Of a stretch of 64,000 nt of DNA, positions 1 to 64,000 are shown in pieces (position 1 is the first letter of the stretch; each line of letters begins with the position of its first letter). The stretch spans positions 684,074 to 748,073 of the forward strand of contig NZ_GL538208.1 of assembly GCF_000165735.1 (NCBI RefSeq), read 5' to 3'. The DNA comes from Megasphaera micronuciformis F0359 (lineage in GTDB: Bacteria; Bacillota; Negativicutes; Veillonellales; Megasphaeraceae). The notes under the pieces are model-generated. The model had not been told where the DNA came from, searched no databases, and saw only the letters and a program-made list of their open reading frames with translations. Both the position numbers and the translations under genes were made by a program.

Positions 1-23
1 GGGGCGTCTTTTTTATATACGTA

Positions 24-60
24 CAAAAAAAGATAACAGACAAGATACGCCTGTTATCTT
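24..60 (-). terminator. Rho-independent terminator after gadB
   Basis: Ten-base perfect inverted repeat (arms 30-39 and 51-60, AAGATAACAG/CTGTTATCTT) with an 11-nt loop. Read on the minus strand it is followed by a run of seven T (24-30). It lies 15 nt past the gadB stop and closes the gadCB transcript. Confidence 0.85.
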
Positions 61-74
61 TTTCTTCCGATTGC

Positions 75-1481
75 TTAATGTGTAAAACCGTATTTCTTAT
101 TTTCCTTCTCTTTATGAAAGAGAAGGTGTGCATCATTTAATTGTTTAATAGCTCTCTTCAGATCTTCAATGAAATCGTGAGCCATACCCATACCGAAGTC
201 ACCGCGGACGACAATTCTCTGTACTTCTACATCTTCCAGATTAGCCGGTAACGGATAAGCAGGTACCTGCCACCCCGTCATGGCTAAGCGATCGGCTAAG
301 TCATACAAAGTCCACTTGCACTTGATACCATTCTTTTGTTTATAGCAAACAATCGGTAACTGACTGCCGTCATTAATGATTTCAAAGAGGCCGAGTTTTT
401 CAATTTCCTTCGCCAAATATACGGCCACATCATGAGTCCGCTTATGAATTTCATGAAAACCCTTATAACCGTAACGAACAAAATTATAATACTGACCGAT
501 GATCTGAGACGCACTGCGTGAAAAGTTAATAGCCATTGTCGGAATTTCACCGCCCAAATAGCTTACTTTAAAGATTAATTCTTCCGGCAAGAAAGACTTA
601 TCACGCCACAGCACCCAACCGATACCGGGATAGACCAAACCGTATTTATGCCCCGATGCATTGATAGATACGACGTTCTTCAATTTGAAGTCCCATTCAA
701 TATCCGGTTCCATAAAGGGAGTATACAGCCCGCCCGAAGCGGCATCTACATGAATGTATACCTTATAGTCCGTGTGCTTATTGTATTCTTCCACCAAAGC
801 ATCCAGCTTTTTAATATCGTCGTAACGCCCTGTATACGTAATACCCATAATGCCTACAATACCTATGGTATATTCATCTACATAATCCATAACGCGTTCC
901 ATATCCAAGGATTGATGTTGCATATCCATCGGTACGGTACGCATTTCAATATCCCAATAAGTGCAAAACTTCTTCCAACAAATCTGATACCCTGAAGAAA
1001 TAACTAGATTCGGTTTTTTAGCCTTTATATCAAGCCCTAATTTTTCGGCTCTGTTTCTCCATGCAAATTTCATAGCCATGCCGCCGAGCATGCAAGCTTC
1101 GGAAGAGCCGACTGTCGATGTTCCCAAATACGATTCGTCAGGTGACGCATGCCACAAGCTGGCAATCATATTCACACAACGATTTTCAATTTCCGCCGTA
1201 CGCGGATATTCCGATTTGTCTATGGCATTTTTTTCCAACGTTTCACTCATCAGCTTAGTAGCTTCCGGTTCCATATAAGTTTGGCAAAAGGTTGCCAAGT
1301 TCAGGCGAGCATTTCCTTCATCTAAGAGTTGATCTTTAATTACCTGATAAGCAATCCTGGGTTCCACGGGGGTTTCATTTAATTGATATTTAGGCAAATC
1401 CTGTTCTTCACTAAGCGATCCGAAAATGGGATCCAGAGTATCGTGTTCTTCCTGATCTTTTTTGCCGTAAAGTGCCATCAT
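75..1481 (-). CDS. gadB: Glutamate decarboxylase
   Basis: PLP-dependent decarboxylation of glutamate to GABA, which consumes a cytoplasmic proton and gives acid resistance together with the antiporter encoded just upstream. About 468 aa, normal for bacterial GadA/GadB. The PLP-binding lysine sits in the family motif ASGHKYG (about Lys279). The N-terminal stretch LATFCQTY and RCVNMIASLWH is typical of the family. A start at a TTG (1496) is possible, but it overlaps the Shine-Dalgarno AGGAGGAG; the ATG at 1481 (or the adjacent ATG at 1478) lies at proper spacing and is preferred. Transcribed after gadC with a 59-nt gap, so this is a gadCB operon. The family and function are clear. Confidence 0.95.
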   Translation of the reverse strand: MMALYGKKDQEEHDTLDPIFGSLSEEQDLPKYQLNETPVEPRIAYQVIKDQLLDEGNARLNLATFCQTYMEPEATKLMSETLEKNAIDKSEYPRTAEIENRCVNMIASLWHASPDESYLGTSTVGSSEACMLGGMAMKFAWRNRAEKLGLDIKAKKPNLVISSGYQICWKKFCTYWDIEMRTVPMDMQHQSLDMERVMDYVDEYTIGIVGIMGITYTGRYDDIKKLDALVEEYNKHTDYKVYIHVDAASGGLYTPFMEPDIEWDFKLKNVVSINASGHKYGLVYPGIGWVLWRDKSFLPEELIFKVSYLGGEIPTMAINFSRSASQIIGQYYNFVRYGYKGFHEIHKRTHDVAVYLAKEIEKLGLFEIINDGSQLPIVCYKQKNGIKCKWTLYDLADRLAMTGWQVPAYPLPANLEDVEVQRIVVRGDFGMGMAHDFIEDLKRAIKQLNDAHLLFHKEKENKKYGFTH

Positions 1482-1540
1482 AAACTCCTCCTTCAATAAA
1501 TACGACTTGTATTTAATGTATATATTAACGACGAGAACAC

Positions 1541-3076
1541 TTAATGCTTTAATACATGTTCCCGACTTTCAACAATATGGTGTTCGCCTCGAGCCATAGG
1601 CGGTACGGCACGATTAATATCACCTGCCGTAAAATGTCTCGGGCCATCGGAGACTGTTTCTTTCCCCTTCTTGTCATGAATTTCATATACGAGGAAGGGA
1701 ATGATAAGCGCCATAATAAAACTGATAACCAAGACGCTTAAATATGCCCGACTGGACGAAGCCGGTAAGGCACTGGGCGGAATAAAGGAAATAAAGAGAG
1801 CAAATACCGACACGAGAAGTCCTGCAGTAGAAATAAGTACTTTTCCGAAAAGTCCGCCCGGAACTTCATAGGTCCTCTTTAAATTTTTCTTCTTAAAGAT
1901 TAGAACCAGGTACGCCGCAAAAAAGAGTAAGTACCCTACCAAATAGATAACAACCGTCAAGGCCATGGCGGCAAAATAGGAAACATTACTGCTGCCTCCG
2001 CCGAAAGTAAGAACGGCGTCCCAAACAGTAACGACAAGGCCCTGGACAATAATTAAAGGAACAGGCACCCCTGCATCGTTAATTTTACGGAAGAACTTCG
2101 GAAGTATTCCCCGCTGAGCCGTTGCGAACATACCTCTTGACGGCCCGACAACCCACGAACTGATTTCCCCCATAACCCCCAGAGCAATCATTAAGGAAAT
2201 AATCTTGGCAAGTAACGAAGCATGTTGACTGAAGTGTGACAACAAGAACCGGAATGCTTGCACTACACCGCCGCTTAAGGACAACTCCTTAGCAGGAACG
2301 ACGGCTGCTACGGATAACCCGCCGGCTGCATCTAAGACAATGGCTGTAACGACTAAGACAAACATTGCTAACGGGTAGTTTCTCTTAGGGTTTTCCAATT
2401 CATTAATGTGCGAAGCCGAAGCTTCAACTCCCATGTATGCCAGAATAAAGGAAACAAATACAACCAATGTATTTAATCTTGAGAAATCCGGAATTAGAGA
2501 ATCCGACGAAAATTGAATTTGTAAAATACCGCCATTTGCTATATAAGCGATTGCCAACATAAAAAGTAAGGCGGACGGAAATAAAATCCCTATGACAAAT
2601 CCGTACTTAGCCAACTTGGCCGTATACTTCGTTCCGCCGAATTGTGAAATCGTTAAAATCCAAAAGATAAGTAATACACCGCTGAATTTAACTATCGGAT
2701 CTTCACTCAGCTCATTCCAGCCGATTACATACGACAGAGCCGCCAAAATGAAGTAAATCATCGTTACAAATCCTACGGTTATTTGAAACCATTGGAAAAA
2801 AATAGCCGCGAACCCGAATCTTTCGCCCAACGTATTGCCTACCCAACTGAAAATACCACCGCCGTCATCATTCCAACCGTCGACAGTTGCCATTTCAGCA
2901 GCACACAAGGCTACAGGTAAGAACCAGAATATTCCGCCCAAAACCAGAAAAAAGAGCAGATGCAGTTTAGATGTTGCAAAGGTCGGATACCCGTACACGG
3001 TTAACACCATAGATGCTGTTAAGGCGAAAAAACCGAATAAAGATAATTTTTTCATATCATGAGAACCGGTTCCCAT
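1541..3076 (-). CDS. gadC: Glutamate:GABA antiporter
   Basis: APC-superfamily inner-membrane exchanger that brings glutamate in and GABA out, supplying GadB. 511 aa with about 12 hydrophobic segments and a polar C-terminal tail of roughly 40 residues that matches the position of the pH-sensitive C-plug known in GadC. The tail contains several His residues (RHF, EHHIV, EHVLKH), consistent with pH gating (inference). A GTG at 3085 is in frame, but it is part of the Shine-Dalgarno AGGAGTG; the ATG at 3076 lies 8 nt after AGGAG and is the likely start. First gene of the gadCB operon, directly under the promoter at 3137-3164. Confidence 0.93.
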   Translation of the reverse strand: MGTGSHDMKKLSLFGFFALTASMVLTVYGYPTFATSKLHLLFFLVLGGIFWFLPVALCAAEMATVDGWNDDGGGIFSWVGNTLGERFGFAAIFFQWFQITVGFVTMIYFILAALSYVIGWNELSEDPIVKFSGVLLIFWILTISQFGGTKYTAKLAKYGFVIGILFPSALLFMLAIAYIANGGILQIQFSSDSLIPDFSRLNTLVVFVSFILAYMGVEASASHINELENPKRNYPLAMFVLVVTAIVLDAAGGLSVAAVVPAKELSLSGGVVQAFRFLLSHFSQHASLLAKIISLMIALGVMGEISSWVVGPSRGMFATAQRGILPKFFRKINDAGVPVPLIIVQGLVVTVWDAVLTFGGGSSNVSYFAAMALTVVIYLVGYLLFFAAYLVLIFKKKNLKRTYEVPGGLFGKVLISTAGLLVSVFALFISFIPPSALPASSSRAYLSVLVISFIMALIIPFLVYEIHDKKGKETVSDGPRHFTAGDINRAVPPMARGEHHIVESREHVLKH

Positions 3077-3136
3077 TTTAATCACTCCTTTCGTATTACG
3101 GTTCTTCCTTTTTCCTCACCTCCTTTATTTGCCCCT

Positions 3137-3164
3137 ATTATAGTTCGCTTTTTTTTAAATTCAA
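3137..3164 (-). promoter_or_regulatory. gadCB promoter
   Basis: Minus-strand -35 TTGAAT (3164-3159), 16-bp spacer and perfect -10 TATAAT (3142-3137). The leader of about 55 nt contains a very strong Shine-Dalgarno-like AAAGGAGGTGA (3116-3126) that has no start codon at usable spacing, in addition to the working one before gadC. Confidence 0.75.
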
Positions 3165-3172
3165 GCATAAAT

Positions 3173-3193
3173 ATGTAAATTATCAATTTACAT
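3173..3193. promoter_or_regulatory. Candidate operator upstream of gadCB
   Basis: Perfect 9-3-9 inverted repeat (ATGTAAATT / AATTTACAT) ending 9 bp upstream of the -35 box. The position suits binding of a regulator; no regulator gene is adjacent. Being AT-rich, it could also be an upstream curved element. Confidence 0.45.
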
Positions 3194-3262
3194 TTTCGAA
3201 TATTTACGTATTATTCAGATTGTTTATGCACATATTTTATTTTCCATATATTTTTGCCATAC

Positions 3263-3299
3263 AAAACCCCCTTTACCGCTTCTTCGGTAAAGGGGGTTT
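3263..3299 (-). terminator. Rho-independent terminator after rng
   Basis: Long GC-rich hairpin (AAACCCCCTTTACCG paired with CGGTAAAGGGGGTTT, loop CTTCTT) 46 nt past the rng stop. It ends the long operon that starts at mreB. Confidence 0.85.
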
Positions 3300-3345
3300 A
3301 AGCATTCTATCTTATTCATACAGTTGTCGTATTTACAGTTATTAC

Positions 3346-4785
3346 TTACTCAGCTTTTGAAAATACGGAAAAAACCTCTCTGTTTGCATGATGACTGTCT
3401 TCAAAATACAGGGAACGGTTCAGCTCTCTTTCCAAAGACTCTTTTCGTTTCTTATCCTTAAACAGGGCCAAAACATCGGCATGAGCACTAATCAAAATAT
3501 CACCCTTAATAGGATGTACTTTCATCATATGGCGCAATTGACGAACGATTTGGATATACACCGATTCAGGAGAGGCCAAAACACCTGTACCGCCACAAAC
3601 GGTACAAGGAGAAAATTGAGATAAATGGATACTTTGCCGTGATTTTTTTCGTGTAATTTCCACGAGATTCAGGGCCGTCATGCCGAATACATGAACTCTC
3701 GCCCTATCGGCCGCCGTTTCACGCTGCAAAATACGCAAAAGTTCGTCTCTCCTGTCGGACCGGGGCATATCGATAAAGTCCACTAAAATGATGCCCCCTA
3801 TATCGCGCAATCGCAACTGTCTTGCAATTTCTACCGCCGCTTCGCGATTTACATGAAAGAGTGTTTCCTCAAGGGTGCTGTTACCTACATATTTACCGCT
3901 ATTGACATCGATGACCGTCAAAGCCTCCGTATGATCGAAAATAAGAGTTCCTCCTGAAGGCAACATAACTTGCCTGGACATAACATTCTGTAACTCATCT
4001 TCAATGTGATAATAGTCGAATACAGGATCTTCTCCTTCATATAAAATCAAGCGCTCTCTATCTATTTCGTCTTCCGAAAAAAAAGAGCTCAAACGTTCAT
4101 AAGCGTCTTTATTATCTACAATGACAGTATTTACATCATCCGTACAGTAATCCCTGATCATACGCATCAAAAGATCCGCTTCGCGATATAAAAGCTTCGG
4201 CTTTCTTGTAGTCTTATAACGTGCCCTTATACTTTCCCATGTACGCAATAAGTAGTGTAAATCTGCCGCTAATTCTTCTTCCGATACGTCTTTTGCGACA
4301 GTCCTTACAATCATACCGATACCTTCGGGCTTAACGGCACTGACAATAGTTCGCAAGCGATTTCTTTCCTCTTCGTCCTGAATTTTTTTGGACACGCCTA
4401 CGTAATCTACCGTAGGCATTAAGACGGCGTAACGACCGGCAATACTGACATTGGCCGTCACCTTGGCTCCCTTCATGGGTTGTTCGTCTTTAACTACTTG
4501 TACAAGTACGCTTTGCCCTACGGAAATATGGGTCTGTTGGATTTCTTCTTTTGTCGCCGCACGGGGAAATAAATCCCCTAAATATAAAAAGGCGTTCTTT
4601 TTACGACCTATATCGACAAAAGCAGCCTGCATGGCAGGCAGGATATTCTGTATGACACCCTTGTAGATATGATTAACAATATGTGCTTCGTCATTTCGTT
4701 CCACTGCATAGTCCGTCAATTTTCCGTTTTCTATGACGGCCATTCGCGTTTCTTCCGGAATAACATCGGCAACCAATAATTTCAT
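3346..4785 (-). CDS. rng: Ribonuclease E/G family endoribonuclease
   Basis: Single-strand-specific endoribonuclease for rRNA maturation and mRNA decay. 479 aa, RNase G length (no long degradosome tail as in RNase E). N-terminal S1-like RNA-binding region (about residues 35-130). Metal-binding aspartates in VIDVNSG (about 291) and LVDFIDM (about 335). Zn-link cysteines in CTVCGGTG (about 392). Last gene of the shape operon, 21 nt after the DUF2344 gene. The TIGR03960/DUF2344/RNase G order is common in Firmicutes; the usual rplU-rpmA genes do not follow here, and a terminator does instead. Confidence 0.92.
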   Translation of the reverse strand: MKLLVADVIPEETRMAVIENGKLTDYAVERNDEAHIVNHIYKGVIQNILPAMQAAFVDIGRKKNAFLYLGDLFPRAATKEEIQQTHISVGQSVLVQVVKDEQPMKGAKVTANVSIAGRYAVLMPTVDYVGVSKKIQDEEERNRLRTIVSAVKPEGIGMIVRTVAKDVSEEELAADLHYLLRTWESIRARYKTTRKPKLLYREADLLMRMIRDYCTDDVNTVIVDNKDAYERLSSFFSEDEIDRERLILYEGEDPVFDYYHIEDELQNVMSRQVMLPSGGTLIFDHTEALTVIDVNSGKYVGNSTLEETLFHVNREAAVEIARQLRLRDIGGIILVDFIDMPRSDRRDELLRILQRETAADRARVHVFGMTALNLVEITRKKSRQSIHLSQFSPCTVCGGTGVLASPESVYIQIVRQLRHMMKVHPIKGDILISAHADVLALFKDKKRKESLERELNRSLYFEDSHHANREVFSVFSKAE

Positions 4786-4806
4786 AGCACATCGCCAACT
4801 TTCGTA

Positions 4807-5514
4807 TTACGGCATTTCGAACAAAGTTCGATTCTCTCCCTTTTGTCGCGACCATAGGCCCGTTCTTTCGGCAAGCATCAGGGTCGGGTCAACGGGAATA
4901 TCGAATTGCCGGGCTAATAATTCCCACACTTGAGAGGGCTTTACGGCACCCGACTCGTTTTGATAAATGCGTACACGCAAGTGTATGTCCGATCCGTCTA
5001 TTTGTGCCGTAATCGGTTCCAATACATGGTCTTTTACATTAATATATCTTGTTTTGCGTGTTTTCGGTGAATATTTTTCATACACCGCTTCTTCAGCCTT
5101 GTTAAACATAGCAAGACGACGATTGATTACGTCTTCTTCTATAGATTCCGTTAAAGGACCGGACAAAAGATACTCGGCATAATTGGCTATAGCCATAAGC
5201 TTCGGTGCCTTATCGGATACATAACGCCCCTCAAGAACGGCAAACCCTTCGGGAGCCTTTTCATTCATACGCCGTTTTACATCTTCCACATCTACTGTTT
5301 CAGCCAATTCTATATCCATGTACTCTTCTGCCGCCGCCACACCTACACCCAAAGCGGAAGCAAAAGCTATTTTCATATGAGGATTGAAACCTTCCGAGTA
5401 TTGTACGGGTAAATCGGCTCGAATTACGACATAACGAACGGCTCGGGCAAAATCGAGATGCGACAAAAAGCGCAAGGCCTTGTCCTTCTTAATAGCTAAA
5501 CGTAGTCTTGCCAT
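4807..5514 (-). CDS. TIGR03936/DUF2344 radical-SAM-linked protein
   Basis: About 235 aa protein of the DUF2344 family (opening RLRLAIKKDKALRFLSHLDF-like, followed by the SEGFNPHMKIAFASALGVG segment). The family has no proven function; it is found next to, or fused to, TIGR03960 radical SAM proteins, as here, where its 5' end overlaps that gene by 26 nt. Annotated start is the ATG at 5514, 7 nt after AGGTGA; the in-frame GTG at 5523 lies inside that Shine-Dalgarno. It probably acts with its neighbour, perhaps in RNA or protein modification given the RNase G linkage (inference). Confidence 0.88.
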   Translation of the reverse strand: MARLRLAIKKDKALRFLSHLDFARAVRYVVIRADLPVQYSEGFNPHMKIAFASALGVGVAAAEEYMDIELAETVDVEDVKRRMNEKAPEGFAVLEGRYVSDKAPKLMAIANYAEYLLSGPLTESIEEDVINRRLAMFNKAEEAVYEKYSPKTRKTRYINVKDHVLEPITAQIDGSDIHLRVRIYQNESGAVKPSQVWELLARQFDIPVDPTLMLAERTGLWSRQKGENRTLFEMP

Positions 5515-7372
5515 TGCCGTCACCTGCTTTCAAATCTATAATATGAACGCCTAAATTGGGACAGACACCGCAACCCGTACATCGTTTACGGCGACAATCA
5601 TCTGTCAGCTCTTCGTCATGGGCTTTCTTCCACTCATTGAGCAAGTATGCTTTAGCCACACCGGCACTCATGTGATCCCACGGGAAGGGTTCTTGCTCTC
5701 CTCGTTGCCTGGATGCGAAGTAATCTACCTCAAGACCGGCGTCTGCAAAAGACTCATTCCATTTATCGTAATCGAACATCTCAGTCCAACCGTCGAACTT
5801 ACAACCCTTTTTCCACGCATAATACAGAACCTTACCCAATCGTCTGTCGCCTCTGGCAAAGGCTGCCTCCATGCGCCCCGTACGAGCATCGTGATAATGA
5901 TAAGAAATGTGTTTATCACGAATAAGGCCCTTAATATACTGCTGCTTTCGTTCTATTTCTTCAATGGAGCATTGAGGTGCCCATTGAAAGGCCGAATGAG
6001 CCTTAGGTACGAAACTGGATACGGAGACCGTAACCTTTCCGTTATTCTTTCCCGTCACCTTGCGATACAAATTCAAAACCTTATAAGCCAAGTCGGCAAT
6101 TCCTGCCAAATCTTCATCCGTTTCCGTCGGCAAGCCCATCATGAAATAGAGTTTGACTGTCGACCAACCGTTTTGGAAGGCATTTTCGCAAGCATCCAGT
6201 AAGTCTTTCTCCGTAACACCCTTATTAATTACATCACGCAGGCGTTGAGTTCCCGCTTCGGGTGCAAAGGTCAGGCCGCTTTTACGAACCTGCTGAACTT
6301 TTTTGGCAATATCGACGGAAAAGCTGTCGACTCGTAATGACGGCAGACTGACGCTAACTTTCTTTCCCTTAAAGCGTTCCAACAGTAAGTCGACCAATTC
6401 GGGAAGTTGCGAATAGTCAGCAGAACTCAGACTCATGAGAGAAATTTCATCATATCCGGAATTTTTAACTATTTGTTCAGCCAAATCCGCCAAATGCTTC
6501 GGTGTTTTTTCCCTTACGGGACGATACAAAACTCCTGCCTGACAAAAACGACACCCGCGACTGCAACCGCGAAAGAGTTCAAGAACAGCCCGATTATGAA
6601 CGATATCAATATTCGGTACAATCGGTTCCGTCGGATAAAAAACCGTTTCTTCATCGGCAATAACGCATTTTTCAATGCGTGTCTTAGCTTCTTTTTCCGT
6701 AGGGATTAAGTTAAGAAAATTCCCTTCCGAATCATAGTGAGGCTCGTAAAAAGCGGGTACGTAATTCCCCTTTTGTGTGGCCAATGTTTTCAATAGACCC
6801 TTTTTCCCGCCCGGCTTACCGTCTTTTTTCCAAGCAATTATCGTATCAGCCAATAATTGGACCGATTCTTCCGATTCGCCGAGACAAAAGAGATCGAAAT
6901 AGTCGGCCAAAGGCTCCGGATTGTACGTACAAGGTCCCCCGGCAACAATAAGAGGAGTTTCTTCCCCTCGTTCCGCTGCAAGCAGGGGAATCCCCGCCAA
7001 ATCCAGCATATTCAAAATATTGGTAAAACTCATTTCATATTGAAGCGTAAATCCGACCATATCAAAGTCGCGAACAGCTGTCTTCGTTTCCAGTGAATAA
7101 AGGGGATACCCCTTTTTACGCATTAATTCTTCCATATCCGGCCACGGGGCGTAAACCCGTTCCGCTGCCGTATCACCGCGTTTATTCAAGAGGGCATACA
7201 AAATTCTGAGTCCCAAATGACTCATAGCCACTTCATAAACGTCCGGGAAACAATAAGCAACCGTAAAATCCACATCATTGTGATTTTTTACTACACTGTT
7301 CCATTCTCCACCCACATATCGGGCCGGCTTTTGTACCTTACTTAATAGTATGGGATCTATCTGTATTTGCAC
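5489..7372 (-). CDS. TIGR03960 family B12-binding radical SAM protein
   Basis: 627 aa. N-terminal cobalamin-binding-like Rossmann region (FPDVYEVAMSHLGLRILYALL and GGPCTYNPEP), then a radical SAM core with the cluster motif CSRGCRFCQAG near residue 271, and a C-terminal CTGCGVCPNLGV motif (about 598-606) that could bind a second iron-sulfur cluster. Substrate unknown for the family. GTG start: GGAG lies 6 nt upstream and no ATG is better placed. 12 nt after rodA and overlapping the DUF2344 gene, so it is co-transcribed with the cell-shape genes. Confidence 0.88.
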   Translation of the reverse strand: MQIQIDPILLSKVQKPARYVGGEWNSVVKNHNDVDFTVAYCFPDVYEVAMSHLGLRILYALLNKRGDTAAERVYAPWPDMEELMRKKGYPLYSLETKTAVRDFDMVGFTLQYEMSFTNILNMLDLAGIPLLAAERGEETPLIVAGGPCTYNPEPLADYFDLFCLGESEESVQLLADTIIAWKKDGKPGGKKGLLKTLATQKGNYVPAFYEPHYDSEGNFLNLIPTEKEAKTRIEKCVIADEETVFYPTEPIVPNIDIVHNRAVLELFRGCSRGCRFCQAGVLYRPVREKTPKHLADLAEQIVKNSGYDEISLMSLSSADYSQLPELVDLLLERFKGKKVSVSLPSLRVDSFSVDIAKKVQQVRKSGLTFAPEAGTQRLRDVINKGVTEKDLLDACENAFQNGWSTVKLYFMMGLPTETDEDLAGIADLAYKVLNLYRKVTGKNNGKVTVSVSSFVPKAHSAFQWAPQCSIEEIERKQQYIKGLIRDKHISYHYHDARTGRMEAAFARGDRRLGKVLYYAWKKGCKFDGWTEMFDYDKWNESFADAGLEVDYFASRQRGEQEPFPWDHMSAGVAKAYLLNEWKKAHDEELTDDCRRKRCTGCGVCPNLGVHIIDLKAGDGNGKTTFSY

Positions 7373-7384
7373 GTTATTCTCCGT

Positions 7385-8491
7385 CTATAAAAAAATTGCC
7401 GATTGTTGTCGCATATGGACACTCAATACTACCGCCAGGGCCATCATATTCGTAGTCAAAGCACTGACACCGTAACTCATAAAGGGTAAAGGAATACCCG
7501 TAACAGGCATAATACCGCAAGTCATACCGACATTGACGAGTATTTCAAAAGTCCACATGGCTACGATACCCGTAACCAATAGCATTCCGAAAGGTTCCTT
7601 ACATTCCTTGGCCGTAAGCAAAGCCCTGTAAATGAGTACAAAATATAAAAAAAGTAAAAAGAGGCAACCTAAAAAGCCCAATTCTTCACCGATAACGGAA
7701 AAAATAAAATCCGTATGATTTTCAGGCAAAAAATTCAACTGACTCTGAGTCCCTTTGAAAAGTCCCTTGCCGAAAAGCATTCCCGAACCGATAGCTATTT
7801 TTGACTGAATGATATGATAGCCGGCTCCGAAGGGATCTGCATTAGGGTCTAAAAAAACCATAATACGCGACTTCTGATAGTCTTTCATAAAGTACCATCC
7901 GAAAGGCGCGAGGCACAGTGCGGCAATAAAAATATTACGCAGAAGTTTCAACCTTATGCGACTGACAAAAAGCATAGCTACGGCAATTGCCAAGAATACA
8001 AGACTGGTTCCCAAGTCCGGTTGTTTTAATACAAGAAGAAACGGAATGCCCACACATAACCCGAAGGGAATAATCTCTCTCCACGTATTGAGCTTTCCGA
8101 TACGATCGGCCAGCAAGGCAGCCATACACACAATCATAATGAGCTTGGAAAACTCGGACGGCTGCAATGTAAGCGGCCCGATTTGAATCCATCGCTGGGC
8201 TCCAAGAGCGGATCTTCCTAAAAACATAACGGCCACCAACATGAGCAGATTGATGACATACAAGGGTTTAGCAATACGCCGCAACTTCGTATAGTCATAA
8301 TTACAAACAAAGAGAACCAGCAATAAGTTGACAATAAAAGCCCCGCCCTGTTTAGCCACAAAATCGTAGTTAATAGCACCCTTATTAATATGTGTGGCAC
8401 TGCCGATAATACAGATACTGATGGCTACAATAAGTACAGCTGCCGCCACCAATACCTTATCTATATGTTTCCACTGTCTTTTAAATAACAC
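7385..8491 (-). CDS. rodA: Rod-shape peptidoglycan polymerase RodA
   Basis: SEDS-family glycosyltransferase that polymerises lipid II in the elongasome with PBP2. 368 aa, about 10 transmembrane segments. Family signatures visible: GAQRWIQIGPLTLQPSEFSKL in the middle and the C-terminal PFMSYGVSAL. GTG start with GGGAG 7 nt upstream. Located between the MinD-like gene and the TIGR03960 gene, in the same operon as its partner mrdA. Confidence 0.95.
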   Translation of the reverse strand: MLFKRQWKHIDKVLVAAAVLIVAISICIIGSATHINKGAINYDFVAKQGGAFIVNLLLVLFVCNYDYTKLRRIAKPLYVINLLMLVAVMFLGRSALGAQRWIQIGPLTLQPSEFSKLIMIVCMAALLADRIGKLNTWREIIPFGLCVGIPFLLVLKQPDLGTSLVFLAIAVAMLFVSRIRLKLLRNIFIAALCLAPFGWYFMKDYQKSRIMVFLDPNADPFGAGYHIIQSKIAIGSGMLFGKGLFKGTQSQLNFLPENHTDFIFSVIGEELGFLGCLFLLFLYFVLIYRALLTAKECKEPFGMLLVTGIVAMWTFEILVNVGMTCGIMPVTGIPLPFMSYGVSALTTNMMALAVVLSVHMRQQSAIFL

Positions 8492-8503
8492 CGTTATTCT
8501 CCC

Positions 8504-9598
8504 TTAGCGACGCCGTATACGCCATTGACGCGATTCTCCGGCTCGTTTGCGAACCGTTAAAGTACGTTGCAAACGTCCTTTTTCGAGCATCTTTTCCACA
8601 ACTGAAGCCGCCTCATCCGCTACAGCATTAACGGCTGCCGAAATATGACGGCGTTCTTCCATTTTTTCCTCTTCTACCGCTTCAGGCACTTCTTTTTCTT
8701 CAGAATCGGAAACAAAAGCCGTCTTTGCGTCTTCATCTAAAAAAGCCGCCGCCTTAGACAATTCGTGAGTTACGAAGGAAGGGACCGGTCTTTGCATCGA
8801 CGATACAGCTGCTTCTTCATCCGTAAAAATGCAGTCCAGGACGTCGCCGTGAGGTAAATACGGATTCCAATCGGCACCTGCCGGCTCATCACCCGTCTCC
8901 AGCCAACGAACAGTGGCCGACAAAGCACAAAAGAAAGGATTTCCTTCACCTATATCGGCCAAGGTCCCTTCCTGTGCGGCAGCATGAATAAATTCGTCAT
9001 GCGGCAATACACCGACTACTGACTGAGGCAATAAAACGGCCGCCATAGTTTCTACATTTAAATACCCCGGTCTGTTCCGATAGAAATTATTGAACAGCAC
9101 GTGATTTGAAGTATGTTTTTTCTTATGACAATACTGCATGACCCTTGCAGCATCTCGTAAAGAGGTCCATGACGGCTCAACGACAAAAAGTATCTTTTCA
9201 GCTACAGCCGTGGCGCTCTTAAAAGCACCGTCTCGTCCGGGCGGGCAATCGATAAGTACATAATCATAGTTTTCGCTTAAGCGTGAAATGACGCGGACAA
9301 AATCTTTCGGGTCTGCCTTTTCCCACGTTTTTTTCTGACTGGCTGCCAAAAAATCACCGGCCGGACCTACGTGAACAAGAGCATCCGCGGCCTTACAACG
9401 TTTTTTCATAACATCGTAAACATCAAAAAACACTTCATCCTGTACGCCCAGAAGAAGATCCAGGTTGCGCATTCCCATATCGGCATCGACAGCCAATACA
9501 GTGTATCCGCGACGACGCAAAGCAATGGCCAGCGAAGCGGTTATCAAAGTCTTTCCGACTCCGCCTTTACCGGAAGCGACGGCTATGACATGAGACAT
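8504..9598 (-). CDS. MinD-like P-loop ATPase with long C-terminal extension
   Basis: 364 aa. The N-terminal 250 residues are a MinD/ParA ATPase: deviant Walker A GKGGVGKT (about residues 9-17), ADMGMRNLDLLLG, and YDYVLIDCPPG. The remaining 110 residues are acidic, then end in an arginine-rich tail (VRKRAGESRQWRIRRR), unlike the short amphipathic helix that anchors classical MinD. The longer reading frame to 9736 runs inside mrdA; the ATG at 9598 follows AAGGAGGAA at good spacing. It sits between mrdA and rodA, where minC-minD-minE is often found, but neither MinC nor MinE is encoded here. Could be a MinD that lost its partners or a MinD-type positioning ATPase of the elongasome. Confidence 0.8.
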   Translation of the reverse strand: MSHVIAVASGKGGVGKTLITASLAIALRRRGYTVLAVDADMGMRNLDLLLGVQDEVFFDVYDVMKKRCKAADALVHVGPAGDFLAASQKKTWEKADPKDFVRVISRLSENYDYVLIDCPPGRDGAFKSATAVAEKILFVVEPSWTSLRDAARVMQYCHKKKHTSNHVLFNNFYRNRPGYLNVETMAAVLLPQSVVGVLPHDEFIHAAAQEGTLADIGEGNPFFCALSATVRWLETGDEPAGADWNPYLPHGDVLDCIFTDEEAAVSSMQRPVPSFVTHELSKAAAFLDEDAKTAFVSDSEEKEVPEAVEEEKMEERRHISAAVNAVADEAASVVEKMLEKGRLQRTLTVRKRAGESRQWRIRRR

Positions 9599-9614
9599 GA
9601 ATACTTCCTCCTTT

Positions 9615-11459
9615 TTATTGCGTACGGCCAGAAGCTTGTGTCGGCTCTGCCGTATCTTTATTTTGACTATCTGCCGTACCGATATGGAAGAACTCTTCCA
9701 ACATGGCACGAACAATAGGTCCTGACGATGAGGCACCGAAGCCGCCCTGTTCCGTCAAAACGGCAATGACAATACGCGGATGGTCATAGGGTGCAAACGC
9801 AACAAACCAACCGTGATCACGACCGCTGAAGTTTTCGGCCGTACCGGTCTTGCCGGCTACCTGCACAGGAAACCCGGCAAATAAAGAACCGGCTGTACCG
9901 GACTCTTCCGCCACGTTTCTCATACCTTCTCGAATCAAATCCAGTGTAGACTTGGAGACTTCCAAGGTACCCGTTTGCTCAGGTGCAAAAATCTTGTAAG
10001 GCGTACCGTCAAGATTATCAATGCGGCTGACAATGAACGGCTTGTATTGAATGCCGCCGTTAGCAACTTCACTGACAATCATAGCCGCCTGCAAGGGCGT
10101 AACCAACTGGAACCCCTGGCCGATAGCGGAATTGAAAGTATCCCCCAAGTACCAATCCTGGTGGTAATTTTTTTCTTTATATTCTTCACTGGCAACGAGG
10201 CCCGCCGCTTCACCGCGCATGGCGATTCCCGTCTTTTGACCCATGCCGAACATTTTAGCGTATTCGGCAAGCTTATCGATGCCTACTCGACGTCCCAATT
10301 CGTAGAAATAGACATTATCCGACTTTGCTAAAGCCTCGGTGAAATTAATCCATCCTAAAGCTTCACCGCCGGCATTTCTCATGTCGACAAGCCAATGTCT
10401 ACCGGAGTCGAAAATCATCTCATCCGGTGTGATTTTTTTCAGCTCCAAGGCAGCAGCCCCGGTAATCAACTTAAAAGTCGATCCGGGCGGATATTCACCG
10501 GCAATAACACGGTTTTCCATCGGATGATTGGGATTTCCGTTTATTTGCTTCCATTCCGATTCCGTAATTCCGCGCGTAAACCAGTTAGGATTGTATGCCG
10601 GACGGCTGGCCATGGCCAAAACGGCCCCCGTATTGGGATCGACGGCTACAGCCGCAATACCGCTGACACCGATTCCCTGAGCGATTTGAGCATCCATAGC
10701 CTTTTCCAAAGCCGTCTGTAAGTTTAAATCCAAGGTCAAATGAATATTATGCCCTTGAACAGGGTTCTTTCTTTCCACTTCCATTACGGGACTGCCCGAT
10801 GCATCGACTTCTACTTGGCGACTTCCGTCTTTACCGCGCAAAACGTCGTCATAGTATGACTCTAATCCGGCTCGACCGATTTGTGTCACATTGGACACCC
10901 CGTCTTCACCTTTGAGTCTCTCCATATCGTCTTCATCAATTTGTCCGACGTAGCCGAAAATCTGAGCCGCCATCATATCATACGGATAGTAGCGAATGGG
11001 CTGCACGTCTACGGAAATACCGGGCAATTCGTTACGCCGTTCTTCTACCTTCGTAACTACGTCCGGTGTCAAGTCCTGAGCCAAGACGGTAGGCACGTAT
11101 GAGTTTTTGACCTTACCGGCCTTTTCCAAAATTTTATCTGCAGGCATGTTCAACAAACGGGACAGTTTATCTGCTTCTTCGACAGTCATCTTGCCTTGAG
11201 TCGGTACATAGGTGACCATAAAACTCGGCCGCGATCCGACGAGAATTTGCCCGTTCCGATCATACATGACACCGCGCATAGCCGCTAAAGGAATAGCCCT
11301 CAAACGATTCCCTTCAGCCAATGAGTTATAGTAATCGCCCTGAAAAAGTTGCAACCATACAAGACGGGCTATTAAAACGAGAAAAACAATGACAACCGCA
11401 CTGTATACATAGCGAAAAGGCCCGTCATTATTCTTTTTTTTAAGAAGTGCTTCCAGCAT
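9615..11459 (-). CDS. mrdA: Penicillin-binding protein 2 (elongation transpeptidase)
   Basis: Class B PBP that crosslinks peptidoglycan during lateral growth with RodA. 614 aa: one N-terminal membrane anchor (about 18-38), a dimerisation/pedestal domain, and a transpeptidase domain with the active-site tetrad STFK (about 327), SDN (about 385) and KTG (about 535). The ending is rich in polar residues. ATG start; a GGGGA lies 11 nt upstream, a rather long spacing. Follows mreD by 16 nt and precedes the MinD-like gene. Confidence 0.95.
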   Translation of the reverse strand: MLEALLKKKNNDGPFRYVYSAVVIVFLVLIARLVWLQLFQGDYYNSLAEGNRLRAIPLAAMRGVMYDRNGQILVGSRPSFMVTYVPTQGKMTVEEADKLSRLLNMPADKILEKAGKVKNSYVPTVLAQDLTPDVVTKVEERRNELPGISVDVQPIRYYPYDMMAAQIFGYVGQIDEDDMERLKGEDGVSNVTQIGRAGLESYYDDVLRGKDGSRQVEVDASGSPVMEVERKNPVQGHNIHLTLDLNLQTALEKAMDAQIAQGIGVSGIAAVAVDPNTGAVLAMASRPAYNPNWFTRGITESEWKQINGNPNHPMENRVIAGEYPPGSTFKLITGAAALELKKITPDEMIFDSGRHWLVDMRNAGGEALGWINFTEALAKSDNVYFYELGRRVGIDKLAEYAKMFGMGQKTGIAMRGEAAGLVASEEYKEKNYHQDWYLGDTFNSAIGQGFQLVTPLQAAMIVSEVANGGIQYKPFIVSRIDNLDGTPYKIFAPEQTGTLEVSKSTLDLIREGMRNVAEESGTAGSLFAGFPVQVAGKTGTAENFSGRDHGWFVAFAPYDHPRIVIAVLTEQGGFGASSSGPIVRAMLEEFFHIGTADSQNKDTAEPTQASGRTQ

Positions 11460-11475
11460 GAATACGGGTCCCCTT

Positions 11476-11985
11476 CTATCTGTTAAAACTCATAAATCCG
11501 AAAAATGCGTCTTCCCTATACATTTTTCGCACAATCCGGTCCGCAAAACGGGCTAAAATCCCGTGCGATACAAGCAAAGGAACACTATATTGTGCCAAGT
11601 AGGGAATGAAAGAAACGAATTGTCCCGACAGAGACAAAACGAGGTACGTAAACACCAGGTAGGCTTCCGTAATAAACAGTACCAACAGTACAAGTAAAAT
11701 ATACTGATCTTTCTCCAAGGACCGCCCCAAGTAACTGCTAAGTGCGGCAACCAATAAATACGGTAAAATATGGATACCGAAAAAGTTACCGATAACAACA
11801 TCTTGTAAAAAGCCGCCCAAAAGAGCCACCCCCGTTCCCTTTCTCTGCCCGAAACGCAGGGAAACGATGATCACAAAGAGCAAAATCAGATTGGGCTGTA
11901 CTATACCGTTAAAAACTCTCGGCAAAACAACGCTTTGCAAAATAAAGACGACAAGAGCCGTAATAATACAATATGTCTTTCTCAT
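11476..11985 (-). CDS. mreD: Rod-shape protein MreD
   Basis: 169 aa integral membrane protein with about five hydrophobic segments; length and position (mreC-mreD-mrdA) identify it more than its poorly conserved sequence. Component of the elongasome scaffold. Its start overlaps the mreC stop by 4 nt (ATGA), indicating translational coupling. Confidence 0.9.
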   Translation of the reverse strand: MRKTYCIITALVVFILQSVVLPRVFNGIVQPNLILLFVIIVSLRFGQRKGTGVALLGGFLQDVVIGNFFGIHILPYLLVAALSSYLGRSLEKDQYILLVLLVLFITEAYLVFTYLVLSLSGQFVSFIPYLAQYSVPLLVSHGILARFADRIVRKMYREDAFFGFMSFNR

Positions 11986-12908
11986 AGCGCCGCCGCTCCC
12001 TTGACCCCTTCGACCTTGTCACGCTGCGTTTGAGGGACGAGTTTAGGGGCTACACCCGGCTTATCGTAGCCGCCGTTACCGGTCGTACCGGTAATGACAA
12101 AGACTTCTTCCAGTTTAGAAAAATCGACGCCCGGCTGAATAACCGCATATTTTACAAAATCCGAATCATCGGAATGAACAGATACGATTTTACCTACGTA
12201 CAACCCTTTAGGATAAATGGTACCGAAACCTGACGTGACGAGGTTATCTCCTTCCAGAATGTCCGCATCTTTGGCAATATTGACAAATTGGGGCTCTGTC
12301 GGCATATTGCCGTTACCTCGGACTACCGACGCAACTCGCGATTCGGCTCTTTGCACAATAGCACCTATACTCGTTCTCGGATCCGTTAAAAGCTGGACTC
12401 TTGCCGATGAGGGAAAAACATCGCTGATAAAACCTACAACACCGTCAGGCGTGATAACAGCCATATTTTCTTTAATACCTTCGTTTTCACCGACACCGAT
12501 AATCATCGTATTAGTCCAAGTACCGTAGTCGCGAGAAATAACGGGGCCTGCTACGAGTTGCAAATTTTTATGAGCTTCACGGAAACCGAGAAGTTTACGT
12601 AATCTCGTATTTTCCGCCGTAATTTCATCATAATCCACCGTTTTTTCACGCAGGCCGGCATTTTCCTTTTCCAATTGTTCCCATTCAATACGATTTTTCA
12701 TACTAATATCAATAATGCGGCTGATTGAAGAAATCCGATCGGCAATCCACGACACCCCTTCTTCCAAAGGTGTGACTACAGTCTGCAACGGTGACGTTAC
12801 ATAGGGAATGGAATTATGGCTGCGCCAAGCCCAACCGACAACCCCAATTATTAAAAATAAGGCGAAAGCGGCAATAACGCTTCTCTTACCGAAGGAAAAC
12901 AATGTCAA
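11982..12908 (-). CDS. mreC: Rod-shape protein MreC
   Basis: 308 aa bitopic protein: N-terminal transmembrane helix (about 11-28), coiled coil (about 65-105, with a run of E-N-L/R heptads), then the beta-rich MreC domain (VAGPVISRDYGTW, LVTSGFGTIYPKGLYVGKI). It links MreB filaments to PBP2 in the periplasm. The only available starts are TTG codons (first or third codon) after AAGGAG; no ATG exists before the conserved region, so this is a genuine TTG start overlapping the mreB stop (TTGA). Confidence 0.92.
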   Translation of the reverse strand: MTLFSFGKRSVIAAFALFLIIGVVGWAWRSHNSIPYVTSPLQTVVTPLEEGVSWIADRISSISRIIDISMKNRIEWEQLEKENAGLREKTVDYDEITAENTRLRKLLGFREAHKNLQLVAGPVISRDYGTWTNTMIIGVGENEGIKENMAVITPDGVVGFISDVFPSSARVQLLTDPRTSIGAIVQRAESRVASVVRGNGNMPTEPQFVNIAKDADILEGDNLVTSGFGTIYPKGLYVGKIVSVHSDDSDFVKYAVIQPGVDFSKLEEVFVITGTTGNGGYDKPGVAPKLVPQTQRDKVEGVKGAAAL

Positions 12909-13945
12909 AATCTCCTTTTATAAATGGTCTGAACACCTTGAATTAACGAATCAAATTTCTGCCTGTTTTTCAATGCCGTGTAAGCACCCTTAGCTACTGC
13001 CGTTTCCGGTTCAGCTGCCACCATGACGGGAACGCCTGTTTCCTGTGCAACCAACTGGTCAAGTCCCTTTAGCAAAGATCCGCCGCCGGTGAGGACAATA
13101 CCCTGCTCCATAATATCGGCTGCCAACTCGGGCGGCGTTTCTTTTAACGTACGACGAATCAATTCGATAATCTTAAGCAAAGGCCGCCCCATGACTTCAT
13201 AAATCTCACTGGATTTTAAAGACACTTCCCGTTCCAACCCGTCATCCAAACCGCGGCCTGTAAAGTAAAAATGTCTGTCTTCTATGGGTAAAATAGCAGA
13301 ACCGTTATAAATCTTCATTTCTTCTACCGTTGCATCGTCCGTAACGACAGCGTATTTCATTCGTAAATAATCACGCAATGTCTCATCCAGTTCGATACTG
13401 CCCGTATGAATCGCTTCGGATACGACAATACCGCCCAAAGAAAGGACCGCTACGTTTGTCGTACCGCCGCCAATATCAACGACCATACTGCCTGTCGGCT
13501 CCAAGACGGGAAGCCCGGCACCGATAGCGGCAGCCGCTCCCGTTTCAATCAAACTCGTTTCCTTGGCCCCCGCTCTGTACAAAGCTTCCAGTACAGCTCT
13601 TTTTTCTACATCCGAAGCAATGGCCGGAACCCCGAGATTCACCCGTACACGCTGTACCGTGCGTACAGCTCGACTCAGGATGTAATTTAAAAGCGTACTG
13701 GTTACCGAATAGTCGGCAATAACTCCGTTTACGAGAGGTCTGTGAATCTTCACAACTTCCGGAGACTGAATCAGTAAGTTTTCCGCATTACGTCCGACAG
13801 CCACTACCTTCTGGTTCCGCTCGTCCGTCGCAATAACGGACGGTTCGGAAAGAACAATGCCGCGGCCTTCCACGTATACTTGTGTCGTACAAGTACCCAA
13901 ATCTATGCCTATATTTTTAGTTAAGGGCGAAAAAATAGACGCCAT
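12905..13945 (-). CDS. mreB: Rod-shape-determining actin homologue MreB
   Basis: 346 aa actin-fold ATPase forming membrane filaments that guide lateral wall synthesis. Phosphate-binding motif GIDLGTCTTQVYV near the N-terminus, phosphate-2 motif VVDIGGGTTNVAVLS, and adenosine motif GIVLTGGGSLLKGL. First gene of the mreBCD-mrdA-minD-like-rodA-radical SAM-rng operon, directly under the promoter at 13983-14011. Confidence 0.96.
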   Translation of the reverse strand: MASIFSPLTKNIGIDLGTCTTQVYVEGRGIVLSEPSVIATDERNQKVVAVGRNAENLLIQSPEVVKIHRPLVNGVIADYSVTSTLLNYILSRAVRTVQRVRVNLGVPAIASDVEKRAVLEALYRAGAKETSLIETGAAAAIGAGLPVLEPTGSMVVDIGGGTTNVAVLSLGGIVVSEAIHTGSIELDETLRDYLRMKYAVVTDDATVEEMKIYNGSAILPIEDRHFYFTGRGLDDGLEREVSLKSSEIYEVMGRPLLKIIELIRRTLKETPPELAADIMEQGIVLTGGGSLLKGLDQLVAQETGVPVMVAAEPETAVAKGAYTALKNRQKFDSLIQGVQTIYKRRF

Positions 13946-13982
13946 AATCGATTCCTTCCTACAATAATTACAGTCGTTATTT

Positions 13983-14011
13983 ATTTTACCACAAAGAGGG
14001 CTGACCGTGAA
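13983..14011 (-). promoter_or_regulatory. Candidate promoter of the mre operon
   Basis: Minus-strand -35 TTCACG (14011-14006), 17-bp spacer, -10 TAAAAT (13988-13983), about 30 nt before the mreB Shine-Dalgarno. Moderate match. Confidence 0.55.
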
Positions 14012-14046
14012 TACATTCAGCCGTTACAAGCGGCGATTTTCGGCGA

Positions 14047-14085
14047 AAAATGCGGTATCCCTCCCATAAGGCGATACCGCATTTT
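14047..14085 (-). terminator. Terminator after the RND pump gene
   Basis: 13-bp stem (AAAATGCGGTATC / GATACCGCATTTT), 13-nt loop, followed on the minus strand by a short T-run; begins 8 nt after the pump stop codon. Confidence 0.8.
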
Positions 14086-14093
14086 CACTTACC

Positions 14094-17000
14094 TTATTCC
14101 CTTTTCGAGTCCTTGTTTATCTTGTAAACAGAGGCATACATGACAGGCAGTACCAAAAGAGTCAGAATGGTAGCCACTAAAAGGCCGGATGCAATGGCCG
14201 TAGCCATAGGGCCCCAAAAAGCGCTCCTCATTAAAGGCACCATACCCAAGATGGCAGCTGCCGCCGTCAACATAATCGGCCGAAAACGCATAATCGCCGA
14301 ATCTACGATAGCATCCCACGGTGACTCTCCGGCTGCCTCGTGTTTTTGAATCTGATCGATCAGAATGACCGAATTGCGGATAATCATACCGCCTAAGGCT
14401 AAAATCCCCAAATAAGCTACGAAACCCAGAGATTCATTAAATAAAAGCATCCCTATAGAAACGCCGATAATTCCCAGCGGAGCCGTTATCAATGTAAGAG
14501 CTGTTTTCTTAACATTGCGAAGCTGGAACATGAGAAGCGTCATAATGATAAAAATCATGACCGGTACGGGGGCCAATAAATATTTTAATGATTTTTCACT
14601 ATTTTCCAAGGATCCGTCTTTTTCCAACTTATACCCGAAAGGCAACGACTCTCTAACCGCCGACGCTTCGTCATATGCCTGTTTTGTCGCATTATTAGCC
14701 GTTCCTGAAAGGGTATCGGCCTCAATGAGAATGGTCGGTTTCAAATTACGACGCCAAATGGTTCCGTCTTCGGCACTGTACGAAAGCTTACCTATCTGTT
14801 CCAACGGTACATATCCGTTAGGTGTAGGAATAACCACATCTTTTACTCTTGCTAAGTCACTGCGGCTATTCGGATCGAGACGCAGCTGGATGCCGATTGT
14901 CTTATCGCCTGCATAGTATTCGGCAATAGTCGCCCCGCTCAACTCCGTATAAAGCGTTTTCGATACATCGGCACCGGAAATGCCCAAATAACGTAGTTTA
15001 TTCTGATCCAAGTCGACTTTCACGATTTTACTCTTTTGTTCCCAATCAAGATGAACATCCGTTAAATTCGAATCTTGGCGTAATATATCGGCAACTTTTT
15101 GCGCATAAGTCTTGACCTTATCTATATTCTGCCCCGATAAGCGTAGCATAACGGGATAGTCCGACGGCGGTCCCGTTTGAATATACTTGATATTACTGCG
15201 CACATTCGGTTCATGATCGGCCAGTTCCTTTTTTACTCGCCCTGCCAACTCTTTCCGACTCTCAGTATCAGCGGCAACGACAACAAACTGTGCATAGTTG
15301 CTTGCAGGCAACACAGGCTCTGTCGTTAAAACAAAACGTGGAGCTCCTTCCCCTACATAGAAGGAATAGTCTTTTATCAGGCCGTCTTGCTTATCTAAAA
15401 AAGCGGCAAACTTCTTAGCTTCTTTCTCCGTCGCCGCTATAGACGATCCTTCGGGCAAGGTCATTTCGACTATAATTTCAGGACGCAATGACGGCGGAAA
15501 AAACTCTTGCGGTACTAAGGTCAGCAAACCGCATGACAGGAGAAATACGGAAACTGTCCCCAAAAGAACCGTTTTTCTATGAGTAAGAAAGATTTGCAAA
15601 ACATGTCTAAATGTACGGTAGAAGCGATTATCATACATGGAAGGCTTATCCGCTTCGCCCGCCTTATCCTTAACTTTAATCAAATAATACCCGAACAAAG
15701 GTGCCACCATGACGGATACAATCCACGAGATAACAAGAGACGCCGTAATCACCGGAAAGAGGGCCTTACAAAATTCCGCAGCCGCACCTTCGGAAAAGGC
15801 TACGGGAATAAATCCGGCACAAGTGACGAGAGTTCCCGTCAACATAGGCTTAGCTGTCTCTCTAAAAGCGGCACACGCCGCTTCCGTACGGGACTTACCC
15901 GCCTCCAGTTGGACACTCATCATTTCCACGGCAATGATCGCATCATCAACCAATAAGCCGAGAGCGATGATCAAAGCTCCTAATGAAACTTTGTGTAAAT
16001 CAATGCCGGCAATCTCCATGATGCAAAATACACCGGTAAGCACCAAGGGAATACAAAAGGCGACGACCATACCCGTACGCAAGCCCAAACTGAGGAAGCT
16101 GACAATAAGGACAATAATAATCGCCTCTCTCAAAGTGCCGACAAAATCACTGATAGAGTCTTTAACTACAGCCGGCTGATCCGATACTTGCTTTATTTCC
16201 AGACCTACCGGTAAGTCTTCGCCCACGGATTTTACAACCTTACTCAGATTTTCACCCAAGGTAAGAATATTGCCGCCGTCCTTCATGGAAACAGCCACAC
16301 CTATAGCAGGCTTTCCGTCAAAGAACATTTTCGGGTCTGCCGGCTCCGTATACTTTCGCTCCACCTTGGCAATATCGCCGAGACGAAAAATCGCATTTCC
16401 ACCCTTAACAGGCAGGTTTCGAACGGCATCTATGTCGTCAAAGGTTCCTGTAAGGCGCAAATACACGTTATCCGTTTTTGTATCAATCATACCTGTCGGC
16501 GTCACCGCATTTTGCCCTTTAACCGCCTCGGCTATAGCCGTAGGAGAAATACCTAAGGATGCCAGTTTTGCATTTTCTATTTCTATGTAAACCTTTTCCG
16601 ACTGTTCCCCGACAATTTCGGCCTTCCCCACATCGGGAACATTAAGCATTTCTCGGCGAAGCATTTCGGCTTTTTGTCGCAATTCTTCGTATGAATACCC
16701 GTCTCCCGTTACAGCATATACGGAACCGTATACATCGTCGAAATGGTCGTTATAATACGGTCCGTATACGCCTTCAGGTAAGGTACGTTTCGTATCGTCA
16801 GCCAAGTTACGTACTTCCTGCCAAACAGACCGGACCTGAGCCGAATCTATTTTATCGTCCAAATTAACGAATATAACGGCACGCCCCGGTTTAGAATAGC
16901 TTCGAATATAGTCAAGATGCGGAGTGTCTTGAAGCTTTTTCTCCAATTTATCTGTAACCTGTTCTTCCATTTGTTGAGCTGTCGCTCCCGGCCAGGCAAC

Positions 17001-17147
17001 GGTTACAACCATCTTTCGCACCGTATAAGTCGGATCTTCCATACGCCCCAACTTCATGTATGAAAAAATACCTGCCAACGCGATAACGACAATAAAGTAC
17101 CAAACCAATGTCTTATTTTTCAGAGACAGTTCCGTCAGGTTACGCAT
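14094..17147 (-). CDS. RND efflux pump, inner-membrane permease
   Basis: 1017 aa proton-driven exporter of the AcrB/MdtB-type superfamily: N-terminal TM1 followed by two large periplasmic loops and 12 predicted membrane segments. The proton-relay double aspartate of TM4 is visible in GLLVDDAIIAVEM, so this is a drug/lipophile-type pump and not obviously a metal pump. ATG start 7 nt after AGGTGA, overlapping the adaptor stop by 1 nt. Substrate cannot be told from sequence. No TolC-like outer-membrane channel gene is adjacent. Confidence 0.93.
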   Translation of the reverse strand: MRNLTELSLKNKTLVWYFIVVIALAGIFSYMKLGRMEDPTYTVRKMVVTVAWPGATAQQMEEQVTDKLEKKLQDTPHLDYIRSYSKPGRAVIFVNLDDKIDSAQVRSVWQEVRNLADDTKRTLPEGVYGPYYNDHFDDVYGSVYAVTGDGYSYEELRQKAEMLRREMLNVPDVGKAEIVGEQSEKVYIEIENAKLASLGISPTAIAEAVKGQNAVTPTGMIDTKTDNVYLRLTGTFDDIDAVRNLPVKGGNAIFRLGDIAKVERKYTEPADPKMFFDGKPAIGVAVSMKDGGNILTLGENLSKVVKSVGEDLPVGLEIKQVSDQPAVVKDSISDFVGTLREAIIIVLIVSFLSLGLRTGMVVAFCIPLVLTGVFCIMEIAGIDLHKVSLGALIIALGLLVDDAIIAVEMMSVQLEAGKSRTEAACAAFRETAKPMLTGTLVTCAGFIPVAFSEGAAAEFCKALFPVITASLVISWIVSVMVAPLFGYYLIKVKDKAGEADKPSMYDNRFYRTFRHVLQIFLTHRKTVLLGTVSVFLLSCGLLTLVPQEFFPPSLRPEIIVEMTLPEGSSIAATEKEAKKFAAFLDKQDGLIKDYSFYVGEGAPRFVLTTEPVLPASNYAQFVVVAADTESRKELAGRVKKELADHEPNVRSNIKYIQTGPPSDYPVMLRLSGQNIDKVKTYAQKVADILRQDSNLTDVHLDWEQKSKIVKVDLDQNKLRYLGISGADVSKTLYTELSGATIAEYYAGDKTIGIQLRLDPNSRSDLARVKDVVIPTPNGYVPLEQIGKLSYSAEDGTIWRRNLKPTILIEADTLSGTANNATKQAYDEASAVRESLPFGYKLEKDGSLENSEKSLKYLLAPVPVMIFIIMTLLMFQLRNVKKTALTLITAPLGIIGVSIGMLLFNESLGFVAYLGILALGGMIIRNSVILIDQIQKHEAAGESPWDAIVDSAIMRFRPIMLTAAAAILGMVPLMRSAFWGPMATAIASGLLVATILTLLVLPVMYASVYKINKDSKRE

Positions 17148-18229
17148 TATTCGTCACCTTCCGTTCGCACAATCTGGCCGTTCGACAAAAGCTGAACACC
17201 GGCCGTAACAACCGTATCTCCGTTTTTAAGACCCTTAACCGCCACGCGGTTATCATCAAAGGTTTCAATACTTACGTTTTGCAGAGAAACAGTATGGTCC
17301 TTACCGACAACCCACACTTGAGGCGTATTTCCGGTCTGATAGATAGCCGATAGCGGTAAGATACAATCCGTACCGCTACCGACGGATTTACTGTCCGTAA
17401 CGGTGGCGGTCATCCCCAACTGTACCCCCGGCACGTCTGACGGCAAGGTTACTGTAACCTTATACGTACGCGTAGTCGGATCGGCTACAGCAGCTACTTC
17501 CCTTACGGCGGCCGTAACGTTCATCTTACCGAGGGCCCAGAAAGATACACTGACGTTCTTACCTACGGAAAAATCTTTAATTCTGTTTTCCGGTACATTA
17601 AAGGAAACCTCCATATCGCCGCCTTTTACCAAGGTCAGAACAGTCTGTCCGGCAGCTACAACCTGCCCCGGTTCGGCCGATACGGCAGCAATAACTCCAT
17701 CCGCGTCAGCCGTAAGGCTCGTATAAGAAAGGCTGTTTTCCGATGTAGCTGCAGCCGCTGCCGCCTGATTGTACTGAGCCGCCGCCTGATCATAGGCGTT
17801 ACGATACTGGTCAAGTGTAGCCGCACTGACCGCATCCTGCGAGTATAAAGATTCATATCGTTCCAAATTGACCCGTGCCAAATCCAATTGTGATTGTGCA
17901 GCACTCAATGCTGCTTGAGAACGGTTTACTCCTTGCTGTGCATCTTGAGGATTGACAGTCATCAATACGTCTCCCGCATGGACGACAGAACCTAACTGAA
18001 CATTTTTAGTCGTTATGCGTCCACCGATTTGAAAGGCCATATGACTCTCATAGCGCCCCTTGACCGTCCCCGTATATTGAGCCCCGTCTTGTGCCTGCCC
18101 TTCTCCTACAACTACGGTTTTCACCAATCGAGGCTTTTGCGCCTCTTCCTTATTCCCGCAACCTGAAGCAAAAGTTACTGCTAAAATGACTGATACTAAC
18201 AGAACATAATATTTTCCCCTGCGTTTCAT
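17147..18229 (-). CDS. RND periplasmic adaptor (membrane fusion lipoprotein)
   Basis: 360 aa adaptor linking the RND permease to an outer-membrane channel. N-terminal lipoprotein signal with lipobox FASGC (Cys about 24), then biotinyl-lipoyl-like halves around an alpha-helical hairpin (Ala/Gln-rich, about residues 85-165) and a beta-barrel domain. The ATG at 18244 is in frame, but GGAGGT lies between it and the ATG at 18229, which is therefore the start. Starts 35 nt after the amidohydrolase gene. Confidence 0.92.
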   Translation of the reverse strand: MKRRGKYYVLLVSVILAVTFASGCGNKEEAQKPRLVKTVVVGEGQAQDGAQYTGTVKGRYESHMAFQIGGRITTKNVQLGSVVHAGDVLMTVNPQDAQQGVNRSQAALSAAQSQLDLARVNLERYESLYSQDAVSAATLDQYRNAYDQAAAQYNQAAAAAATSENSLSYTSLTADADGVIAAVSAEPGQVVAAGQTVLTLVKGGDMEVSFNVPENRIKDFSVGKNVSVSFWALGKMNVTAAVREVAAVADPTTRTYKVTVTLPSDVPGVQLGMTATVTDSKSVGSGTDCILPLSAIYQTGNTPQVWVVGKDHTVSLQNVSIETFDDNRVAVKGLKNGDTVVTAGVQLLSNGQIVRTEGDE

Positions 18230-18264
18230 ATATACCTCCGTCATACGTTCTCGCCACAGTTCGC

Positions 18265-19077
18265 TTACAACTTCAATCCGTACGTCCGCACAGCATTATT
18301 ATAGAACACATCGTCCCAAGCACTTCTGGGAATGATGACTTTAACGAAATTAACATAGTCCAGTAAATTGGCTAAAGGCCAATCGGTACCGAACATAAAT
18401 CGTTCATAACAACCGATGTAAGAAAAAAGATCATAAAGACGACGTATATACCCGTATTTTTCGTATAAGAACCTATCAAAGTCAGGTATTCTGCCTTCCA
18501 ATAAGCCTGATAAATCGGCTGAGACATTCGGATTTTTTTCCATTACGGCAATGGCATCGGCAAGAAACGGATTGCCGATATGACACATGACAAATCGAAC
18601 CTTATTATACTTAACGGCCGCTTCGTCAAGGGTGAACGGATGGCTGTATTTCAAGAGTCCCCGTTCCGTCGCCGTCAGACCCGTATGAATAGCCACCGGT
18701 TTATCATATTTTACAGCCAAGTCGTAAAAGGGCCGAAGTCGATCTTCATAAACATAAAAATGATTATATCCGGGATATAATTTAATACCCACACATTCGG
18801 GACGTTTTAAATTTTCTTCTACTAAAGCGGCTTGCTCTTCTATGGATCGGTTATCCGTATCAAATCGATCCAGACCGATGCAATAACTCATAAATTGGGG
18901 ATAGTGGTGATCTTTCGGGTCAAGAGACACGTTTGACATAACAATGCCGTGTACAATTCCCGTATTTGCATAAGATCTGCGCAAATTGTCCGCCGTATTT
19001 TCATGGCCTGCCGCGACAGCCAGTTCGTCAAACCCCGGAAACGAGGCGAAGTGAAAATGTGCGTCAATGATTTTCAT
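18265..19077 (-). CDS. Amidohydrolase family 2 metal-dependent hydrolase
   Basis: 270 aa TIM-barrel hydrolase of the Amidohydro_2 family. Metal ligands visible: DAHFHF near the N-terminus, AIHTG in the middle, VMCHIGNP, and FGTDWPLAN near the C-terminus. Such proteins act as decarboxylases or hydrolases on small aromatic or carboxylic substrates; the actual substrate is not predictable. Upstream of the RND adaptor by 35 nt, so possibly in one transcript with the pump, though a functional link is uncertain. Confidence 0.85.
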   Translation of the reverse strand: MKIIDAHFHFASFPGFDELAVAAGHENTADNLRRSYANTGIVHGIVMSNVSLDPKDHHYPQFMSYCIGLDRFDTDNRSIEEQAALVEENLKRPECVGIKLYPGYNHFYVYEDRLRPFYDLAVKYDKPVAIHTGLTATERGLLKYSHPFTLDEAAVKYNKVRFVMCHIGNPFLADAIAVMEKNPNVSADLSGLLEGRIPDFDRFLYEKYGYIRRLYDLFSYIGCYERFMFGTDWPLANLLDYVNFVKVIIPRSAWDDVFYNNAVRTYGLKL

Positions 19078-19200
19078 AAAACTTAACCTTCTCTCTGCCG
19101 TTTTTACAGCATTTATGCGAATACTGAAGATAGTTTTCGAGTATCGCTATTGTACCGTACTTTTAAAGCCCGGAATGTATGTATCCATTCTCCGCTCTGC

Positions 19201-19746
19201 CTATTTTTTCATATACTGTGCCAAGACAGTTCCTTCGAGTGTCTTTAACGTGAATTCGACTTCATTCCAAAGTATATAAGATCGCTCGCTGCCTCCCTTG
19301 GGAATGGATACGGACCCGGGATTCATATATATAAGACCGCCATGTCGTTCGCACCGAGGGATATGTGTATGCCCATGCAAAAAAATAAAATCTTCAGTCA
19401 ATGGCGGTATATGATTTTCATTATACAGATGCCCGTGAGTCGCAAAAACTTTAACAGTTCCTTCAACAAAAACGGCATAGTCCGCCATGACGGGAAATTC
19501 CAAAACCTGCTGATCCACCTCGGCCTCACAGTTGCCGCGAACGGCAAAAATCATATTCTTCTTTTTATTCAATAAGGTGGCCGTTTCCTTCGGATCATAA
19601 CCTGTCGGTAAGTCATTACGCGGTCCGTGATAAAGTAAATCTCCCAAAAGTAACAACCGGTCAGCCTCTTCTCTTTCTACAGACTCCAAGAGTCTTTGGG
19701 TATATAAAGCGGATCCGTGAAGATCCGAAGCGATTACGTATTTCAT
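19201..19746 (-). CDS. yfcE: YfcE-type metallophosphodiesterase
   Basis: 181 aa calcineurin-like phosphoesterase. Metal-binding motifs in order: SDLHG, LLLGDLLYHGPRN, VRGNCE, THGHLY and LHGHTHIP, followed by MNPGS. Matches E. coli YfcE in length and motif order; hydrolyses artificial phosphodiesters in vitro, cellular substrate unknown. 13 nt after the MATE gene, hence likely co-transcribed. Confidence 0.9.
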   Translation of the reverse strand: MKYVIASDLHGSALYTQRLLESVEREEADRLLLLGDLLYHGPRNDLPTGYDPKETATLLNKKKNMIFAVRGNCEAEVDQQVLEFPVMADYAVFVEGTVKVFATHGHLYNENHIPPLTEDFIFLHGHTHIPRCERHGGLIYMNPGSVSIPKGGSERSYILWNEVEFTLKTLEGTVLAQYMKK

Positions 19747-19759
19747 GCCTTACACCTTC

Positions 19760-21094
19760 TTATTTCTCAGCAAACAGCCGTCTACTGAAATAGAAATAAC
19801 ATCCTGTCGTAAACAGGCAAGCCGCCACCCAGCAAACAGGGCTGGCAGCACACAAGCCGGGATAGCCCCATTTATCCGCCAAAAGCAAAGCGGAACCGCT
19901 ACGAATGACGAGTTCTAAAATACTGCTCAATAAGGGAACAATAGCAATTCCCATTCCTTGCAGTGCATTACGATACACAAAAAGCTGTCCCAGGAAAAAG
20001 TAAAACGGTACGGTAAACAACAAATACAAGGCCGCTTGATCGAGAAGGAACTGATCCGGATCGGTCGTAAACCCGGAAATAATTTCAATGCCGAAAAAGT
20101 ACATTAAAGCAACGGCGCACACACACAGCCCGAATGACAGCAGCGAACATTGCCGCACGCCCTTACGAATACGGTCGAACTTGCGAGCACCGTAATTCTG
20201 AGCCGTATAAACGGCCATGGCTATACCGAAAGATATCATAGGTTGCATAGCCACTTGTTCAATACGCGTAGCCGAAATAAAAGCGGCTATCGTTTCAGCT
20301 TCAAAAGTATTGCATACGGCCTGAACGACAATAATCCCCAACGTAATAATAGAGAATTGTAGTGCCATGGGCATACCCACCTTTAAGTGTTCTTTGGCAA
20401 AGGCCGAATCAAAGCGCCAGTCTTCTCGTGAAAGTCGTAAAAAGGGGAACTTAATGCGCATGTAAAAGAGACATAAAAAAGCGGCAATTCCCTGCGACAC
20501 GACAAGAGCTATCGCCGAACCCGGAACCCCCCAATCAAAGGCAACGATGAATAAAATAGCCAAGCCTACATTTAACAAGGTCGATAAAATAAGAAAGTAC
20601 AAAGGCGTACGGCTGTCACCCAAGGCCCGACAAATACAAGACAAAAGATTATACATCATCGTGGCTGCCAGACCGTAGGAAACGATAATGACATAATGAT
20701 AGGCGTCATCATACAGTTCGGCGGAAATATTCATGAGCTGTAGAATTTTCGGCATGAGAAGCCCCGAAGCAATCATGAGAATAAGCGTAATAACAGCCGA
20801 CAGCATGGCCGCCGTCGCCGCTGAATGGCGCACACCCGCTTCATCACCTGCACCGAATCGTTGGGCCGTAATAACCGTAAATCCCGATGCCAACCCTATT
20901 GTCAAGGCTAACAGTCCCATAAACAACGGTGCCGTCGCCCCCACGGCGGCTAAGGCATGTACGCCTATAAATCGGCCGACAATGATAATATCGGCGATAT
21001 TATAAAACTGTTGAAACAAGTTACCTATGAGTAAGGGTATCGTAAAAGCTATGATAAGCTTCATAGGACTGCCTTCCGTCATATTACGAACCAT
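19760..21094 (-). CDS. MATE family efflux transporter
   Basis: 444 aa cation-coupled exporter with 12 hydrophobic segments in two homologous halves, each opening with a P-x-x-x-G-N-type motif (TIPLLIGNLFQQFYN in the first half, MPMALQFSIITLG in the second). Resembles the MepA/DinF-like clostridial group; substrates unknown. A TTG at 21109 is in frame, but AGGAGGAG lies between it and the ATG at 21094, the chosen start. Confidence 0.9.
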   Translation of the reverse strand: MVRNMTEGSPMKLIIAFTIPLLIGNLFQQFYNIADIIIVGRFIGVHALAAVGATAPLFMGLLALTIGLASGFTVITAQRFGAGDEAGVRHSAATAAMLSAVITLILMIASGLLMPKILQLMNISAELYDDAYHYVIIVSYGLAATMMYNLLSCICRALGDSRTPLYFLILSTLLNVGLAILFIVAFDWGVPGSAIALVVSQGIAAFLCLFYMRIKFPFLRLSREDWRFDSAFAKEHLKVGMPMALQFSIITLGIIVVQAVCNTFEAETIAAFISATRIEQVAMQPMISFGIAMAVYTAQNYGARKFDRIRKGVRQCSLLSFGLCVCAVALMYFFGIEIISGFTTDPDQFLLDQAALYLLFTVPFYFFLGQLFVYRNALQGMGIAIVPLLSSILELVIRSGSALLLADKWGYPGLCAASPVCWVAACLFTTGCYFYFSRRLFAEK

Positions 21095-21186
21095 AGCTCC
21101 TCCTGTCAAAATCTTTTAATCTCACTTTAACGAAATTTTAAATAAAATCCAATCATTGTATTACATCATAAAAAAGGGTGATTCAT

Positions 21187-21723
21187 ATGACAACTTACAG
21201 AACACAAGAAAGGGTTATGCACAATGAAAAAATGTATTTTTTTACTTTCTGTATTTCTCACAGACAGCCTTTATTCGGAAAAGTTGTCACCGGCCTGGGC
21301 GGCCCTTATTGGCAACCGACCCGTCTCGGCGAAAAAGCGGCGGCACTCATGGAAGAAATTAAAGAAAAGCATGCGGACATAAACCTGGCAGAGTATGTTA
21401 TTATGCCCAATCATATACACTTGGTCATCACTCTTAAAGGCGGCAAAAAAGCGGATATTACCCGGTTCATAACCTATTGCCGAAGCCTTCTGGAACGCCG
21501 TTTATCTACCGGTTTGACTATTTCGGCTCACGACTCTTTAGTCGAAGAATTACGTACAGACTTGGCCTTTCGTACAGCCTGTTTAAACTTAAAGGTTCAT
21601 TACGCCTACTGGCCTTATGACCGCCTGTACGTAGCCGAATCGTCTGCACCTTACAGTCACAATCAGGAAAAAGTTAAAGCTGACAAGGACTTCAATTCCC
21701 GCTCGGAACATTGGACAGTATAA
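21187..21723 (+). CDS. REP-associated tyrosine transposase-like (HUH/Y1) protein
   Basis: 178 aa, on the plus strand inside a minus-strand region. Y1-transposase fold signs: YFFTFCISHRQPLF near the N-terminus and the HUH metal motif in YVIMPNHIHLVITL (about residues 72-85), then TRFITYCRSLLERRL. The C-terminal part lacks the conserved Y-I-H-x-N-P ending usual in RAYTs and is instead rich in tyrosines (VHYAYWPYDRLYV). No flanking REP palindromes or insertion-sequence ends were seen, so it may be domesticated or decaying. ATG at 21187 is preferred to the GTG at 21178, which lies in the Shine-Dalgarno AGGGTG. Its last 61 nt overlap the 3' end of recO on the other strand. Confidence 0.75.
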   Translation: MTTYRTQERVMHNEKMYFFTFCISHRQPLFGKVVTGLGGPYWQPTRLGEKAAALMEEIKEKHADINLAEYVIMPNHIHLVITLKGGKKADITRFITYCRSLLERRLSTGLTISAHDSLVEELRTDLAFRTACLNLKVHYAYWPYDRLYVAESSAPYSHNQEKVKADKDFNSRSEHWTV

Positions 21724-22394
21724 GAATATAAAAATTCTTCCAAATACTGCAAAGCTCCGGCCGTTAAACGCAAGGGCTCATCTCGCCATGTATAAGTACA
21801 TACGGACTTCCATTGGTTGAGCAAAGACGGACTCAATCGTTCCGGTAACAAGCCGTCTTCCTTTTTATCGGATAGAAAAAACCGGCGTAGTCCGTTAGCA
21901 AGTCTTCCCTTCCTATATACGAAAAGCCGGTCGATATCGGGAAAGAATCCGGCAGAGGCAATTAACTGCCAACCGGCAATAATAGTCGCCGTTCGTACGT
22001 CTTTATAATCGATGGTCTCTGCATACGCTTTCAGCAACTGATATACCTCTTCATCCCGCTCCCCCTCCGGAAATAGGGAGGTAACGATTTCCGCCAAAAT
22101 TTGTGTATATGCATAGGTGTTCCAATCCAGGTTCATCAATGCTTTCGCATTACGACATTCATATTCTCCCATGGTATACGTATTATCTTTACGGCGCGCT
22201 TCAAATGCAATCCGCGCAAATTGAAAAAAAGGATTGCCGTTTTTTCTTTTTCGGCCTCCGCCACTTGCAAATACACGTACCCGACCGGCTTGTAGCGTAA
22301 ATACGGTAATCAATCTCGTTCCTGACGGATGTTTCTGCACATTGAGAATAATACCGTCAAAGGATTCGGCGAACCCGTACTCAGTCGGATTCAT
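21663..22394 (-). CDS. recO: DNA repair protein RecO
   Basis: 243 aa recombination mediator that loads RecA with RecR on SSB-coated DNA. N-terminal OB-fold (GIILNVQKHPSGTRLITVFTLQAGRVRVFA) and helical C-terminal domain. It lacks an obvious four-cysteine zinc motif. Start chosen at the ATG 7 nt after GGAG; this overlaps the end of the CorC-type gene by 14 nt. Last gene of the phoH-ybeY-cdd-era operon and convergent with the RAYT-like gene. Confidence 0.9.
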   Translation of the reverse strand: MNPTEYGFAESFDGIILNVQKHPSGTRLITVFTLQAGRVRVFASGGGRKRKNGNPFFQFARIAFEARRKDNTYTMGEYECRNAKALMNLDWNTYAYTQILAEIVTSLFPEGERDEEVYQLLKAYAETIDYKDVRTATIIAGWQLIASAGFFPDIDRLFVYRKGRLANGLRRFFLSDKKEDGLLPERLSPSLLNQWKSVCTYTWRDEPLRLTAGALQYLEEFLYSYTVQCSERELKSLSALTFS

Positions 22395-23727
22395 GTTCAT
22401 TCTCCGTTTCTTCCGTCGACGCTTCTTGAGGGATCGGTACGGCTCGGAGTCGAACAATTCTGAAGCCTTGTACCTCTAAAACAGTGAAGGCATAATTACC
22501 TATGGTTACCTCATCCTTAACCTCCGGCGTATGACCCAATAAGTCAAATACATACCCGCCTATTGTATCTACATCCCGATCTTCTTCAACGGGAATATGA
22601 AGTAATTCTTCCACATTGTCAAGGAGGACCGTTCCCGCAAATTCATAGGCTCCGTCAGCTAAGGGCTGAATTTCTTCTTTCTCTGCCGTATGTTCATTAC
22701 GAATCGTACCGACCAGCTCTTCCATAATATCTTCCAAGCTAACCAAACCGACCGTACTGCCGTACTCGTCGACAACAATAGCCAAATACGTACGTCGTGC
22801 CCTCATGAGTTGCAGTAACTTACTTACAGGCATGATTTCGGGAATCTTCAAAATAGGCCGATTGATGAGCCTCAAGTTGTTGCGACGATTAATACGCAAA
22901 TCCAAGACATCCTTAATATGAACCAAGCCCAGAACATGGTCTTTGTCTTCTTCACATAAAGGATACCGCGTATGTCGCGAATGATTGATAGTCGTCAGAT
23001 TCTCCGTCATACTTTCTTCGGCATACAGACAAATAATATCCTGACGGGGAATCATAATTTCTTTGGCCAATAAATCGGAGAAATCGAAAACATTGTCAAT
23101 TAACTCGCTTTCAAGCTTATCAATTTTTCCTTCCTTATGACTGGCCGTAATAAGCATGCGAATTTCATCTTCCGTATGAGCCATATCTATTTCATTGGTC
23201 ACGTCAAGAGAGCGACCGCTCAAAACCCGCTGTCCCAGTTTCATGCCTATAGTCAGAAACGGATAGAAAATCCGGCTCAGTCCGTAAATGATCGGCCCCG
23301 CAAAAAGGAGAGACTTCTCAGGAACCTGCATTCCGATGGATTTCGGTACCAGCTCACCTAAAACCCAAAAAAGAACGGTATACACAAGGGCGATAAATAG
23401 GCAAATAACATAAGCTCCGGGAAAGGGAACGATAACTTCCGCACTCATATACGTCCACGTAAGTAAATACAATAGAACAACTCCTGCCGTAAAGGCCGAA
23501 AGCGATACGCCCACCTGAGCCATGCTGAGAAAAATACCCGTATTATCATAACAGGGCAAGACTTTTTTCAGTTGTTCTTCACCGTCACGTACCACTTCTT
23601 CAAGGGTTTCCTTGCGCAGTTGCACGAAAGCAAATTTACCGACTACAAAAAAAGCATGTACGGCCAAGGCGAGTAAAAAAATTATACAACAAGTTGCCAA
23701 GACACCGATTTGGTCTTCCGTCATCAT
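22381..23727 (-). CDS. CNNM/CorC (HlyC) family membrane protein with CBS domains
   Basis: 448 aa: N-terminal DUF21 membrane domain with about four transmembrane helices (1-185), a CBS pair (about 205-330, including IMIPRQDIICLYAEE and VVDEYGSTVGLVSLEDIMEELVGTI) and a C-terminal CorC_HlyC FAD-binding-like domain. Family members export Mg2+ or Co2+ or regulate such transport; the old hemolysin label is not a functional statement. Starts at one of two adjacent ATGs after AAGGAG, 8 nt past era. Confidence 0.9.
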   Translation of the reverse strand: MMTEDQIGVLATCCIIFLLALAVHAFFVVGKFAFVQLRKETLEEVVRDGEEQLKKVLPCYDNTGIFLSMAQVGVSLSAFTAGVVLLYLLTWTYMSAEVIVPFPGAYVICLFIALVYTVLFWVLGELVPKSIGMQVPEKSLLFAGPIIYGLSRIFYPFLTIGMKLGQRVLSGRSLDVTNEIDMAHTEDEIRMLITASHKEGKIDKLESELIDNVFDFSDLLAKEIMIPRQDIICLYAEESMTENLTTINHSRHTRYPLCEEDKDHVLGLVHIKDVLDLRINRRNNLRLINRPILKIPEIMPVSKLLQLMRARRTYLAIVVDEYGSTVGLVSLEDIMEELVGTIRNEHTAEKEEIQPLADGAYEFAGTVLLDNVEELLHIPVEEDRDVDTIGGYVFDLLGHTPEVKDEVTIGNYAFTVLEVQGFRIVRLRAVPIPQEASTEETENEHESD

Positions 23728-23735
23728 TCTTCTCC

Positions 23736-24632
23736 TTATTCGTCCTTATATCCGAATTCATTCAAAGCCGCTGCCTTATTACGCCAGTCGGGCTTTACTT
23801 TTACCCATATATCTAAGAAAACATTCGAACCCAAAAGCTGTTCTATTTCCGTCCGTGCATAGCGGCCTATTTCTTTCAGTACGGCACCGTTTTTGCCGAT
23901 AACAATTCGCTTCTGAGATTCCCTTTCTACATAAACGGTAACGCGTATATACACTTTATCGTTGTCCCGTTTAGCCATTTCTTCCGTAAAGACGGCGACG
24001 GCATGAGGAACTTCTTCACGGGTAGCACGCAAAAGTTTTTCCCGAACAATTTCAGAAACTAATAGCCGTTCGGGCTGGTCGGTAATCATATCATCGGGAA
24101 AATATTTTGGGCCCGGCTGCAAGATCTTCTTTAACTCGTCCGTTACTATATCCACATTATCACCGTTTAAGGCCGATACGGGAATGATACCTGCAAAATC
24201 ATAGAGTTGCGAATAATCCGCAATAACTGCCGGAATTTTTTTCTTATCCACCTTATCCGTTTTATTAATAACTAAGAAGACGGGTACCCCTGCGTCTTTA
24301 ACCTTATTTAGGACAAACATATCCCCGGGGCCGCGTTTTTCATCGGCGGCTACAAGAAATACGGCCGCATCAATATCGTGCAAGGCACTGAAAGCCGCAT
24401 CATCCATAAAGCGTCCCAACTTGTGCTTTGGCTTATGAATCCCCGGCGTATCGAGGAAAATGATTTGGCATTCATCATCCGTATGAATGCAAAGAATTTT
24501 ATTGCGTGTCGTCTGAGCCTTATCGGATACGATAGTTACCTTTTGTCGAATAATACGGTTAATCAACGTCGATTTACCCACATTCGGACGGCCTACAACG
24601 GCAACGAAACCCGATTTAAATTGGTCTTTCAT
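23736..24632 (-). CDS. era: GTPase Era
   Basis: 298 aa ribosome-biogenesis GTPase binding the 3' end of 16S rRNA. G1 GRPNVGKST, G3 DTPGIHKP, G4 NKTDKVD, and a C-terminal KH domain with IGKNGAVLKEIG. An ATG at 24638 directly abuts the Shine-Dalgarno AGGAGG, so the ATG at 24632 (6-nt spacing) is preferred. The ybeY-cdd-era neighbourhood is widely conserved in Firmicutes. Confidence 0.96.
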   Translation of the reverse strand: MKDQFKSGFVAVVGRPNVGKSTLINRIIRQKVTIVSDKAQTTRNKILCIHTDDECQIIFLDTPGIHKPKHKLGRFMDDAAFSALHDIDAAVFLVAADEKRGPGDMFVLNKVKDAGVPVFLVINKTDKVDKKKIPAVIADYSQLYDFAGIIPVSALNGDNVDIVTDELKKILQPGPKYFPDDMITDQPERLLVSEIVREKLLRATREEVPHAVAVFTEEMAKRDNDKVYIRVTVYVERESQKRIVIGKNGAVLKEIGRYARTEIEQLLGSNVFLDIWVKVKPDWRNKAAALNEFGYKDE

Positions 24633-24642
24633 CTTCATCCTC

Positions 24643-25023
24643 CTATAGCGAAAAAGGCTGAGGAAACAACTCCGTTGCCTTCACAACTCTGTATCGTCCG
24701 TCTTTGGCCGTTAAAATAATACGTTCCGCTGAAAACTCTGCCAAGACCTGACGGCAAGCACCGCAAGGCAACGTATAGTCCTCATCGGCTACAACGGCTA
24801 CACTGTGAATCTTACGGCAACCTGCCGCAACGGCGGCAAAAACGGCATTTCGTTCAGCGCAGGATGTCAGCCCGTATGAGCCGTTTTCCACATTACATCC
24901 CGTATATACCTTTCCGTCATCGCCATCTACAGCCGCACCTACGGAAAAATGCGAGTACGGAGCATAGGCCTTTTCTTTTGCCTGCCGCGCCGCACTAACA
25001 AGGGCTTCATCTGTAGGTCTCAT
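24643..25023 (-). CDS. cdd: Cytidine deaminase
   Basis: 126 aa zinc enzyme converting cytidine and deoxycytidine to uridines in pyrimidine salvage. Catalytic motif CAERNA (with the preceding NVENGSYGLTS substrate loop) and zinc motif PCGACRQVLAEF. Length is that of the homotetrameric class. Start overlaps the ybeY stop by 1 nt. Confidence 0.96.
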   Translation of the reverse strand: MRPTDEALVSAARQAKEKAYAPYSHFSVGAAVDGDDGKVYTGCNVENGSYGLTSCAERNAVFAAVAAGCRKIHSVAVVADEDYTLPCGACRQVLAEFSAERIILTAKDGRYRVVKATELFPQPFSL

Positions 25024-25496
25024 TACAATTCTTCTCCTTCTCTGACAAAGCCGAGTCGATGTAATACGAATTCTTCCTCTTTTCTCATTTCCGCCTTATC
25101 TTCGTCCGTCATATGATCATATCCCAAGATATGCAACATACCGTGAACAGTAAGATAGGCCAGTTCCCTTTCAAATGAATGTCCGTATTCTTCCGACTGT
25201 TCCCGCGTCTTATCGAGAGAAATAACAATATCGCCGAGAAGCTTAGTGTCCGGTCCGTCGTAGCCTTCTTCTTCACCTTCATTTAAAGCAAAAGACAAGA
25301 CATCGGTAGGACGATCTATGTTTCTGTATGTCTTATTGAGCTCATGAATATATGCATTATCACAAAGTACGACACTTAGCTCCGCGTCTTCATCCAACCC
25401 GTAAATATATGCTCCTTCTTTACAAACCGACTCGATAATATTTTCATATTCTTTTTTTTCCGTCGCCTTGTTTTCATAAGTAATGCGAACCTTCAT
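25023..25496 (-). CDS. ybeY: Endoribonuclease YbeY
   Basis: 157 aa zinc-dependent RNase required for 16S rRNA 3' maturation and ribosome quality control. Zinc motif HGMLHILGYDH near the C-terminus; the RPTDVLSFAL segment is also typical. ATG start 8 nt after GGAGG, 3 nt downstream of phoH. Confidence 0.95.
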   Translation of the reverse strand: MKVRITYENKATEKKEYENIIESVCKEGAYIYGLDEDAELSVVLCDNAYIHELNKTYRNIDRPTDVLSFALNEGEEEGYDGPDTKLLGDIVISLDKTREQSEEYGHSFERELAYLTVHGMLHILGYDHMTDEDKAEMRKEEEFVLHRLGFVREGEEL

Positions 25497-25499
25497 GCA

Positions 25500-26468
25500 T
25501 TATGCCTCCTGTTCTTTATAATACGCTTCATAAGCCCTGATAATACGTCCTACCATATCATGACGCACTACATCAATATCAGAAAAACGCATCACCCCTA
25601 CCCCGGGTACGGCTTCCAAAATACGTACGGCTTCAATCAATCCGGACGGAACGTTCCCGGGCAAGTCTATTTGACTTATATCACCGTTAATAACCATACG
25701 TGAATGATTTCCCATACGCGTTAAGAACATTTTCATCTGCTCTCTCGTCGTGTTTTGAGCTTCATCTAAAATAACAAACGATTCTTCCAGAGTCCGGCCG
25801 CGCATGTACGCTAAAGGGGCTACTTCTATAATATTTCGAGCCAGCATTTTCTGCACCGTATCAAGACCGAACATGTCGGACAAAGCGTCGTACAGAGGTC
25901 GTAAATACGGGTCGACTTTTTCTTGCAAATCGCCGGGTAAGAACCCTAGTTTTTCACCTGCTTCTACGGCAGGTCGAGTCAATATAATACGGTCTACTTC
26001 ACGATTTTTCAAGTAATACGACGCCAAGGCAACAGCTAAATAGGTTTTTCCCGTGCCGGCCGGCCCGATACCGAAGGTAACGGCATGCCTACGAATCATA
26101 TCAACATATGCCTTTTGTCCCAGCGTCTTCGGTTTGACGGGACGCCCCTTATCGGAAAGTGCAATCGTATCCTCGTGCATCATTTCTACGAGATCGCTTT
26201 TTCCGTCGCGCACCAGCTTCGTAATATAGCGCACCTGTTGTGTCGTCGCATACACCTTGTCCCTATCGAGAGCGCGTAAGTGCAAGAGCATACTTTCCAA
26301 GATGTTTGCTTCTTCTTCAGGTCCCTTTATAAATAAGTCCTGACCCCGCGACGATAAAGCCAAGGCCGGAAACTCTTGACGCATAGTTTGCAACAATTCG
26401 TCATGCATCCCGATCAAATGTCTGGCTTCGGAAGGGTCGGAAAAATTAAATATTTTTTCTGCCAACAT
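25500..26468 (-). CDS. phoH: PhoH family ATPase
   Basis: 322 aa. P-loop GPAGTGKTYLAV near residue 127, a DEAQNTT Walker B, and an N-terminal KH-like region. Often coupled to ybeY, as here, and thought to act in RNA metabolism. The open frame extends to 26564, but the ATG at 26468 has AAGGAG 6 nt upstream and begins the conserved sequence. 7 nt after the TIGR01212 gene. Confidence 0.93.
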   Translation of the reverse strand: MLAEKIFNFSDPSEARHLIGMHDELLQTMRQEFPALALSSRGQDLFIKGPEEEANILESMLLHLRALDRDKVYATTQQVRYITKLVRDGKSDLVEMMHEDTIALSDKGRPVKPKTLGQKAYVDMIRRHAVTFGIGPAGTGKTYLAVALASYYLKNREVDRIILTRPAVEAGEKLGFLPGDLQEKVDPYLRPLYDALSDMFGLDTVQKMLARNIIEVAPLAYMRGRTLEESFVILDEAQNTTREQMKMFLTRMGNHSRMVINGDISQIDLPGNVPSGLIEAVRILEAVPGVGVMRFSDIDVVRHDMVGRIIRAYEAYYKEQEA

Positions 26469-26475
26469 AATCTCC

Positions 26476-27426
26476 TTATTTACCGAAATGGCGGACTGCT
26501 TTACCGCCCAAATAATCACATTTACGACCTTGGAAGGTCTGTCTTGTCGCCATTTCCGATTCAATCATATCGCGAATTCGCCACCACCCCATGCTCCAGT
26601 TCGAAAAGTCGGTCGCTTCTTCGGGAGCTCTGCCGATGAGGCGTTGAAATACTAAATCACTGCGCGAGTACTCCAGAAACGAAATAACCCTGTTTACGTA
26701 CTCTTCTACTGTAATCAGACTGATTTCGCCGTTCTTATACCACTGTGCCATACGCGTATTTTTAATGATATACAAAGCGTGCAGCTTTACTTCATGAGTC
26801 GGCAACGCTGAAATAATCTTTGCCGTTTCAACAGTATCGACCTCGTCGTCACCGGGAAGGCCGATAATAACATGGGTACAATTGCGAAAATCATAGTCTT
26901 TCAGCATCATTAGAGAATCGATATATTCGGCTACGCCGTGTCCCCTGTTGATCTGTTCCAATGTTTTATAATTGACGGTCTGAAGGCCTAATTCTACGGT
27001 AATATCGACACCGTGCTTTTGCCGAACGTCATCCATAATATCCAGGTACGTCCGGTTCAGACAATCCGGTCTGGTCGCTACGGCAAGGCCGACAACATCG
27101 GGTAGGCAGGCCGCTTCCAAATACTCACGGAACAAATCGACCGGTACATACGTATTGGTAAAATTCTGAAAATACGCAATAAACTTTTCGGCTTTATACT
27201 TAGGGCCTATGTGTTCCTTATTAGTCTTCAGTTGCTCTTCAATGGTGACGGAGGCAGGCAGGTTTTCATATCCCGCCCCGATGGCCCCGCAGAAAGCACA
27301 CCCGCCCGTACCTAACCGTCCGTCCCGATTGGGACAGGTATCGGGAATGCTGACCGGCAACTTATATACTTTCTCGCCGTACCGTTCCTTTAAGTACGAC
27401 GAATACATTCTGTAAGGTGTTTCCAT
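26476..27426 (-). CDS. TIGR01212 family radical SAM protein (YhcC-like)
   Basis: 316 aa radical SAM enzyme. Iron-sulfur ligands in CPNRDGRLGTGGCAFCG (about residues 28-44); further family segments FIAYFQNFTNTYV and GLQTVNYKTLEQINRGH. Its reaction is unknown. Lies between the DUF4080 protein and phoH with gaps of 9 and 7 nt, so it belongs to the same operon. Confidence 0.88.
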   Translation of the reverse strand: METPYRMYSSYLKERYGEKVYKLPVSIPDTCPNRDGRLGTGGCAFCGAIGAGYENLPASVTIEEQLKTNKEHIGPKYKAEKFIAYFQNFTNTYVPVDLFREYLEAACLPDVVGLAVATRPDCLNRTYLDIMDDVRQKHGVDITVELGLQTVNYKTLEQINRGHGVAEYIDSLMMLKDYDFRNCTHVIIGLPGDDEVDTVETAKIISALPTHEVKLHALYIIKNTRMAQWYKNGEISLITVEEYVNRVISFLEYSRSDLVFQRLIGRAPEEATDFSNWSMGWWRIRDMIESEMATRQTFQGRKCDYLGGKAVRHFGK

Positions 27427-27435
27427 AATCCTCCT

Positions 27436-29166
27436 CTAAGGCTTATCGATAACATGCCTTGAAACTCCCTTTTTCTCTTGTCTGGCAATAACCCGTACAG
27501 CCCTGCCAAAAGACTTTCCCGTTATCACTTGCGCCGCTTCAGGTGACAAAGGCCACAGTTGATACCTTCGCTTTATGTCACGCATGTTCGTAAATCGATA
27601 ATCATCGTAATAGGTCTTCATCAACGATTCATTCCTAAAAACCGCATCCCATTCGTTGCGATGACAGGCTTTTTCGATAAATCCCGGTTGCAAACGAAAG
27701 GCAAAAGAAATTCGCACATTGAAATCGAGCAGTTCGACAGCCGTTTCCTTATCCATCTCCCCGACTTTTTCCGAACCCTGAACAAAATCATACAACAAGT
27801 CAATGAGCGTGCGATCCGACAATAAACCTTCATCACCGTGGATCTTGTCAATAAAGGTCGTCACCTCATCGTAAAAAACAAAGGGGCTTTCGTAAAACGG
27901 CACGACATAGTCGAGAAAATCCGTAAATTTATTACTGTTATAAACGCGTTCGAATACATCCTCAAACCGTTTCATTCGTCGTACTTGACCAAAAGACAAC
28001 CAAGCGGTTTCTAATATCTCATACGGACCGTCCGGGTCAAATCGGTAATCTTCTGCAAAGCGATTCCGTATACCCGACCCCTTAAGAAGCTTCAAAAAGC
28101 CTATTTGCAGCACATGCGGTTTCAGAGCATAAATTTCATTGAAAGACTGCTGCAAATGCTCCATCGTTTCATAAGGCAACCCGACAATCAGATCTAAATG
28201 AAGATGCACCGATTGATAATCACGCAAGGTCTTCATAACTTTCTCAATACGAGGCCAATCGTTGACCCGACGCACGGCATCCAGGGTTCGCTCATAAGTA
28301 GACTGAATTCCCATCTCCATTTGTATGCGCCCCGGTGGGGCCGCTTTTAAAATTTCCAAATCCTCATCGGTCAACAATCCCGGTTCGATTTCCAGGTGAA
28401 AGTTAATATCTTCCGGTACGGATACAAAAAAGTGCAACAATGTCCGATAGTGCTCGGGATTACAGTTAAAGGTCCGATCCACAAACTTTACTTGCTTAAC
28501 TCCGGCAGCAATAAAGCGCTTTAACTCACTTATGACGGTACGGGTATTGCGAAATCGCACACTTTGACTCATACCTGATAAGCAATACTGACATTGAAAG
28601 GGACATCCTCTGGAGCTTTCGTAATAAATTATTTTATGCGAAAGTTTCGAAAAGTCTTCCCCTTCGTAAGGAAAAGGCAGGGTATTTAAATCGGCTACCT
28701 CACAAAGTTGTTTTGACCCTTCAAGGGTATTCCCGTTCCTAAAAAGAACCCCTGTCAGTTGGGGTCTTTCAATTCCTTGTTCCCACGACTGAATTAACTG
28801 AGGTAAAACTTCTTCACCTTCACCTTGCACTATACAATCAATATAATCGTGTTCCTTCAATACCTCCTCGGCCGTATACGACACTTCCGGGCCGCCGAGA
28901 AAAATTTTGCAAGACGGAAGGACCTCATGTATGAGTCGAGCCGTTTTTAAGGTCATTTCAATATTCCAAACATAACAAGAAAGCCCTACCGCATCGGCAC
29001 GGTGAGCATAAATGCGTCCTACAATATCGTATAAATTGTGATTTATGGTATATTCCGCCGTTTCCGTATTCGTCAGTCCCCGTTCTTTACAGGCCAGTTG
29101 CAAATATCGCAAGGCCAATGACGATTGCACGAATTTTGCATTTAAGGCGGCTAATAACACTTTCAT
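27436..29166 (-). CDS. B12-binding radical SAM protein, DUF4080 type
   Basis: 576 aa. N-terminal cobalamin-binding-like domain (about 1-130, FLGGPEVSY), radical SAM core with CPFQCQYCLSG (about residues 180-190), and a C-terminal DUF4080 region. Function unknown. ATG at 29166 begins the conserved MKVLLAALNAKF; its GGAGG is 12 nt upstream, unusually far, so translation may be weak. First gene of the operon running to recO. Confidence 0.87.
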   Translation of the reverse strand: MKVLLAALNAKFVQSSLALRYLQLACKERGLTNTETAEYTINHNLYDIVGRIYAHRADAVGLSCYVWNIEMTLKTARLIHEVLPSCKIFLGGPEVSYTAEEVLKEHDYIDCIVQGEGEEVLPQLIQSWEQGIERPQLTGVLFRNGNTLEGSKQLCEVADLNTLPFPYEGEDFSKLSHKIIYYESSRGCPFQCQYCLSGMSQSVRFRNTRTVISELKRFIAAGVKQVKFVDRTFNCNPEHYRTLLHFFVSVPEDINFHLEIEPGLLTDEDLEILKAAPPGRIQMEMGIQSTYERTLDAVRRVNDWPRIEKVMKTLRDYQSVHLHLDLIVGLPYETMEHLQQSFNEIYALKPHVLQIGFLKLLKGSGIRNRFAEDYRFDPDGPYEILETAWLSFGQVRRMKRFEDVFERVYNSNKFTDFLDYVVPFYESPFVFYDEVTTFIDKIHGDEGLLSDRTLIDLLYDFVQGSEKVGEMDKETAVELLDFNVRISFAFRLQPGFIEKACHRNEWDAVFRNESLMKTYYDDYRFTNMRDIKRRYQLWPLSPEAAQVITGKSFGRAVRVIARQEKKGVSRHVIDKP

Positions 29167-29218
29167 GTAACAGGTAATCCTCCCGTCGCTACTGAAAACG
29201 TGAGCACTTATCTTTATT

Positions 29219-29224
29219 ATTATA
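29219..29224 (-). promoter_or_regulatory. Possible -10 box for the DUF4080-recO operon
   Basis: Perfect TATAAT on the minus strand about 50 nt before the start codon. No good -35 is visible at 16-18 bp, so this is only a weak call. Confidence 0.4.
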
Positions 29225-29251
29225 CTGCAAATCATACCTTTACGGAATGAA

Positions 29252-29276
29252 AAAGAGGCAGAATTTCCGCCTCTTT
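29252..29276 (-). terminator. Terminator after the TVP38 gene
   Basis: 8-bp stem AAAGAGGC/GCCTCTTT, 9-nt loop, with a T-run on the minus strand, 10 nt past the stop codon. Confidence 0.8.
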
Positions 29277-29286
29277 AATGCCAAAG

Positions 29287-29958
29287 TTATTTGTTTTTAC
29301 GCCGATATATGACGACACCTGCAAGGCAAATAAGAACGACCACGGCTAATCGCCCCGGATGTTCGGTAATATAAACCAAATCATGCCCCAGCCAAACCTC
29401 AATAGCTACAGCCGGAAGTTTTCCCAGGAAAGTGGCTCCCAAATGATCCGAAAAGGAAATGCGCCCTGAGGCGATAAGTGCCGTTAACAATACATTGGGT
29501 GTATACGGCAAAGCTCTGGCAATAAAAACATTGCGAAATGTACTGTATCCGTCAATACGACTCAGTTTATCGCTCTTGGCAATAATACGCTCAGCCGTAC
29601 TGCGAAAGACGGTACGCATGACAATAAAGCCTGCCGTACAGCCGAGAAATTCGCCAATCCACGAGACGATAATACCCGGAATAAGACCGAAAACAAGACC
29701 ATTGACAATGAGAAGCGGCAACGACGGAAGCCCCGTCATATTCGTCAACAAAATCATGAGTATACTGATGGCCATAGAAAGGTATCCGTACGAAAGGATA
29801 TATGCCTGCAACCCCGGCACATTCCCGTCCATAGCCAAGGTAATCAAGGTACTGTAAAAGCCGGGCAGGGCCAAGTGTATACTGCCGAGGATTAGGGCTA
29901 TAATCAGACAGGCACCGATTTGCATCTGCCGTTCCGTTATGCCGTTATATTGCTTCAT
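29287..29958 (-). CDS. TVP38/TMEM64 (DedA superfamily) membrane protein
   Basis: 223 aa with about six hydrophobic segments and the SNARE-associated/VTT signature: GLPSLPLLIVNGLVFGLIPG, then WIGEFLGCTAGF and FIARALPYTPNVLLT. DedA-superfamily proteins are implicated in lipid scrambling or undecaprenyl-phosphate recycling; the exact role of this member is unknown. Monocistronic between its own promoter and terminator. Confidence 0.85.
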   Translation of the reverse strand: MKQYNGITERQMQIGACLIIALILGSIHLALPGFYSTLITLAMDGNVPGLQAYILSYGYLSMAISILMILLTNMTGLPSLPLLIVNGLVFGLIPGIIVSWIGEFLGCTAGFIVMRTVFRSTAERIIAKSDKLSRIDGYSTFRNVFIARALPYTPNVLLTALIASGRISFSDHLGATFLGKLPAVAIEVWLGHDLVYITEHPGRLAVVVLICLAGVVIYRRKNK

Positions 29959-29992
29959 ACTTACTCCTTAAATACTTATAGTAATATCGTCT

Positions 29993-30021
29993 ATTATACT
30001 TCCCCTCTCATTTCTTGTCGA
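29993..30021 (-). promoter_or_regulatory. Promoter of the TVP38 gene
   Basis: Minus-strand -35 TCGACA (30021-30016), 17-bp spacer, -10 TATAAT (29998-29993). Confidence 0.7.
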
Positions 30022-30029
30022 TACACAGA

Positions 30030-30058
30030 AAGACCCGCATCTTATCGATGCGGGTCTT
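30030..30058 (-). terminator. Terminator after ahpC
   Basis: 11-bp perfect stem AAGACCCGCAT/ATGCGGGTCTT with a 7-nt loop, 10 nt past the ahpC stop. Confidence 0.8.
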
Positions 30059-30068
30059 ATAAAGTTTA

Positions 30069-30632
30069 TTAAATCTTTCCTACTAAGTCGAATCCCGGTT
30101 TTAAGGTCTTGCTGCCCGGTTTCCATTTTGCCGGGCACACTTCGTCACCGTGAAGGTGAACAAACTGTGCAGCCTGTACTTTACGCAACAATTCATCTGC
30201 ATTTCTGCCGATATTGCCGGCACTTACTTCATATAAAACGACCTTGCCTTCCGGATTAATGACGAAGGTTCCCCGTTCTGCAAGTCCCGCATCTTCGATA
30301 TATACGTCCAGATCTTTGGCCAAAATACCCGTCGGGTCACCGATCATGGGAAATTCCACCTTACCGACCGTAGCTGACGATTCATGCCATGCTTTATGGA
30401 CAAAGTGTGTATCGCAGGAAACGGAGTAAATTTCACAATTTATCTTGCGAAAATCTTCATACTTATCCTGTAAATCGCCTAATTCCGTAGGGCACACAAA
30501 TGTAAAATCGGCAGGGTAGAAGAAGAAAACGCTCCACTTCCCTTCCAAAGCATGAGAAGTAATTTCTTTAAAAGCACCCTTTTGATAGGCCTGTAATGAA
30601 AAATCGGTTACTTTCTTTCCGTTAAGAGACAT
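30069..30632 (-). CDS. ahpC: Alkyl hydroperoxide reductase C (2-Cys peroxiredoxin)
   Basis: 187 aa typical 2-Cys peroxiredoxin reducing H2O2 and organic hydroperoxides. Peroxidatic Cys in FTFVCPTELGD (about 47) and resolving Cys in GDEVCPAKWKPG (about 165). No ahpF flanks it, so its reductant must be encoded elsewhere (for example a thioredoxin system). Own promoter with a PerR/Fur-like box, Shine-Dalgarno AAAGGAGG, and a terminator: a monocistronic stress unit. Confidence 0.96.
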   Translation of the reverse strand: MSLNGKKVTDFSLQAYQKGAFKEITSHALEGKWSVFFFYPADFTFVCPTELGDLQDKYEDFRKINCEIYSVSCDTHFVHKAWHESSATVGKVEFPMIGDPTGILAKDLDVYIEDAGLAERGTFVINPEGKVVLYEVSAGNIGRNADELLRKVQAAQFVHLHGDEVCPAKWKPGSKTLKPGFDLVGKI

Positions 30633-30651
30633 AGTCTTTACCTCCTTTAAT

Positions 30652-30666
30652 TGATATTAATTATCA
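30652..30666. promoter_or_regulatory. PerR/Fur-like box at ahpC
   Basis: TGATATTAATTATCA matches the 7-1-7 consensus TGATAATnATTATCA with one mismatch. It starts right after the predicted transcription start, a position for repression. The sequence alone cannot decide between PerR and Fur; PerR is favoured by the peroxidase target. Confidence 0.75.
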
Positions 30667-30673
30667 TAATCCG

Positions 30674-30702
30674 AGTATAAAGGATGTTTTTGACAATGTC
30701 AA
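30674..30702 (-). promoter_or_regulatory. ahpC promoter
   Basis: Consensus -35 TTGACA (30702-30697), 17-bp spacer, -10 TATACT (30679-30674). The -35 lies in a small 5-1-5 palindrome TGACAATGTCA (30691-30701). Confidence 0.85.
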
Positions 30703-30711
30703 TAATAATTC

Positions 30712-31257
30712 TTATTTAGCAAGACTTGTTAAAATTTGCAACTCCGTAAGGCTATCTGCCTTGTCCTTAATACGTCCGCCTTTATCAATAATGATCCATA
30801 CCGGCGGTGATTTAATAATAAGCTCCCGCCATGAGCGTATATCTGTATGATATGACAGGAAATCATACTTCTTAAAGTCTATGTATGCATAACCGTCATC
30901 TGCTGTTCCGTCTGTCATAACAGCGCAAGTATAAACAGAATCACCGGTCTTTTTTTTCACAGCTTCTAAGGTATTCAAGCCTTCTTTTGAATACTCCGTC
31001 CACGGATGCCAAAAATACAGGCACACAGGCTTTTCATTATACAAGGTACGCAGTCTGACAATCTCTCCGCTTCGGGTCTTCAACAAAATATCGGGAGCCA
31101 ATACTTCAGTTTCCGAACGAATCAGATCAGCCGTATCCTTACGGCCTTCCATATCTATCCGTGCGGGATCCTTCCCCGGCCACCAAGCGAACAATAGAAC
31201 CATGCATACGAAAGCCAAACCGAAAAATATGATATTTTTACGTTTTTCGCTTCTCAT
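30712..31257 (-). CDS. Membrane-anchored thioredoxin-fold protein lacking CXXC
   Basis: 181 aa, hypothetical. One N-terminal transmembrane helix (about 8-25), then a region resembling TlpA/ResA-type thioredoxin folds: APDILLKTRSGEIVRLRTLY, the strand VCLYFWHPWTEYSKEGL, and PPVWIIIDKGGRIKDK with the cis-proline loop. Where redox-active relatives carry CXXC after FW, this has HPWTEYS, so no disulfide chemistry is expected there. It ends only 10 nt before the ahpC -35 box. Could be a chaperone-like or binding derivative of TlpA. Confidence 0.6.
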   Translation of the reverse strand: MRSEKRKNIIFFGLAFVCMVLLFAWWPGKDPARIDMEGRKDTADLIRSETEVLAPDILLKTRSGEIVRLRTLYNEKPVCLYFWHPWTEYSKEGLNTLEAVKKKTGDSVYTCAVMTDGTADDGYAYIDFKKYDFLSYHTDIRSWRELIIKSPPVWIIIDKGGRIKDKADSLTELQILTSLAK

Positions 31258-31283
31258 GGCCGTTCCTTTCTTAAAATATACAA

Positions 31284-31301
31284 ACGCCCCGTAAGGGGCG
31301 T
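31284..31301 (-). terminator. Terminator after ksgA
   Basis: 7-bp GC-rich stem ACGCCCC/GGGGCGT with GTAA loop, 7 nt past the ksgA stop, followed on the minus strand by a T-rich stretch. Ends the miaB-ksgA operon. Confidence 0.75.
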
Positions 31302-31307
31302 CCGGAA

Positions 31308-32165
31308 TTAATGTGTCAATTCATACCAGCTGTCGGCAATACTCGCAAATTCCTGTAAACTTAACGTTTCGCCGCGACGACTCCCGTCTATGCCGGACGT
31401 TTCCAGCATGCAAGAAGCCTCTTCTGTCGGAACCCCGCCGCCTTTTAACGCGTTTAATAAGGTCTTACGCCGTTGTGCGAAAGCAAACTTCACAACTCTA
31501 AAGAAAAGCTTTTCATCCTTCACTGCTACAGCTGGCTCAGTCCGTACTTCCATACTTACCACTGTCGACGTTACAGCCGGCGGAGGCAAGAAAGACTGCG
31601 GTGAAATATCGAATTCACAGCGCGGCTTCGTATAGTACTGGACGGCCACGGACAAAGCTCCGTAAATACGACTTCCCGGCTTAGCCGTCATCCGTTCGGC
31701 AACTTCCTTTTGCACCATAACTACCATCTTACGGATAGGTAACCGTTCTTCCAAAAGTCGCATAATAATGGGTGTCGTAATATAATACGGCAGATTGGCA
31801 CAAACCGTAAAAGAGCGCTCATTCATTTCCTTATTTATATCTATTTTCAAAATATCGCCGTGAATAATCCGAACATTCTCGTAATCTTCCAGTGTTTTGT
31901 CCAGAATAGGCAAAAGGCGATCATCAATTTCTACCGCGGTTACAGACGCCTTCGTTTCCGCCAAAGCCTGTGTCAGCGTACCTATACCGGGTCCTATTTC
32001 AAGGACTTCATCACCTTCACCTATATCTGCGGCTATAGCTATATTCTTAACCACGTCGGGACGAATCAGGAAATTCTGACCCCACTTTTTACTCATTCGT
32101 AAATTAAAGCGTTTTACAATGTAGCGAACCACGTCGGGATTCGCAATGACTGTCCCTTTCATCAT
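31308..32165 (-). CDS. ksgA: 16S rRNA dimethyladenosine transferase
   Basis: 285 aa; dimethylates A1518 and A1519 of 16S rRNA late in 30S assembly. Motifs: KWGQNFLI, SAM-binding EIGPGIGTLTQAL, and catalytic NLPYYITTPI. Two adjacent ATGs compete as start. First possible ATG overlaps the rnmV stop. The rnmV-ksgA pairing is typical of Firmicutes. Confidence 0.96.
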   Translation of the reverse strand: MMKGTVIANPDVVRYIVKRFNLRMSKKWGQNFLIRPDVVKNIAIAADIGEGDEVLEIGPGIGTLTQALAETKASVTAVEIDDRLLPILDKTLEDYENVRIIHGDILKIDINKEMNERSFTVCANLPYYITTPIIMRLLEERLPIRKMVVMVQKEVAERMTAKPGSRIYGALSVAVQYYTKPRCEFDISPQSFLPPPAVTSTVVSMEVRTEPAVAVKDEKLFFRVVKFAFAQRRKTLLNALKGGGVPTEEASCMLETSGIDGSRRGETLSLQEFASIADSWYELTH

Positions 32166-32707
32166 TACCCCTCATTCAAGGCCGCCAAGGCGGCATTCCA
32201 TTCATCTCTTGTCACGCCGTAGCCGTTAAGGCGGCGCAAAAATTGTTTAGCATTACCGTAGCCGATTCCCAATTTAGCTCCCACAAATGACCGTCGTTCG
32301 GAAGCGTCTGTCGTCCCGTTTAAGCCGTTTTCCGATAAATCGGCAAGAGTAAACTCATGTTGCGGTTCGAACTGAAGGCATCGTGCCTGTTCCAGAGCCC
32401 GTAAAATAGAGTCTCTATTCGCCTGCTCAATGCCCAAGTCATCATTGGCAATGGCCTCTTTTCGCGGCACAAAGGCATGCTTAGCCAGAGGAAATTTATC
32501 TGTCAAGTACTTACGAATGCGTTCACCCGCCCCGTCGGGGTCTGTTAAAATAATGATTCCCCGTCTTTCATAAGCCGCCCGGATTGCTTCCAACGTATGA
32601 GGAAGCAGATTAAAGCCGTCCGTACGAATAGTATCAGCCTCAATCCGGCAGGCCCGAATGCGCGCTTCATCGGCCCGACCTTCTACGACGATTACTTCCT
32701 TAATCAT
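32165..32707 (-). CDS. rnmV: Ribonuclease M5
   Basis: 180 aa Toprim-domain nuclease that matures 5S rRNA. Toprim glutamate in VVEGRAD and metal aspartates in LTDPDGAGERIRK; the C-terminal part (RRSFVGAKLGIGYGNAKQFLRRLNGYG) fits the family. Start overlaps the preceding gene by 4 nt. Confidence 0.92.
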   Translation of the reverse strand: MIKEVIVVEGRADEARIRACRIEADTIRTDGFNLLPHTLEAIRAAYERRGIIILTDPDGAGERIRKYLTDKFPLAKHAFVPRKEAIANDDLGIEQANRDSILRALEQARCLQFEPQHEFTLADLSENGLNGTTDASERRSFVGAKLGIGYGNAKQFLRRLNGYGVTRDEWNAALAALNEG

Positions 32708-33951
32708 AATGTAATGCCGTCCCCTTCTTCAGCAATAAAGCGAGCCGCCGCCAATACGGCGAGAATATTATGTTCCAAAACAATACCGCCTTGCAAGTAA
32801 ATCATATACGGGTCACGAATCGGTCCGTCTGCAGACAGTTCGATAGACGAACCTTGAACAAAATCACCGGCGGCCATAATGATTTTATCCGCATATCCCG
32901 GCATATCGTCGGCAATAGGTGTAACGTGAGCATCGACAGGCGAAAAACTCTGAATGCCCCGGCAAAAGAGCTCCATATTGCGCTGATTCCTAAGCGAGAC
33001 CGTTTGAATTAAATCACACCTAAATTCGGATGCTTTAGGCGCTACGTCAAAACCCAGTCGGGCAAATACGGCAGCGGCAAAAACAGCGCCCTTAATAGCC
33101 TGTGCCGTCACGTGAGGCGCCATAAAAAGACCTTGGAAAAAGAGCCTGTATCCCGGCGTATAAGACCCCAATTCATCGCCTAATCCGGGTGCTGTCAAGT
33201 AATCGGCGGCCTTTTCCACCAAATCGGCACGACCGGCGATATATCCGCCTGTCGGAGCCAAACCGCCGCCGGGATTCTTAATGAGCGATCCGGCAATAAT
33301 GTGCGCTCCCGCCTCAAGCGGTTCTTCCTCTGCCGCAAATTCACCGTAACAATTATCGACAAAGCAAATAGTTTGAGGACTTGCTTCGCGTACAATCTCT
33401 AAAATCTTACGAATATCTTCTATACGTAAAGACGGACGAGAGCTGTATCCGCGCGAACGTTGTAAAAGCACCACTTTAGGCTTACGTTCTGACACGACTC
33501 GACGAATACCTTCCAAATCATATGTATTGTCCTTCAGTGGCACCTCTTCATAATATACGCCCTTGGTTTTTAAAGAATTGCGACTGTCTCTGGCATAACC
33601 GATGACTCCCTGCATCGTATCATAAGGAGCACCGATTAAAGAAACAAGCAGGTCTCCTTTTTCCAAGAGAGCGCATAACACCGTAGCCAATGCATGAGTC
33701 CCCGATACAAAATGGGGTCTGACGATAGCCTTTTCAGCCTTAAATACTCCGGCATACACTTCGTCGAGCTTTTCCCGACCTATGTCGCTGTATCCGTAGC
33801 CACTGGATCCGGCAAAATGATAGGCCGAAAGCCGGTCTTCTTTAAAAGCTTCCAAGACCTTTTGCGTGTTTTTTAACGCCGTATGGTCGATCAATTCGAA
33901 TTGTTCGGCACATTCTTTTAATGCTTCTCGTCTGATTTGTTCAATATCCAC
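32704..33951 (-). CDS. Methionine gamma-lyase family (aluminium-resistance) PLP protein
   Basis: 415 aa PLP enzyme of the Met_gamma_lyase/YnbB family. Substrate-binding YHFAGSSGYGYSDIGRE-like N-terminal region; PLP lysine in GSLIKNPGGGLAPTGGYI. The family is linked to C-S lyase activity but its natural substrate is not settled. Usually follows miaA-hfq in Firmicutes; here it follows miaA directly with a 1-nt gap and no hfq. Confidence 0.87.
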   Translation of the reverse strand: MDIEQIRREALKECAEQFELIDHTALKNTQKVLEAFKEDRLSAYHFAGSSGYGYSDIGREKLDEVYAGVFKAEKAIVRPHFVSGTHALATVLCALLEKGDLLVSLIGAPYDTMQGVIGYARDSRNSLKTKGVYYEEVPLKDNTYDLEGIRRVVSERKPKVVLLQRSRGYSSRPSLRIEDIRKILEIVREASPQTICFVDNCYGEFAAEEEPLEAGAHIIAGSLIKNPGGGLAPTGGYIAGRADLVEKAADYLTAPGLGDELGSYTPGYRLFFQGLFMAPHVTAQAIKGAVFAAAVFARLGFDVAPKASEFRCDLIQTVSLRNQRNMELFCRGIQSFSPVDAHVTPIADDMPGYADKIIMAAGDFVQGSSIELSADGPIRDPYMIYLQGGIVLEHNILAVLAAARFIAEEGDGITL

Positions 33952-33952
33952 G

Positions 33953-34912
33953 TTATTTCACCTTCTGCTCGACTTTCGAGCCCCATTTAGTTTCTATATC
34001 TTGAATAACGGCAGACGCCAATTCAACTTCCGTTACAAAATCATCCTTTTCATACCATCGAATATACGGCATACGCTTAAACCACGTCATTTGCCGCTTC
34101 GCAAAGTGACGAGTTCTCTTCTTAATAAGCTCGCTCGCCGCCTCTAACGATAACTGACCGTCCAGATACAGGACCAGTTCCTTATACCCTATGGCCTTCA
34201 TGGCCTGAGCTTCAGGCGAAACGCCGTCTTGCAACAACTGCTGTACCTCGTTGATCCAACCGGCTTCAATCATAGCATCTATACGCTTTTCGATACGTTC
34301 ATACAAGACCTGTCGCGGTAAGGATAGGCCGATGACAAAGGCATGATAAAGCGGTCCGCCCGCCTTTTGCGGCATAACCGCCGCCGCACCGTCGCCCTTT
34401 TCAATCGCGCCTACCAAGCGGACAAGCCGATGAGAATTGGACAATAACTCGTGCCAATCCGGAGGTTCATACCCCGTTTTTTCTGTAATGTACGCTTTCA
34501 ACTCATCTTCCGACAAAGCGGCAATACGGTTCAAAGCGGCCTGCCGTTCTTCTTTGGAATGACGCTTCGCCTTAAACTCATATCCTTCCAAAAGAGACTG
34601 TACGTACAGTCCCGTACCGCCGACGAGGATGGGAATCTTACCTCTTTCATGCAAGTCTTCAATCGTAGTCCGTGCCGCCTCTTGAAAGGCTGCAGCAGAA
34701 AAGTCTTCATTCGGTTCGATAATATCTATAAGATGGTGGCGATAGGTTGCCAGCTCATCCTTGGTCGCCTTAGCCGTACCGATGTCCATGCCCTTATACA
34801 CTTGATACGCATCGGCCGATACTAATTCCGTTTGAAACCGTTCGGCCAGTTTAAAACTGAGCGCCGTCTTACCCACGGCCGTAGGGCCGATGATGGCGAT
34901 TATTTCATTCAT
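33953..34912 (-). CDS. miaA: tRNA dimethylallyltransferase
   Basis: 319 aa; isopentenylates A37 of UNN-reading tRNAs. P-loop GPTAVGKTALSFKLA at residues 8-22, then SADAYQVYKGMDIGTAKAT and GGTGLYVQSLL. Product is the substrate for MiaB, whose gene lies at the head of the same operon. Start overlaps the methyltransferase stop by 4 nt. Confidence 0.96.
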   Translation of the reverse strand: MNEIIAIIGPTAVGKTALSFKLAERFQTELVSADAYQVYKGMDIGTAKATKDELATYRHHLIDIIEPNEDFSAAAFQEAARTTIEDLHERGKIPILVGGTGLYVQSLLEGYEFKAKRHSKEERQAALNRIAALSEDELKAYITEKTGYEPPDWHELLSNSHRLVRLVGAIEKGDGAAAVMPQKAGGPLYHAFVIGLSLPRQVLYERIEKRIDAMIEAGWINEVQQLLQDGVSPEAQAMKAIGYKELVLYLDGQLSLEAASELIKKRTRHFAKRQMTWFKRMPYIRWYEKDDFVTEVELASAVIQDIETKWGSKVEQKVK

Positions 34913-35700
34913 TTACGACTACACTCCAATACGGCATAAGAAATACGGCTGTATCTTCCGCCGCCGACTTTTAAATTATCATATTTTCCGGTTAATTCCG
35001 AAAAGTCACGTCCCTTAATGACCACTCGTTTTCCGGCCTTACAAAGAGCCAAATCTATCATATCCGTCGTCAAAGGGGCATGACAAACAACGTCACGTAA
35101 AGGCGTAAAATTACTGCTTTCTTGGACGGGACGGGTAAACATGGGATCAAAATAAATAATATCGTACGACCTATCTTCAATCGAAGTAAGGACGGACTCG
35201 TAAGTATCGTGCGACAGCTGTATATGTCGTAAGGCATCCGTTACATCCCGACGTTCATGTACATATCTGGAAAATCCCCATGCCGTTACTCTTGCAAGCA
35301 AAGGAGATGCCTCTACGGCATCAACACACGACCCCCGAGGCAATCCGTAAGAGGCTACGAGAGCATCCGAGCCGAGCCCGCAAGTACAGTCCAAAAACTT
35401 AACGGGACCAGTAGCGGCGACGGCATCAAGAAAACGATCACCCTTACCCGAATCGATTTGACGGATACGTAACTCCGCCATGCTGGGATGAAAGTGATGA
35501 CTGCCGCCTTCAGTCCGTATTTCAGGCCCCATATTCGTATATATAATCAAGTTCTCATACTGATTGTACAGCTCTTCTTCCTTGCGCCCTCTTCGAGGTA
35601 AAAAGCGGGCGTCGACCTCATCAGCCCAGGCTTTCGCTTCATCTTTCAGCGACACTTCACCCTTTAAAGACGTAGTCACATAAACAGGCATCTTTTCCAT
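34909..35700 (-). CDS. RsmJ-like class I SAM methyltransferase
   Basis: About 263 aa. SAM-binding FLDCTCGLGSDALVASYG and catalytic-type motif IIYFDPMFTRP, resembling RsmJ (m2G1516 of 16S rRNA). Compared with E. coli RsmJ it has a longer N-terminus with an RRGRKEEELYNQYENLIIYTN segment. The frame is open to 35778, but that part overlaps mutL; ATG at 35700 is preferred although its Shine-Dalgarno is weak. Located between mutL and miaA. rRNA target is inference. Confidence 0.75.
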   Translation of the reverse strand: MEKMPVYVTTSLKGEVSLKDEAKAWADEVDARFLPRRGRKEEELYNQYENLIIYTNMGPEIRTEGGSHHFHPSMAELRIRQIDSGKGDRFLDAVAATGPVKFLDCTCGLGSDALVASYGLPRGSCVDAVEASPLLARVTAWGFSRYVHERRDVTDALRHIQLSHDTYESVLTSIEDRSYDIIYFDPMFTRPVQESSNFTPLRDVVCHAPLTTDMIDLALCKAGKRVVIKGRDFSELTGKYDNLKVGGGRYSRISYAVLECSRK

Positions 35701-35701
35701 C

Positions 35702-37585
35702 TTAAGTCCGTTTAAATAACTTTGCCAATTCATCAGGCGTAAAGCGAACGATAATAGGACGTCCATGCGGGCATACATAAGGGGTTTCCGTATGGAAGAG
35801 GGCTTCCAACAGTTCCTTCATTTCCCGAATATTCAAGGTGTCTCCGGCCTTTACCGCTCCGTGGCATGACAAATATGCCAAGGACGAATGGCGTAATGTC
35901 GCCTTATCCGTCTGCGGACTTTCATGTAAAATATGGCAAATTTCCTGCAATGAATCGGCAATATGTGACGTAGGTAAATCAGCGGGAATCGCTTCCATCC
36001 GCAAGGTCGTCGGGCCTGCCTCCGTATAAATATAGCCTAAATCTCGAAAAACCTCTTCTTTTTCCGAAAACAGTTGCATGTCACTACTGTCGGCTTCGAC
36101 AAACTCGGCGGTCAACAACTGTTGACTGGGCATACTTTCCGTACGTTTACAGAATTTATCATACCGAACCCGTTCATGGGCTGCATGTTGATCGATAATA
36201 TATAAATCTTCACCCTTCTTCGCCACAATATAGCAATCCGCTACGGCTCCCAAGGGAATGAAGACGTCTTCATCACCGTCAAAATGAATAACGGAATGTT
36301 CCTTCATCGACTCCGATAACTCTTCCCGAACTGCCGAGAACGGATTTTCTTCTCCCGCCGCATACGCTTTTACATGAGGTTCCGGCGTATAAGGCTTATC
36401 TTGCCGTTGTACAGGCACATAACCGTGTTCCAACGAGCCGCCATTATTTTTTCGCCCCTCAGTCGAAAATCCACCGTCTCGGGGTGTAGAGAAGGTAAAG
36501 CTTCCCTGTCTGTTCTCAACTTCTTTCGCAGGCACAGCCTTTTCAATTTGGCGCGTTGACAAATTAACGGGTGTCGCAATTTGTTCGGGCTTTTCCCGAC
36601 TCATTAAGGCCATAATAATACAATGATATACGGCTCGATACATCTGCTGTTCATCGGCAAACTTGATTTCCGTCTTAGCCGGATGAACGTTTACATCAAT
36701 AGTTGCCGGATCCGTTTCTACATACAAGAGGGCAAAGGGATATCCCGACTTGGGTAACATGGCATGGTAGGCGTTTTCAATAGCCTTAAAGACGACAGCA
36801 TTGTGAATGACCCGTCTATTGACTATACATGTCTGCCAGGCACGCGTACTCTTTAATAAGGACGGCTTACCGACAAAGCCGTGTATCGTAAAATTTTCAT
36901 TTTCATAAGTTACGGGAAATACTTCCTTGGCTACAGCCGCGCCGTAAATGGCGGCAATCGTTTCCAAATCATCCCCCGTTCCTCCTGTCTGTAAGACCGT
37001 GCGGCCGTTGTTAATAAACGTAAAAGCCACGTCCGGACGAGTGAGGGCCAACTTCGTAATAATATCGGAAATCTTCGAACTTTCCGTCCGTTCACTTTTC
37101 ATAAACTTTTTTCGAGCCGGCGTATTGAAGAACAAGTTGCGCACTTCCATGGTCGTACCGACGGAAGCACCCGTGTGTTCTTCTTCTTTAACGGAACCGC
37201 CCGACAGTACCATACGAAAAGCCAGGTCCGTATCATTCATGCGCGTCGTCATGACCAGTTCGGAAACGGCGGCTATACTCGGTACGGCTTCACCGCGAAA
37301 TCCTAAGGAGGTAATGGAAAAAATATCTTCAATAGAACTTATCTTACTCGTTCCGTGACGAATAATACTCTTTTTCGCATCTTCTTCACTCATGCCGCTG
37401 CCGTTATCGCTGACACGCATATATGAACTGCCTCCGTCGGCAATTTCTATTTCTACCGTTGTAGCCCCTGCATCCAGGGCATTTTCCGTCAATTCCTTAA
37501 TAACCGAGGAGGGACGTTCAACTACTTCCCCGGCTGCAATTTTATTGGCCGTTTTTTCATCGAGTACATGTATAATGGAGCTCAC
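35702..37585 (-). CDS. mutL: DNA mismatch repair protein MutL
   Basis: 627 aa. N-terminal GHKL ATPase with KIAAGEVVERPSSVIKELTENALDAG, DNGSGM, and GFRGEA. C-terminal endonuclease-type metal site DQHAAHERVRYD (family consensus ends in E; here D, conservative) and CPHGRPIIVRFT, so this is the nicking class of MutL with no MutH needed. A 4-nt overlap with mutS couples translation. Confidence 0.96.
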   Translation of the reverse strand: MSSIIHVLDEKTANKIAAGEVVERPSSVIKELTENALDAGATTVEIEIADGGSSYMRVSDNGSGMSEEDAKKSIIRHGTSKISSIEDIFSITSLGFRGEAVPSIAAVSELVMTTRMNDTDLAFRMVLSGGSVKEEEHTGASVGTTMEVRNLFFNTPARKKFMKSERTESSKISDIITKLALTRPDVAFTFINNGRTVLQTGGTGDDLETIAAIYGAAVAKEVFPVTYENENFTIHGFVGKPSLLKSTRAWQTCIVNRRVIHNAVVFKAIENAYHAMLPKSGYPFALLYVETDPATIDVNVHPAKTEIKFADEQQMYRAVYHCIIMALMSREKPEQIATPVNLSTRQIEKAVPAKEVENRQGSFTFSTPRDGGFSTEGRKNNGGSLEHGYVPVQRQDKPYTPEPHVKAYAAGEENPFSAVREELSESMKEHSVIHFDGDEDVFIPLGAVADCYIVAKKGEDLYIIDQHAAHERVRYDKFCKRTESMPSQQLLTAEFVEADSSDMQLFSEKEEVFRDLGYIYTEAGPTTLRMEAIPADLPTSHIADSLQEICHILHESPQTDKATLRHSSLAYLSCHGAVKAGDTLNIREMKELLEALFHTETPYVCPHGRPIIVRFTPDELAKLFKRT

Positions 37586-40179
37586 GAAATACCGCTTCCT
37601 TTCTTGGCTTCACGTTGCAAATCATGCAAAAACGAAATGGCTTCGATAGGGGTCATACTCATAACATCCACATGAAGCAACTTGTCCGTTACGGCATCTG
37701 TAAACAGTCCCGATGACGCATAAGTCGCTTCCTCATCGGGGATCTGCCGCGACGGCACTGCCGCAGCCCCGCCTTCCAATTCTTCCAAAATAACTTCGGC
37801 ACGCTTCAAAAGACCTTCGGGAAGGCCCGCCAAACGAGCTACATGTAAGCCGTAACTGCGATCGGCTCCGCCCGGTATAATACGCCGCAAGAATTTGATG
37901 GACTTGCCCCGTTCTCGAACGGCGACGGTATAGTTCTTCAAAAGACTTGATTCGTCCGCCATGGAAACCAACTCATGATAGTGCGTGGCAAAGAGAGTAA
38001 ATGCGTGAACGTGTTTTAAACAATATTCAATAACCGCCTTGGCAATGGACATACCGTCGAAGGTACTCGTACCTCGGCCGATCTCATCCAAAATCAACAA
38101 ACTGCGGCACGTGGCATGTTTTAAAATATAGGATACTTCCTTCATTTCCGTCATAAACGTACTTTGACCCGTTAAAATATCGTCACTGGCACCGATACGC
38201 GTAAAAATCCTGTCAACAGGGCAAATATCGGCACTCTCGGCAGGGATAAAAGACCCCGTCTGTGCCATTAATATCAAGACTGCCGTCTGACGCATATACG
38301 TCGATTTACCGGCCATATTGGGTCCCGTTATAACAAGAACTTCGTGATCCGTATGATTAAGCGTAACATCATTAGGCACAAAGAGTTCGTTTTTATTATA
38401 TTGCTCAATAATGGGATGACGACCTTCTTCGATGCGAATGACTTCACGGCTGTTTAATGCAGGCCGTACGTAGCGATTCTCCTTGGCACATACGGCCAGG
38501 CTGTACAAGCTGTCCGCTACGGCTACGGCACGAGCCGTTTCCTGCATGGCCGCAATATGGCCGCGAACTTCTTCGCGCAACTGTGTAAACAGTTTATACT
38601 CCAAAGCAGTCAATCGTTCCTGAGAAGTCAATACCTTTACTTCAAAATCTTTCAGTTCCGGAGTAATATACCGTTCCGCGTTGACCAAAGTCTGTTTACG
38701 TACATAATAAGGCGGAATCGGTTTCGTATTGGCGTGGGAGATTTCAAAATAATAGCCGAATACCTTCGTATAGCCGATTTTCAGCTTAATTCCAGTACTT
38801 TCTTTCTCCCGTTCTTCCAAGTCACGTAAAAAGGCATGACTGTTTTCGGATATGCTGCGAATTTCATCCAATTCTTCATTATATCCGTCACGAATGACAC
38901 CGCCGTTACGAATAACCGCAGCCGGTTCTTCCTTAACGGCACGACAAAGCAAATCGTACACGTAAGAATGAACATCCATGCATTCATTCAGTCTTTGTAA
39001 AATAGGTGCTCCCGCTTGTGATAAGATATGTTTTACGTCCGGCAGAATACGTAACGATTCACGCAAAGCCGTCATATCCTTAGGCCCGGCCGTACCCGTG
39101 CCGATGCGTGTCAAAATACGTTCGAAGTCATAAATCTTATCCAACGTATCGCCCAAGTCCTGACGCATAATTTCATGGCGTACCAAATCCTCTACACCGT
39201 CTTGCCGTTCCGTTATATCGTGAAGATTCAACAAAGGGGCTTCCAACCACTTACGCAATAAACGTCCGCCCATAGCCGTCTTCGTCCGGTCCAGCACGTC
39301 GAGAAGAGTTCCCTTGCGGCGACCGTCACGTACGTTCTGCGTAATTTCCAAATGGCGTAGACTCGATACATCAATAAGCATATTGCGTTCTGTCGTCAAA
39401 GGCCTCAACGAGGCGATATGAAAGACGTCGGCCTTCACCGTCTCTTTTACATAGGATAACAAGATACCGATAGTATAGGCCGCTTCCTTTGCCGCCTGAA
39501 AGGCATCTTCATCAAAATAATCGGCACCTGTTCGGGAATAGTCTATATCACCTTGCAGCTCGTAGAGCGTAAAAGCACAATGGTTCAGCCGCTCCGTAGT
39601 GAAACGCCGTAAAGAGGTAATGATTGCCGACTCCTTCGTATATACCACTTCCGCCGGTTCATACAAGGCAAAGATGTCCAAAAGTCGATCTTGAGTTTCG
39701 TCATCTCCGCAGGCCATCCACAGAGCTTCTCCTGTCGTTACGTCCGTCAGTACAAGCTGAATGCCGCCATTTTCTTCCCCTACAGCGGCAATATAGTTAT
39801 TCTTCTTCGACGCCACGGCATGCTCCATCGTCACGGTACCGGGTGTAATGACGCGAATGATTTCTCGCTTCACAAGACCTTTTACAGACTTAGGATCTTC
39901 CATTTGCTCGCAAATGGCAACCTTATAGCCCTTATGAACAAGGCGTTCAATATATGTATCGGCAGAGTGAAAGGGAACGCCGCACATGGGTACGCGTTCC
40001 TTATTGCCGCCGGCACGGCCGGTCAAGGTTAAATCCAATTCACGCGACGCCGTCAAGGCATCGTCAAAAAATAATTCATAAAAATCGCCTAAGCGAAAAA
40101 ACAGCAGTTTATCGGCACATGTCTCCTTGACTTCCAGATACTGCTTCATCATGGGCGTTAACTTCATTTCTTCGGCCAC
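37582..40179 (-). CDS. mutS: DNA mismatch recognition ATPase MutS
   Basis: 865 aa. N-terminal mismatch-recognition domain (MMKQYLEVKE; FFRLGDFYELFF, containing the F-x-E mismatch motif region), Walker A GPNMAGKSTYMRQ near residue 618, and Walker B LILDEIGRGTSTFDG. GTG start at 40179 has GGAGG 6 nt upstream, better placed than for the ATG four codons later; this makes the gene overlap the 3' end of miaB by 71 nt. Confidence 0.96.
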   Translation of the reverse strand: MAEEMKLTPMMKQYLEVKETCADKLLFFRLGDFYELFFDDALTASRELDLTLTGRAGGNKERVPMCGVPFHSADTYIERLVHKGYKVAICEQMEDPKSVKGLVKREIIRVITPGTVTMEHAVASKKNNYIAAVGEENGGIQLVLTDVTTGEALWMACGDDETQDRLLDIFALYEPAEVVYTKESAIITSLRRFTTERLNHCAFTLYELQGDIDYSRTGADYFDEDAFQAAKEAAYTIGILLSYVKETVKADVFHIASLRPLTTERNMLIDVSSLRHLEITQNVRDGRRKGTLLDVLDRTKTAMGGRLLRKWLEAPLLNLHDITERQDGVEDLVRHEIMRQDLGDTLDKIYDFERILTRIGTGTAGPKDMTALRESLRILPDVKHILSQAGAPILQRLNECMDVHSYVYDLLCRAVKEEPAAVIRNGGVIRDGYNEELDEIRSISENSHAFLRDLEEREKESTGIKLKIGYTKVFGYYFEISHANTKPIPPYYVRKQTLVNAERYITPELKDFEVKVLTSQERLTALEYKLFTQLREEVRGHIAAMQETARAVAVADSLYSLAVCAKENRYVRPALNSREVIRIEEGRHPIIEQYNKNELFVPNDVTLNHTDHEVLVITGPNMAGKSTYMRQTAVLILMAQTGSFIPAESADICPVDRIFTRIGASDDILTGQSTFMTEMKEVSYILKHATCRSLLILDEIGRGTSTFDGMSIAKAVIEYCLKHVHAFTLFATHYHELVSMADESSLLKNYTVAVRERGKSIKFLRRIIPGGADRSYGLHVARLAGLPEGLLKRAEVILEELEGGAAAVPSRQIPDEEATYASSGLFTDAVTDKLLHVDVMSMTPIEAISFLHDLQREAKKGSGIS

Positions 40180-41521
40180 AATCTTCCTCCCGTTTCAGGA
40201 CATGACCTTTAAGGACCCAAGTCTGTCCCTTATCCACATGTACTCGTATGGTATCACCGACGGCGCTCGTCCCGTCGTTTTCCCAAATGATCATCTTATT
40301 GCCCCGCGTCCTGCCGAACCAATGATTTTCATCATTTTTCGTAGGTCCTTCGACAATGACTTCATAGTCCTTGCCTTCCATCTCTACGTTATAAGCCAGG
40401 CTGATTTCATTCTGCACATCAGCTAATCGCTTCAAACGTCGACTCTTTTCATCTTGAGGAATCTGATTATCCATAGTCGCTGCCGGCGTTCCCGTACGGG
40501 GTGAATAAATAAATGTATAGGCCATGTCGTAGCGTACGCGCCTCAGCAAGTCGAGAGTCTCTTGAAACATCGCTTCCGTTTCACCGGGAAAGCCGACAAT
40601 AATATCGGTCGTCAAGACGGCTTGAGGCATCTTTTCTCGAATGTACGAGACCAACTCTTCGTAGTGTTCCGTCGTATAGCCGCGATTCATGCGTTTTAAA
40701 AGTTCCGTAGACCCGCTCTGCACAGGCAAATGAATATGGGATACTACCTTCTTGCACTGAGCGATGGCGTCGATCATGGTAAAAGTCATATCCTTCGGAT
40801 GGCTGGTCATATAACGAACCCGTTCAATGCCGTCAATGTCTTCTATAGCATATAAAAGGGCTGAAAAATCTGTACCGTCCTTAAAATCGAGTCCATATGA
40901 ATTGACGTTTTGACCCAGCAGAGTAATTTCCTTATAGCCTTCTTTGGCTAAGTTGCGGATTTCTTCTATAATTTCTTCTAAAGGCCGGCTCACTTCGCGA
41001 CCGCGCACATACGGAACAATACAATACGTACAAAACTTATTGCACCCGTTCATAATGGGAACCCAGGCAAAGAACTTCTGGAATCGCTTCGTCGGTACGG
41101 CGTGGAATATATTGTCTTCCATTTCCGTAGCCAACATGTGGCTTTCCTTCTGTCCCTCTTTGTCCTTGATTAAATCAATGAGCTTATGTATATTATGTGT
41201 GCCGATGACCAGGTCCAAATGAGGAGCCCGCTTAAAGAGGCGATCCTGCCATTCCTGGGCCATGCACCCCGTTACGGCTAAAATCAAATCCTTGTTCCGC
41301 GTCTTCAAATGCTTGAACTCGCCGATTTTCCCCAGTACCTTGTCTTCCGCCGTCTCACGTACACAACACGTATTCATAAGAATGACATCGGCTAACTCGG
41401 GGTCTTCCGTCGGCGTGTATCCCAGCTCTTCCAACTGCCCTGCATAGCGTTCCGAATCGGACTCGTTCATCTGACAACCGTAGGTCATTAAACAATAGTG
41501 CTTACTTGCCAATAAATCCAT
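40109..41521 (-). CDS. miaB: tRNA-2-methylthio-N6-dimethylallyladenosine synthase
   Basis: 470 aa radical SAM methylthiotransferase acting on MiaA-modified tRNA. N-terminal UPF0004 domain with YGCQMNESDSER and NTCCVRETAEDKV, radical SAM cluster CNKFCTYCIVPYVRG, and a C-terminal TRAM domain. The extra 25-residue polar tail is encoded in the overlap with mutS. Heads the operon miaB-mutS-mutL-miaA-rnmV-ksgA. Confidence 0.96.
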   Translation of the reverse strand: MDLLASKHYCLMTYGCQMNESDSERYAGQLEELGYTPTEDPELADVILMNTCCVRETAEDKVLGKIGEFKHLKTRNKDLILAVTGCMAQEWQDRLFKRAPHLDLVIGTHNIHKLIDLIKDKEGQKESHMLATEMEDNIFHAVPTKRFQKFFAWVPIMNGCNKFCTYCIVPYVRGREVSRPLEEIIEEIRNLAKEGYKEITLLGQNVNSYGLDFKDGTDFSALLYAIEDIDGIERVRYMTSHPKDMTFTMIDAIAQCKKVVSHIHLPVQSGSTELLKRMNRGYTTEHYEELVSYIREKMPQAVLTTDIIVGFPGETEAMFQETLDLLRRVRYDMAYTFIYSPRTGTPAATMDNQIPQDEKSRRLKRLADVQNEISLAYNVEMEGKDYEVIVEGPTKNDENHWFGRTRGNKMIIWENDGTSAVGDTIRVHVDKGQTWVLKGHVLKREEDCGRRNEVNAHDEAVSGSQGDMCR

Positions 41522-41774
41522 GTATAGTCTCCGTTACCTTCTTTTTATAATACTTTTAAAATTCGTTTTTACATTTAATGATACCATATTACGGAAGACT
41601 GCGACAGTATGAAAAGAAGGATACTCCGCACTTATGTTACCTTCCACAAATCAAAATAGCCGGGTATACTGCCTTAAATGAAGCGTATATTCTTATACGA
41701 CTCGGAAATCATTACCTAATGCCGTTTAACAATTGTTTTTGCACTATTTATTTCTTTGAACCCTTCCTTTTGTT
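41522..41774. other. Gene-free stretch upstream of miaB
   Basis: AT-rich leader side of miaB. It must contain the miaB promoter, but no convincing -35/-10 pair could be fixed. An 81-codon plus-strand frame crosses it and continues over the small-RNA promoter; its residue content is not protein-like. Confidence 0.5.
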
Positions 41775-41803
41775 TTGCATAAAACCTTTTCATCTGCTAT
41801 ACT
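41775..41803 (+). promoter_or_regulatory. Promoter of the orphan small RNA
   Basis: Plus-strand -35 TTGCAT (41775-41780), exactly 17-bp spacer, -10 TATACT (41798-41803); predicted start near 41810. No protein gene follows on this strand. Confidence 0.65.
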
Positions 41804-41809
41804 GTAACC

Positions 41810-41886
41810 AAAATAATCACTGATTTGGTATGAGCCCGACCAGGGGAATTGCACCCTGTTTGCGGCATACCGGTCGGTGATTTTTT
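41810..41886 (+). ncRNA. Candidate structured small RNA, about 77 nt
   Basis: Begins about 7 nt after the -10 box and ends in a T6 run (41881-41886). Segment GGTATG (41827-41832) can pair with CATACC (41866-41871), and CCGACC (41836-41841) with GGTCGG (41872-41877); the order a-b-a'-b' is that of an H-type pseudoknot, with an extra hairpin AGGG/CCCT (41842-41845/41854-41857) inside. Alternatively 41815-41832 pairs along its length with 41866-41882 to form a 17-bp terminator stem with several G-T wobbles and one bulge. Not a tRNA, 6S, SRP or tmRNA. Function unknown; could be a trans-acting sRNA, possibly related to the published Negativicutes-1 RNA motif (not tested). Confidence 0.55.
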
Positions 41887-42142
41887 ATTTGCATGCGGCT
41901 TTATATTCTTGCCATATTCATAATAGTGGAATGGTTGTTACCCGGAATGATGCGTAAGGCTACGGACGAATACTTCCGCTATTTTTATGTGTGTTGATTT
42001 GACGTAATTTGCAAGAAACTTTGCCTATCCCTTTATCACTGACGGGGTTGCTTCTCATATCTATCCTGATAAACATCCTCTCAAATACTTTCTTGTAAAA
42101 TAAATACGATTTAAAAATATTTATCATATCTTTGGCATACAA
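41887..42142. other. Gene-free stretch between small RNA and patB terminator
   Basis: No coding-like frame; a 60-codon minus-strand frame (41960-42142) has no Shine-Dalgarno or recognisable content. No repeat or insertion-sequence end seen. Confidence 0.5.
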
Positions 42143-42174
42143 AAACCGCCTGTCTCTCGAGAAACAGGCGGTTT
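42143..42174 (-). terminator. Terminator after the PatB-type gene
   Basis: Stem AAACCGCCTGT/ACAGGCGGTTT with a loop of about 10 nt, 9 nt past the stop, T-run on the minus strand. Confidence 0.85.
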
Positions 42175-42182
42175 ACTCTTCT

Positions 42183-43400
42183 TTATGTTCTTTCCTTAAT
42201 TGCCTTTACAATCCGCTTCAGCCCTTCTGCAATGAGGGTCCGAGGCATAGCCAGGTTGAGTCGTATATAGCCCTGTGCATTGTCTACAAAGAGAGCGTCC
42301 CCTCCTTCGAGAAGAACACCGGCTTTGTTGGCGAAGAATTCGGGAATATCTTCTACGTCAGCCAGATAAGCACTTAAGTCTACCCATGCCAGATAGGTGG
42401 CATCGGGAATGACAAAATGTGTTTCCGGCAATTCCCTGTCGAGTGTCTCCTTAACAAAGGCGAAGTTTCCGTCCAAGTAGGTCTTCATTTGATCAAGCCA
42501 TTCCCCGCCTTTTTCATAAGCTGCCTGATGCGCCGCAATGGCTAAGGGATTAACGTTCATAGCGTACGAATTGGTATAGGCAATATACCATTCTTTCAAC
42601 GTTTCATCTCGAATCAGGATTTCCGCAAACATAAGTCCCGCCATATTAAAGCATTTAGAAGCAGAGGTGCAAACAATAAGTTTGTCATAATCGGGCATAA
42701 TTTTAGCCATAGGAATGTGCCGCTTCCCTTGGCGCAGAAGGTCACAATGGATTTCATCGCTAATAATCCAAAGGTTATGTTTTTCTACAATAGCCGCAAC
42801 CTTCTTCAATTCCTCTTCCGTCCATACACGACCGGTCGGATTGTGAGGGTTACACCAAATCAAAAGCTTCGCCATAGGATGTGCGGCCGCCTTTTCCAAA
42901 GCTTCAAAGTCGATTTGCCAAACGCCCTTTTTATCTTTAACCAGACGATTGAAAACAGCCTGTTTTCCGTTGTACGTTAAAGGATGCTTAAAGTATCCGT
43001 AAGCAGGGGTGTTAACAATGGCATATTCGTGGTCCGTCAAAATAAATTCCGTCAACTTATAAAGAGCGGGAATGATACCGAGAGAAAAGCAAAAATCCTT
43101 TCGTTCATAAGTCCAGTCGTACATTTTTTTACTCCACTTGTTATAAGCGTCGTAAAATTCCTGTTCAAAAACCTGACTATAGCCGAGAATTCGCTTATCC
43201 AAGCGTTCTTTTATGGCATCAATAATATGGGGGCACATGGCAAATTCCATATCGGCTACCCACATGCGAATAAATTCTTCGTCCTTAAAAGGGAACTTCT
43301 TTTTTCCTTCAAAATCATGAAAAATATAACCGCGGAATCCGTCCGTATTCATGGCATTTGTATGCCGACGATCGACAATCTCATCAAAATTATACTTCAT
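42183..43400 (-). CDS. MalY/PatB family cystathionine beta-lyase/aminotransferase
   Basis: 405 aa class I/II PLP enzyme. PLP lysine in CTSASKCFNMAGL (about residue 245), NPHNPTGRVWTEEEL and DEIHCDLL are typical of PatB/MalY, which cleave cystathionine or other cysteine S-conjugates. Monocistronic: consensus promoter, Shine-Dalgarno AGGAGG 6 nt before ATG, and own terminator. Could serve methionine metabolism or sulfide release. Confidence 0.9.
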   Translation of the reverse strand: MKYNFDEIVDRRHTNAMNTDGFRGYIFHDFEGKKKFPFKDEEFIRMWVADMEFAMCPHIIDAIKERLDKRILGYSQVFEQEFYDAYNKWSKKMYDWTYERKDFCFSLGIIPALYKLTEFILTDHEYAIVNTPAYGYFKHPLTYNGKQAVFNRLVKDKKGVWQIDFEALEKAAAHPMAKLLIWCNPHNPTGRVWTEEELKKVAAIVEKHNLWIISDEIHCDLLRQGKRHIPMAKIMPDYDKLIVCTSASKCFNMAGLMFAEILIRDETLKEWYIAYTNSYAMNVNPLAIAAHQAAYEKGGEWLDQMKTYLDGNFAFVKETLDRELPETHFVIPDATYLAWVDLSAYLADVEDIPEFFANKAGVLLEGGDALFVDNAQGYIRLNLAMPRTLIAEGLKRIVKAIKERT

Positions 43401-43440
43401 TTTAATCCTCCTAAATCAGTATAGTTTAAAACTTAAAGTC

Positions 43441-43470
43441 ATCATATCACACTGATTTTTGCTATGTCAA
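43441..43470 (-). promoter_or_regulatory. Promoter of the PatB-type gene
   Basis: Consensus -35 TTGACA (43470-43465), 18-bp spacer, -10 TATGAT (43446-43441). Confidence 0.8.
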
Positions 43471-43493
43471 AGTAAAATGCCGACATACAAAAA

Positions 43494-43573
43494 ACCGTGA
43501 AAAACCGCTACTTTATACCCAAATAGACTTATATACATCGCACGGCTACGATGTATCGGCAAGCCTTCACGGT
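43494..43573 (-). other. Second structured element downstream of the ATP synthase operon
   Basis: Closing stem ACCGTGAA/TTCACGGT (43566-43573 and 43493-43500) followed on the minus strand by T6, enclosing a hairpin TACATCG/CGATGTA (43534-43540/43549-43555). Comes directly after the atpC terminator and before the patB promoter. Best read as a back-up terminator; a processed 3' RNA is possible. Confidence 0.4.
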
Positions 43574-43577
43574 ATAC

Positions 43578-43625
43578 AAAACGCCGGACAGACTATGTAC
43601 TTTCACATTGCCTGTCCGGCGTTTT
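43578..43625 (-). terminator. Terminator of the ATP synthase operon
   Basis: 14-bp perfect stem (AAAACGCCGGACAG/CTGTCCGGCGTTTT), 20-nt loop, 30 nt past the atpC stop. Confidence 0.85.
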
Positions 43626-43655
43626 GAGCCTATCAACTTATTCAGTTATCTGCAA

Positions 43656-44078
43656 CTACCGGCCTGAAAAGGTCTTTACTACATCCAGACGCTGAATGGC
43701 CCGTTTCAATGCCAATTCGGCACGAACATGGTCGATTTTTTCATTCTTGCTTGCTAAGCGGTCTTCTGCTCTATGTTTAGCAGCTTCCGCTCTCTTTACG
43801 TCAATGTCTTCAGGAAGTTCGGCCGCCGGCGTTACGATGGTGACCTTATTATCATTGACTTCCATGAAACCTTTGGCAACGGCGATCTTCTTTTCCGCTC
43901 CCTCTTTGGTAACCGTAAGGGGCCAAATGTCAAGAGATGCGATTAAGGGTGCATGACCGTGCATGACACCCAAATCACCGTCTAAAGCGCGCACAAGAAC
44001 AAACTCTACATCATCGCAATATACGGAAGCATCAGGTGTAATGACCTCCAGACGGAGCGTTCTAGCGGTTTCTTCCAT
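43656..44078 (-). CDS. atpC: ATP synthase epsilon subunit
   Basis: 140 aa central-stalk subunit: N-terminal beta-sandwich (TPDASVYCDDVEFVLVRALDGDLGVMHGHAPL) and a C-terminal two-helix domain (residues about 90-138, rich in KRAEAAKHRAEDRL) that can inhibit rotation. Last gene of the operon, 3 nt after atpD. Confidence 0.96.
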   Translation of the reverse strand: MEETARTLRLEVITPDASVYCDDVEFVLVRALDGDLGVMHGHAPLIASLDIWPLTVTKEGAEKKIAVAKGFMEVNDNKVTIVTPAAELPEDIDVKRAEAAKHRAEDRLASKNEKIDHVRAELALKRAIQRLDVVKTFSGR

Positions 44079-44081
44079 AGA

Positions 44082-45521
<1,440 letters not shown>

Positions 45522-45535
45522 TTAATACTTGTATC

Positions 45536-46393
45536 TTACTGCAACGCATTCGCACCGCTGACGATTTCCGTCAATTCGTTCGTAATGCCTGCCTGACGTA
45601 CCTTGTTATAATGAACCGTCAGGCGGTCGATCAGTTCGCCTGCATTATCCGTTGCCGATGTCATGGCCGTCATGCGGGCTCCGAGTTCACTCGCCGCCGA
45701 CTGAAGCAGGCTGTTGTAGACAAAGGCTTCCAAATACGTAGGCACCAAGGATGTGAGAACTTGGTTACTGTCGGGAGCAAAAAGATATTCTTCCTTCACT
45801 CCTTCTTCTTCGTTCAAATCCGCATCAATAGGAAGCAGCTTGGATACGGTTACGTCCTGAACCAGGGCCGAACGGAATTTCGTATATAAAACACAGACTT
45901 CATCCACTTCACCGTCCATAAAGCGTTTCACCGCTTCATTCATAACGGTTTGAGCGTGATGATACTGCGGCTTATCCGAAAACCCGCTCCACTTGCCGGC
46001 AGGTGTAATACGAAGGCGTTTCAAATACTCAACGGGCTTACGACCGGTCACGAGAAAGGTTACCGCATCTCTGCCCTTTTCGGCAACGATAGCGGCCATG
46101 GCTTTATTGATATTCGAACTGAAAGCTCCGGCCAAGCCTTTATCGGCACCGACAACAATATAGCAAGTACGTTTTACTTCCCGTTGTTCAAACAGGGGAC
46201 CGGCTTCACCGCTTGCGGCAGCTGCCAATCGACGCAACATGGCTTCGATTTTATCGGTAAAAGGAGCCGTTGCCAAAGCGCGATCCTGTGCACGACGCAG
46301 ACGTACGGAAGATACCATCTTCATGGCCTTCGTAATCTGTTGAGTATTCGTTACGGACTTAATCCGTCTGTTTATCTCGCGTGCACTCGGCAT
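45536..46393 (-). CDS. atpG: ATP synthase gamma subunit
   Basis: 285 aa rotor shaft. N-terminal helix RRIKSVTNTQQITKAMKMVS and C-terminal helix with MTSATDNAGELIDRL and YNKVRQAGITNEL, both characteristic. 3 nt after atpA. Confidence 0.97.
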   Translation of the reverse strand: MPSAREINRRIKSVTNTQQITKAMKMVSSVRLRRAQDRALATAPFTDKIEAMLRRLAAAASGEAGPLFEQREVKRTCYIVVGADKGLAGAFSSNINKAMAAIVAEKGRDAVTFLVTGRKPVEYLKRLRITPAGKWSGFSDKPQYHHAQTVMNEAVKRFMDGEVDEVCVLYTKFRSALVQDVTVSKLLPIDADLNEEEGVKEEYLFAPDSNQVLTSLVPTYLEAFVYNSLLQSAASELGARMTAMTSATDNAGELIDRLTVHYNKVRQAGITNELTEIVSGANALQ

Positions 46394-46396
46394 AGA

Positions 46397-47932
46397 CTAT
46401 TCCTCCTCTTTAACGAGTTCATGGTCGGCGCCGAACAATTTAATAAATTCTTCAACCGCCTTCTTGAGGATAGCTTCATCTTCTTCACCGAGTTGCTTCG
46501 TGTCTTTAATGTGGCTGCCCACATCGGGATACTGAGCATGCATGAACTTGATGAATTTTTCTTCAAATTCCGCAACGTCTTCAACCTTAATCGGCATGAG
46601 ATAGCCTTTTACGGCTAAGTAAATCTGCATAACCTGGTCTTCAACAGCCATCGGCTGGTACTGAGGTTGTACGAGCATCTGCATCGTCCGTTCGCCTCTG
46701 TCGATTTGAGCCTTCGTACTCTTATCGAGGTCGGATCCGAACTGTGCGAAAGCCGCCAATTCACGATACTGTGCCAAGTCCAAACGCAAGGTGCCGGCAA
46801 TTTTCTTCATGGCTTTAATCTGAGCCGAACCACCTACACGAGATACGGACAGACCGACGTTAATAGCCGGACGCACACCGGAGTTAAATAATTCCGTTTC
46901 CAAGAAAATCTGTCCATCCGTAATAGAAATAACGTTTGTCGGAATATAAGCCGAAACGTCGCCTGCCAATGTTTCGATAATAGGCAAAGCCGTAATCGAA
47001 CCGCCACCCAATTCATCGGACAGCTTGGCAGCACGTTCCAAAAGACGCGAATGTAAATAAAATACGTCGCCGGGGTATGCTTCACGTCCGGGCGGACGAC
47101 GTAATAACAACGACATGGCACGGTATGCCTGAGCATGTTTGGACAAATCGTCATATACGCACAGTACATCTTTGCCCTGGGCCATGAAGTATTCACCCAT
47201 GGATACGCCGGCATAAGGAGCCAAGTATTGAAGCGGTGCCCCGTCGGAAGCCGTTGCGGCAACGACAATGGTATACGCCATAGCGCCGTGTTCTTCGAGA
47301 GTGCGAACTACACGAGCTACCGTAGATGCCTTCTGACCGATGGCAACATAGATACAAATAACGCCGCTATCCTTCTGATTGATAATCGTATCGATGGCAA
47401 TAGCCGTTTTGCCGGTACCGCGGTCACCGATAATCAATTCACGTTGGCCTCGACCGATAGGAACCATCGAGTCGATAGCTTTAATCCCTGTCTGCAAAGG
47501 TACCTTTACAGGTTGGCGGTCGGCAATACCCGACGCCTGGACTTCAATACGACGCGTTTCTTTCGTCTGAATGTCGCCTTTGCCGTCAATAGGAGCCCCC
47601 AGGGGATTTACGACACGGCCGATCATACCGTCACCTACAGGAACGCTCATAACGCGACCTGTACGACGAACCGTATCGCCTTCTTTAATCAAGTCGTCTT
47701 CACCGAGCAATACGGCGCCGACATTATCTTCTTCCAAGTTTAAGGCTAAGCCATATACATTGTGAGGTAATTCCAATAATTCCCCGGACATGGCCTTATC
47801 CAAACCGTAAATATGAGCGATGCCGTCACCGACTTCAAGGACCGTACCGACGTCGTCCACATTCGTTTCGACATTATAGTCTTCGATTTGTTTTCTGATT
47901 ATAGCCGTAATTTCTTCAGGCTTCATGTTCAT
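46397..47932 (-). CDS. atpA: ATP synthase alpha subunit
   Basis: 511 aa non-catalytic nucleotide-binding subunit. Walker [12 protein letters not shown] (about residue 169-179), [15 protein letters not shown] and the alpha signature [19 protein letters not shown]. 2 nt after atpH. Confidence 0.97.
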
Positions 47933-47934
47933 TT

Positions 47935-48498
47935 CTAGTCCGTCACCTCGTTTGCTACACTGCCTTGCAATAAGGCGTGTTCCATATTCCGGATTTGTCG
48001 TTTCAAGCTGCCGTCAATAACCTGATCGCCGATTTGTATAACGACGCCGCCCAAGATAGACGGGTCCGTATAGTACATCGGTTCGATTTTCTTTCCGGTC
48101 ATAGTTTCCAGCTTCTTCACGAGTGCCGTTTCTTCTTCCGCTGTTAGCGGCTTAATGACACGTATTTTGGCCACTTCAATATTCTGTGCGGCCCGAGCCA
48201 AATCGATAAAGTTTTCCACAGCTTCCGTAATTGCCGCTTCCCGACGACGGTCTACCATAACGTAGAGAAATCGGCAAACAATGGATGAAACGGAAGAAGC
48301 AAAAATCTTTTCAAGCGTTTCTTTTTTGGCTTTCGCCGTAACCAGAGGATTGCCCAAAAACTTTCTGAGATTTTCGTTTTCACGCATTACCGTGCGGACC
48401 GTTTTCATATCCGCCAGTACGGTATCAAGCGAATTATCCGATTGAGCAATATCAAACATGGCCTGGCTGTATTTTGAGTATACGGATTCAGGTATCAT
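47935..48498 (-). CDS. atpH: ATP synthase delta subunit
   Basis: 187 aa stator connector between F1 and the b stalk: N-terminal helical bundle ([10 protein letters not shown]) and C-terminal segment [27 protein letters not shown] typical of OSCP/delta. 6 nt after atpF. Confidence 0.95.
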
Positions 48499-48504
48499 AA
48501 GTGC

Positions 48505-48999
48505 CTACCTTGCGATCCGTTTCGCATCCATACGATCCATGCACTCTTTAATCAATTTGGAGTTCATGTCCGTATCCATATTTTTTTCCAGTAATTTTTC
48601 TGCCACAGCCATAGACAGGGAAACTACTTCTTGCCTCATTTCGCGAAGAGCGGCTTCACGTTCACTGACGATTTCGGCGTGTGCCAATTCCTTTTCGCGG
48701 GCAATTTGCGTACGGATGGCATCGAGTTGCGCCTGTCCTTCCGCTTCCGCCTGCTTAACGGCCTTATCGATAATCGCCTGCGCTTTTTCCTGAGCCGTTT
48801 GCAACTGTTGTTCGTAATCGGCTTTCAGTTTTTCTGCAGCCAAACGCGACTGTTCCGCATCGTTCAAGTCGGACGAAATCTTGTTTCTCCGTTCCTCCAG
48901 AACCTTCAACATCGGTTTATAAGCAAACTTGGCCAAAATAGCGACCAGAACAAAGAAGTTGAGGAATTGGAAAAGCAAAGTACCGTTTATACTGATCAA
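48505..48999 (-). CDS. atpF: ATP synthase b subunit
   Basis: 164 aa peripheral stalk: one N-terminal membrane helix (about 5-25, LLFQFLNFFVLVAILAKF) and a long charged coiled-coil helix. Only one b-type gene is present. Confidence 0.95.
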   Translation of the reverse strand: MISINGTLLFQFLNFFVLVAILAKFAYKPMLKVLEERRNKISSDLNDAEQSRLAAEKLKADYEQQLQTAQEKAQAIIDKAVKQAEAEGQAQLDAIRTQIAREKELAHAEIVSEREAALREMRQEVVSLSMAVAEKLLEKNMDTDMNSKLIKECMDRMDAKRIAR

Positions 49000-49044
49000 T
49001 GGTATTCCCTCCCCGTTTCGGTAAGTAACACTTCTTTATTCAAA

Positions 49045-49302
49045 TTAGAGTAAACTTACAAACGGATTGGCGAATACCAATACAATGGCGATAACGGCAG
49101 CGATAATAGGAATAGATTCAATCAAGCCGATAGAGATAAGCATGTTCGTAAGGAGCTTGCCGCCCATTTCAGGCTGACGTGCCGTACCTTCCAACATTTT
49201 CGAAGCCGCATTGCCGTCGGCAAGAGCCGCGCCCAAAGCTGCCAAACCAATACCCAAGCAAGCACCGAATGCCGAGAATGCCAAAACAATTGCCTTTTCC
49301 AT
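49045..49302 (-). CDS. atpE: ATP synthase c subunit (rotor ring)
   Basis: 85 aa helical hairpin. The loop ARQPE (about 41-45) contacts gamma/epsilon. The ion-binding carboxylate is Glu62 in IESIPII; Ser63 follows it as in sodium-type c subunits, whereas the helix-1 position equivalent to Gln32 of the Ilyobacter sodium enzyme is Asp29, and the sodium-type Thr and Tyr are Ile. The coupling ion is thus ambiguous. Start ATG lies 9 nt after GGGAGGG. Confidence 0.96.
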   Translation of the reverse strand: MEKAIVLAFSAFGACLGIGLAALGAALADGNAASKMLEGTARQPEMGGKLLTNMLISIGLIESIPIIAAVIAIVLVFANPFVSLL

Positions 49303-49332
49303 AAGTTATAACCCTCCCAGATATGTAAAAAT

Positions 49333-50016
49333 TTAATGTGATCCGTGGAACGACGGAGCTAAATAAGATGTTGTCAAAATAGTAAAGATAAATGCCTGGA
49401 TTAAACCGATAACCAAGCTGAACACGAGCCAAATGAGCGGCACGCCTACAGGTACCAGTTCATACAGCACTTCCATCAAAATTTCACCGGCCAAAATATT
49501 ACCGAAAAGACGGAATGACAATGTCAACGGTTTTGTAAATTCTTCCATTAAGTTGATGGGGAAGAACAATACAAAAGGCTGGAAGAAATGTTTGAAATAC
49601 TTTCCGGCACCCTGATTGCGAATATACAACGCATGTGTCAAAAACGATGCGACCAAAGCCAATGCTACGGTCGTGTTCAAATCATTTGTAGGTGATGATA
49701 ATACACCCGGATTCGGTAACAGACCGAATTCATTAGCAAAGAAAATGAACAAAAACATGGTTAAGAGAACAGATGTAACCTGACCGTATTTAGGTCCCAG
49801 GTTTTCTTTAAACTGTTCAAGTAAGGCTTCAACAATCATTTCCATGCCGTTTTGCATACCGCTCGGTACCAAGGCACGTCCCCGCGTCGCCAACAGTGTA
49901 ACCACAATAACGATGGCGGCAACAATCCATGTCATCATCAAGGTGTCAATATTGACATTTAACCCTAACAACTGAACAACCGTATGATGCCCCGCGTGTA
50001 ATTCCATAAGCTGCAC
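49333..50016 (-). CDS. atpB: ATP synthase a subunit
   Basis: 227 aa membrane stator forming the ion half-channels with the c ring. The essential arginine is in LTLSFRLFGNILAGEI (about residue 165). Five to six transmembrane helices. 30 nt upstream of atpE. Confidence 0.96.
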   Translation of the reverse strand: MQLMELHAGHHTVVQLLGLNVNIDTLMMTWIVAAIVIVVTLLATRGRALVPSGMQNGMEMIVEALLEQFKENLGPKYGQVTSVLLTMFLFIFFANEFGLLPNPGVLSSPTNDLNTTVALALVASFLTHALYIRNQGAGKYFKHFFQPFVLFFPINLMEEFTKPLTLSFRLFGNILAGEILMEVLYELVPVGVPLIWLVFSLVIGLIQAFIFTILTTSYLAPSFHGSH

Positions 50017-50024
50017 CTCCCTTC

Positions 50025-50414
50025 CTACAAAATGCGCTGTAACGCCTTGACAAAAAGTTCACCGAAAATCAGTACTCTGTACATCATGACACCTGCCACA
50101 AAGGAGGAAATCCTGATTTGAGGAAATTGCAGTACAACGATAAGCACAAGCATAATCAACAACAGCCTCACTACTACGCCGCCGCGGATAAAGACCAAGG
50201 CTTGTTCGGCCGGCATACGTGCGGATTTCGCTAACCGACTGCTGAGCATTACGAAGTACAACAGATTGACCAGGCTACCGATGATCCATCCGGAAATATA
50301 CTCGCCCGCTCCGACCGCCCAAGCGGCAACAGCCCCCAGTACGGTGCCTACAGCAAGACGAATTACCGTTTTTTTAACATATAAAGTAAATACGTCCACC
50401 GGTCGTCCTTTCAT
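50025..50414 (-). CDS. atpI: ATP synthase subunit I
   Basis: 129 aa membrane protein with four hydrophobic segments, in the normal AtpI place ahead of atpB. AtpI proteins help c-ring assembly and have been linked, with AtpZ, to Mg2+ transport. Identified from context and topology more than from motifs. Confidence 0.82.
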   Translation of the reverse strand: MKGRPVDVFTLYVKKTVIRLAVGTVLGAVAAWAVGAGEYISGWIIGSLVNLLYFVMLSSRLAKSARMPAEQALVFIRGGVVVRLLLIMLVLIVVLQFPQIRISSFVAGVMMYRVLIFGELFVKALQRIL

Positions 50415-50422
50415 TTCCCCTG

Positions 50423-50683
50423 TTACTTGCCACGTTCATTCAAAGTCCCCGCTTTTTTATACAAAGTCCAAAACCCGGTAACGGAACCTAAGAGTGCAAA
50501 TGCCATGAGCCCGAACGGACTTGTATTAAAATACGAATCCACAAAGCGTCCAATGAAAATACCGACAATAATGTTCACAAATAAAGTAAGGCCCAATGAA
50601 CCGGCTACGGCTACGAGCTGTAATGTCGACATGCCGTCGCTTCTTTTTTGTGATTTTTTGCGGTCTTCCGTTGCTTGGCCCAC
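50423..50683 (-). CDS. atpZ: AtpZ family ATP-synthase-associated membrane protein
   Basis: 86 aa with two hydrophobic helices (about 24-44 and 56-74) after a basic N-terminus; the G-x-F-I-G-R-F-V-D and P-F-G-x-M pattern fits the AtpZ/AtpI family. First gene of the ATP synthase operon, 8 nt before atpI. Confidence 0.82.
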   Translation of the reverse strand: MGQATEDRKKSQKRSDGMSTLQLVAVAGSLGLTLFVNIIVGIFIGRFVDSYFNTSPFGLMAFALLGSVTGFWTLYKKAGTLNERGK

Positions 50684-50769
50684 GAATATTTACCCCTCAC
50701 GGCAACTACAGTGAATACGGTAAAAATCAATGATTATATCCGCATCGATTGACCCCGTACCTGATGTAT

Positions 50770-50798
50770 ATTTTACTCTTCCATTTGATAAAATGCAA
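50770..50798 (-). promoter_or_regulatory. Candidate promoter of the ATP synthase operon
   Basis: Minus-strand -35 TTGCAT (50798-50793), 17-bp spacer, -10 TAAAAT (50775-50770), about 85 nt before atpZ. A further TATAAT-like box without a -35 lies nearer the gene. Confidence 0.5.
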
Positions 50799-50857
50799 CA
50801 AAACCGAATGGGCTTAGCCCTTTTTTTCTTAAGGTTTAAAGGTGTAAAGAGTACTAA

Positions 50858-50882
50858 AAAAGGCGACATTTTGTCGCCTTTT
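50858..50882 (-). terminator. Terminator after wecB
   Basis: 11-bp perfect stem AAAAGGCGACA/TGTCGCCTTTT with a TTT loop, 33 nt past the wecB stop. Flanked by A and T runs on both sides, so it could act in both directions. Confidence 0.85.
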
Positions 50883-50915
50883 AATCATACTATTTGTTTT
50901 GAATATTTATTCATT

Positions 50916-52061
50916 TTATTTAAATTCTTCAGGCCGTTCGGAGCATTCATTGTATACATAACGCACAGCTTGAACAATCCGTTCCGAAGCCCTTCCGTCA
51001 CCATAGGGGTTGACGGCATTGCTCATGGCTTCATAAGCTTTTTTATCAGTCAATAGGCGTCTCGTCGTTTCATATACGACATCCACATTGGTTCCGATAA
51101 GAGATACGGTTCCCGCTTTTACCGCTTCCGGTCGTTCCGTCGTATTTCTCAAAACGAGAACCGGTTTTCCCAAAGACGGAGCTTCTTCCTGAATACCGCC
51201 CGAATCGGTCAGCACCAGATAGCTGCGACTCATAAGGTTGGCAAAGGGTTCATAATCAAGCGGTTCAATGAGGTGGATTCTGTCTACCCCCGCTAGTTCT
51301 TCGTTAACGACCTGCCGAACAAGGGGATTGCGATGTACGGGAAAAACGATTTCCGCATCGGGCGTTTCTTGTACGACCGAACGTAAAGCTTTATAAATAT
51401 GTCGCATCGGCTCCCCTAGATTTTCCCGACGATGGGTGGTTAATAAGATAACTCGATGCTGTTCAAAGTCGATTTGGCGCAATTTCTCGTCATCAAACTC
51501 GTAGTCGGGACGAACGGTCTTCATTAAGGCGTCAATAACCGTATTTCCTGTTACATATATTTTTTCCGGGTTCACACCTTCACGTAAAAGATTGGCTTTA
51601 GCCGTTTCCGTCGGTGCAAAATGAAAAGATGCAATAGCTCCTGTGAGCTTACGATTCATTTCTTCGGGAAAAGGCGAATATATATCCCCTGTTCTCAGAC
51701 CCGCTTCTACATGACCGACTGCAGTCTGACTGTAGTAAGAAGCCAAAGCACCGGCAAAGGTCGTCGTCGTATCGCCGTGAACGAGAACCAGATCGGGCTT
51801 TTCTTTTTCCAAAACCTCTTTTAATCCGTTCATCGCTCGCGAGGTTATGTCGTATAAAGTCTGACCCTGTGACATAATATCCAAATCGTAATCGGGTTTG
51901 ATTTTGAATAAATGCAACACTTGATCAAGCATTTGCCGATGTTGAGCCGTTACGGCCACGACCGTCTCGATTTCGTCCTGATGTTTTTTCAGTTCCAATA
52001 CGACAGGAGCCATTTTTATGGCTTCCGGTCGAGTACCGAATACGGTCATTACTTTAATCAT
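50916..52061 (-). CDS. wecB: UDP-N-acetylglucosamine 2-epimerase (non-hydrolysing)
   Basis: 381 aa GT-B-fold enzyme making UDP-ManNAc for surface polysaccharides. Motifs GTRPEAIKMAPVV, VHGDTTTTFAGAL, HVEAGLRTGDIYSPFPEEMNR-like, and TDSGGIQEEAPSLGKPVLVLR. 28 nt after the WecA/TagO gene, forming a two-gene unit for lipid-linked glycan precursors. Confidence 0.94.
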   Translation of the reverse strand: MIKVMTVFGTRPEAIKMAPVVLELKKHQDEIETVVAVTAQHRQMLDQVLHLFKIKPDYDLDIMSQGQTLYDITSRAMNGLKEVLEKEKPDLVLVHGDTTTTFAGALASYYSQTAVGHVEAGLRTGDIYSPFPEEMNRKLTGAIASFHFAPTETAKANLLREGVNPEKIYVTGNTVIDALMKTVRPDYEFDDEKLRQIDFEQHRVILLTTHRRENLGEPMRHIYKALRSVVQETPDAEIVFPVHRNPLVRQVVNEELAGVDRIHLIEPLDYEPFANLMSRSYLVLTDSGGIQEEAPSLGKPVLVLRNTTERPEAVKAGTVSLIGTNVDVVYETTRRLLTDKKAYEAMSNAVNPYGDGRASERIVQAVRYVYNECSERPEEFK

Positions 52062-52089
52062 GAAAGCGCCTCCTTAGACGTATACCCTT

Positions 52090-53127
52090 CTATTTTTTCA
52101 TGCCGTTTGTGTTGTCGGAGCGCCGTAACACACCGATTCGACGGGCCGAATAAATAATAATAGCCAAGACGGCGATAACCGTAACAATACCGGTCTTATA
52201 GCTTACATTGGCAACGAAAATCGCAACAAATCCCAAAACCGCACTGACCATGTACATGCTGAGAACAGCTTGTTTCTGAGTCATCCCCAAAGCCAGTAAA
52301 CGGTGATGCAAATGTCCTTTATCGGGCTGAAATATCGGAACGCCGCTCATTTTGCGACGCACAATAGCAAACAAAGTATCTAAAATAGGTACCCCTAAGG
52401 CGATGATAGGTACAATAAGAGCCACCGTTGCCGCCGTCTTGACAAGCCCCAGAACAGCCACAACCGCCATAGTATACCCCAGAAGCATGCTGCCCGTATC
52501 GCCCATAAAGATTTTGGCGGGATTAAAGTTATATTGCAAAAATCCCAAGGCAGCTCCCGACATAGCCACTAAAATCATAGCCGGCAAATATTGATTCATA
52601 CTGACAGCCATGAAAAACATGGAAATGGAAGCGATTACCGATACCCCTGCCGCCAAGCCGTCTAACCCGTCAATAAGATTTACCGTATTGGTAAATCCGA
52701 CAATCCAAAAAATCGTAACCGGTACGGCCAACCATTCGGGAATGATTAAAATGGTTCCGAACGGATTGGTTACCCATTCGATCTGTACGCCGAAGGCCAC
52801 GGGAATAGCTGCGGCAATAATCTGCCCGGTCAGCTTTACCTTAGCCGGTATATTCTTGATGTCGTCCCAAATCCCCAAGCACACAATAGCCGTAGCTCCT
52901 AATAAAAAGCCTAAAAATTCTTTATATACGGGCATGGAAAAGAGGACGGCCGCCATAAATCCGATAAATATGGCCAATCCGCCCAGACGGGGAATAATAT
53001 GAGTATGCACCTTACGTGCTTCGGGCCGATCTACGGCACCGACACGAACGGCAAGCTTTTTCACGGCCGGAGTCAACGCGTATGAAACAATCAGACCGAT
53101 AAAAAAAGGTACGAAATATGCCAGCAC
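52090..53127 (-). CDS. Undecaprenyl-phosphate GlcNAc-1-phosphate transferase (WecA/TagO type)
   Basis: 345 aa polytopic membrane enzyme of the MraY/WecA superfamily that begins lipid-linked polysaccharide synthesis. Catalytic segments DRPEARKVHTHIIPRLGG, NLIDGLDGLAAG, IFMGDTGSMLLG and the cytosolic HLHHRLLALG loop typical of WecA/TagO as opposed to MraY. Pairing with wecB suggests GlcNAc and ManNAc units in the same glycan. Confidence 0.9.
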   Translation of the reverse strand: MLAYFVPFFIGLIVSYALTPAVKKLAVRVGAVDRPEARKVHTHIIPRLGGLAIFIGFMAAVLFSMPVYKEFLGFLLGATAIVCLGIWDDIKNIPAKVKLTGQIIAAAIPVAFGVQIEWVTNPFGTILIIPEWLAVPVTIFWIVGFTNTVNLIDGLDGLAAGVSVIASISMFFMAVSMNQYLPAMILVAMSGAALGFLQYNFNPAKIFMGDTGSMLLGYTMAVVAVLGLVKTAATVALIVPIIALGVPILDTLFAIVRRKMSGVPIFQPDKGHLHHRLLALGMTQKQAVLSMYMVSAVLGFVAIFVANVSYKTGIVTVIAVLAIIIYSARRIGVLRRSDNTNGMKK

Positions 53128-53210
53128 CGAACACGCCTACTTTCTTTTTATAATTGAAATGCCGTGCTTTCAGCAACGAACATCCAAAGAATACACTTCT
53201 GTCCACGGTC

Positions 53211-53219
53211 ATTATAGCA
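53211..53219 (-). promoter_or_regulatory. Extended -10 promoter for the wecA-type/wecB genes
   Basis: TGCTATAAT on the minus strand, an extended -10 with no good -35, about 85 nt before the start codon. Confidence 0.5.
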
Positions 53220-53256
53220 CAAGTGTTTATTAAAATACCATAAGGCCGCCGCTTTT

Positions 53257-54924
53257 TTATTTCTTGTCACGCAAAGCTTCGTCAATAAGTACCTTACCTT
53301 CTTGCAAAAGACTCTCCGCCTCTTCATCGGATCGGTAACTTTCACTGTATAGCTTGTATAAATCTTCCGTTCCCGAAGGCCGTGCGGCGATCCAACCGTC
53401 AGCCGTACTGATTTTAATACCGCCTATAGAAAGATTTTCGTAAGCAGATCGGGTCTCAATGTCCGTAATAGTTGCGTTCCCCAACTTGACAACCCCGATA
53501 TCGGACTTGTCCAAAGCGGCAATACGTATTTTTTCTTCTTTCGATACGGCCGTATCGCACCGTTTCGTATAAGTAGATCGACCCAATCGTTTACAAACTT
53601 TTTCATAATAAGAAAGAGGAGACAAGCCCGTAACGGCCTTTATTTCCGCTGCCAAGAGACACATAATGATGCCGTCTTTATCCGTCGTCCATACACTGCC
53701 GTCACGCTTTACAAACGAAGCGCCGGCACTCTCCTCTCCGGCAAAAAAGACCTTCTTTTCATACAAAAGGTCAGCAAAGTATTTAAACCCTACGGGGACT
53801 TCATATACATTGGCACGGAGTCCTTCGGCAACAACTTTCAGTAACTCTGTGGTTACGATGGTTTTACCGATACCCGTTTTGGCAAAGTCACGATGGGTTC
53901 CCAAATAATGAGCGCAAGCCGTCAAAAAGGCATTGGCTCCGATCATGCCTTCCGGCCCGCAGACGACACCGAATCGATCATAATCGGGATCATTAGCCAA
54001 CACCAGGTCGTATGAACGACCGTCTTTGATGACGCCGGCCATGACATAAGGTGATGAACAATCCATACGCACCTTACCGTCCGCATCATAGGTCATAAAG
54101 GTGAACCGCGGGTCATAACTGTCATTAATAAAGTCGGCCTTAATATGATACTTTTCGCATACGGCATGCCAATAATTCATACCCGAGCCGCCGAGAGCAT
54201 TGACCAGAATATGCAGATCCGCCCGGGCTATGGATTCCATATCGATAACCTGAGACAGTTCCTCTACATACAGCCCTTTATAGTCATAAGGAATGCAACT
54301 TCCCCCCCGGCGTTTTTCCGCTTCCGGCAAAGTATACCCGGTTTCCAGCAAGCGGTTTGCTTCTTTTTCTACGGCCTTTGTAATCGTACTGTCTGCCGGC
54401 CCGCCGCTTACGGGATTGTACTTAATACCGCCACAGTCCGGCGGATTATGAGACGGCGTTATGATAATACCGTCACCCCGCTTTTCCGAACGCTTTTCAT
54501 TATAACGAAGAACGGCACGCGATACGGACGGTGTCGGTACAAAATCGCCTTCGCAATCCGTGCAGGCCGCAATCTTATTGTAAGCCAAGACATTCAAGGT
54601 CGTTTGATAAGCCAGTTGGGACAAATAGTGCGTATCCGCCCCTACAAATACGGGACCGGAAGCTCCGAAGCTTTGACGCAAATTGCAGATAGCCTGAACA
54701 ACCGAGCCTACGTGTAAAGCCGTAAAGCTTCCGTCCGTAGCTTTACCGCGATGTCCCGATGTGCCGAAGGAAACCCGTTGAGCCGGTTCATCCATGCAGG
54801 GAATCGTTTTATTATAAGCTTTTTTTATTTCTTCTAAATCGGGATAATCACAGGCTCTCACCCGTTGTCCCGCCAAGGGATGTACAGACACGCTTTCCAC
54901 AATCCTTTCATCTCGTTTCGACAC
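53257..54924 (-). CDS. pgm: Phosphoglucomutase (alpha-D-glucose specific)
   Basis: 555 aa alpha-phosphohexomutase interconverting glucose-1-P and glucose-6-P for glycogen and surface sugars. Motifs: SFGTSGHRGKA, catalytic serine in ITPSHNPPDCGG, metal loop DPDYDRFG, sugar-binding GEESAGASF, phosphate-binding RPSGTEDLYKLY. The N-terminal HPLAGQ aligns with E. coli Pgm. Start uncertain: GTG at 54924 has no clear Shine-Dalgarno; in-frame GTGs 8 and 11 codons later are alternatives. Confidence 0.92.
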   Translation of the reverse strand: MSKRDERIVESVSVHPLAGQRVRACDYPDLEEIKKAYNKTIPCMDEPAQRVSFGTSGHRGKATDGSFTALHVGSVVQAICNLRQSFGASGPVFVGADTHYLSQLAYQTTLNVLAYNKIAACTDCEGDFVPTPSVSRAVLRYNEKRSEKRGDGIIITPSHNPPDCGGIKYNPVSGGPADSTITKAVEKEANRLLETGYTLPEAEKRRGGSCIPYDYKGLYVEELSQVIDMESIARADLHILVNALGGSGMNYWHAVCEKYHIKADFINDSYDPRFTFMTYDADGKVRMDCSSPYVMAGVIKDGRSYDLVLANDPDYDRFGVVCGPEGMIGANAFLTACAHYLGTHRDFAKTGIGKTIVTTELLKVVAEGLRANVYEVPVGFKYFADLLYEKKVFFAGEESAGASFVKRDGSVWTTDKDGIIMCLLAAEIKAVTGLSPLSYYEKVCKRLGRSTYTKRCDTAVSKEEKIRIAALDKSDIGVVKLGNATITDIETRSAYENLSIGGIKISTADGWIAARPSGTEDLYKLYSESYRSDEEAESLLQEGKVLIDEALRDKK

Positions 54925-54988
54925 GGTTATATAAGCCGTTTAAGGCTTACTATTCACCACATCTTATGGTAATATAAATATACTTGGT

Positions 54989-55016
54989 ATTATATCAAAT
55001 CACACCGTTCTGTAAA
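54989..55016 (-). promoter_or_regulatory. Candidate pgm promoter
   Basis: Minus-strand -35 TTTACA (55016-55011), 16-bp spacer, -10 TATAAT (54994-54989). It reaches up to the exoA ribosome-binding site, so the two divergent genes share a tight control region. Confidence 0.6.
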
Positions 55017-55031
55017 AGAAAGGACTCTACT

Positions 55032-55784
55032 ATGAAATTTATCTCCTGGAACGTCAACGGGCTGCGTGCCGTTATGAAAAAGGGATTTCCCGAAATATTT
55101 AAAGAACTGGATGCGGATATTTTCTGTCTACAGGAAACGAAGCTACAAGCCGGTCAAATAGAAATGGACCTGCCAGGATATGAACAATACTGGAATTATG
55201 CCGATAAAAAAGGCTATAGCGGCACGGCAATTTTTACGCGTATAAAACCGCTTTCCGTCTCTTACGGTATGAATATTGATGAACATGACCATGAAGGACG
55301 CCTTATTACCTTAGAGTTTGAAGACTTCTATTTTATTACCTGTTACACCCCCAACAGCCAAAGTGAATTAGCTCGCCTGGATTATCGGATGCGTTGGGAA
55401 GATGACTTTCGCAACTATGTGACCGAATTGAATCGAACCAAACCTGTCATTTTCTGTGGCGATTTAAATGTGGCTCACGAAGAAATAGATTTGAAAAATC
55501 CGAAGACAAATCGCAAAAATGCAGGCTTCTCCGATGAAGAACGAGCTAAAATGACCGAACTTCTCGCTGCCGGATTTACGGATACGTGGCGCTACTTCTA
55601 TCCCGACAAAGAAGGCGTCTACTCCTGGTGGTCTTATCGTTTTAAAGCCAGACAGAACAACTCCGGTTGGCGTATAGACTACTTCATTACCTCGTCCGCT
55701 TTAGACAGTCGCTTAAAAGAAGCTCTTATTTATACGAATATTGAAGGCAGTGACCACTGCCCTGTAGGTCTGGTCATCGAATAG
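55032..55784 (+). CDS. exoA: Exodeoxyribonuclease III / AP endonuclease
   Basis: 250 aa base-excision-repair enzyme of the ExoIII/ExoA family. Catalytic motifs WNVNGLRA, CLQETKL, CGDLNVAHEEIDL, SWWSYRFKARQNNSGWRIDYF-like and SDHCPVGLV. ATG at 55032 follows AAAGGA and starts the conserved MKFISWN; the upstream extension to 54984 is not needed. Divergent from pgm and followed after 6 nt by the tRNA promoter. Confidence 0.95.
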   Translation: MKFISWNVNGLRAVMKKGFPEIFKELDADIFCLQETKLQAGQIEMDLPGYEQYWNYADKKGYSGTAIFTRIKPLSVSYGMNIDEHDHEGRLITLEFEDFYFITCYTPNSQSELARLDYRMRWEDDFRNYVTELNRTKPVIFCGDLNVAHEEIDLKNPKTNRKNAGFSDEERAKMTELLAAGFTDTWRYFYPDKEGVYSWWSYRFKARQNNSGWRIDYFITSSALDSRLKEALIYTNIEGSDHCPVGLVIE

Positions 55785-55790
55785 TATAGT

Positions 55791-55820
55791 TTGACTCCGT
55801 GAAAACAGCCGTGTTACAAT
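55791..55820 (+). promoter_or_regulatory. tRNA-Leu promoter
   Basis: -35 TTGACT (55791-55796), 18-bp spacer, -10 TACAAT (55815-55820), 12 nt before the mature tRNA 5' end. Confidence 0.75.
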
Positions 55821-55832
55821 AAAATCCGGCAT

Positions 55833-55916
55833 GCGAGTGTGGCGGAACGGCAGACGCACCGGACTTAGGATCCGGCGTCTTATGACGTGAGGGTTCAAAT
55901 CCCTCCACTCGCACCA
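55833..55916 (+). tRNA. tRNA-Leu (anticodon UAG)
   Basis: 84 nt with CCA encoded. Acceptor GCGAGTG pairs with CACTCGC; anticodon stem CCGGA/TCCGG with loop CTTAGGA gives anticodon TAG; long variable arm (CGTCTTATGACGT) as in class II tRNAs; T arm GAGGG-TTCAAAT-CCCTC. Confidence 0.98.
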
Positions 55917-55948
55917 AAAAAGCTGTGCCCTATAAGGCACAGCTTTTT
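55917..55948. terminator. Bidirectional terminator between tRNA-Leu and the autotransporter gene
   Basis: 13-bp perfect stem AAAAAGCTGTGCC/GGCACAGCTTTTT with a 6-nt loop; T-run on both strands. Starts directly after the tRNA CCA and lies 30 nt past the stop of the minus-strand autotransporter gene, serving both. Confidence 0.9.
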
Positions 55949-55977
55949 CATTTTATCAAATTCGTTAACTTATGAAT

Positions 55978-57219
55978 CTATAAACCGACATCGACGACAC
56001 CATGATCATAATCTTCCACGACAATATCATGGACGACCAGATCGCTGCGATGTACTTTATCAAGCATCTTGGAGCGAGCCGTTGTTATGACATTGTCACT
56101 ATGTTTTCCGCCGAACCAGGCAAACTTGGATGTACCGATGGTATAGGTTAAGGTCGCATAAGGTCCGTTCAAATGGAGTGAATTCGTCTGATAACCTGCA
56201 TTCAGAGTGAGATGCGGGGTAATATGTAATTCCGCACCGAATTTCATCCCTCTGACGGCCTCTCTGCGATCCAATTTTCTATAGCCTACCCGTACGGCAG
56301 AGCGGCCGCGCCAGTTATAATAATCCGCATAAACACGAGCCCATCGAGCATTTTTAAAGGTCCGTGCATAGCCGATATCAAAGCCGCTTGCAGCAACATT
56401 TTCTATCAGTTTCCAATGATTTTCATAATCAACTATAGCATAATCATAAAGACTGGTATCGGGATCCATGCCATAGGGATATAATCCTGTAGGATCGCCT
56501 AAAACAGTGCTTCGACCGTGTAACCCTATATACTTTCTGTTATGAGTCCCTAAGTTACGGTATATATTGGCATACACTTCATTATATCCCGCAACATATT
56601 CTATGCCGCCGCTAATACGCTTGTAGCCATTCTTGAACGCGTGGTCATAAAAAGCATTCGCTCCCACGTAAGAATGTTCATGTTTGCTGAGACGGCGATA
56701 CCCGACACCGACATTCGCCGTGACGCCTAGGGATTCAATTTTGTTTTTTTGATGTTCATGTATCGTAAAGGTACCTGCCGGCATAGCCGGAATCCAATAG
56801 TTACTTAATTTATTAGAAGATATTTTCTCACCGCTACGACCGATACGGCCCTGCACAAAGACAACGCTCTTGGAATTTTCATCATAATGAGTGAGCGGTT
56901 GTAAGGTCTCAATATAGAATTTATTTAACTCAGTGGATTTAGATTTATCCGAAGTGACAATAGACGGTCGATCATAAGTAAAATTATGCCACCTGTGTCC
57001 GGCTGTTTCTTCAGTAGATTTCGGTCCGATACCTACAACCACATCAGTGCGATCCATCCACGTCGAATGAACAGCTTCCCGTTTTGCTTCATCTATTGTC
57101 GGCCGGCCAACTCCTATCTCATTCGTCTCTTGAATATTCGCCGCTATTCCAAGGCCACTGAATGAACAACAGGCTATAGTCCCCAAGACGGCTGCTTTCA
57201 TGATTAAAGTTTTTTTCAC
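55978..57219 (-). CDS. Stand-alone inverse autotransporter beta-barrel protein
   Basis: 413 aa. Signal peptide (about 1-27, ending GLGIAA), then an outer-membrane IAT_beta domain (intimin/invasin type, about 80-370) with alternating strands, best seen in GYRRLSKHEHSYVGANAFYD, YKRISGGIEYVAGYNEVYAN and the repeated GYRK/GYQT strands. After the barrel comes the intimin-like linker (ARSKMLDKVHRSDLVVHDI, from about 381), but the protein ends about 20 residues later: there are no Ig-like or lectin passenger domains, and no LysM in front. GTG start with GGGAG about 10 nt upstream. Monocistronic, own promoter. Could be a porin-like or minimal adhesin. Confidence 0.82.
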   Translation of the reverse strand: MKKTLIMKAAVLGTIACCSFSGLGIAANIQETNEIGVGRPTIDEAKREAVHSTWMDRTDVVVGIGPKSTEETAGHRWHNFTYDRPSIVTSDKSKSTELNKFYIETLQPLTHYDENSKSVVFVQGRIGRSGEKISSNKLSNYWIPAMPAGTFTIHEHQKNKIESLGVTANVGVGYRRLSKHEHSYVGANAFYDHAFKNGYKRISGGIEYVAGYNEVYANIYRNLGTHNRKYIGLHGRSTVLGDPTGLYPYGMDPDTSLYDYAIVDYENHWKLIENVAASGFDIGYARTFKNARWARVYADYYNWRGRSAVRVGYRKLDRREAVRGMKFGAELHITPHLTLNAGYQTNSLHLNGPYATLTYTIGTSKFAWFGGKHSDNVITTARSKMLDKVHRSDLVVHDIVVEDYDHGVVDVGL

Positions 57220-57268
57220 TGTATATCTTCTCCCGATTATATTAACAATAAAACCCTATTTTATTCTT

Positions 57269-57297
57269 ATTGTATATACAAACTCAAGTACAGTCAA
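57269..57297 (-). promoter_or_regulatory. Promoter of the inverse autotransporter gene
   Basis: Minus-strand -35 TTGACT (57297-57292), 17-bp spacer, -10 TACAAT (57274-57269); leader of about 45 nt. Confidence 0.8.
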
Positions 57298-57352
57298 CAC
57301 TATTATGCATAATAAAGCTATACAGTTATGATAATTTTCACATAAAATAACC

Positions 57353-57557
57353 GGCTCTTTTGCAAATGTCGGCAGCTAACTAACCGACTAGTTTTTCTCG
57401 GCGATGAACGCCCGCGTGTTCATCGCCCTTTTCTTTGCTCAACAATAAGATACGAGCGTGGAAGCGACCATCGGTTTTACGGTAAGAACGGGTAATAAAT
57501 TTCCCTTTAATATGTCAGCACCTGTTCGATGCTGACCCCAACATTTATTATAGAGCC
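57353..57557. mobile_element. Internally deleted ISL3-type element
   Basis: About 205 bp bounded by inverted ends: plus strand GGCTCTTTTGCAAATGTCGG at 57353, and minus strand GGCTCTATAATAAATGTTGG from 57557 inward. GGCTCT is the characteristic terminus of ISL3-family insertion sequences, and both ends share GGCTCT-N5-AAATGT-y-GG. A coding-like transposase tail lies inside next to the right end. No 8-bp target duplication is recognisable, so the insertion is old. This explains most of the gene-free stretch between the autotransporter and lipoprotein genes. A hairpin GTCAGCA/TGCTGAC (57514-57536) sits in the left end. Confidence 0.55.
57380..57514 (-). pseudogene. Remnant of an ISL3-type transposase C-terminus
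   Basis: 44 codons with no start codon, ending in TAG at 57380, with codon use like the neighbouring genes. The segment RSYRKTDGRFHARILLLSK resembles the C-terminal R-x-F-x-x-F-x-x-R-I-L-L ending of ISL3 transposases. A stop codon immediately upstream (57515-57517) belongs to the fused left end, so everything but the tail is deleted. Assignment rests on this short match and on the flanking ends. Confidence 0.45.
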
Positions 57558-57581
57558 TTTTTGTTTATATATGCTTTTTAG

Positions 57582-57610
57582 TTGACTATTGTATTCTTAT
57601 TTAATATGAT
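57582..57610 (+). promoter_or_regulatory. Promoter of the DUF3862-type lipoprotein gene
   Basis: -35 TTGACT (57582-57587), 17-bp spacer, -10 TATGAT (57605-57610). The leader of about 105 nt holds no clear riboswitch or hairpin. Confidence 0.75.
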
Positions 57611-57721
57611 AGATGTGTGATTAATCGGTATTATATCTCATCTTTTGTTATAGACTTAATCGCTACGTATCCCCACGGTTTTACGGCTTTTGCCTAAAAA
57701 TATATTCAAGGAGTGATTCCC

Positions 57722-58300
57722 ATGAACAAGAAAAAAGTCAGTGCTCTCGTCATGGCCGGCCTTTTGGCTTGCACCTTTATGGCAGGCTGCGGCAACTCAA
57801 ACGGTGACAAGAGCGGCGACAATGCAAAGCAGGAACAAAAGAGCCCGGAAATGCAGGCATACGAAAAATTCCTGGCCATCCCTATGGGTGCTTCGTATGA
57901 TGACGTAAAAAAAGCACTCGGAAGCGAAGGTACCTTGTCTACGGAAAATGAAGTAGCCGGCATTAAAACACAGGCCTATGACTGGAAAGAAGGCACTACG
58001 GGTGTGACGGCTCTCTTCCAAAACGGAGCCCTGGTCACCAAGGCCATGGTCAGCCCGAGCTTTTTCAAAGCTAACGGGGAAACGATTAAACTCGACCAGT
58101 TTAACAAGGTACAACCCGGCATGACCTACGACCAAGTAAAAGAAACCCTGAATAATCGCGAAGGTTATTTGTTAAGCGATGCCGAAATAATGGGTACAAA
58201 TGCAAAGGTTTATATTTGGATGAACGACGACCAGTCAAGCGTACAGCTCACCTTTACAAATAATACGGTAAGTGCCAAAGCACAATCCAATTTAAAATAG
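57722..58300 (+). CDS. Lipoprotein with two DUF3862/BamE-like repeats
   Basis: 192 aa. Lipoprotein signal with lipobox FMAGC (Cys about 23), a polar linker, then two related modules beginning IPMGASYDDVKKALG (about 50) and VQPGMTYDQVKETLN (about 125), each of a helix plus beta-sheet type as in DUF3862 and BamE/SmpA-like folds. Function unknown; such modules bind partners in the envelope. ATG at 57722 lies 8 nt after AAGGAG; the GTG at 57713 is inside the Shine-Dalgarno. Transcribed alone from 57582-57610 to the shared terminator. Confidence 0.85.
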   Translation: MNKKKVSALVMAGLLACTFMAGCGNSNGDKSGDNAKQEQKSPEMQAYEKFLAIPMGASYDDVKKALGSEGTLSTENEVAGIKTQAYDWKEGTTGVTALFQNGALVTKAMVSPSFFKANGETIKLDQFNKVQPGMTYDQVKETLNNREGYLLSDAEIMGTNAKVYIWMNDDQSSVQLTFTNNTVSAKAQSNLK

Positions 58301-58312
58301 GAAAAGAAACAC

Positions 58313-58344
58313 AAAACGGTTCGGTCTGTTGACCGAACCGTTTT
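58313..58344. terminator. Bidirectional terminator between lipoprotein gene and etfA
   Basis: Perfect 14-bp stem AAAACGGTTCGGTC/GACCGAACCGTTTT with TGTT loop; 12 nt past the plus-strand lipoprotein stop and 8 nt past the minus-strand etfA stop. Confidence 0.92.
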
Positions 58345-58352
58345 ACTTTTAT

Positions 58353-59351
58353 CTATGATTTATACTTGGCAAATTCTTTTTCCAAAGCAGGTATAGCTTC
58401 AAACAAGTCACCGACAATGCCGTAATGAGCGAATTCGAAAATAGGTGCTTCCGGATCCTTATTGACGGCAATAATCATAGGCGCTTCAGCTAAGCCCAAC
58501 TTATGCTGAATAGCACCGGATATCCCTAAGGCAATATAAATCTTAGGAGCAATCTTCTTCCCTGTAATACCGATTTGCTGGTCATGAGTTGCCCACCCGT
58601 TATCTACAAGGGGTTTCGACACACCCAAGGCTGCACCGATGGATGCTGCAAATTCCTTTACCTTTTCGAAGCCTTCTTCATCACCTACACCGCGACCGGC
58701 ACCGACGACAATATCCGCCGTCTCAATAGTAAGTTCCTGTTCTTCTACCGGTAAGGGTTCAAAAGAGACAACTTCCTGCAAAGCCTTCTGCCCCTGTAAG
58801 TCCACCTTTTCATGAATAACTTCGCCGCTGCGAGACGAGTCGAGTTTATTACCACGGAATATCTTGGCACTTACAGTCGCCAACTGAGGTCGTGTCGTCG
58901 TCAAAATCTTCACATACAACTTGCCCGTAAAGGCCGGTCGAATCCATGTAATGTCATCTCCGTCACCTTCATAGCGGCAATCGATGCAATCGGCCACAAG
59001 TCCCAAGCCGGCAGCGGCCGATAAGCGACCTCCCAAATCTCTGCCGTTATAGGATGCCCCGATTAAAAGAACGTTCGGTTCATACTTTTCTGTTAATTCC
59101 CGAACTGCCGTCGTATATAAGGACGAATCATAAGACTTCAGTTCTTCATTATCCACAACTAAGGCGCAGTCGGCACCGTAACCGATAGCTTCTTTTGCCG
59201 CCGCTTCTTCCCCCGATAAGACAAGAGCTACCAGCTTTTTCCCCTTGGCATCCGCCAGTTCACGGCCCTTACCCAAAAGTTCCTGACTGATTTGTGCGAC
59301 CTTACCGTCTTCCGTTTCAATATATACCCAAACACTTTGTTTGATATCCAT
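58353..59351 (-). CDS. etfA: Electron transfer flavoprotein alpha subunit
   Basis: 332 aa. N-terminal alpha/beta domain and C-terminal FAD domain with VVGAGRGVG, SKPLVDNGW, GITGKKIAPKIYIALGISGAIQH-like and AVNKDPEAPIFEFAHYGIVGD. Partner of EtfB; carries electrons between NADH or ferredoxin and acyl-CoA dehydrogenases. No dehydrogenase gene flanks the pair. 14 nt after etfB. Confidence 0.95.
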   Translation of the reverse strand: MDIKQSVWVYIETEDGKVAQISQELLGKGRELADAKGKKLVALVLSGEEAAAKEAIGYGADCALVVDNEELKSYDSSLYTTAVRELTEKYEPNVLLIGASYNGRDLGGRLSAAAGLGLVADCIDCRYEGDGDDITWIRPAFTGKLYVKILTTTRPQLATVSAKIFRGNKLDSSRSGEVIHEKVDLQGQKALQEVVSFEPLPVEEQELTIETADIVVGAGRGVGDEEGFEKVKEFAASIGAALGVSKPLVDNGWATHDQQIGITGKKIAPKIYIALGISGAIQHKLGLAEAPMIIAVNKDPEAPIFEFAHYGIVGDLFEAIPALEKEFAKYKS

Positions 59352-59365
59352 TTACGATTCCCTCC

Positions 59366-60151
59366 TTATACGATATGGTCAGCGGCCAATTTTTTGAATA
59401 ATTCGGCTATAGCCGCCTTTTCATCGGCGCCTTCAATCATAATACCCACTGTATGTTTTTCCGGTGCAAAGACGCCCGCAACGGCAGTAGCCGATCCGGC
59501 CTTCCCCGCTTCTTCGGGAGCTAACCCCAAATCTTCTAACCGCCAGGTGTCAAAAACGGCTTTCTTCGCATTCATTTTACCTCTGATATTAGCGGAGCGA
59601 GGAGTATTGGCCGTTTCGGATACGGAGCATACCAGCGGCAGAGGAGCTTTTACCTTTTCCGTGCCGCCGCAATTTTTACGCGTAATAACCAAACCGTCAG
59701 CCGTAGTTTCCACTTCTTCGGCATAGGTTAAAAGAGACATGCCCAGACGCTGTGCCACTGCCGGAGGAATCTGTCCCGTATCTCCGTCCGTAGACTGACG
59801 TCCTGTAAAGACAAGATCGACGGAACCGATTTTTTCAATAGCCTTGGCCAATATTTTTCCTGTAGCCAACGTATCGGAACCGGCCATCCTTTCATCCGAT
59901 ACGAGAACACCCTTATCGGCACCCATGGCAATTCCGTCGCGCATCGCATCAGCTGCGGTAGCCATCCCCATGGAAATTAGGGTGACTGTCCCTCCTACGC
60001 TGTCTTTAACAGCTAAAGCCGCTTCAATAGCATGTAAGTCGACAGGATTCAACATAGACGGTGCTCCGATACGCACGAGATTATTGGTTTTCGGATCAAG
60101 CTCAATATCGGAAACGGACGGAACCTGTTTAACTAATACTGCAATATTCAT
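59366..60151 (-). CDS. etfB: Electron transfer flavoprotein beta subunit
   Basis: 261 aa. Motifs LVKQVP, GADKGVLVSDERMAGSDTLATG and VFTGRQSTDGDTGQIPP are typical of EtfB and resemble the two-FAD Etf of Megasphaera (established there to bind NADH), so electron bifurcation is possible but not shown. An ATG at 60157 is too close to GGGAGG; the ATG at 60151 (7-nt spacing) is preferred. Confidence 0.95.
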   Translation of the reverse strand: MNIAVLVKQVPSVSDIELDPKTNNLVRIGAPSMLNPVDLHAIEAALAVKDSVGGTVTLISMGMATAADAMRDGIAMGADKGVLVSDERMAGSDTLATGKILAKAIEKIGSVDLVFTGRQSTDGDTGQIPPAVAQRLGMSLLTYAEEVETTADGLVITRKNCGGTEKVKAPLPLVCSVSETANTPRSANIRGKMNAKKAVFDTWRLEDLGLAPEEAGKAGSATAVAGVFAPEKHTVGIMIEGADEKAAIAELFKKLAADHIV

Positions 60152-60187
60152 TTTCATTCCTCCCTGCTAACTAATAATTATGTTCAT

Positions 60188-60216
60188 ATTATAGGCCATC
60201 TTAACTTTTTTATCAA
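60188..60216 (-). promoter_or_regulatory. etfBA promoter
   Basis: Minus-strand -35 TTGATA (60216-60211), 17-bp spacer, perfect -10 TATAAT (60193-60188). A 10-bp direct repeat AACTAATAAT flanks it (60169-60178 and 60215-60224). Confidence 0.85.
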
Positions 60217-60236
60217 CTAATAATAGTTATTTTTTA

Positions 60237-60265
60237 CTTAAATATACCTAATAGGTATATTTAAG
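60237..60265. promoter_or_regulatory. Perfect 29-bp palindrome upstream of etfBA
   Basis: Arms CTTAAATATACCTA and TAGGTATATTTAAG around a single A (60251). The centre is about 70 bp upstream of the predicted etfBA start, a spacing used by class I activators. Binding protein unknown; it does not match CRP, FNR or Fur consensus. Confidence 0.65.
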
Positions 60266-60296
60266 GTCGAGTTATAAAAAAAAGACATTTACCCAT

Positions 60297-60328
60297 AAAA
60301 AAAGACGAGCCAATGCTCGTCTTTTTTT
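60297..60328 (-). terminator. Terminator of the amino-acid ABC importer genes
   Basis: Stem AAAAAAAGACGAGC/GCTCGTCTTTTTTT with CAAT loop; the right arm overlaps the glnQ-type stop codon. Confidence 0.85.
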
Positions 60329-61046
60329 AAAGGATTTTAGATAAGAACTCTCTGGTACGTTCTTCTTTGGCATTGGTAAAAATGTCTTCAGGCGTGCCTT
60401 CTTCCAATACAATACCGCCGTCAATAAAAAGAACCCTATCCGCCACTTCACGGGCAAAACCCATTTCATGAGTAACTATAGCCATGGCCATGCCTTCTTT
60501 GGCTAAATCTTTAATAACGTCGAGAACTTCGCGGACCATTTCCGGATCAAGGGCCGAGGTGGGTTCATCAAAGAGCATGAATTTAGGTTTCATGGCCAAG
60601 GCTCTGGCAATAGCCACACGCTGCTGTTGACCGCCCGACAAAGTACCGGGATAAGCATCTTTTTTATCGCTTAAACCGACTTTCTCCAGCAAAGCGATAG
60701 CTACATTCGTAGCTTCTTCTTTTGTCATACGCTTTGTTTTAACCGGTGCCAAAATTATATTTTCCAAAACGGTCATGTGCGGAAAAAGATTGAATCGCTG
60801 GAAAACCATTCCCACTTCCATGCGAACTTCATTTACTTTCTTTGTCGAATCAAGAGTCAATCCATCGACAATGATTTCCCCCGACGTAGGTTCTTCCAAG
60901 TAATTAATACACCGTAAAATCGTGCTTTTTCCCGATCCCGAAGGCCCGATAATTACGACAACTTCTTTATCTTGAATGGTGAGGTTAATACCTTTTAAAA
61001 TCTCATGCTTGCCGAAGAATTTTTTTAAATTCTTAATTTCTATCAT
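60327..61046 (-). CDS. Polar amino acid ABC transporter ATPase (GlnQ/HisP type)
   Basis: 239 aa ATPase: Walker [13 protein letters not shown] (about residues 34-45), signature [15 protein letters not shown], Walker [14 protein letters not shown] and the H-loop IVTHEMGFA. Length and sequence fit the polar amino acid uptake family. Overlaps the permease gene by 14 nt. No substrate-binding protein gene is adjacent. Confidence 0.92.
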
Positions 61047-61692
61047 CCGTTGCGAACCTCCGTTCCAAATAGCTGACCAGTTGAGCGATACCGAGGGTCA
61101 TAATCAGGTAAAGTACGGCAACAGCCAACCAAATTTCCAAGGCCCCGTAAGTTTTGGAAATAATCAACTGACCGCGACGTGTCAATTCTTCAAAGCCGAT
61201 GACGGAAACCTGAGCCGTTTCCTTCGTCATGGAGATAAACTCATTGCCTAAGGGAGGAATGACATGTTTAAAGGCTTGCGGCAAAATAATATAAAACATA
61301 GTTTGCATCCACGAAAGCCCCAAAGATCGGCCCGCTTCCATTTGTCCTTTATCTACTGACTGAATTCCGGCACGGAAAATTTCGGATACATAAGCACCGC
61401 TATTGATAGAGCAAGCCAAGACGGCTGCCAGAAAGGGATCGATACGAGTCCCGAGCACTTGCGGCAGAGCAAAATAAATCAAAAAGATCTGAACCAGCAT
61501 AGGCGTTCCGCGAATGACGTTTACGTAGCATACGCTTACAGCTTTTAATAACTTGATTCCCGATAATCGGCAAACGCTGATAATAAGACCCAATAAAAAG
61601 CCGATACCTACGGAAATAGCTGTAATTTTGATTGTCATGGCCGCACCCAATAATAGTAACGGCAGGGAATTCCATATTAAATCGAAATTCAT
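61033..61692 (-). CDS. Polar amino acid ABC transporter permease (GlnP/HisM type)
   Basis: 219 aa with five membrane segments and the EAA motif region [24 protein letters not shown], which couples to the ATPase. N-terminal sequence [21 protein letters not shown] is typical. Works with the overlapping ATPase and an unlinked binding protein. 20 nt downstream of pfkA, so probably transcribed with it. Confidence 0.92.
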
Positions 61693-61712
61693 AGCACCTT
61701 CACTCCTTAAAT

Positions 61713-62678
61713 TTATCTACCCAACTGATGCACCAGATTATACAGGCCTTCATCAAATACAAATCGAATCTTATCCGCTTCTTCATACGGTGTGGCGACG
61801 ACTTGCCTGCCGACGGAGCCGACAACACAGTTATACTTACCTTCCAACAGCACATCAACCGCCTTCTGTGCAAAACGTCCGGCCATAATCGAATCATAAG
61901 CTGACGGTGAACCGCCGCGTTGCACATAACCCAGAACAGTCAAGTTAGCCTGTAGATACGTGTGTTCTTTTATATAATCAACCACTTCCGTACCTGTAGC
62001 GGCTCCTTCAGCAACAACGATAATACTGCTCATCTTATTCATGCTGTGTGATTCCAAAAGATGGCTGCAAACGGCCTGAAAATCAACAGGATGTTCGGGG
62101 GTCAAAACAATTTCCGCTCCCGAGGCCATCCCTGAATAGAGAGCGATAAACCCGGCATGACGACCCATGACTTCAATAACGGCTACACGGTCATGAGAAT
62201 AAGCCGTATCACGAATCTTATTCACCGAGTCAAGCACCGTATTCACAGCCGTGTCAAAGCCGACCGTATATTCCGTCCCGACCATATCCCCGTCAATAGT
62301 ACCGGGAATAACGACGGTAGGAATCCCCAAGCGGCTAAGTGCTTCAGCCCCTTTCATGGAACCGTCCCCACCGATAACAACCAAGGCGTCAATTTGTCGG
62401 GAACGTAGAAATTCAGCAGCTTTTTTCTGTACTTCCGGTTCTATGAATTCAAGACAACGGGCTGTACGTAAAAAAGTTCCGCCTCGTTGAATAATTTCTC
62501 CTACAGAACGCCGATCAAGAGGCTTTATATCTTCATCCAACAAACCGCCATAACCGCGAACAATACCTTCTACGCTCAGTCCCTTATAAATAGCATATCT
62601 GGTAACGCCGCGAATAGCGGCATTCATACCCGGTGCATCTCCGCCACTCGTTAAAACGGCGATTTTATTAATGTTCAT
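61713..62678 (-). CDS. pfkA: ATP-dependent 6-phosphofructokinase
   Basis: 321 aa, the standard bacterial length. N-terminal LTSGGDAPGMNAAIRGV, ATP/substrate loop VVIGGDGSMKGAEAL, catalytic PGTIDGD (with the TIDGD aspartates), and EVMGRHAGFIAL. The glycine in GGDGS with the ATP-type context points to ATP, not pyrophosphate. The open frame reaches 62810 inside aroK, but the ATG at 62678 follows GGGGAGGA at 8 nt. Overlaps the shikimate kinase gene by 11 nt. Confidence 0.95.
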   Translation of the reverse strand: MNINKIAVLTSGGDAPGMNAAIRGVTRYAIYKGLSVEGIVRGYGGLLDEDIKPLDRRSVGEIIQRGGTFLRTARCLEFIEPEVQKKAAEFLRSRQIDALVVIGGDGSMKGAEALSRLGIPTVVIPGTIDGDMVGTEYTVGFDTAVNTVLDSVNKIRDTAYSHDRVAVIEVMGRHAGFIALYSGMASGAEIVLTPEHPVDFQAVCSHLLESHSMNKMSSIIVVAEGAATGTEVVDYIKEHTYLQANLTVLGYVQRGGSPSAYDSIMAGRFAQKAVDVLLEGKYNCVVGSVGRQVVATPYEEADKIRFVFDEGLYNLVHQLGR

Positions 62679-63231
62679 GCGTCTTTCCTCCCCGATCTCG
62701 CTTGGCAAACTGTATTTTTTCCTTATGAATTGCTTCAACAATCGTATCGACAATATAAGAGGCACCGCCGCGAGTCGTGTCAATCGTAAAATCACAATAG
62801 GGGTATACATCTTCCCACTGCTTCATCATCGTTCGTACGAAGTTGTGCAAATCGTCGTAATCTACAGTCGGTCTCTTGCCGATATGTCTGCCGACCCTCT
62901 CCTCCACTCGATACGGTTCGGATGACAAGGCCACAATAACTCCGTTCCGATGAAGAATACGATACGTATCGACATTCATGGGAAAATTGCCGCCGAAAGA
63001 AATAACCGCTTCATGATAACGACTTACTTGATGAAGAATATTGATTTCCCTTTCTCGAAAAATCGTTTCCCCCGCCTCATTATAAAATTCGGCAATAGTC
63101 ATGCCTACAGCCCGTTCCAGTCGTCGATCCGTATCGACGAACTGCCATTTCAGGCGTTGTGCCAGCTTGCGGCCGATATGGCTTTTTCCGCTGCCCATCA
63201 TGCCTACAAGTACAATGTTACGTTTCATCAT
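62668..63231 (-). CDS. Shikimate kinase-like protein (divergent)
   Basis: 187 aa NMP-kinase-fold protein of the AroK family. P-loop GMMGSGKSHIG (about 10-20), DTD in FVDTDRRLE, and FREREI carrying the substrate arginine are kept. The central GGG motif is altered to FGGNF, and the arginine usually found in the R-x-x-x-Y segment near the C-terminus is missing (QWEDVYPYCDF). It may be a true but divergent shikimate kinase or a relative with another substrate. First gene of a unit with pfkA. Confidence 0.75.
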   Translation of the reverse strand: MMKRNIVLVGMMGSGKSHIGRKLAQRLKWQFVDTDRRLERAVGMTIAEFYNEAGETIFREREINILHQVSRYHEAVISFGGNFPMNVDTYRILHRNGVIVALSSEPYRVEERVGRHIGKRPTVDYDDLHNFVRTMMKQWEDVYPYCDFTIDTTRGGASYIVDTIVEAIHKEKIQFAKRDRGGKTHEH

Positions 63232-63281
63232 CTGTCCCCCCTGCGCAGACTCTGAAAAACTATACGTATGAATTGTCTACT

Positions 63282-63290
63282 ATTATAGCA
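63282..63290 (-). promoter_or_regulatory. Extended -10 promoter for aroK-pfkA
   Basis: TGCTATAAT on the minus strand about 50 nt before the start codon; -35 region poor. Confidence 0.55.
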
Positions 63291-63321
63291 AAAAATAAGG
63301 AAAGATAACACTGTAAATAGA

Positions 63322-63380
63322 AAAAAGCAGTACTTTTTATGCATACTTTAGTGATTAATATGCATCCAGTACTGCTTTTT
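63322..63380 (-). terminator. Terminator of the pilus-like operon
   Basis: 13-bp stem AAAAAGCAGTACT/AGTACTGCTTTTT (63322-63334/63368-63380) with a second AT-rich stem (ATGCATA/TATGCAT) inside. The right arm overlaps the stop codon of the PilO-like gene by 2 nt. Confidence 0.75.
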
Positions 63381-63891
63381 ACTCATTATTACTTTTATTT
63401 TCCCTTTTTACCTTACAGGAATGAATATCAATGCTCATTATTCCTGCCGCCCGATTTTCGTCTCGTCCCGACTCCAAATGTGTAATTTCCACGAACACGG
63501 GAGGCATCAGACAATCCATATCGTTAAGAAAGCGTATAAAATCAGCATAGCTCCCGCAAACCGTCACTTCGTAGACCTCATCTTTGCCGCTCGAAAGACT
63601 GTGTAAGTCCGTAATGTTAACGGAATTTTTATGTGCCAATTCTTCCGCCATAACGGGAATATCCGTATTATCATCTAAGGCAAAGGGGATAAACGCCGGC
63701 TCTTCACGGTTCTTAAGTTGTTGTGACGCAAGTCGGTTTTTCCCTAAGTGCACGCAGGCCTCGTACAAAGCTATGTCACGCATAATTGTAAAGGCACATA
63801 GAAGCAGGGTTATTAAAAATAAACCGATTATATACGCATCCAACGACTTGTCTTTGTATACTGAAAAATTATTCTTTAACCATTTCGAAAT
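63379..63891 (-). CDS. PilO-like type IV pilus/competence protein
   Basis: Bitopic protein: one N-terminal transmembrane helix (AYIIGLFLITLLLCAFTI), short coil, then a ferredoxin-like periplasmic region with VYEVTVCGSYADFIRFLNDM, the pattern of PilO/GspM-type platform proteins. No ATG is available at the 5' end. Reading begins either at TTG (63843, 154 aa, poor Shine-Dalgarno) or at ATT (63891, 170 aa), 6 nt after AAGGAG and preceded by a stop codon; the longer form adds a basic amphipathic stretch (ISKWLKNNFSVYKDKS) usual before the membrane helix. ATT start is tentative. Overlaps the upstream partial gene. Confidence 0.6.
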   Translation of the reverse strand: MSKWLKNNFSVYKDKSLDAYIIGLFLITLLLCAFTIMRDIALYEACVHLGKNRLASQQLKNREEPAFIPFALDDNTDIPVMAEELAHKNSVNITDLHSLSSGKDEVYEVTVCGSYADFIRFLNDMDCLMPPVFVEITHLESGRDENRAAGIMSIDIHSCKVKRENKSNNE

Positions 63892-64000
63892 GAGTCACTC
63901 CTTCCCGTTCTTCAGTTTTTCCGATACGCCATACGGAATTTTCCGTCTTAGCCTTTAACGCATTTTGCCAACGTGAAATCTCTTCTTTCTTTTTCGTTTC
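63869..64000 (-). CDS. C-terminal end of an upstream pilus-operon gene (partial)
   Basis: 43 codons running in from the window edge and ending in TAA at 63869; translation ends WRIGKTEEREGVTHFEMVKE. Charged, coding-like, and placed where pilN precedes pilO in type IV pilus or competence operons. Too little is visible to name it. Confidence 0.65.
   Translation of the reverse strand, partial: ETKKKEEISRWQNALKAKTENSVWRIGKTEEREGVTHFEMVKE

Follow-up and report, generated by a model that had tools for sequence, protein, structure and literature searches.

Type III toxin–antitoxin systems (ToxIN, CptIN, and TenpIN) pair a structured RNA with an RNase-like protein of the ToxN family. The RNA is a pseudoknot, and its gene, usually a repeat array, immediately precedes the toxin gene in the same orientation. 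Among type I systems, the antitoxin RNA SR6 of the B. subtilis prophage SPbeta (SR6/yonT) overlaps the 3' end of the toxin (PMC5848175). The anti-sRNAs AgvB and AsxR of E. coli O157 prophages sit in a moron site near PR' and target host sRNAs (PMC4104026). Polyvalent proteins of phages contain MuF_C (PF18819) and LPD3 (PF18798) domains, and MuF-C is assigned to the PBECR (BECR-fold) domains, with a catalytic RNase or an RNA-binding role (PMC5512222, Iyer et al.).

Here, we analyse a 64,000-nt stretch of the Megasphaera micronuciformis F0359 genome (the window), which contains a short unit composed of a promoter, a hairpin, and a U-tract. Sequence comparison indicates that this unit is very probably an orphan copy of a phage-derived antisense small RNA family. 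The domains whose 3' ends carry the unit are those of the MuF_C and LPD3 polyvalent proteins of PMC5512222, and the available part of that paper makes no mention of an antisense RNA ('antisense RNA', 0 occurrences). We found no such RNA described in the open-access papers searched.

Like type I RNAs such as SR6/yonT, as far as the available part of the report goes (PMC5848175), the units are phage-borne, ~100 nt or less in length, and placed antisense over the 3' portion of a toxin-type gene. Unlike SR6/yonT, they lie inside long polyvalent-protein ORFs, their hairpin is partly re-paired between relatives, and orphans without a target gene occur. In contrast to type I systems, there is no small hydrophobic toxin peptide, and the overlapped genes encode MuF_C/LPD3 proteins with long open frames. 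As regards the antisense overlap with a toxin mRNA in type I systems, the predicted RNAs of the nested copies would be antisense to the MuF_C gene; the window genome has no match to MuF_C or LPD3 at E ≤ 0.001. Compared with type III systems as generally described, the family is a candidate for working alike, with a structured RNA and an RNase-like protein partner. However, its RNA is antisense at the 3' end inside the domain gene rather than in upstream repeats, forms a hairpin rather than a pseudoknot, and would have MuF_C (PBECR) rather than a ToxN-family protein as partner. AgvB and AsxR are likewise short sRNAs of prophages whose 3' part is conserved, but differ in site and target, and the available part of the report describes no MuF_C link for them (PMC4104026). 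The nearest kinds are the RNA antitoxins of types I and III. The unit lacks at least one defining feature of each, and we therefore rate it as a new variant rather than a member.

The unit of the window and its fold

The unit spans positions 41775–41886 of the plus strand, in a gap of 661 nt that separates a MiaB-like gene from a PLP aminotransferase gene. An earlier note on this DNA had described a promoter–RNA–terminator unit here, with the neighbouring genes on the other strand. Its TTGCAT-17-TATACT and T6 are exact, both flanking genes are on the minus strand, and a 68-nt hairpin follows the promoter and runs into the T6. This order of a promoter with a ~17-nt spacer, a hairpin, and a U-tract fits the proposed MuF_C-nested antisense RNA family. 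The features are as follows.

40109–41521, minus strand: MiaB-like gene, flank of the gap
41768–41887, minus strand: MuF_C-type coding remnant, antisense to the RNA (54% over 39 aa; one TAA inside; frame of 46 aa)
41775–41780, plus strand: -35 box TTGCAT, read in the sequence; homologues have 17-nt-spacer promoters at the same place
41798–41803, plus strand: -10 box TATACT, with CTGC just before, read in the sequence; spacer to the -35 box, 17 nt
41810–41886, plus strand: predicted small RNA of ~72–77 nt, its start placed from the promoter and its end from the T run
41815–41825, plus strand: outer helix 5' arm, pairing with 41872–41882 (fold and homologue comparison)
41827–41832, plus strand: upper helix 5' arm GGTATG, pairing with CATACC at 41866–41871 (fold and homologue comparison)
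41836–41841, plus strand: CCGACC, read in the sequence
41838–41863, plus strand: conserved core GACCAGGGGAATTGCACCCTGTTTGC, comprising the apical hairpin and internal-loop bases; 23 of 26 bases are the same in the second genomic copy
41843–41846 pairing with 41854–41857, plus strand: apical hairpin with the 7-nt loop AATTGCA (41847–41853)
41872–41877, plus strand: GGTCGG, read in the sequence, directly adjoining CATACC (41866–41871)
41872–41882, plus strand: outer helix 3' arm (fold and homologue comparison)
41881–41886, plus strand: T6, terminator U-tract, read in the sequence
42183–43400, minus strand: PLP aminotransferase gene, flank of the gap

The minimum free energy of the window hairpin is -34.2 kcal/mol, compared with -18.4 ± 3.1 for shuffles (z -5.1; none of 200 as stable). 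A purpose-written scanner passes hairpins of -22 kcal/mol or lower with a promoter score of at least 13.5, thresholds that were chosen after the scores of the window unit were known; the unit is the sole pass among 1260 T-run hairpins scored on both strands of the window, and such a unit appears in none of 200 dinucleotide shuffles of the gap. A generic scan of 901 bases gives 3 promoter-like sites as against 2.5 in shuffles, which is not above chance, and no terminator, its rule allowing simple stems with 3–8 nt loops. The scanner, the fold stability, and the shuffles support the plus-strand unit, with a predicted transcript. Another hairpin (aaaccgcctgt..acaggcggttt, 42143–42174 of the window) lies just 3' of the aminotransferase gene and is probably the terminator of that gene.

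The earlier note had read two interleaved six-base pairings, GGTATG:CATACC and CCGACC:GGTCGG, as a pseudoknot, with a full-length stem as the competing fold. All four segments are present and CATACC and GGTCGG are adjacent, but the best fold of the window RNA is one long nested hairpin, with the apical loop AAUUGCA when homologues are included. In four homologues scored on the structure of the window copy, this hairpin has 89.5% of its cells paired (1 of 500 shuffled-column sets as high) and a covariation score of 0.310, compared with 0.179 in shuffles (4/500 as high); 4 pairs are changed on both sides, compared with 2.5 in shuffles (94/500). In the same four homologues, the interleaved pseudoknot is paired in 67.5% of cells, a value matched by 322 of 500 shuffles, and its second pairing is kept in 58.3%. 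The pseudoknot covariation score of 0.111 is reached by 455/500 shuffles. A free-standing pseudoknot sRNA that switches folds is therefore extremely unlikely, even with both pairings present in the window copy, and we set the interleaved H-type fold aside, its pairing and covariation being no better than those of shuffles.

No Rfam family scores above its gathering threshold for the unit. At E ≤ 10, only STnc240, S15-Flavobacteria, and NsiR1 appear, all far below gathering; the Negativicutes-1 match that had been thought possible falls away, as neither that model nor the cobalamin models appear even at this level. Rfam searches of eight relatives give no match at any unit, and the only gathering-level match in the window is a tRNA-Leu (55833–55916, +). 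A minus-strand cobalamin-like cis-element was dropped because the promoter and U-tract indicate plus-strand transcription.

The unit is not unique, having relatives nested in phage MuF_C genes and a second copy in the same genome. The latter (L002) lies ~136 kb away and closely follows a MetH-like gene, on its downstream side, that encodes pterin- and B12-binding domains. The two copies have in common the core GACCWGGGGAATTGCACCCYRTTTGC (23/26 bases identical), TCTGCTAWACT located 11 nt before AATCAC, and six identical outer pairs; the promoter spacer of L002 is 16 nt, compared with 17 nt in the window unit. Of 19 pairs, 13 are unchanged, 4 are changed on one side, 2 are changed on both sides, and none is broken, and the two-sequence covariation is not above shuffles (129/500). 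A loop-pattern search of the genome gives 40 matches at up to 2 mismatches; eight matches (L012–L019) fetched besides the two units include no further unit. The core is absent at up to 3 mismatches from the other 16 family genomes and from 60 order genomes, and genus-level blastn matches (L004–L007) were judged by eye not to be homologues. A palindrome in another genome of the genus (G007, L021 1480–1560) has a similar GGGG-loop-CCCC-TTTGCGG core, without a U-tract.

Units nested in phage MuF_C and LPD3 genes

A covariance model built from the window unit and L002 and run on 380 class genomes gives matches in 20 of them at E ≤ 0.3, most of which, besides L025, look like chance. On a quick look at sequence and fold, the weak matches L022, L023, L026, L028, L029, L031, L032, and L034–L041 were rejected as plain terminators or chance. 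L025, the best match outside the window genome (E 3e-12), is a unit antisense inside a prophage ORF with MuF_C (PF18819, E 4e-33) and LPD3 domains. The MuF_C domain is confirmed in L025, L060, L089, L090, and L093.

Among 379 class genomes, 23 contain MuF_C, at a total of 28 places, each of which was scanned. At the scanner thresholds, a nested unit composed of promoter, hairpin, and U-tract lies antisense near the 3' end of MuF_C at 22 places, a count that includes a unit ~170 nt further downstream (L079), a hairpin of doubtful register (L073), two copies in one gene (L061 and L082), and two pieces of the domain whose frames are short (L068 and L072). The promoter spacer is 17 nt in 22/22. 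No unit lies on the sense strand of MuF_C loci (90,842 bases). Of the six misses, L071 has a unit visible by eye on which the scanner fails, and is left out of the 22; L077 has a hairpin without a good promoter; L075 and L083 belong to family f21, in which L074 carries the unit; and L080 and L084 are MuF_C matches below the Pfam cut-off. The overlapped ORFs encode MuF_C/LPD3 proteins, with open frames of up to thousands of residues, and the nested units lie deep inside them, far from translation starts. Many MuF_C-nested copies have an AAUUG-type apical loop; nested loops vary nonetheless. A search with the promoter DNA pattern finds 3 stretches in genome contigs (Mitsuokella twice and Pectinatus frisingensis), all with a unit against a long opposite frame, and 0 matches in viral contigs. 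Seven MuF_C loci carry further antisense units elsewhere (L061, L062, L066, L067, L070, L072, and L082), positioned at -420 (L062), +937 (L066), -994 (L067), and -372 (L070) relative to the MuF_C start; these may be associated with LPD3 or with further polyvalent domains.

An element that propagates as DNA, a terminator or palindromic repeat in the manner of REP or MITE elements and with no RNA role, would share with the unit its palindromic form, its patchy distribution, and its tandem copies. Such a repeat is nevertheless very improbable, as the 17-nt-spacer promoter is on the same side in all passing MuF_C sites, all of these are antisense, and promoters are found at several orphans.

A similar unit with other apical loops is present at LPD3 (PF18798) ends, in 23 of 30 loci scanned (one locus per genome; 30 of 56 places among the matches listed). 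The positions of three of the 23, at truncated loci, were calculated by hand, and the spacer of one (L111) is 16 nt; no unit passes at L105, L108, L119, L121, L122, L123, or L125.

Outside bacterial genomes, the nested unit is found in Pasteurella phage Pmp11, E. coli phage PhiR5_2, and three IMG/VR contigs, the last amounting to one new unit, since the L090 protein equals L063 and L091 and L092 are alike. In PhiR12_3, phi296, and phi367, inspection by eye shows a unit whose U-tract is interrupted; the scanner fails on such units (L094–L096). Protein searches of the viral contigs gave three loci in one case and none in two, and one phage record has the L063 domain.

Codon-preserving shuffles and covariation provide evidence of selection on the RNA structure itself. 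In 19 of 31 rows, the hairpin is more stable than in any of 100 codon-preserving shuffles (e.g., -40.0 compared with -20.7 ± 3.3), and the promoter score is reached by no more than 5 of 100 such shuffles in 21 of 31 rows, the site having been preselected as the best one, with no re-optimisation in the shuffles. Four rows are mislocated (L071, L075, L095, and L096), L094 is without a row, and the rows that contain stops (L068, L072, L079, and L083) carry little meaning. Conserved codons of an SIPNE..DLRK motif that fake a promoter are disfavoured because promoters persist over different peptides, namely SIKTE..DLVK, SITKDFTHVN, LIVSEDMKNVK, and ILHPEDIRK.

In an alignment of eight related units, with the structure taken from one of its rows, 10 pairs are changed on both sides, compared with 3.8 ± 1.4 in shuffled columns (0/500 as high), and the covariation score is 0.301, compared with 0.222 (0/500). 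Slid controls reach at most 3 doubly changed pairs, and pair types are no more numerous than in shuffles (20, compared with 20.7). Ten pairwise comparisons of close units contain 13 compensatory pairs, 25 pairs kept by a one-side change, and 15 broken pairs. The viral pair L090/L091 has 4 compensatory, 3 one-side, and 3 broken pairs, with no change in 13 unpaired bases. The nested hairpin is, as far as these alignments indicate, kept partly by compensatory changes. RNAalifold on a mixed E. coli alignment (A7, eight copies) does not recover the outer stem and gives 2 covarying pairs, which we do not count as support.

Orphan copies in host genomes and islands

The minus strand of the window reads as the MuF_C domain end of L025/L042 (tblastn E 3.6e-6), interrupted by the one stop. 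The relative G008 has the same two flanking genes, with 149 nt between the aligned blocks, compared with 618 nt in the window genome, and the element is absent from that gap by sequence and by covariance model. With its AAUUG-type apical loop and nested stem, both kept in relatives, the window unit fits the proposed MuF_C-nested family.

The window orphan could be a remnant, that is, an inert fragment of a decaying prophage MuF_C gene in which the antisense unit is merely not yet erased. The readable domain end with its stop and the longer gap in the window genome are in keeping with such decay. So is a cluster in genome G299, which retains a MuF_C fragment and in which five units checked lie in opposite frames of 110–235 aa. 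We consider a remnant improbable on three counts: L002 has no open frame across the hairpin, yet its stem, core, and promoter remain; tandem units in G299 are promoter plus RNA only; and satellite copies in E. coli have another promoter with the same hairpin.

The G299 cluster contains ten units within 2.4 kb, downstream of ruvX and an unassigned ORF and next to yceG, and the tandem units are three in number, 116–117 bp apart. Units with a different apical loop (G299 L101 6060–6703 and L134) are antisense to a stretch that resembles an LPD3 end by eye; Pfam assigns no family to this ORF. Four more units form a second group near C1:2228 kb of G299. Other stand-alone copies, besides the window unit and L002, are L033 and L027, the latter with a weak hairpin (-15.0). 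L030, which has an opposite frame of 152 aa and lacks a clear promoter, is uncertain as an orphan.

The PhiR5_2 unit matches 342 of 5426 E. coli genomes, and a satellite-copy query matches 117 of 5426. Among 60 matches listed for the latter, 57 lie in unannotated gaps and 3 inside LPD38 genes. Plasmids contain no match for the E. coli unit. The flanks of four E. coli orphans were read, and all four lie just 3' of a ProQ/FinO–PerC gene pair. The yicC–dinD island of E. coli RM10042 (L145) encodes an integrase, a primase, an SSB, and antiterminator Q, and we call it satellite-like because no capsid or packaging gene is annotated beside them. The island's own ProQ/FinO and PerC-type proteins are encoded directly upstream of the orphan RNA. 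Four satellite copies have a TATAAT element of their own and opposite frames of 33–75 aa; one of the four (L100), with a 16-nt spacer, is accepted by the scanner, and the other three have a T4 U-tract.

Possible role of the RNA

The reading that we favour, at close to even confidence, is that the window unit encodes a phage-derived orphan sRNA, an antitoxin or immunity RNA that works in trans against MuF_C-type effectors. In phages and prophages, the sequences show a sigma70-type promoter, a long hairpin, and a U-tract antisense across the 3' end of MuF_C in large phage proteins. From this promoter, an RNA of ~75 nt would be made, with its own hairpin as terminator, and would fold as one long hairpin with a conserved apical loop. 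The RNA may bind and neutralise MuF_C-type effectors (predicted RNases or RNA-binding proteins) in trans, in the manner of an antitoxin. In the phage, it would protect the producer cell, and hosts and satellites would retain single or clustered orphan copies as immunity RNAs. The pairing and, in the AAUUG class, the apical loop are kept in copies with and without the protein gene.

A broader version, which we put forward tentatively and hold somewhat short of an even chance, is that phage effector domains encode, backwards, the RNA that disarms them, and that bacteria and satellites collect orphans as an RNA-based immunity repertoire against phage-delivered effectors, whether as single copies (the window unit, L002, and those of the E. 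coli islands with a ProQ/FinO gene) or as a bank like the ten units of G299. Two observations stand against one RNA for one protein: LPD3 ends carry units with other apical loops, and the loops of MuF_C-nested units vary. The MuF_C places without a unit at threshold (6/28) and the broken pairs in close comparisons stand against the immunity reading itself. An AF2 model (pLDDT 59.6), whose best PDB match (E 0.09) is a toxin–antitoxin complex, weakly supports the BECR fold and is too weak to prove it.

If the immunity reading is right, the coding sequence of phage effector domains, in Negativicutes as well as in phages of Pasteurella and E. coli, doubles as an sRNA gene that is absent from Rfam and from the open-access papers searched. 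The phage polyvalent proteins would gain a predicted RNA partner, making the function of MuF_C and LPD3 testable, and hosts and satellites would be seen to carry orphan copies similar to immunity genes. With the E. coli forms, the question can be taken to K-12.

The main rival to an immunity RNA is a type I-like antisense silencer, which would pair with the MuF_C mRNA and lower effector expression, its orphans silencing incoming phages or helpers in trans. Nested units are complementary to the sense mRNA by construction, and SR6/yonT provides a precedent for an RNA that overlaps a toxin 3' end (PMC5848175, available part). Over the hairpin, E. coli satellite copies share up to 94% identity with the PhiR5_2 unit among the matches listed, and the two orphans of the window genome keep the same outer six pairs. 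The ProQ/FinO genes beside the four satellite copies read point the same way, as the available part of PMC9674577 links this family to terminator hairpins. We nevertheless regard a silencer as rather unlikely: complementarity alone does not need compensatory changes in the stem, and the units are placed deep within long ORFs rather than near translation starts.
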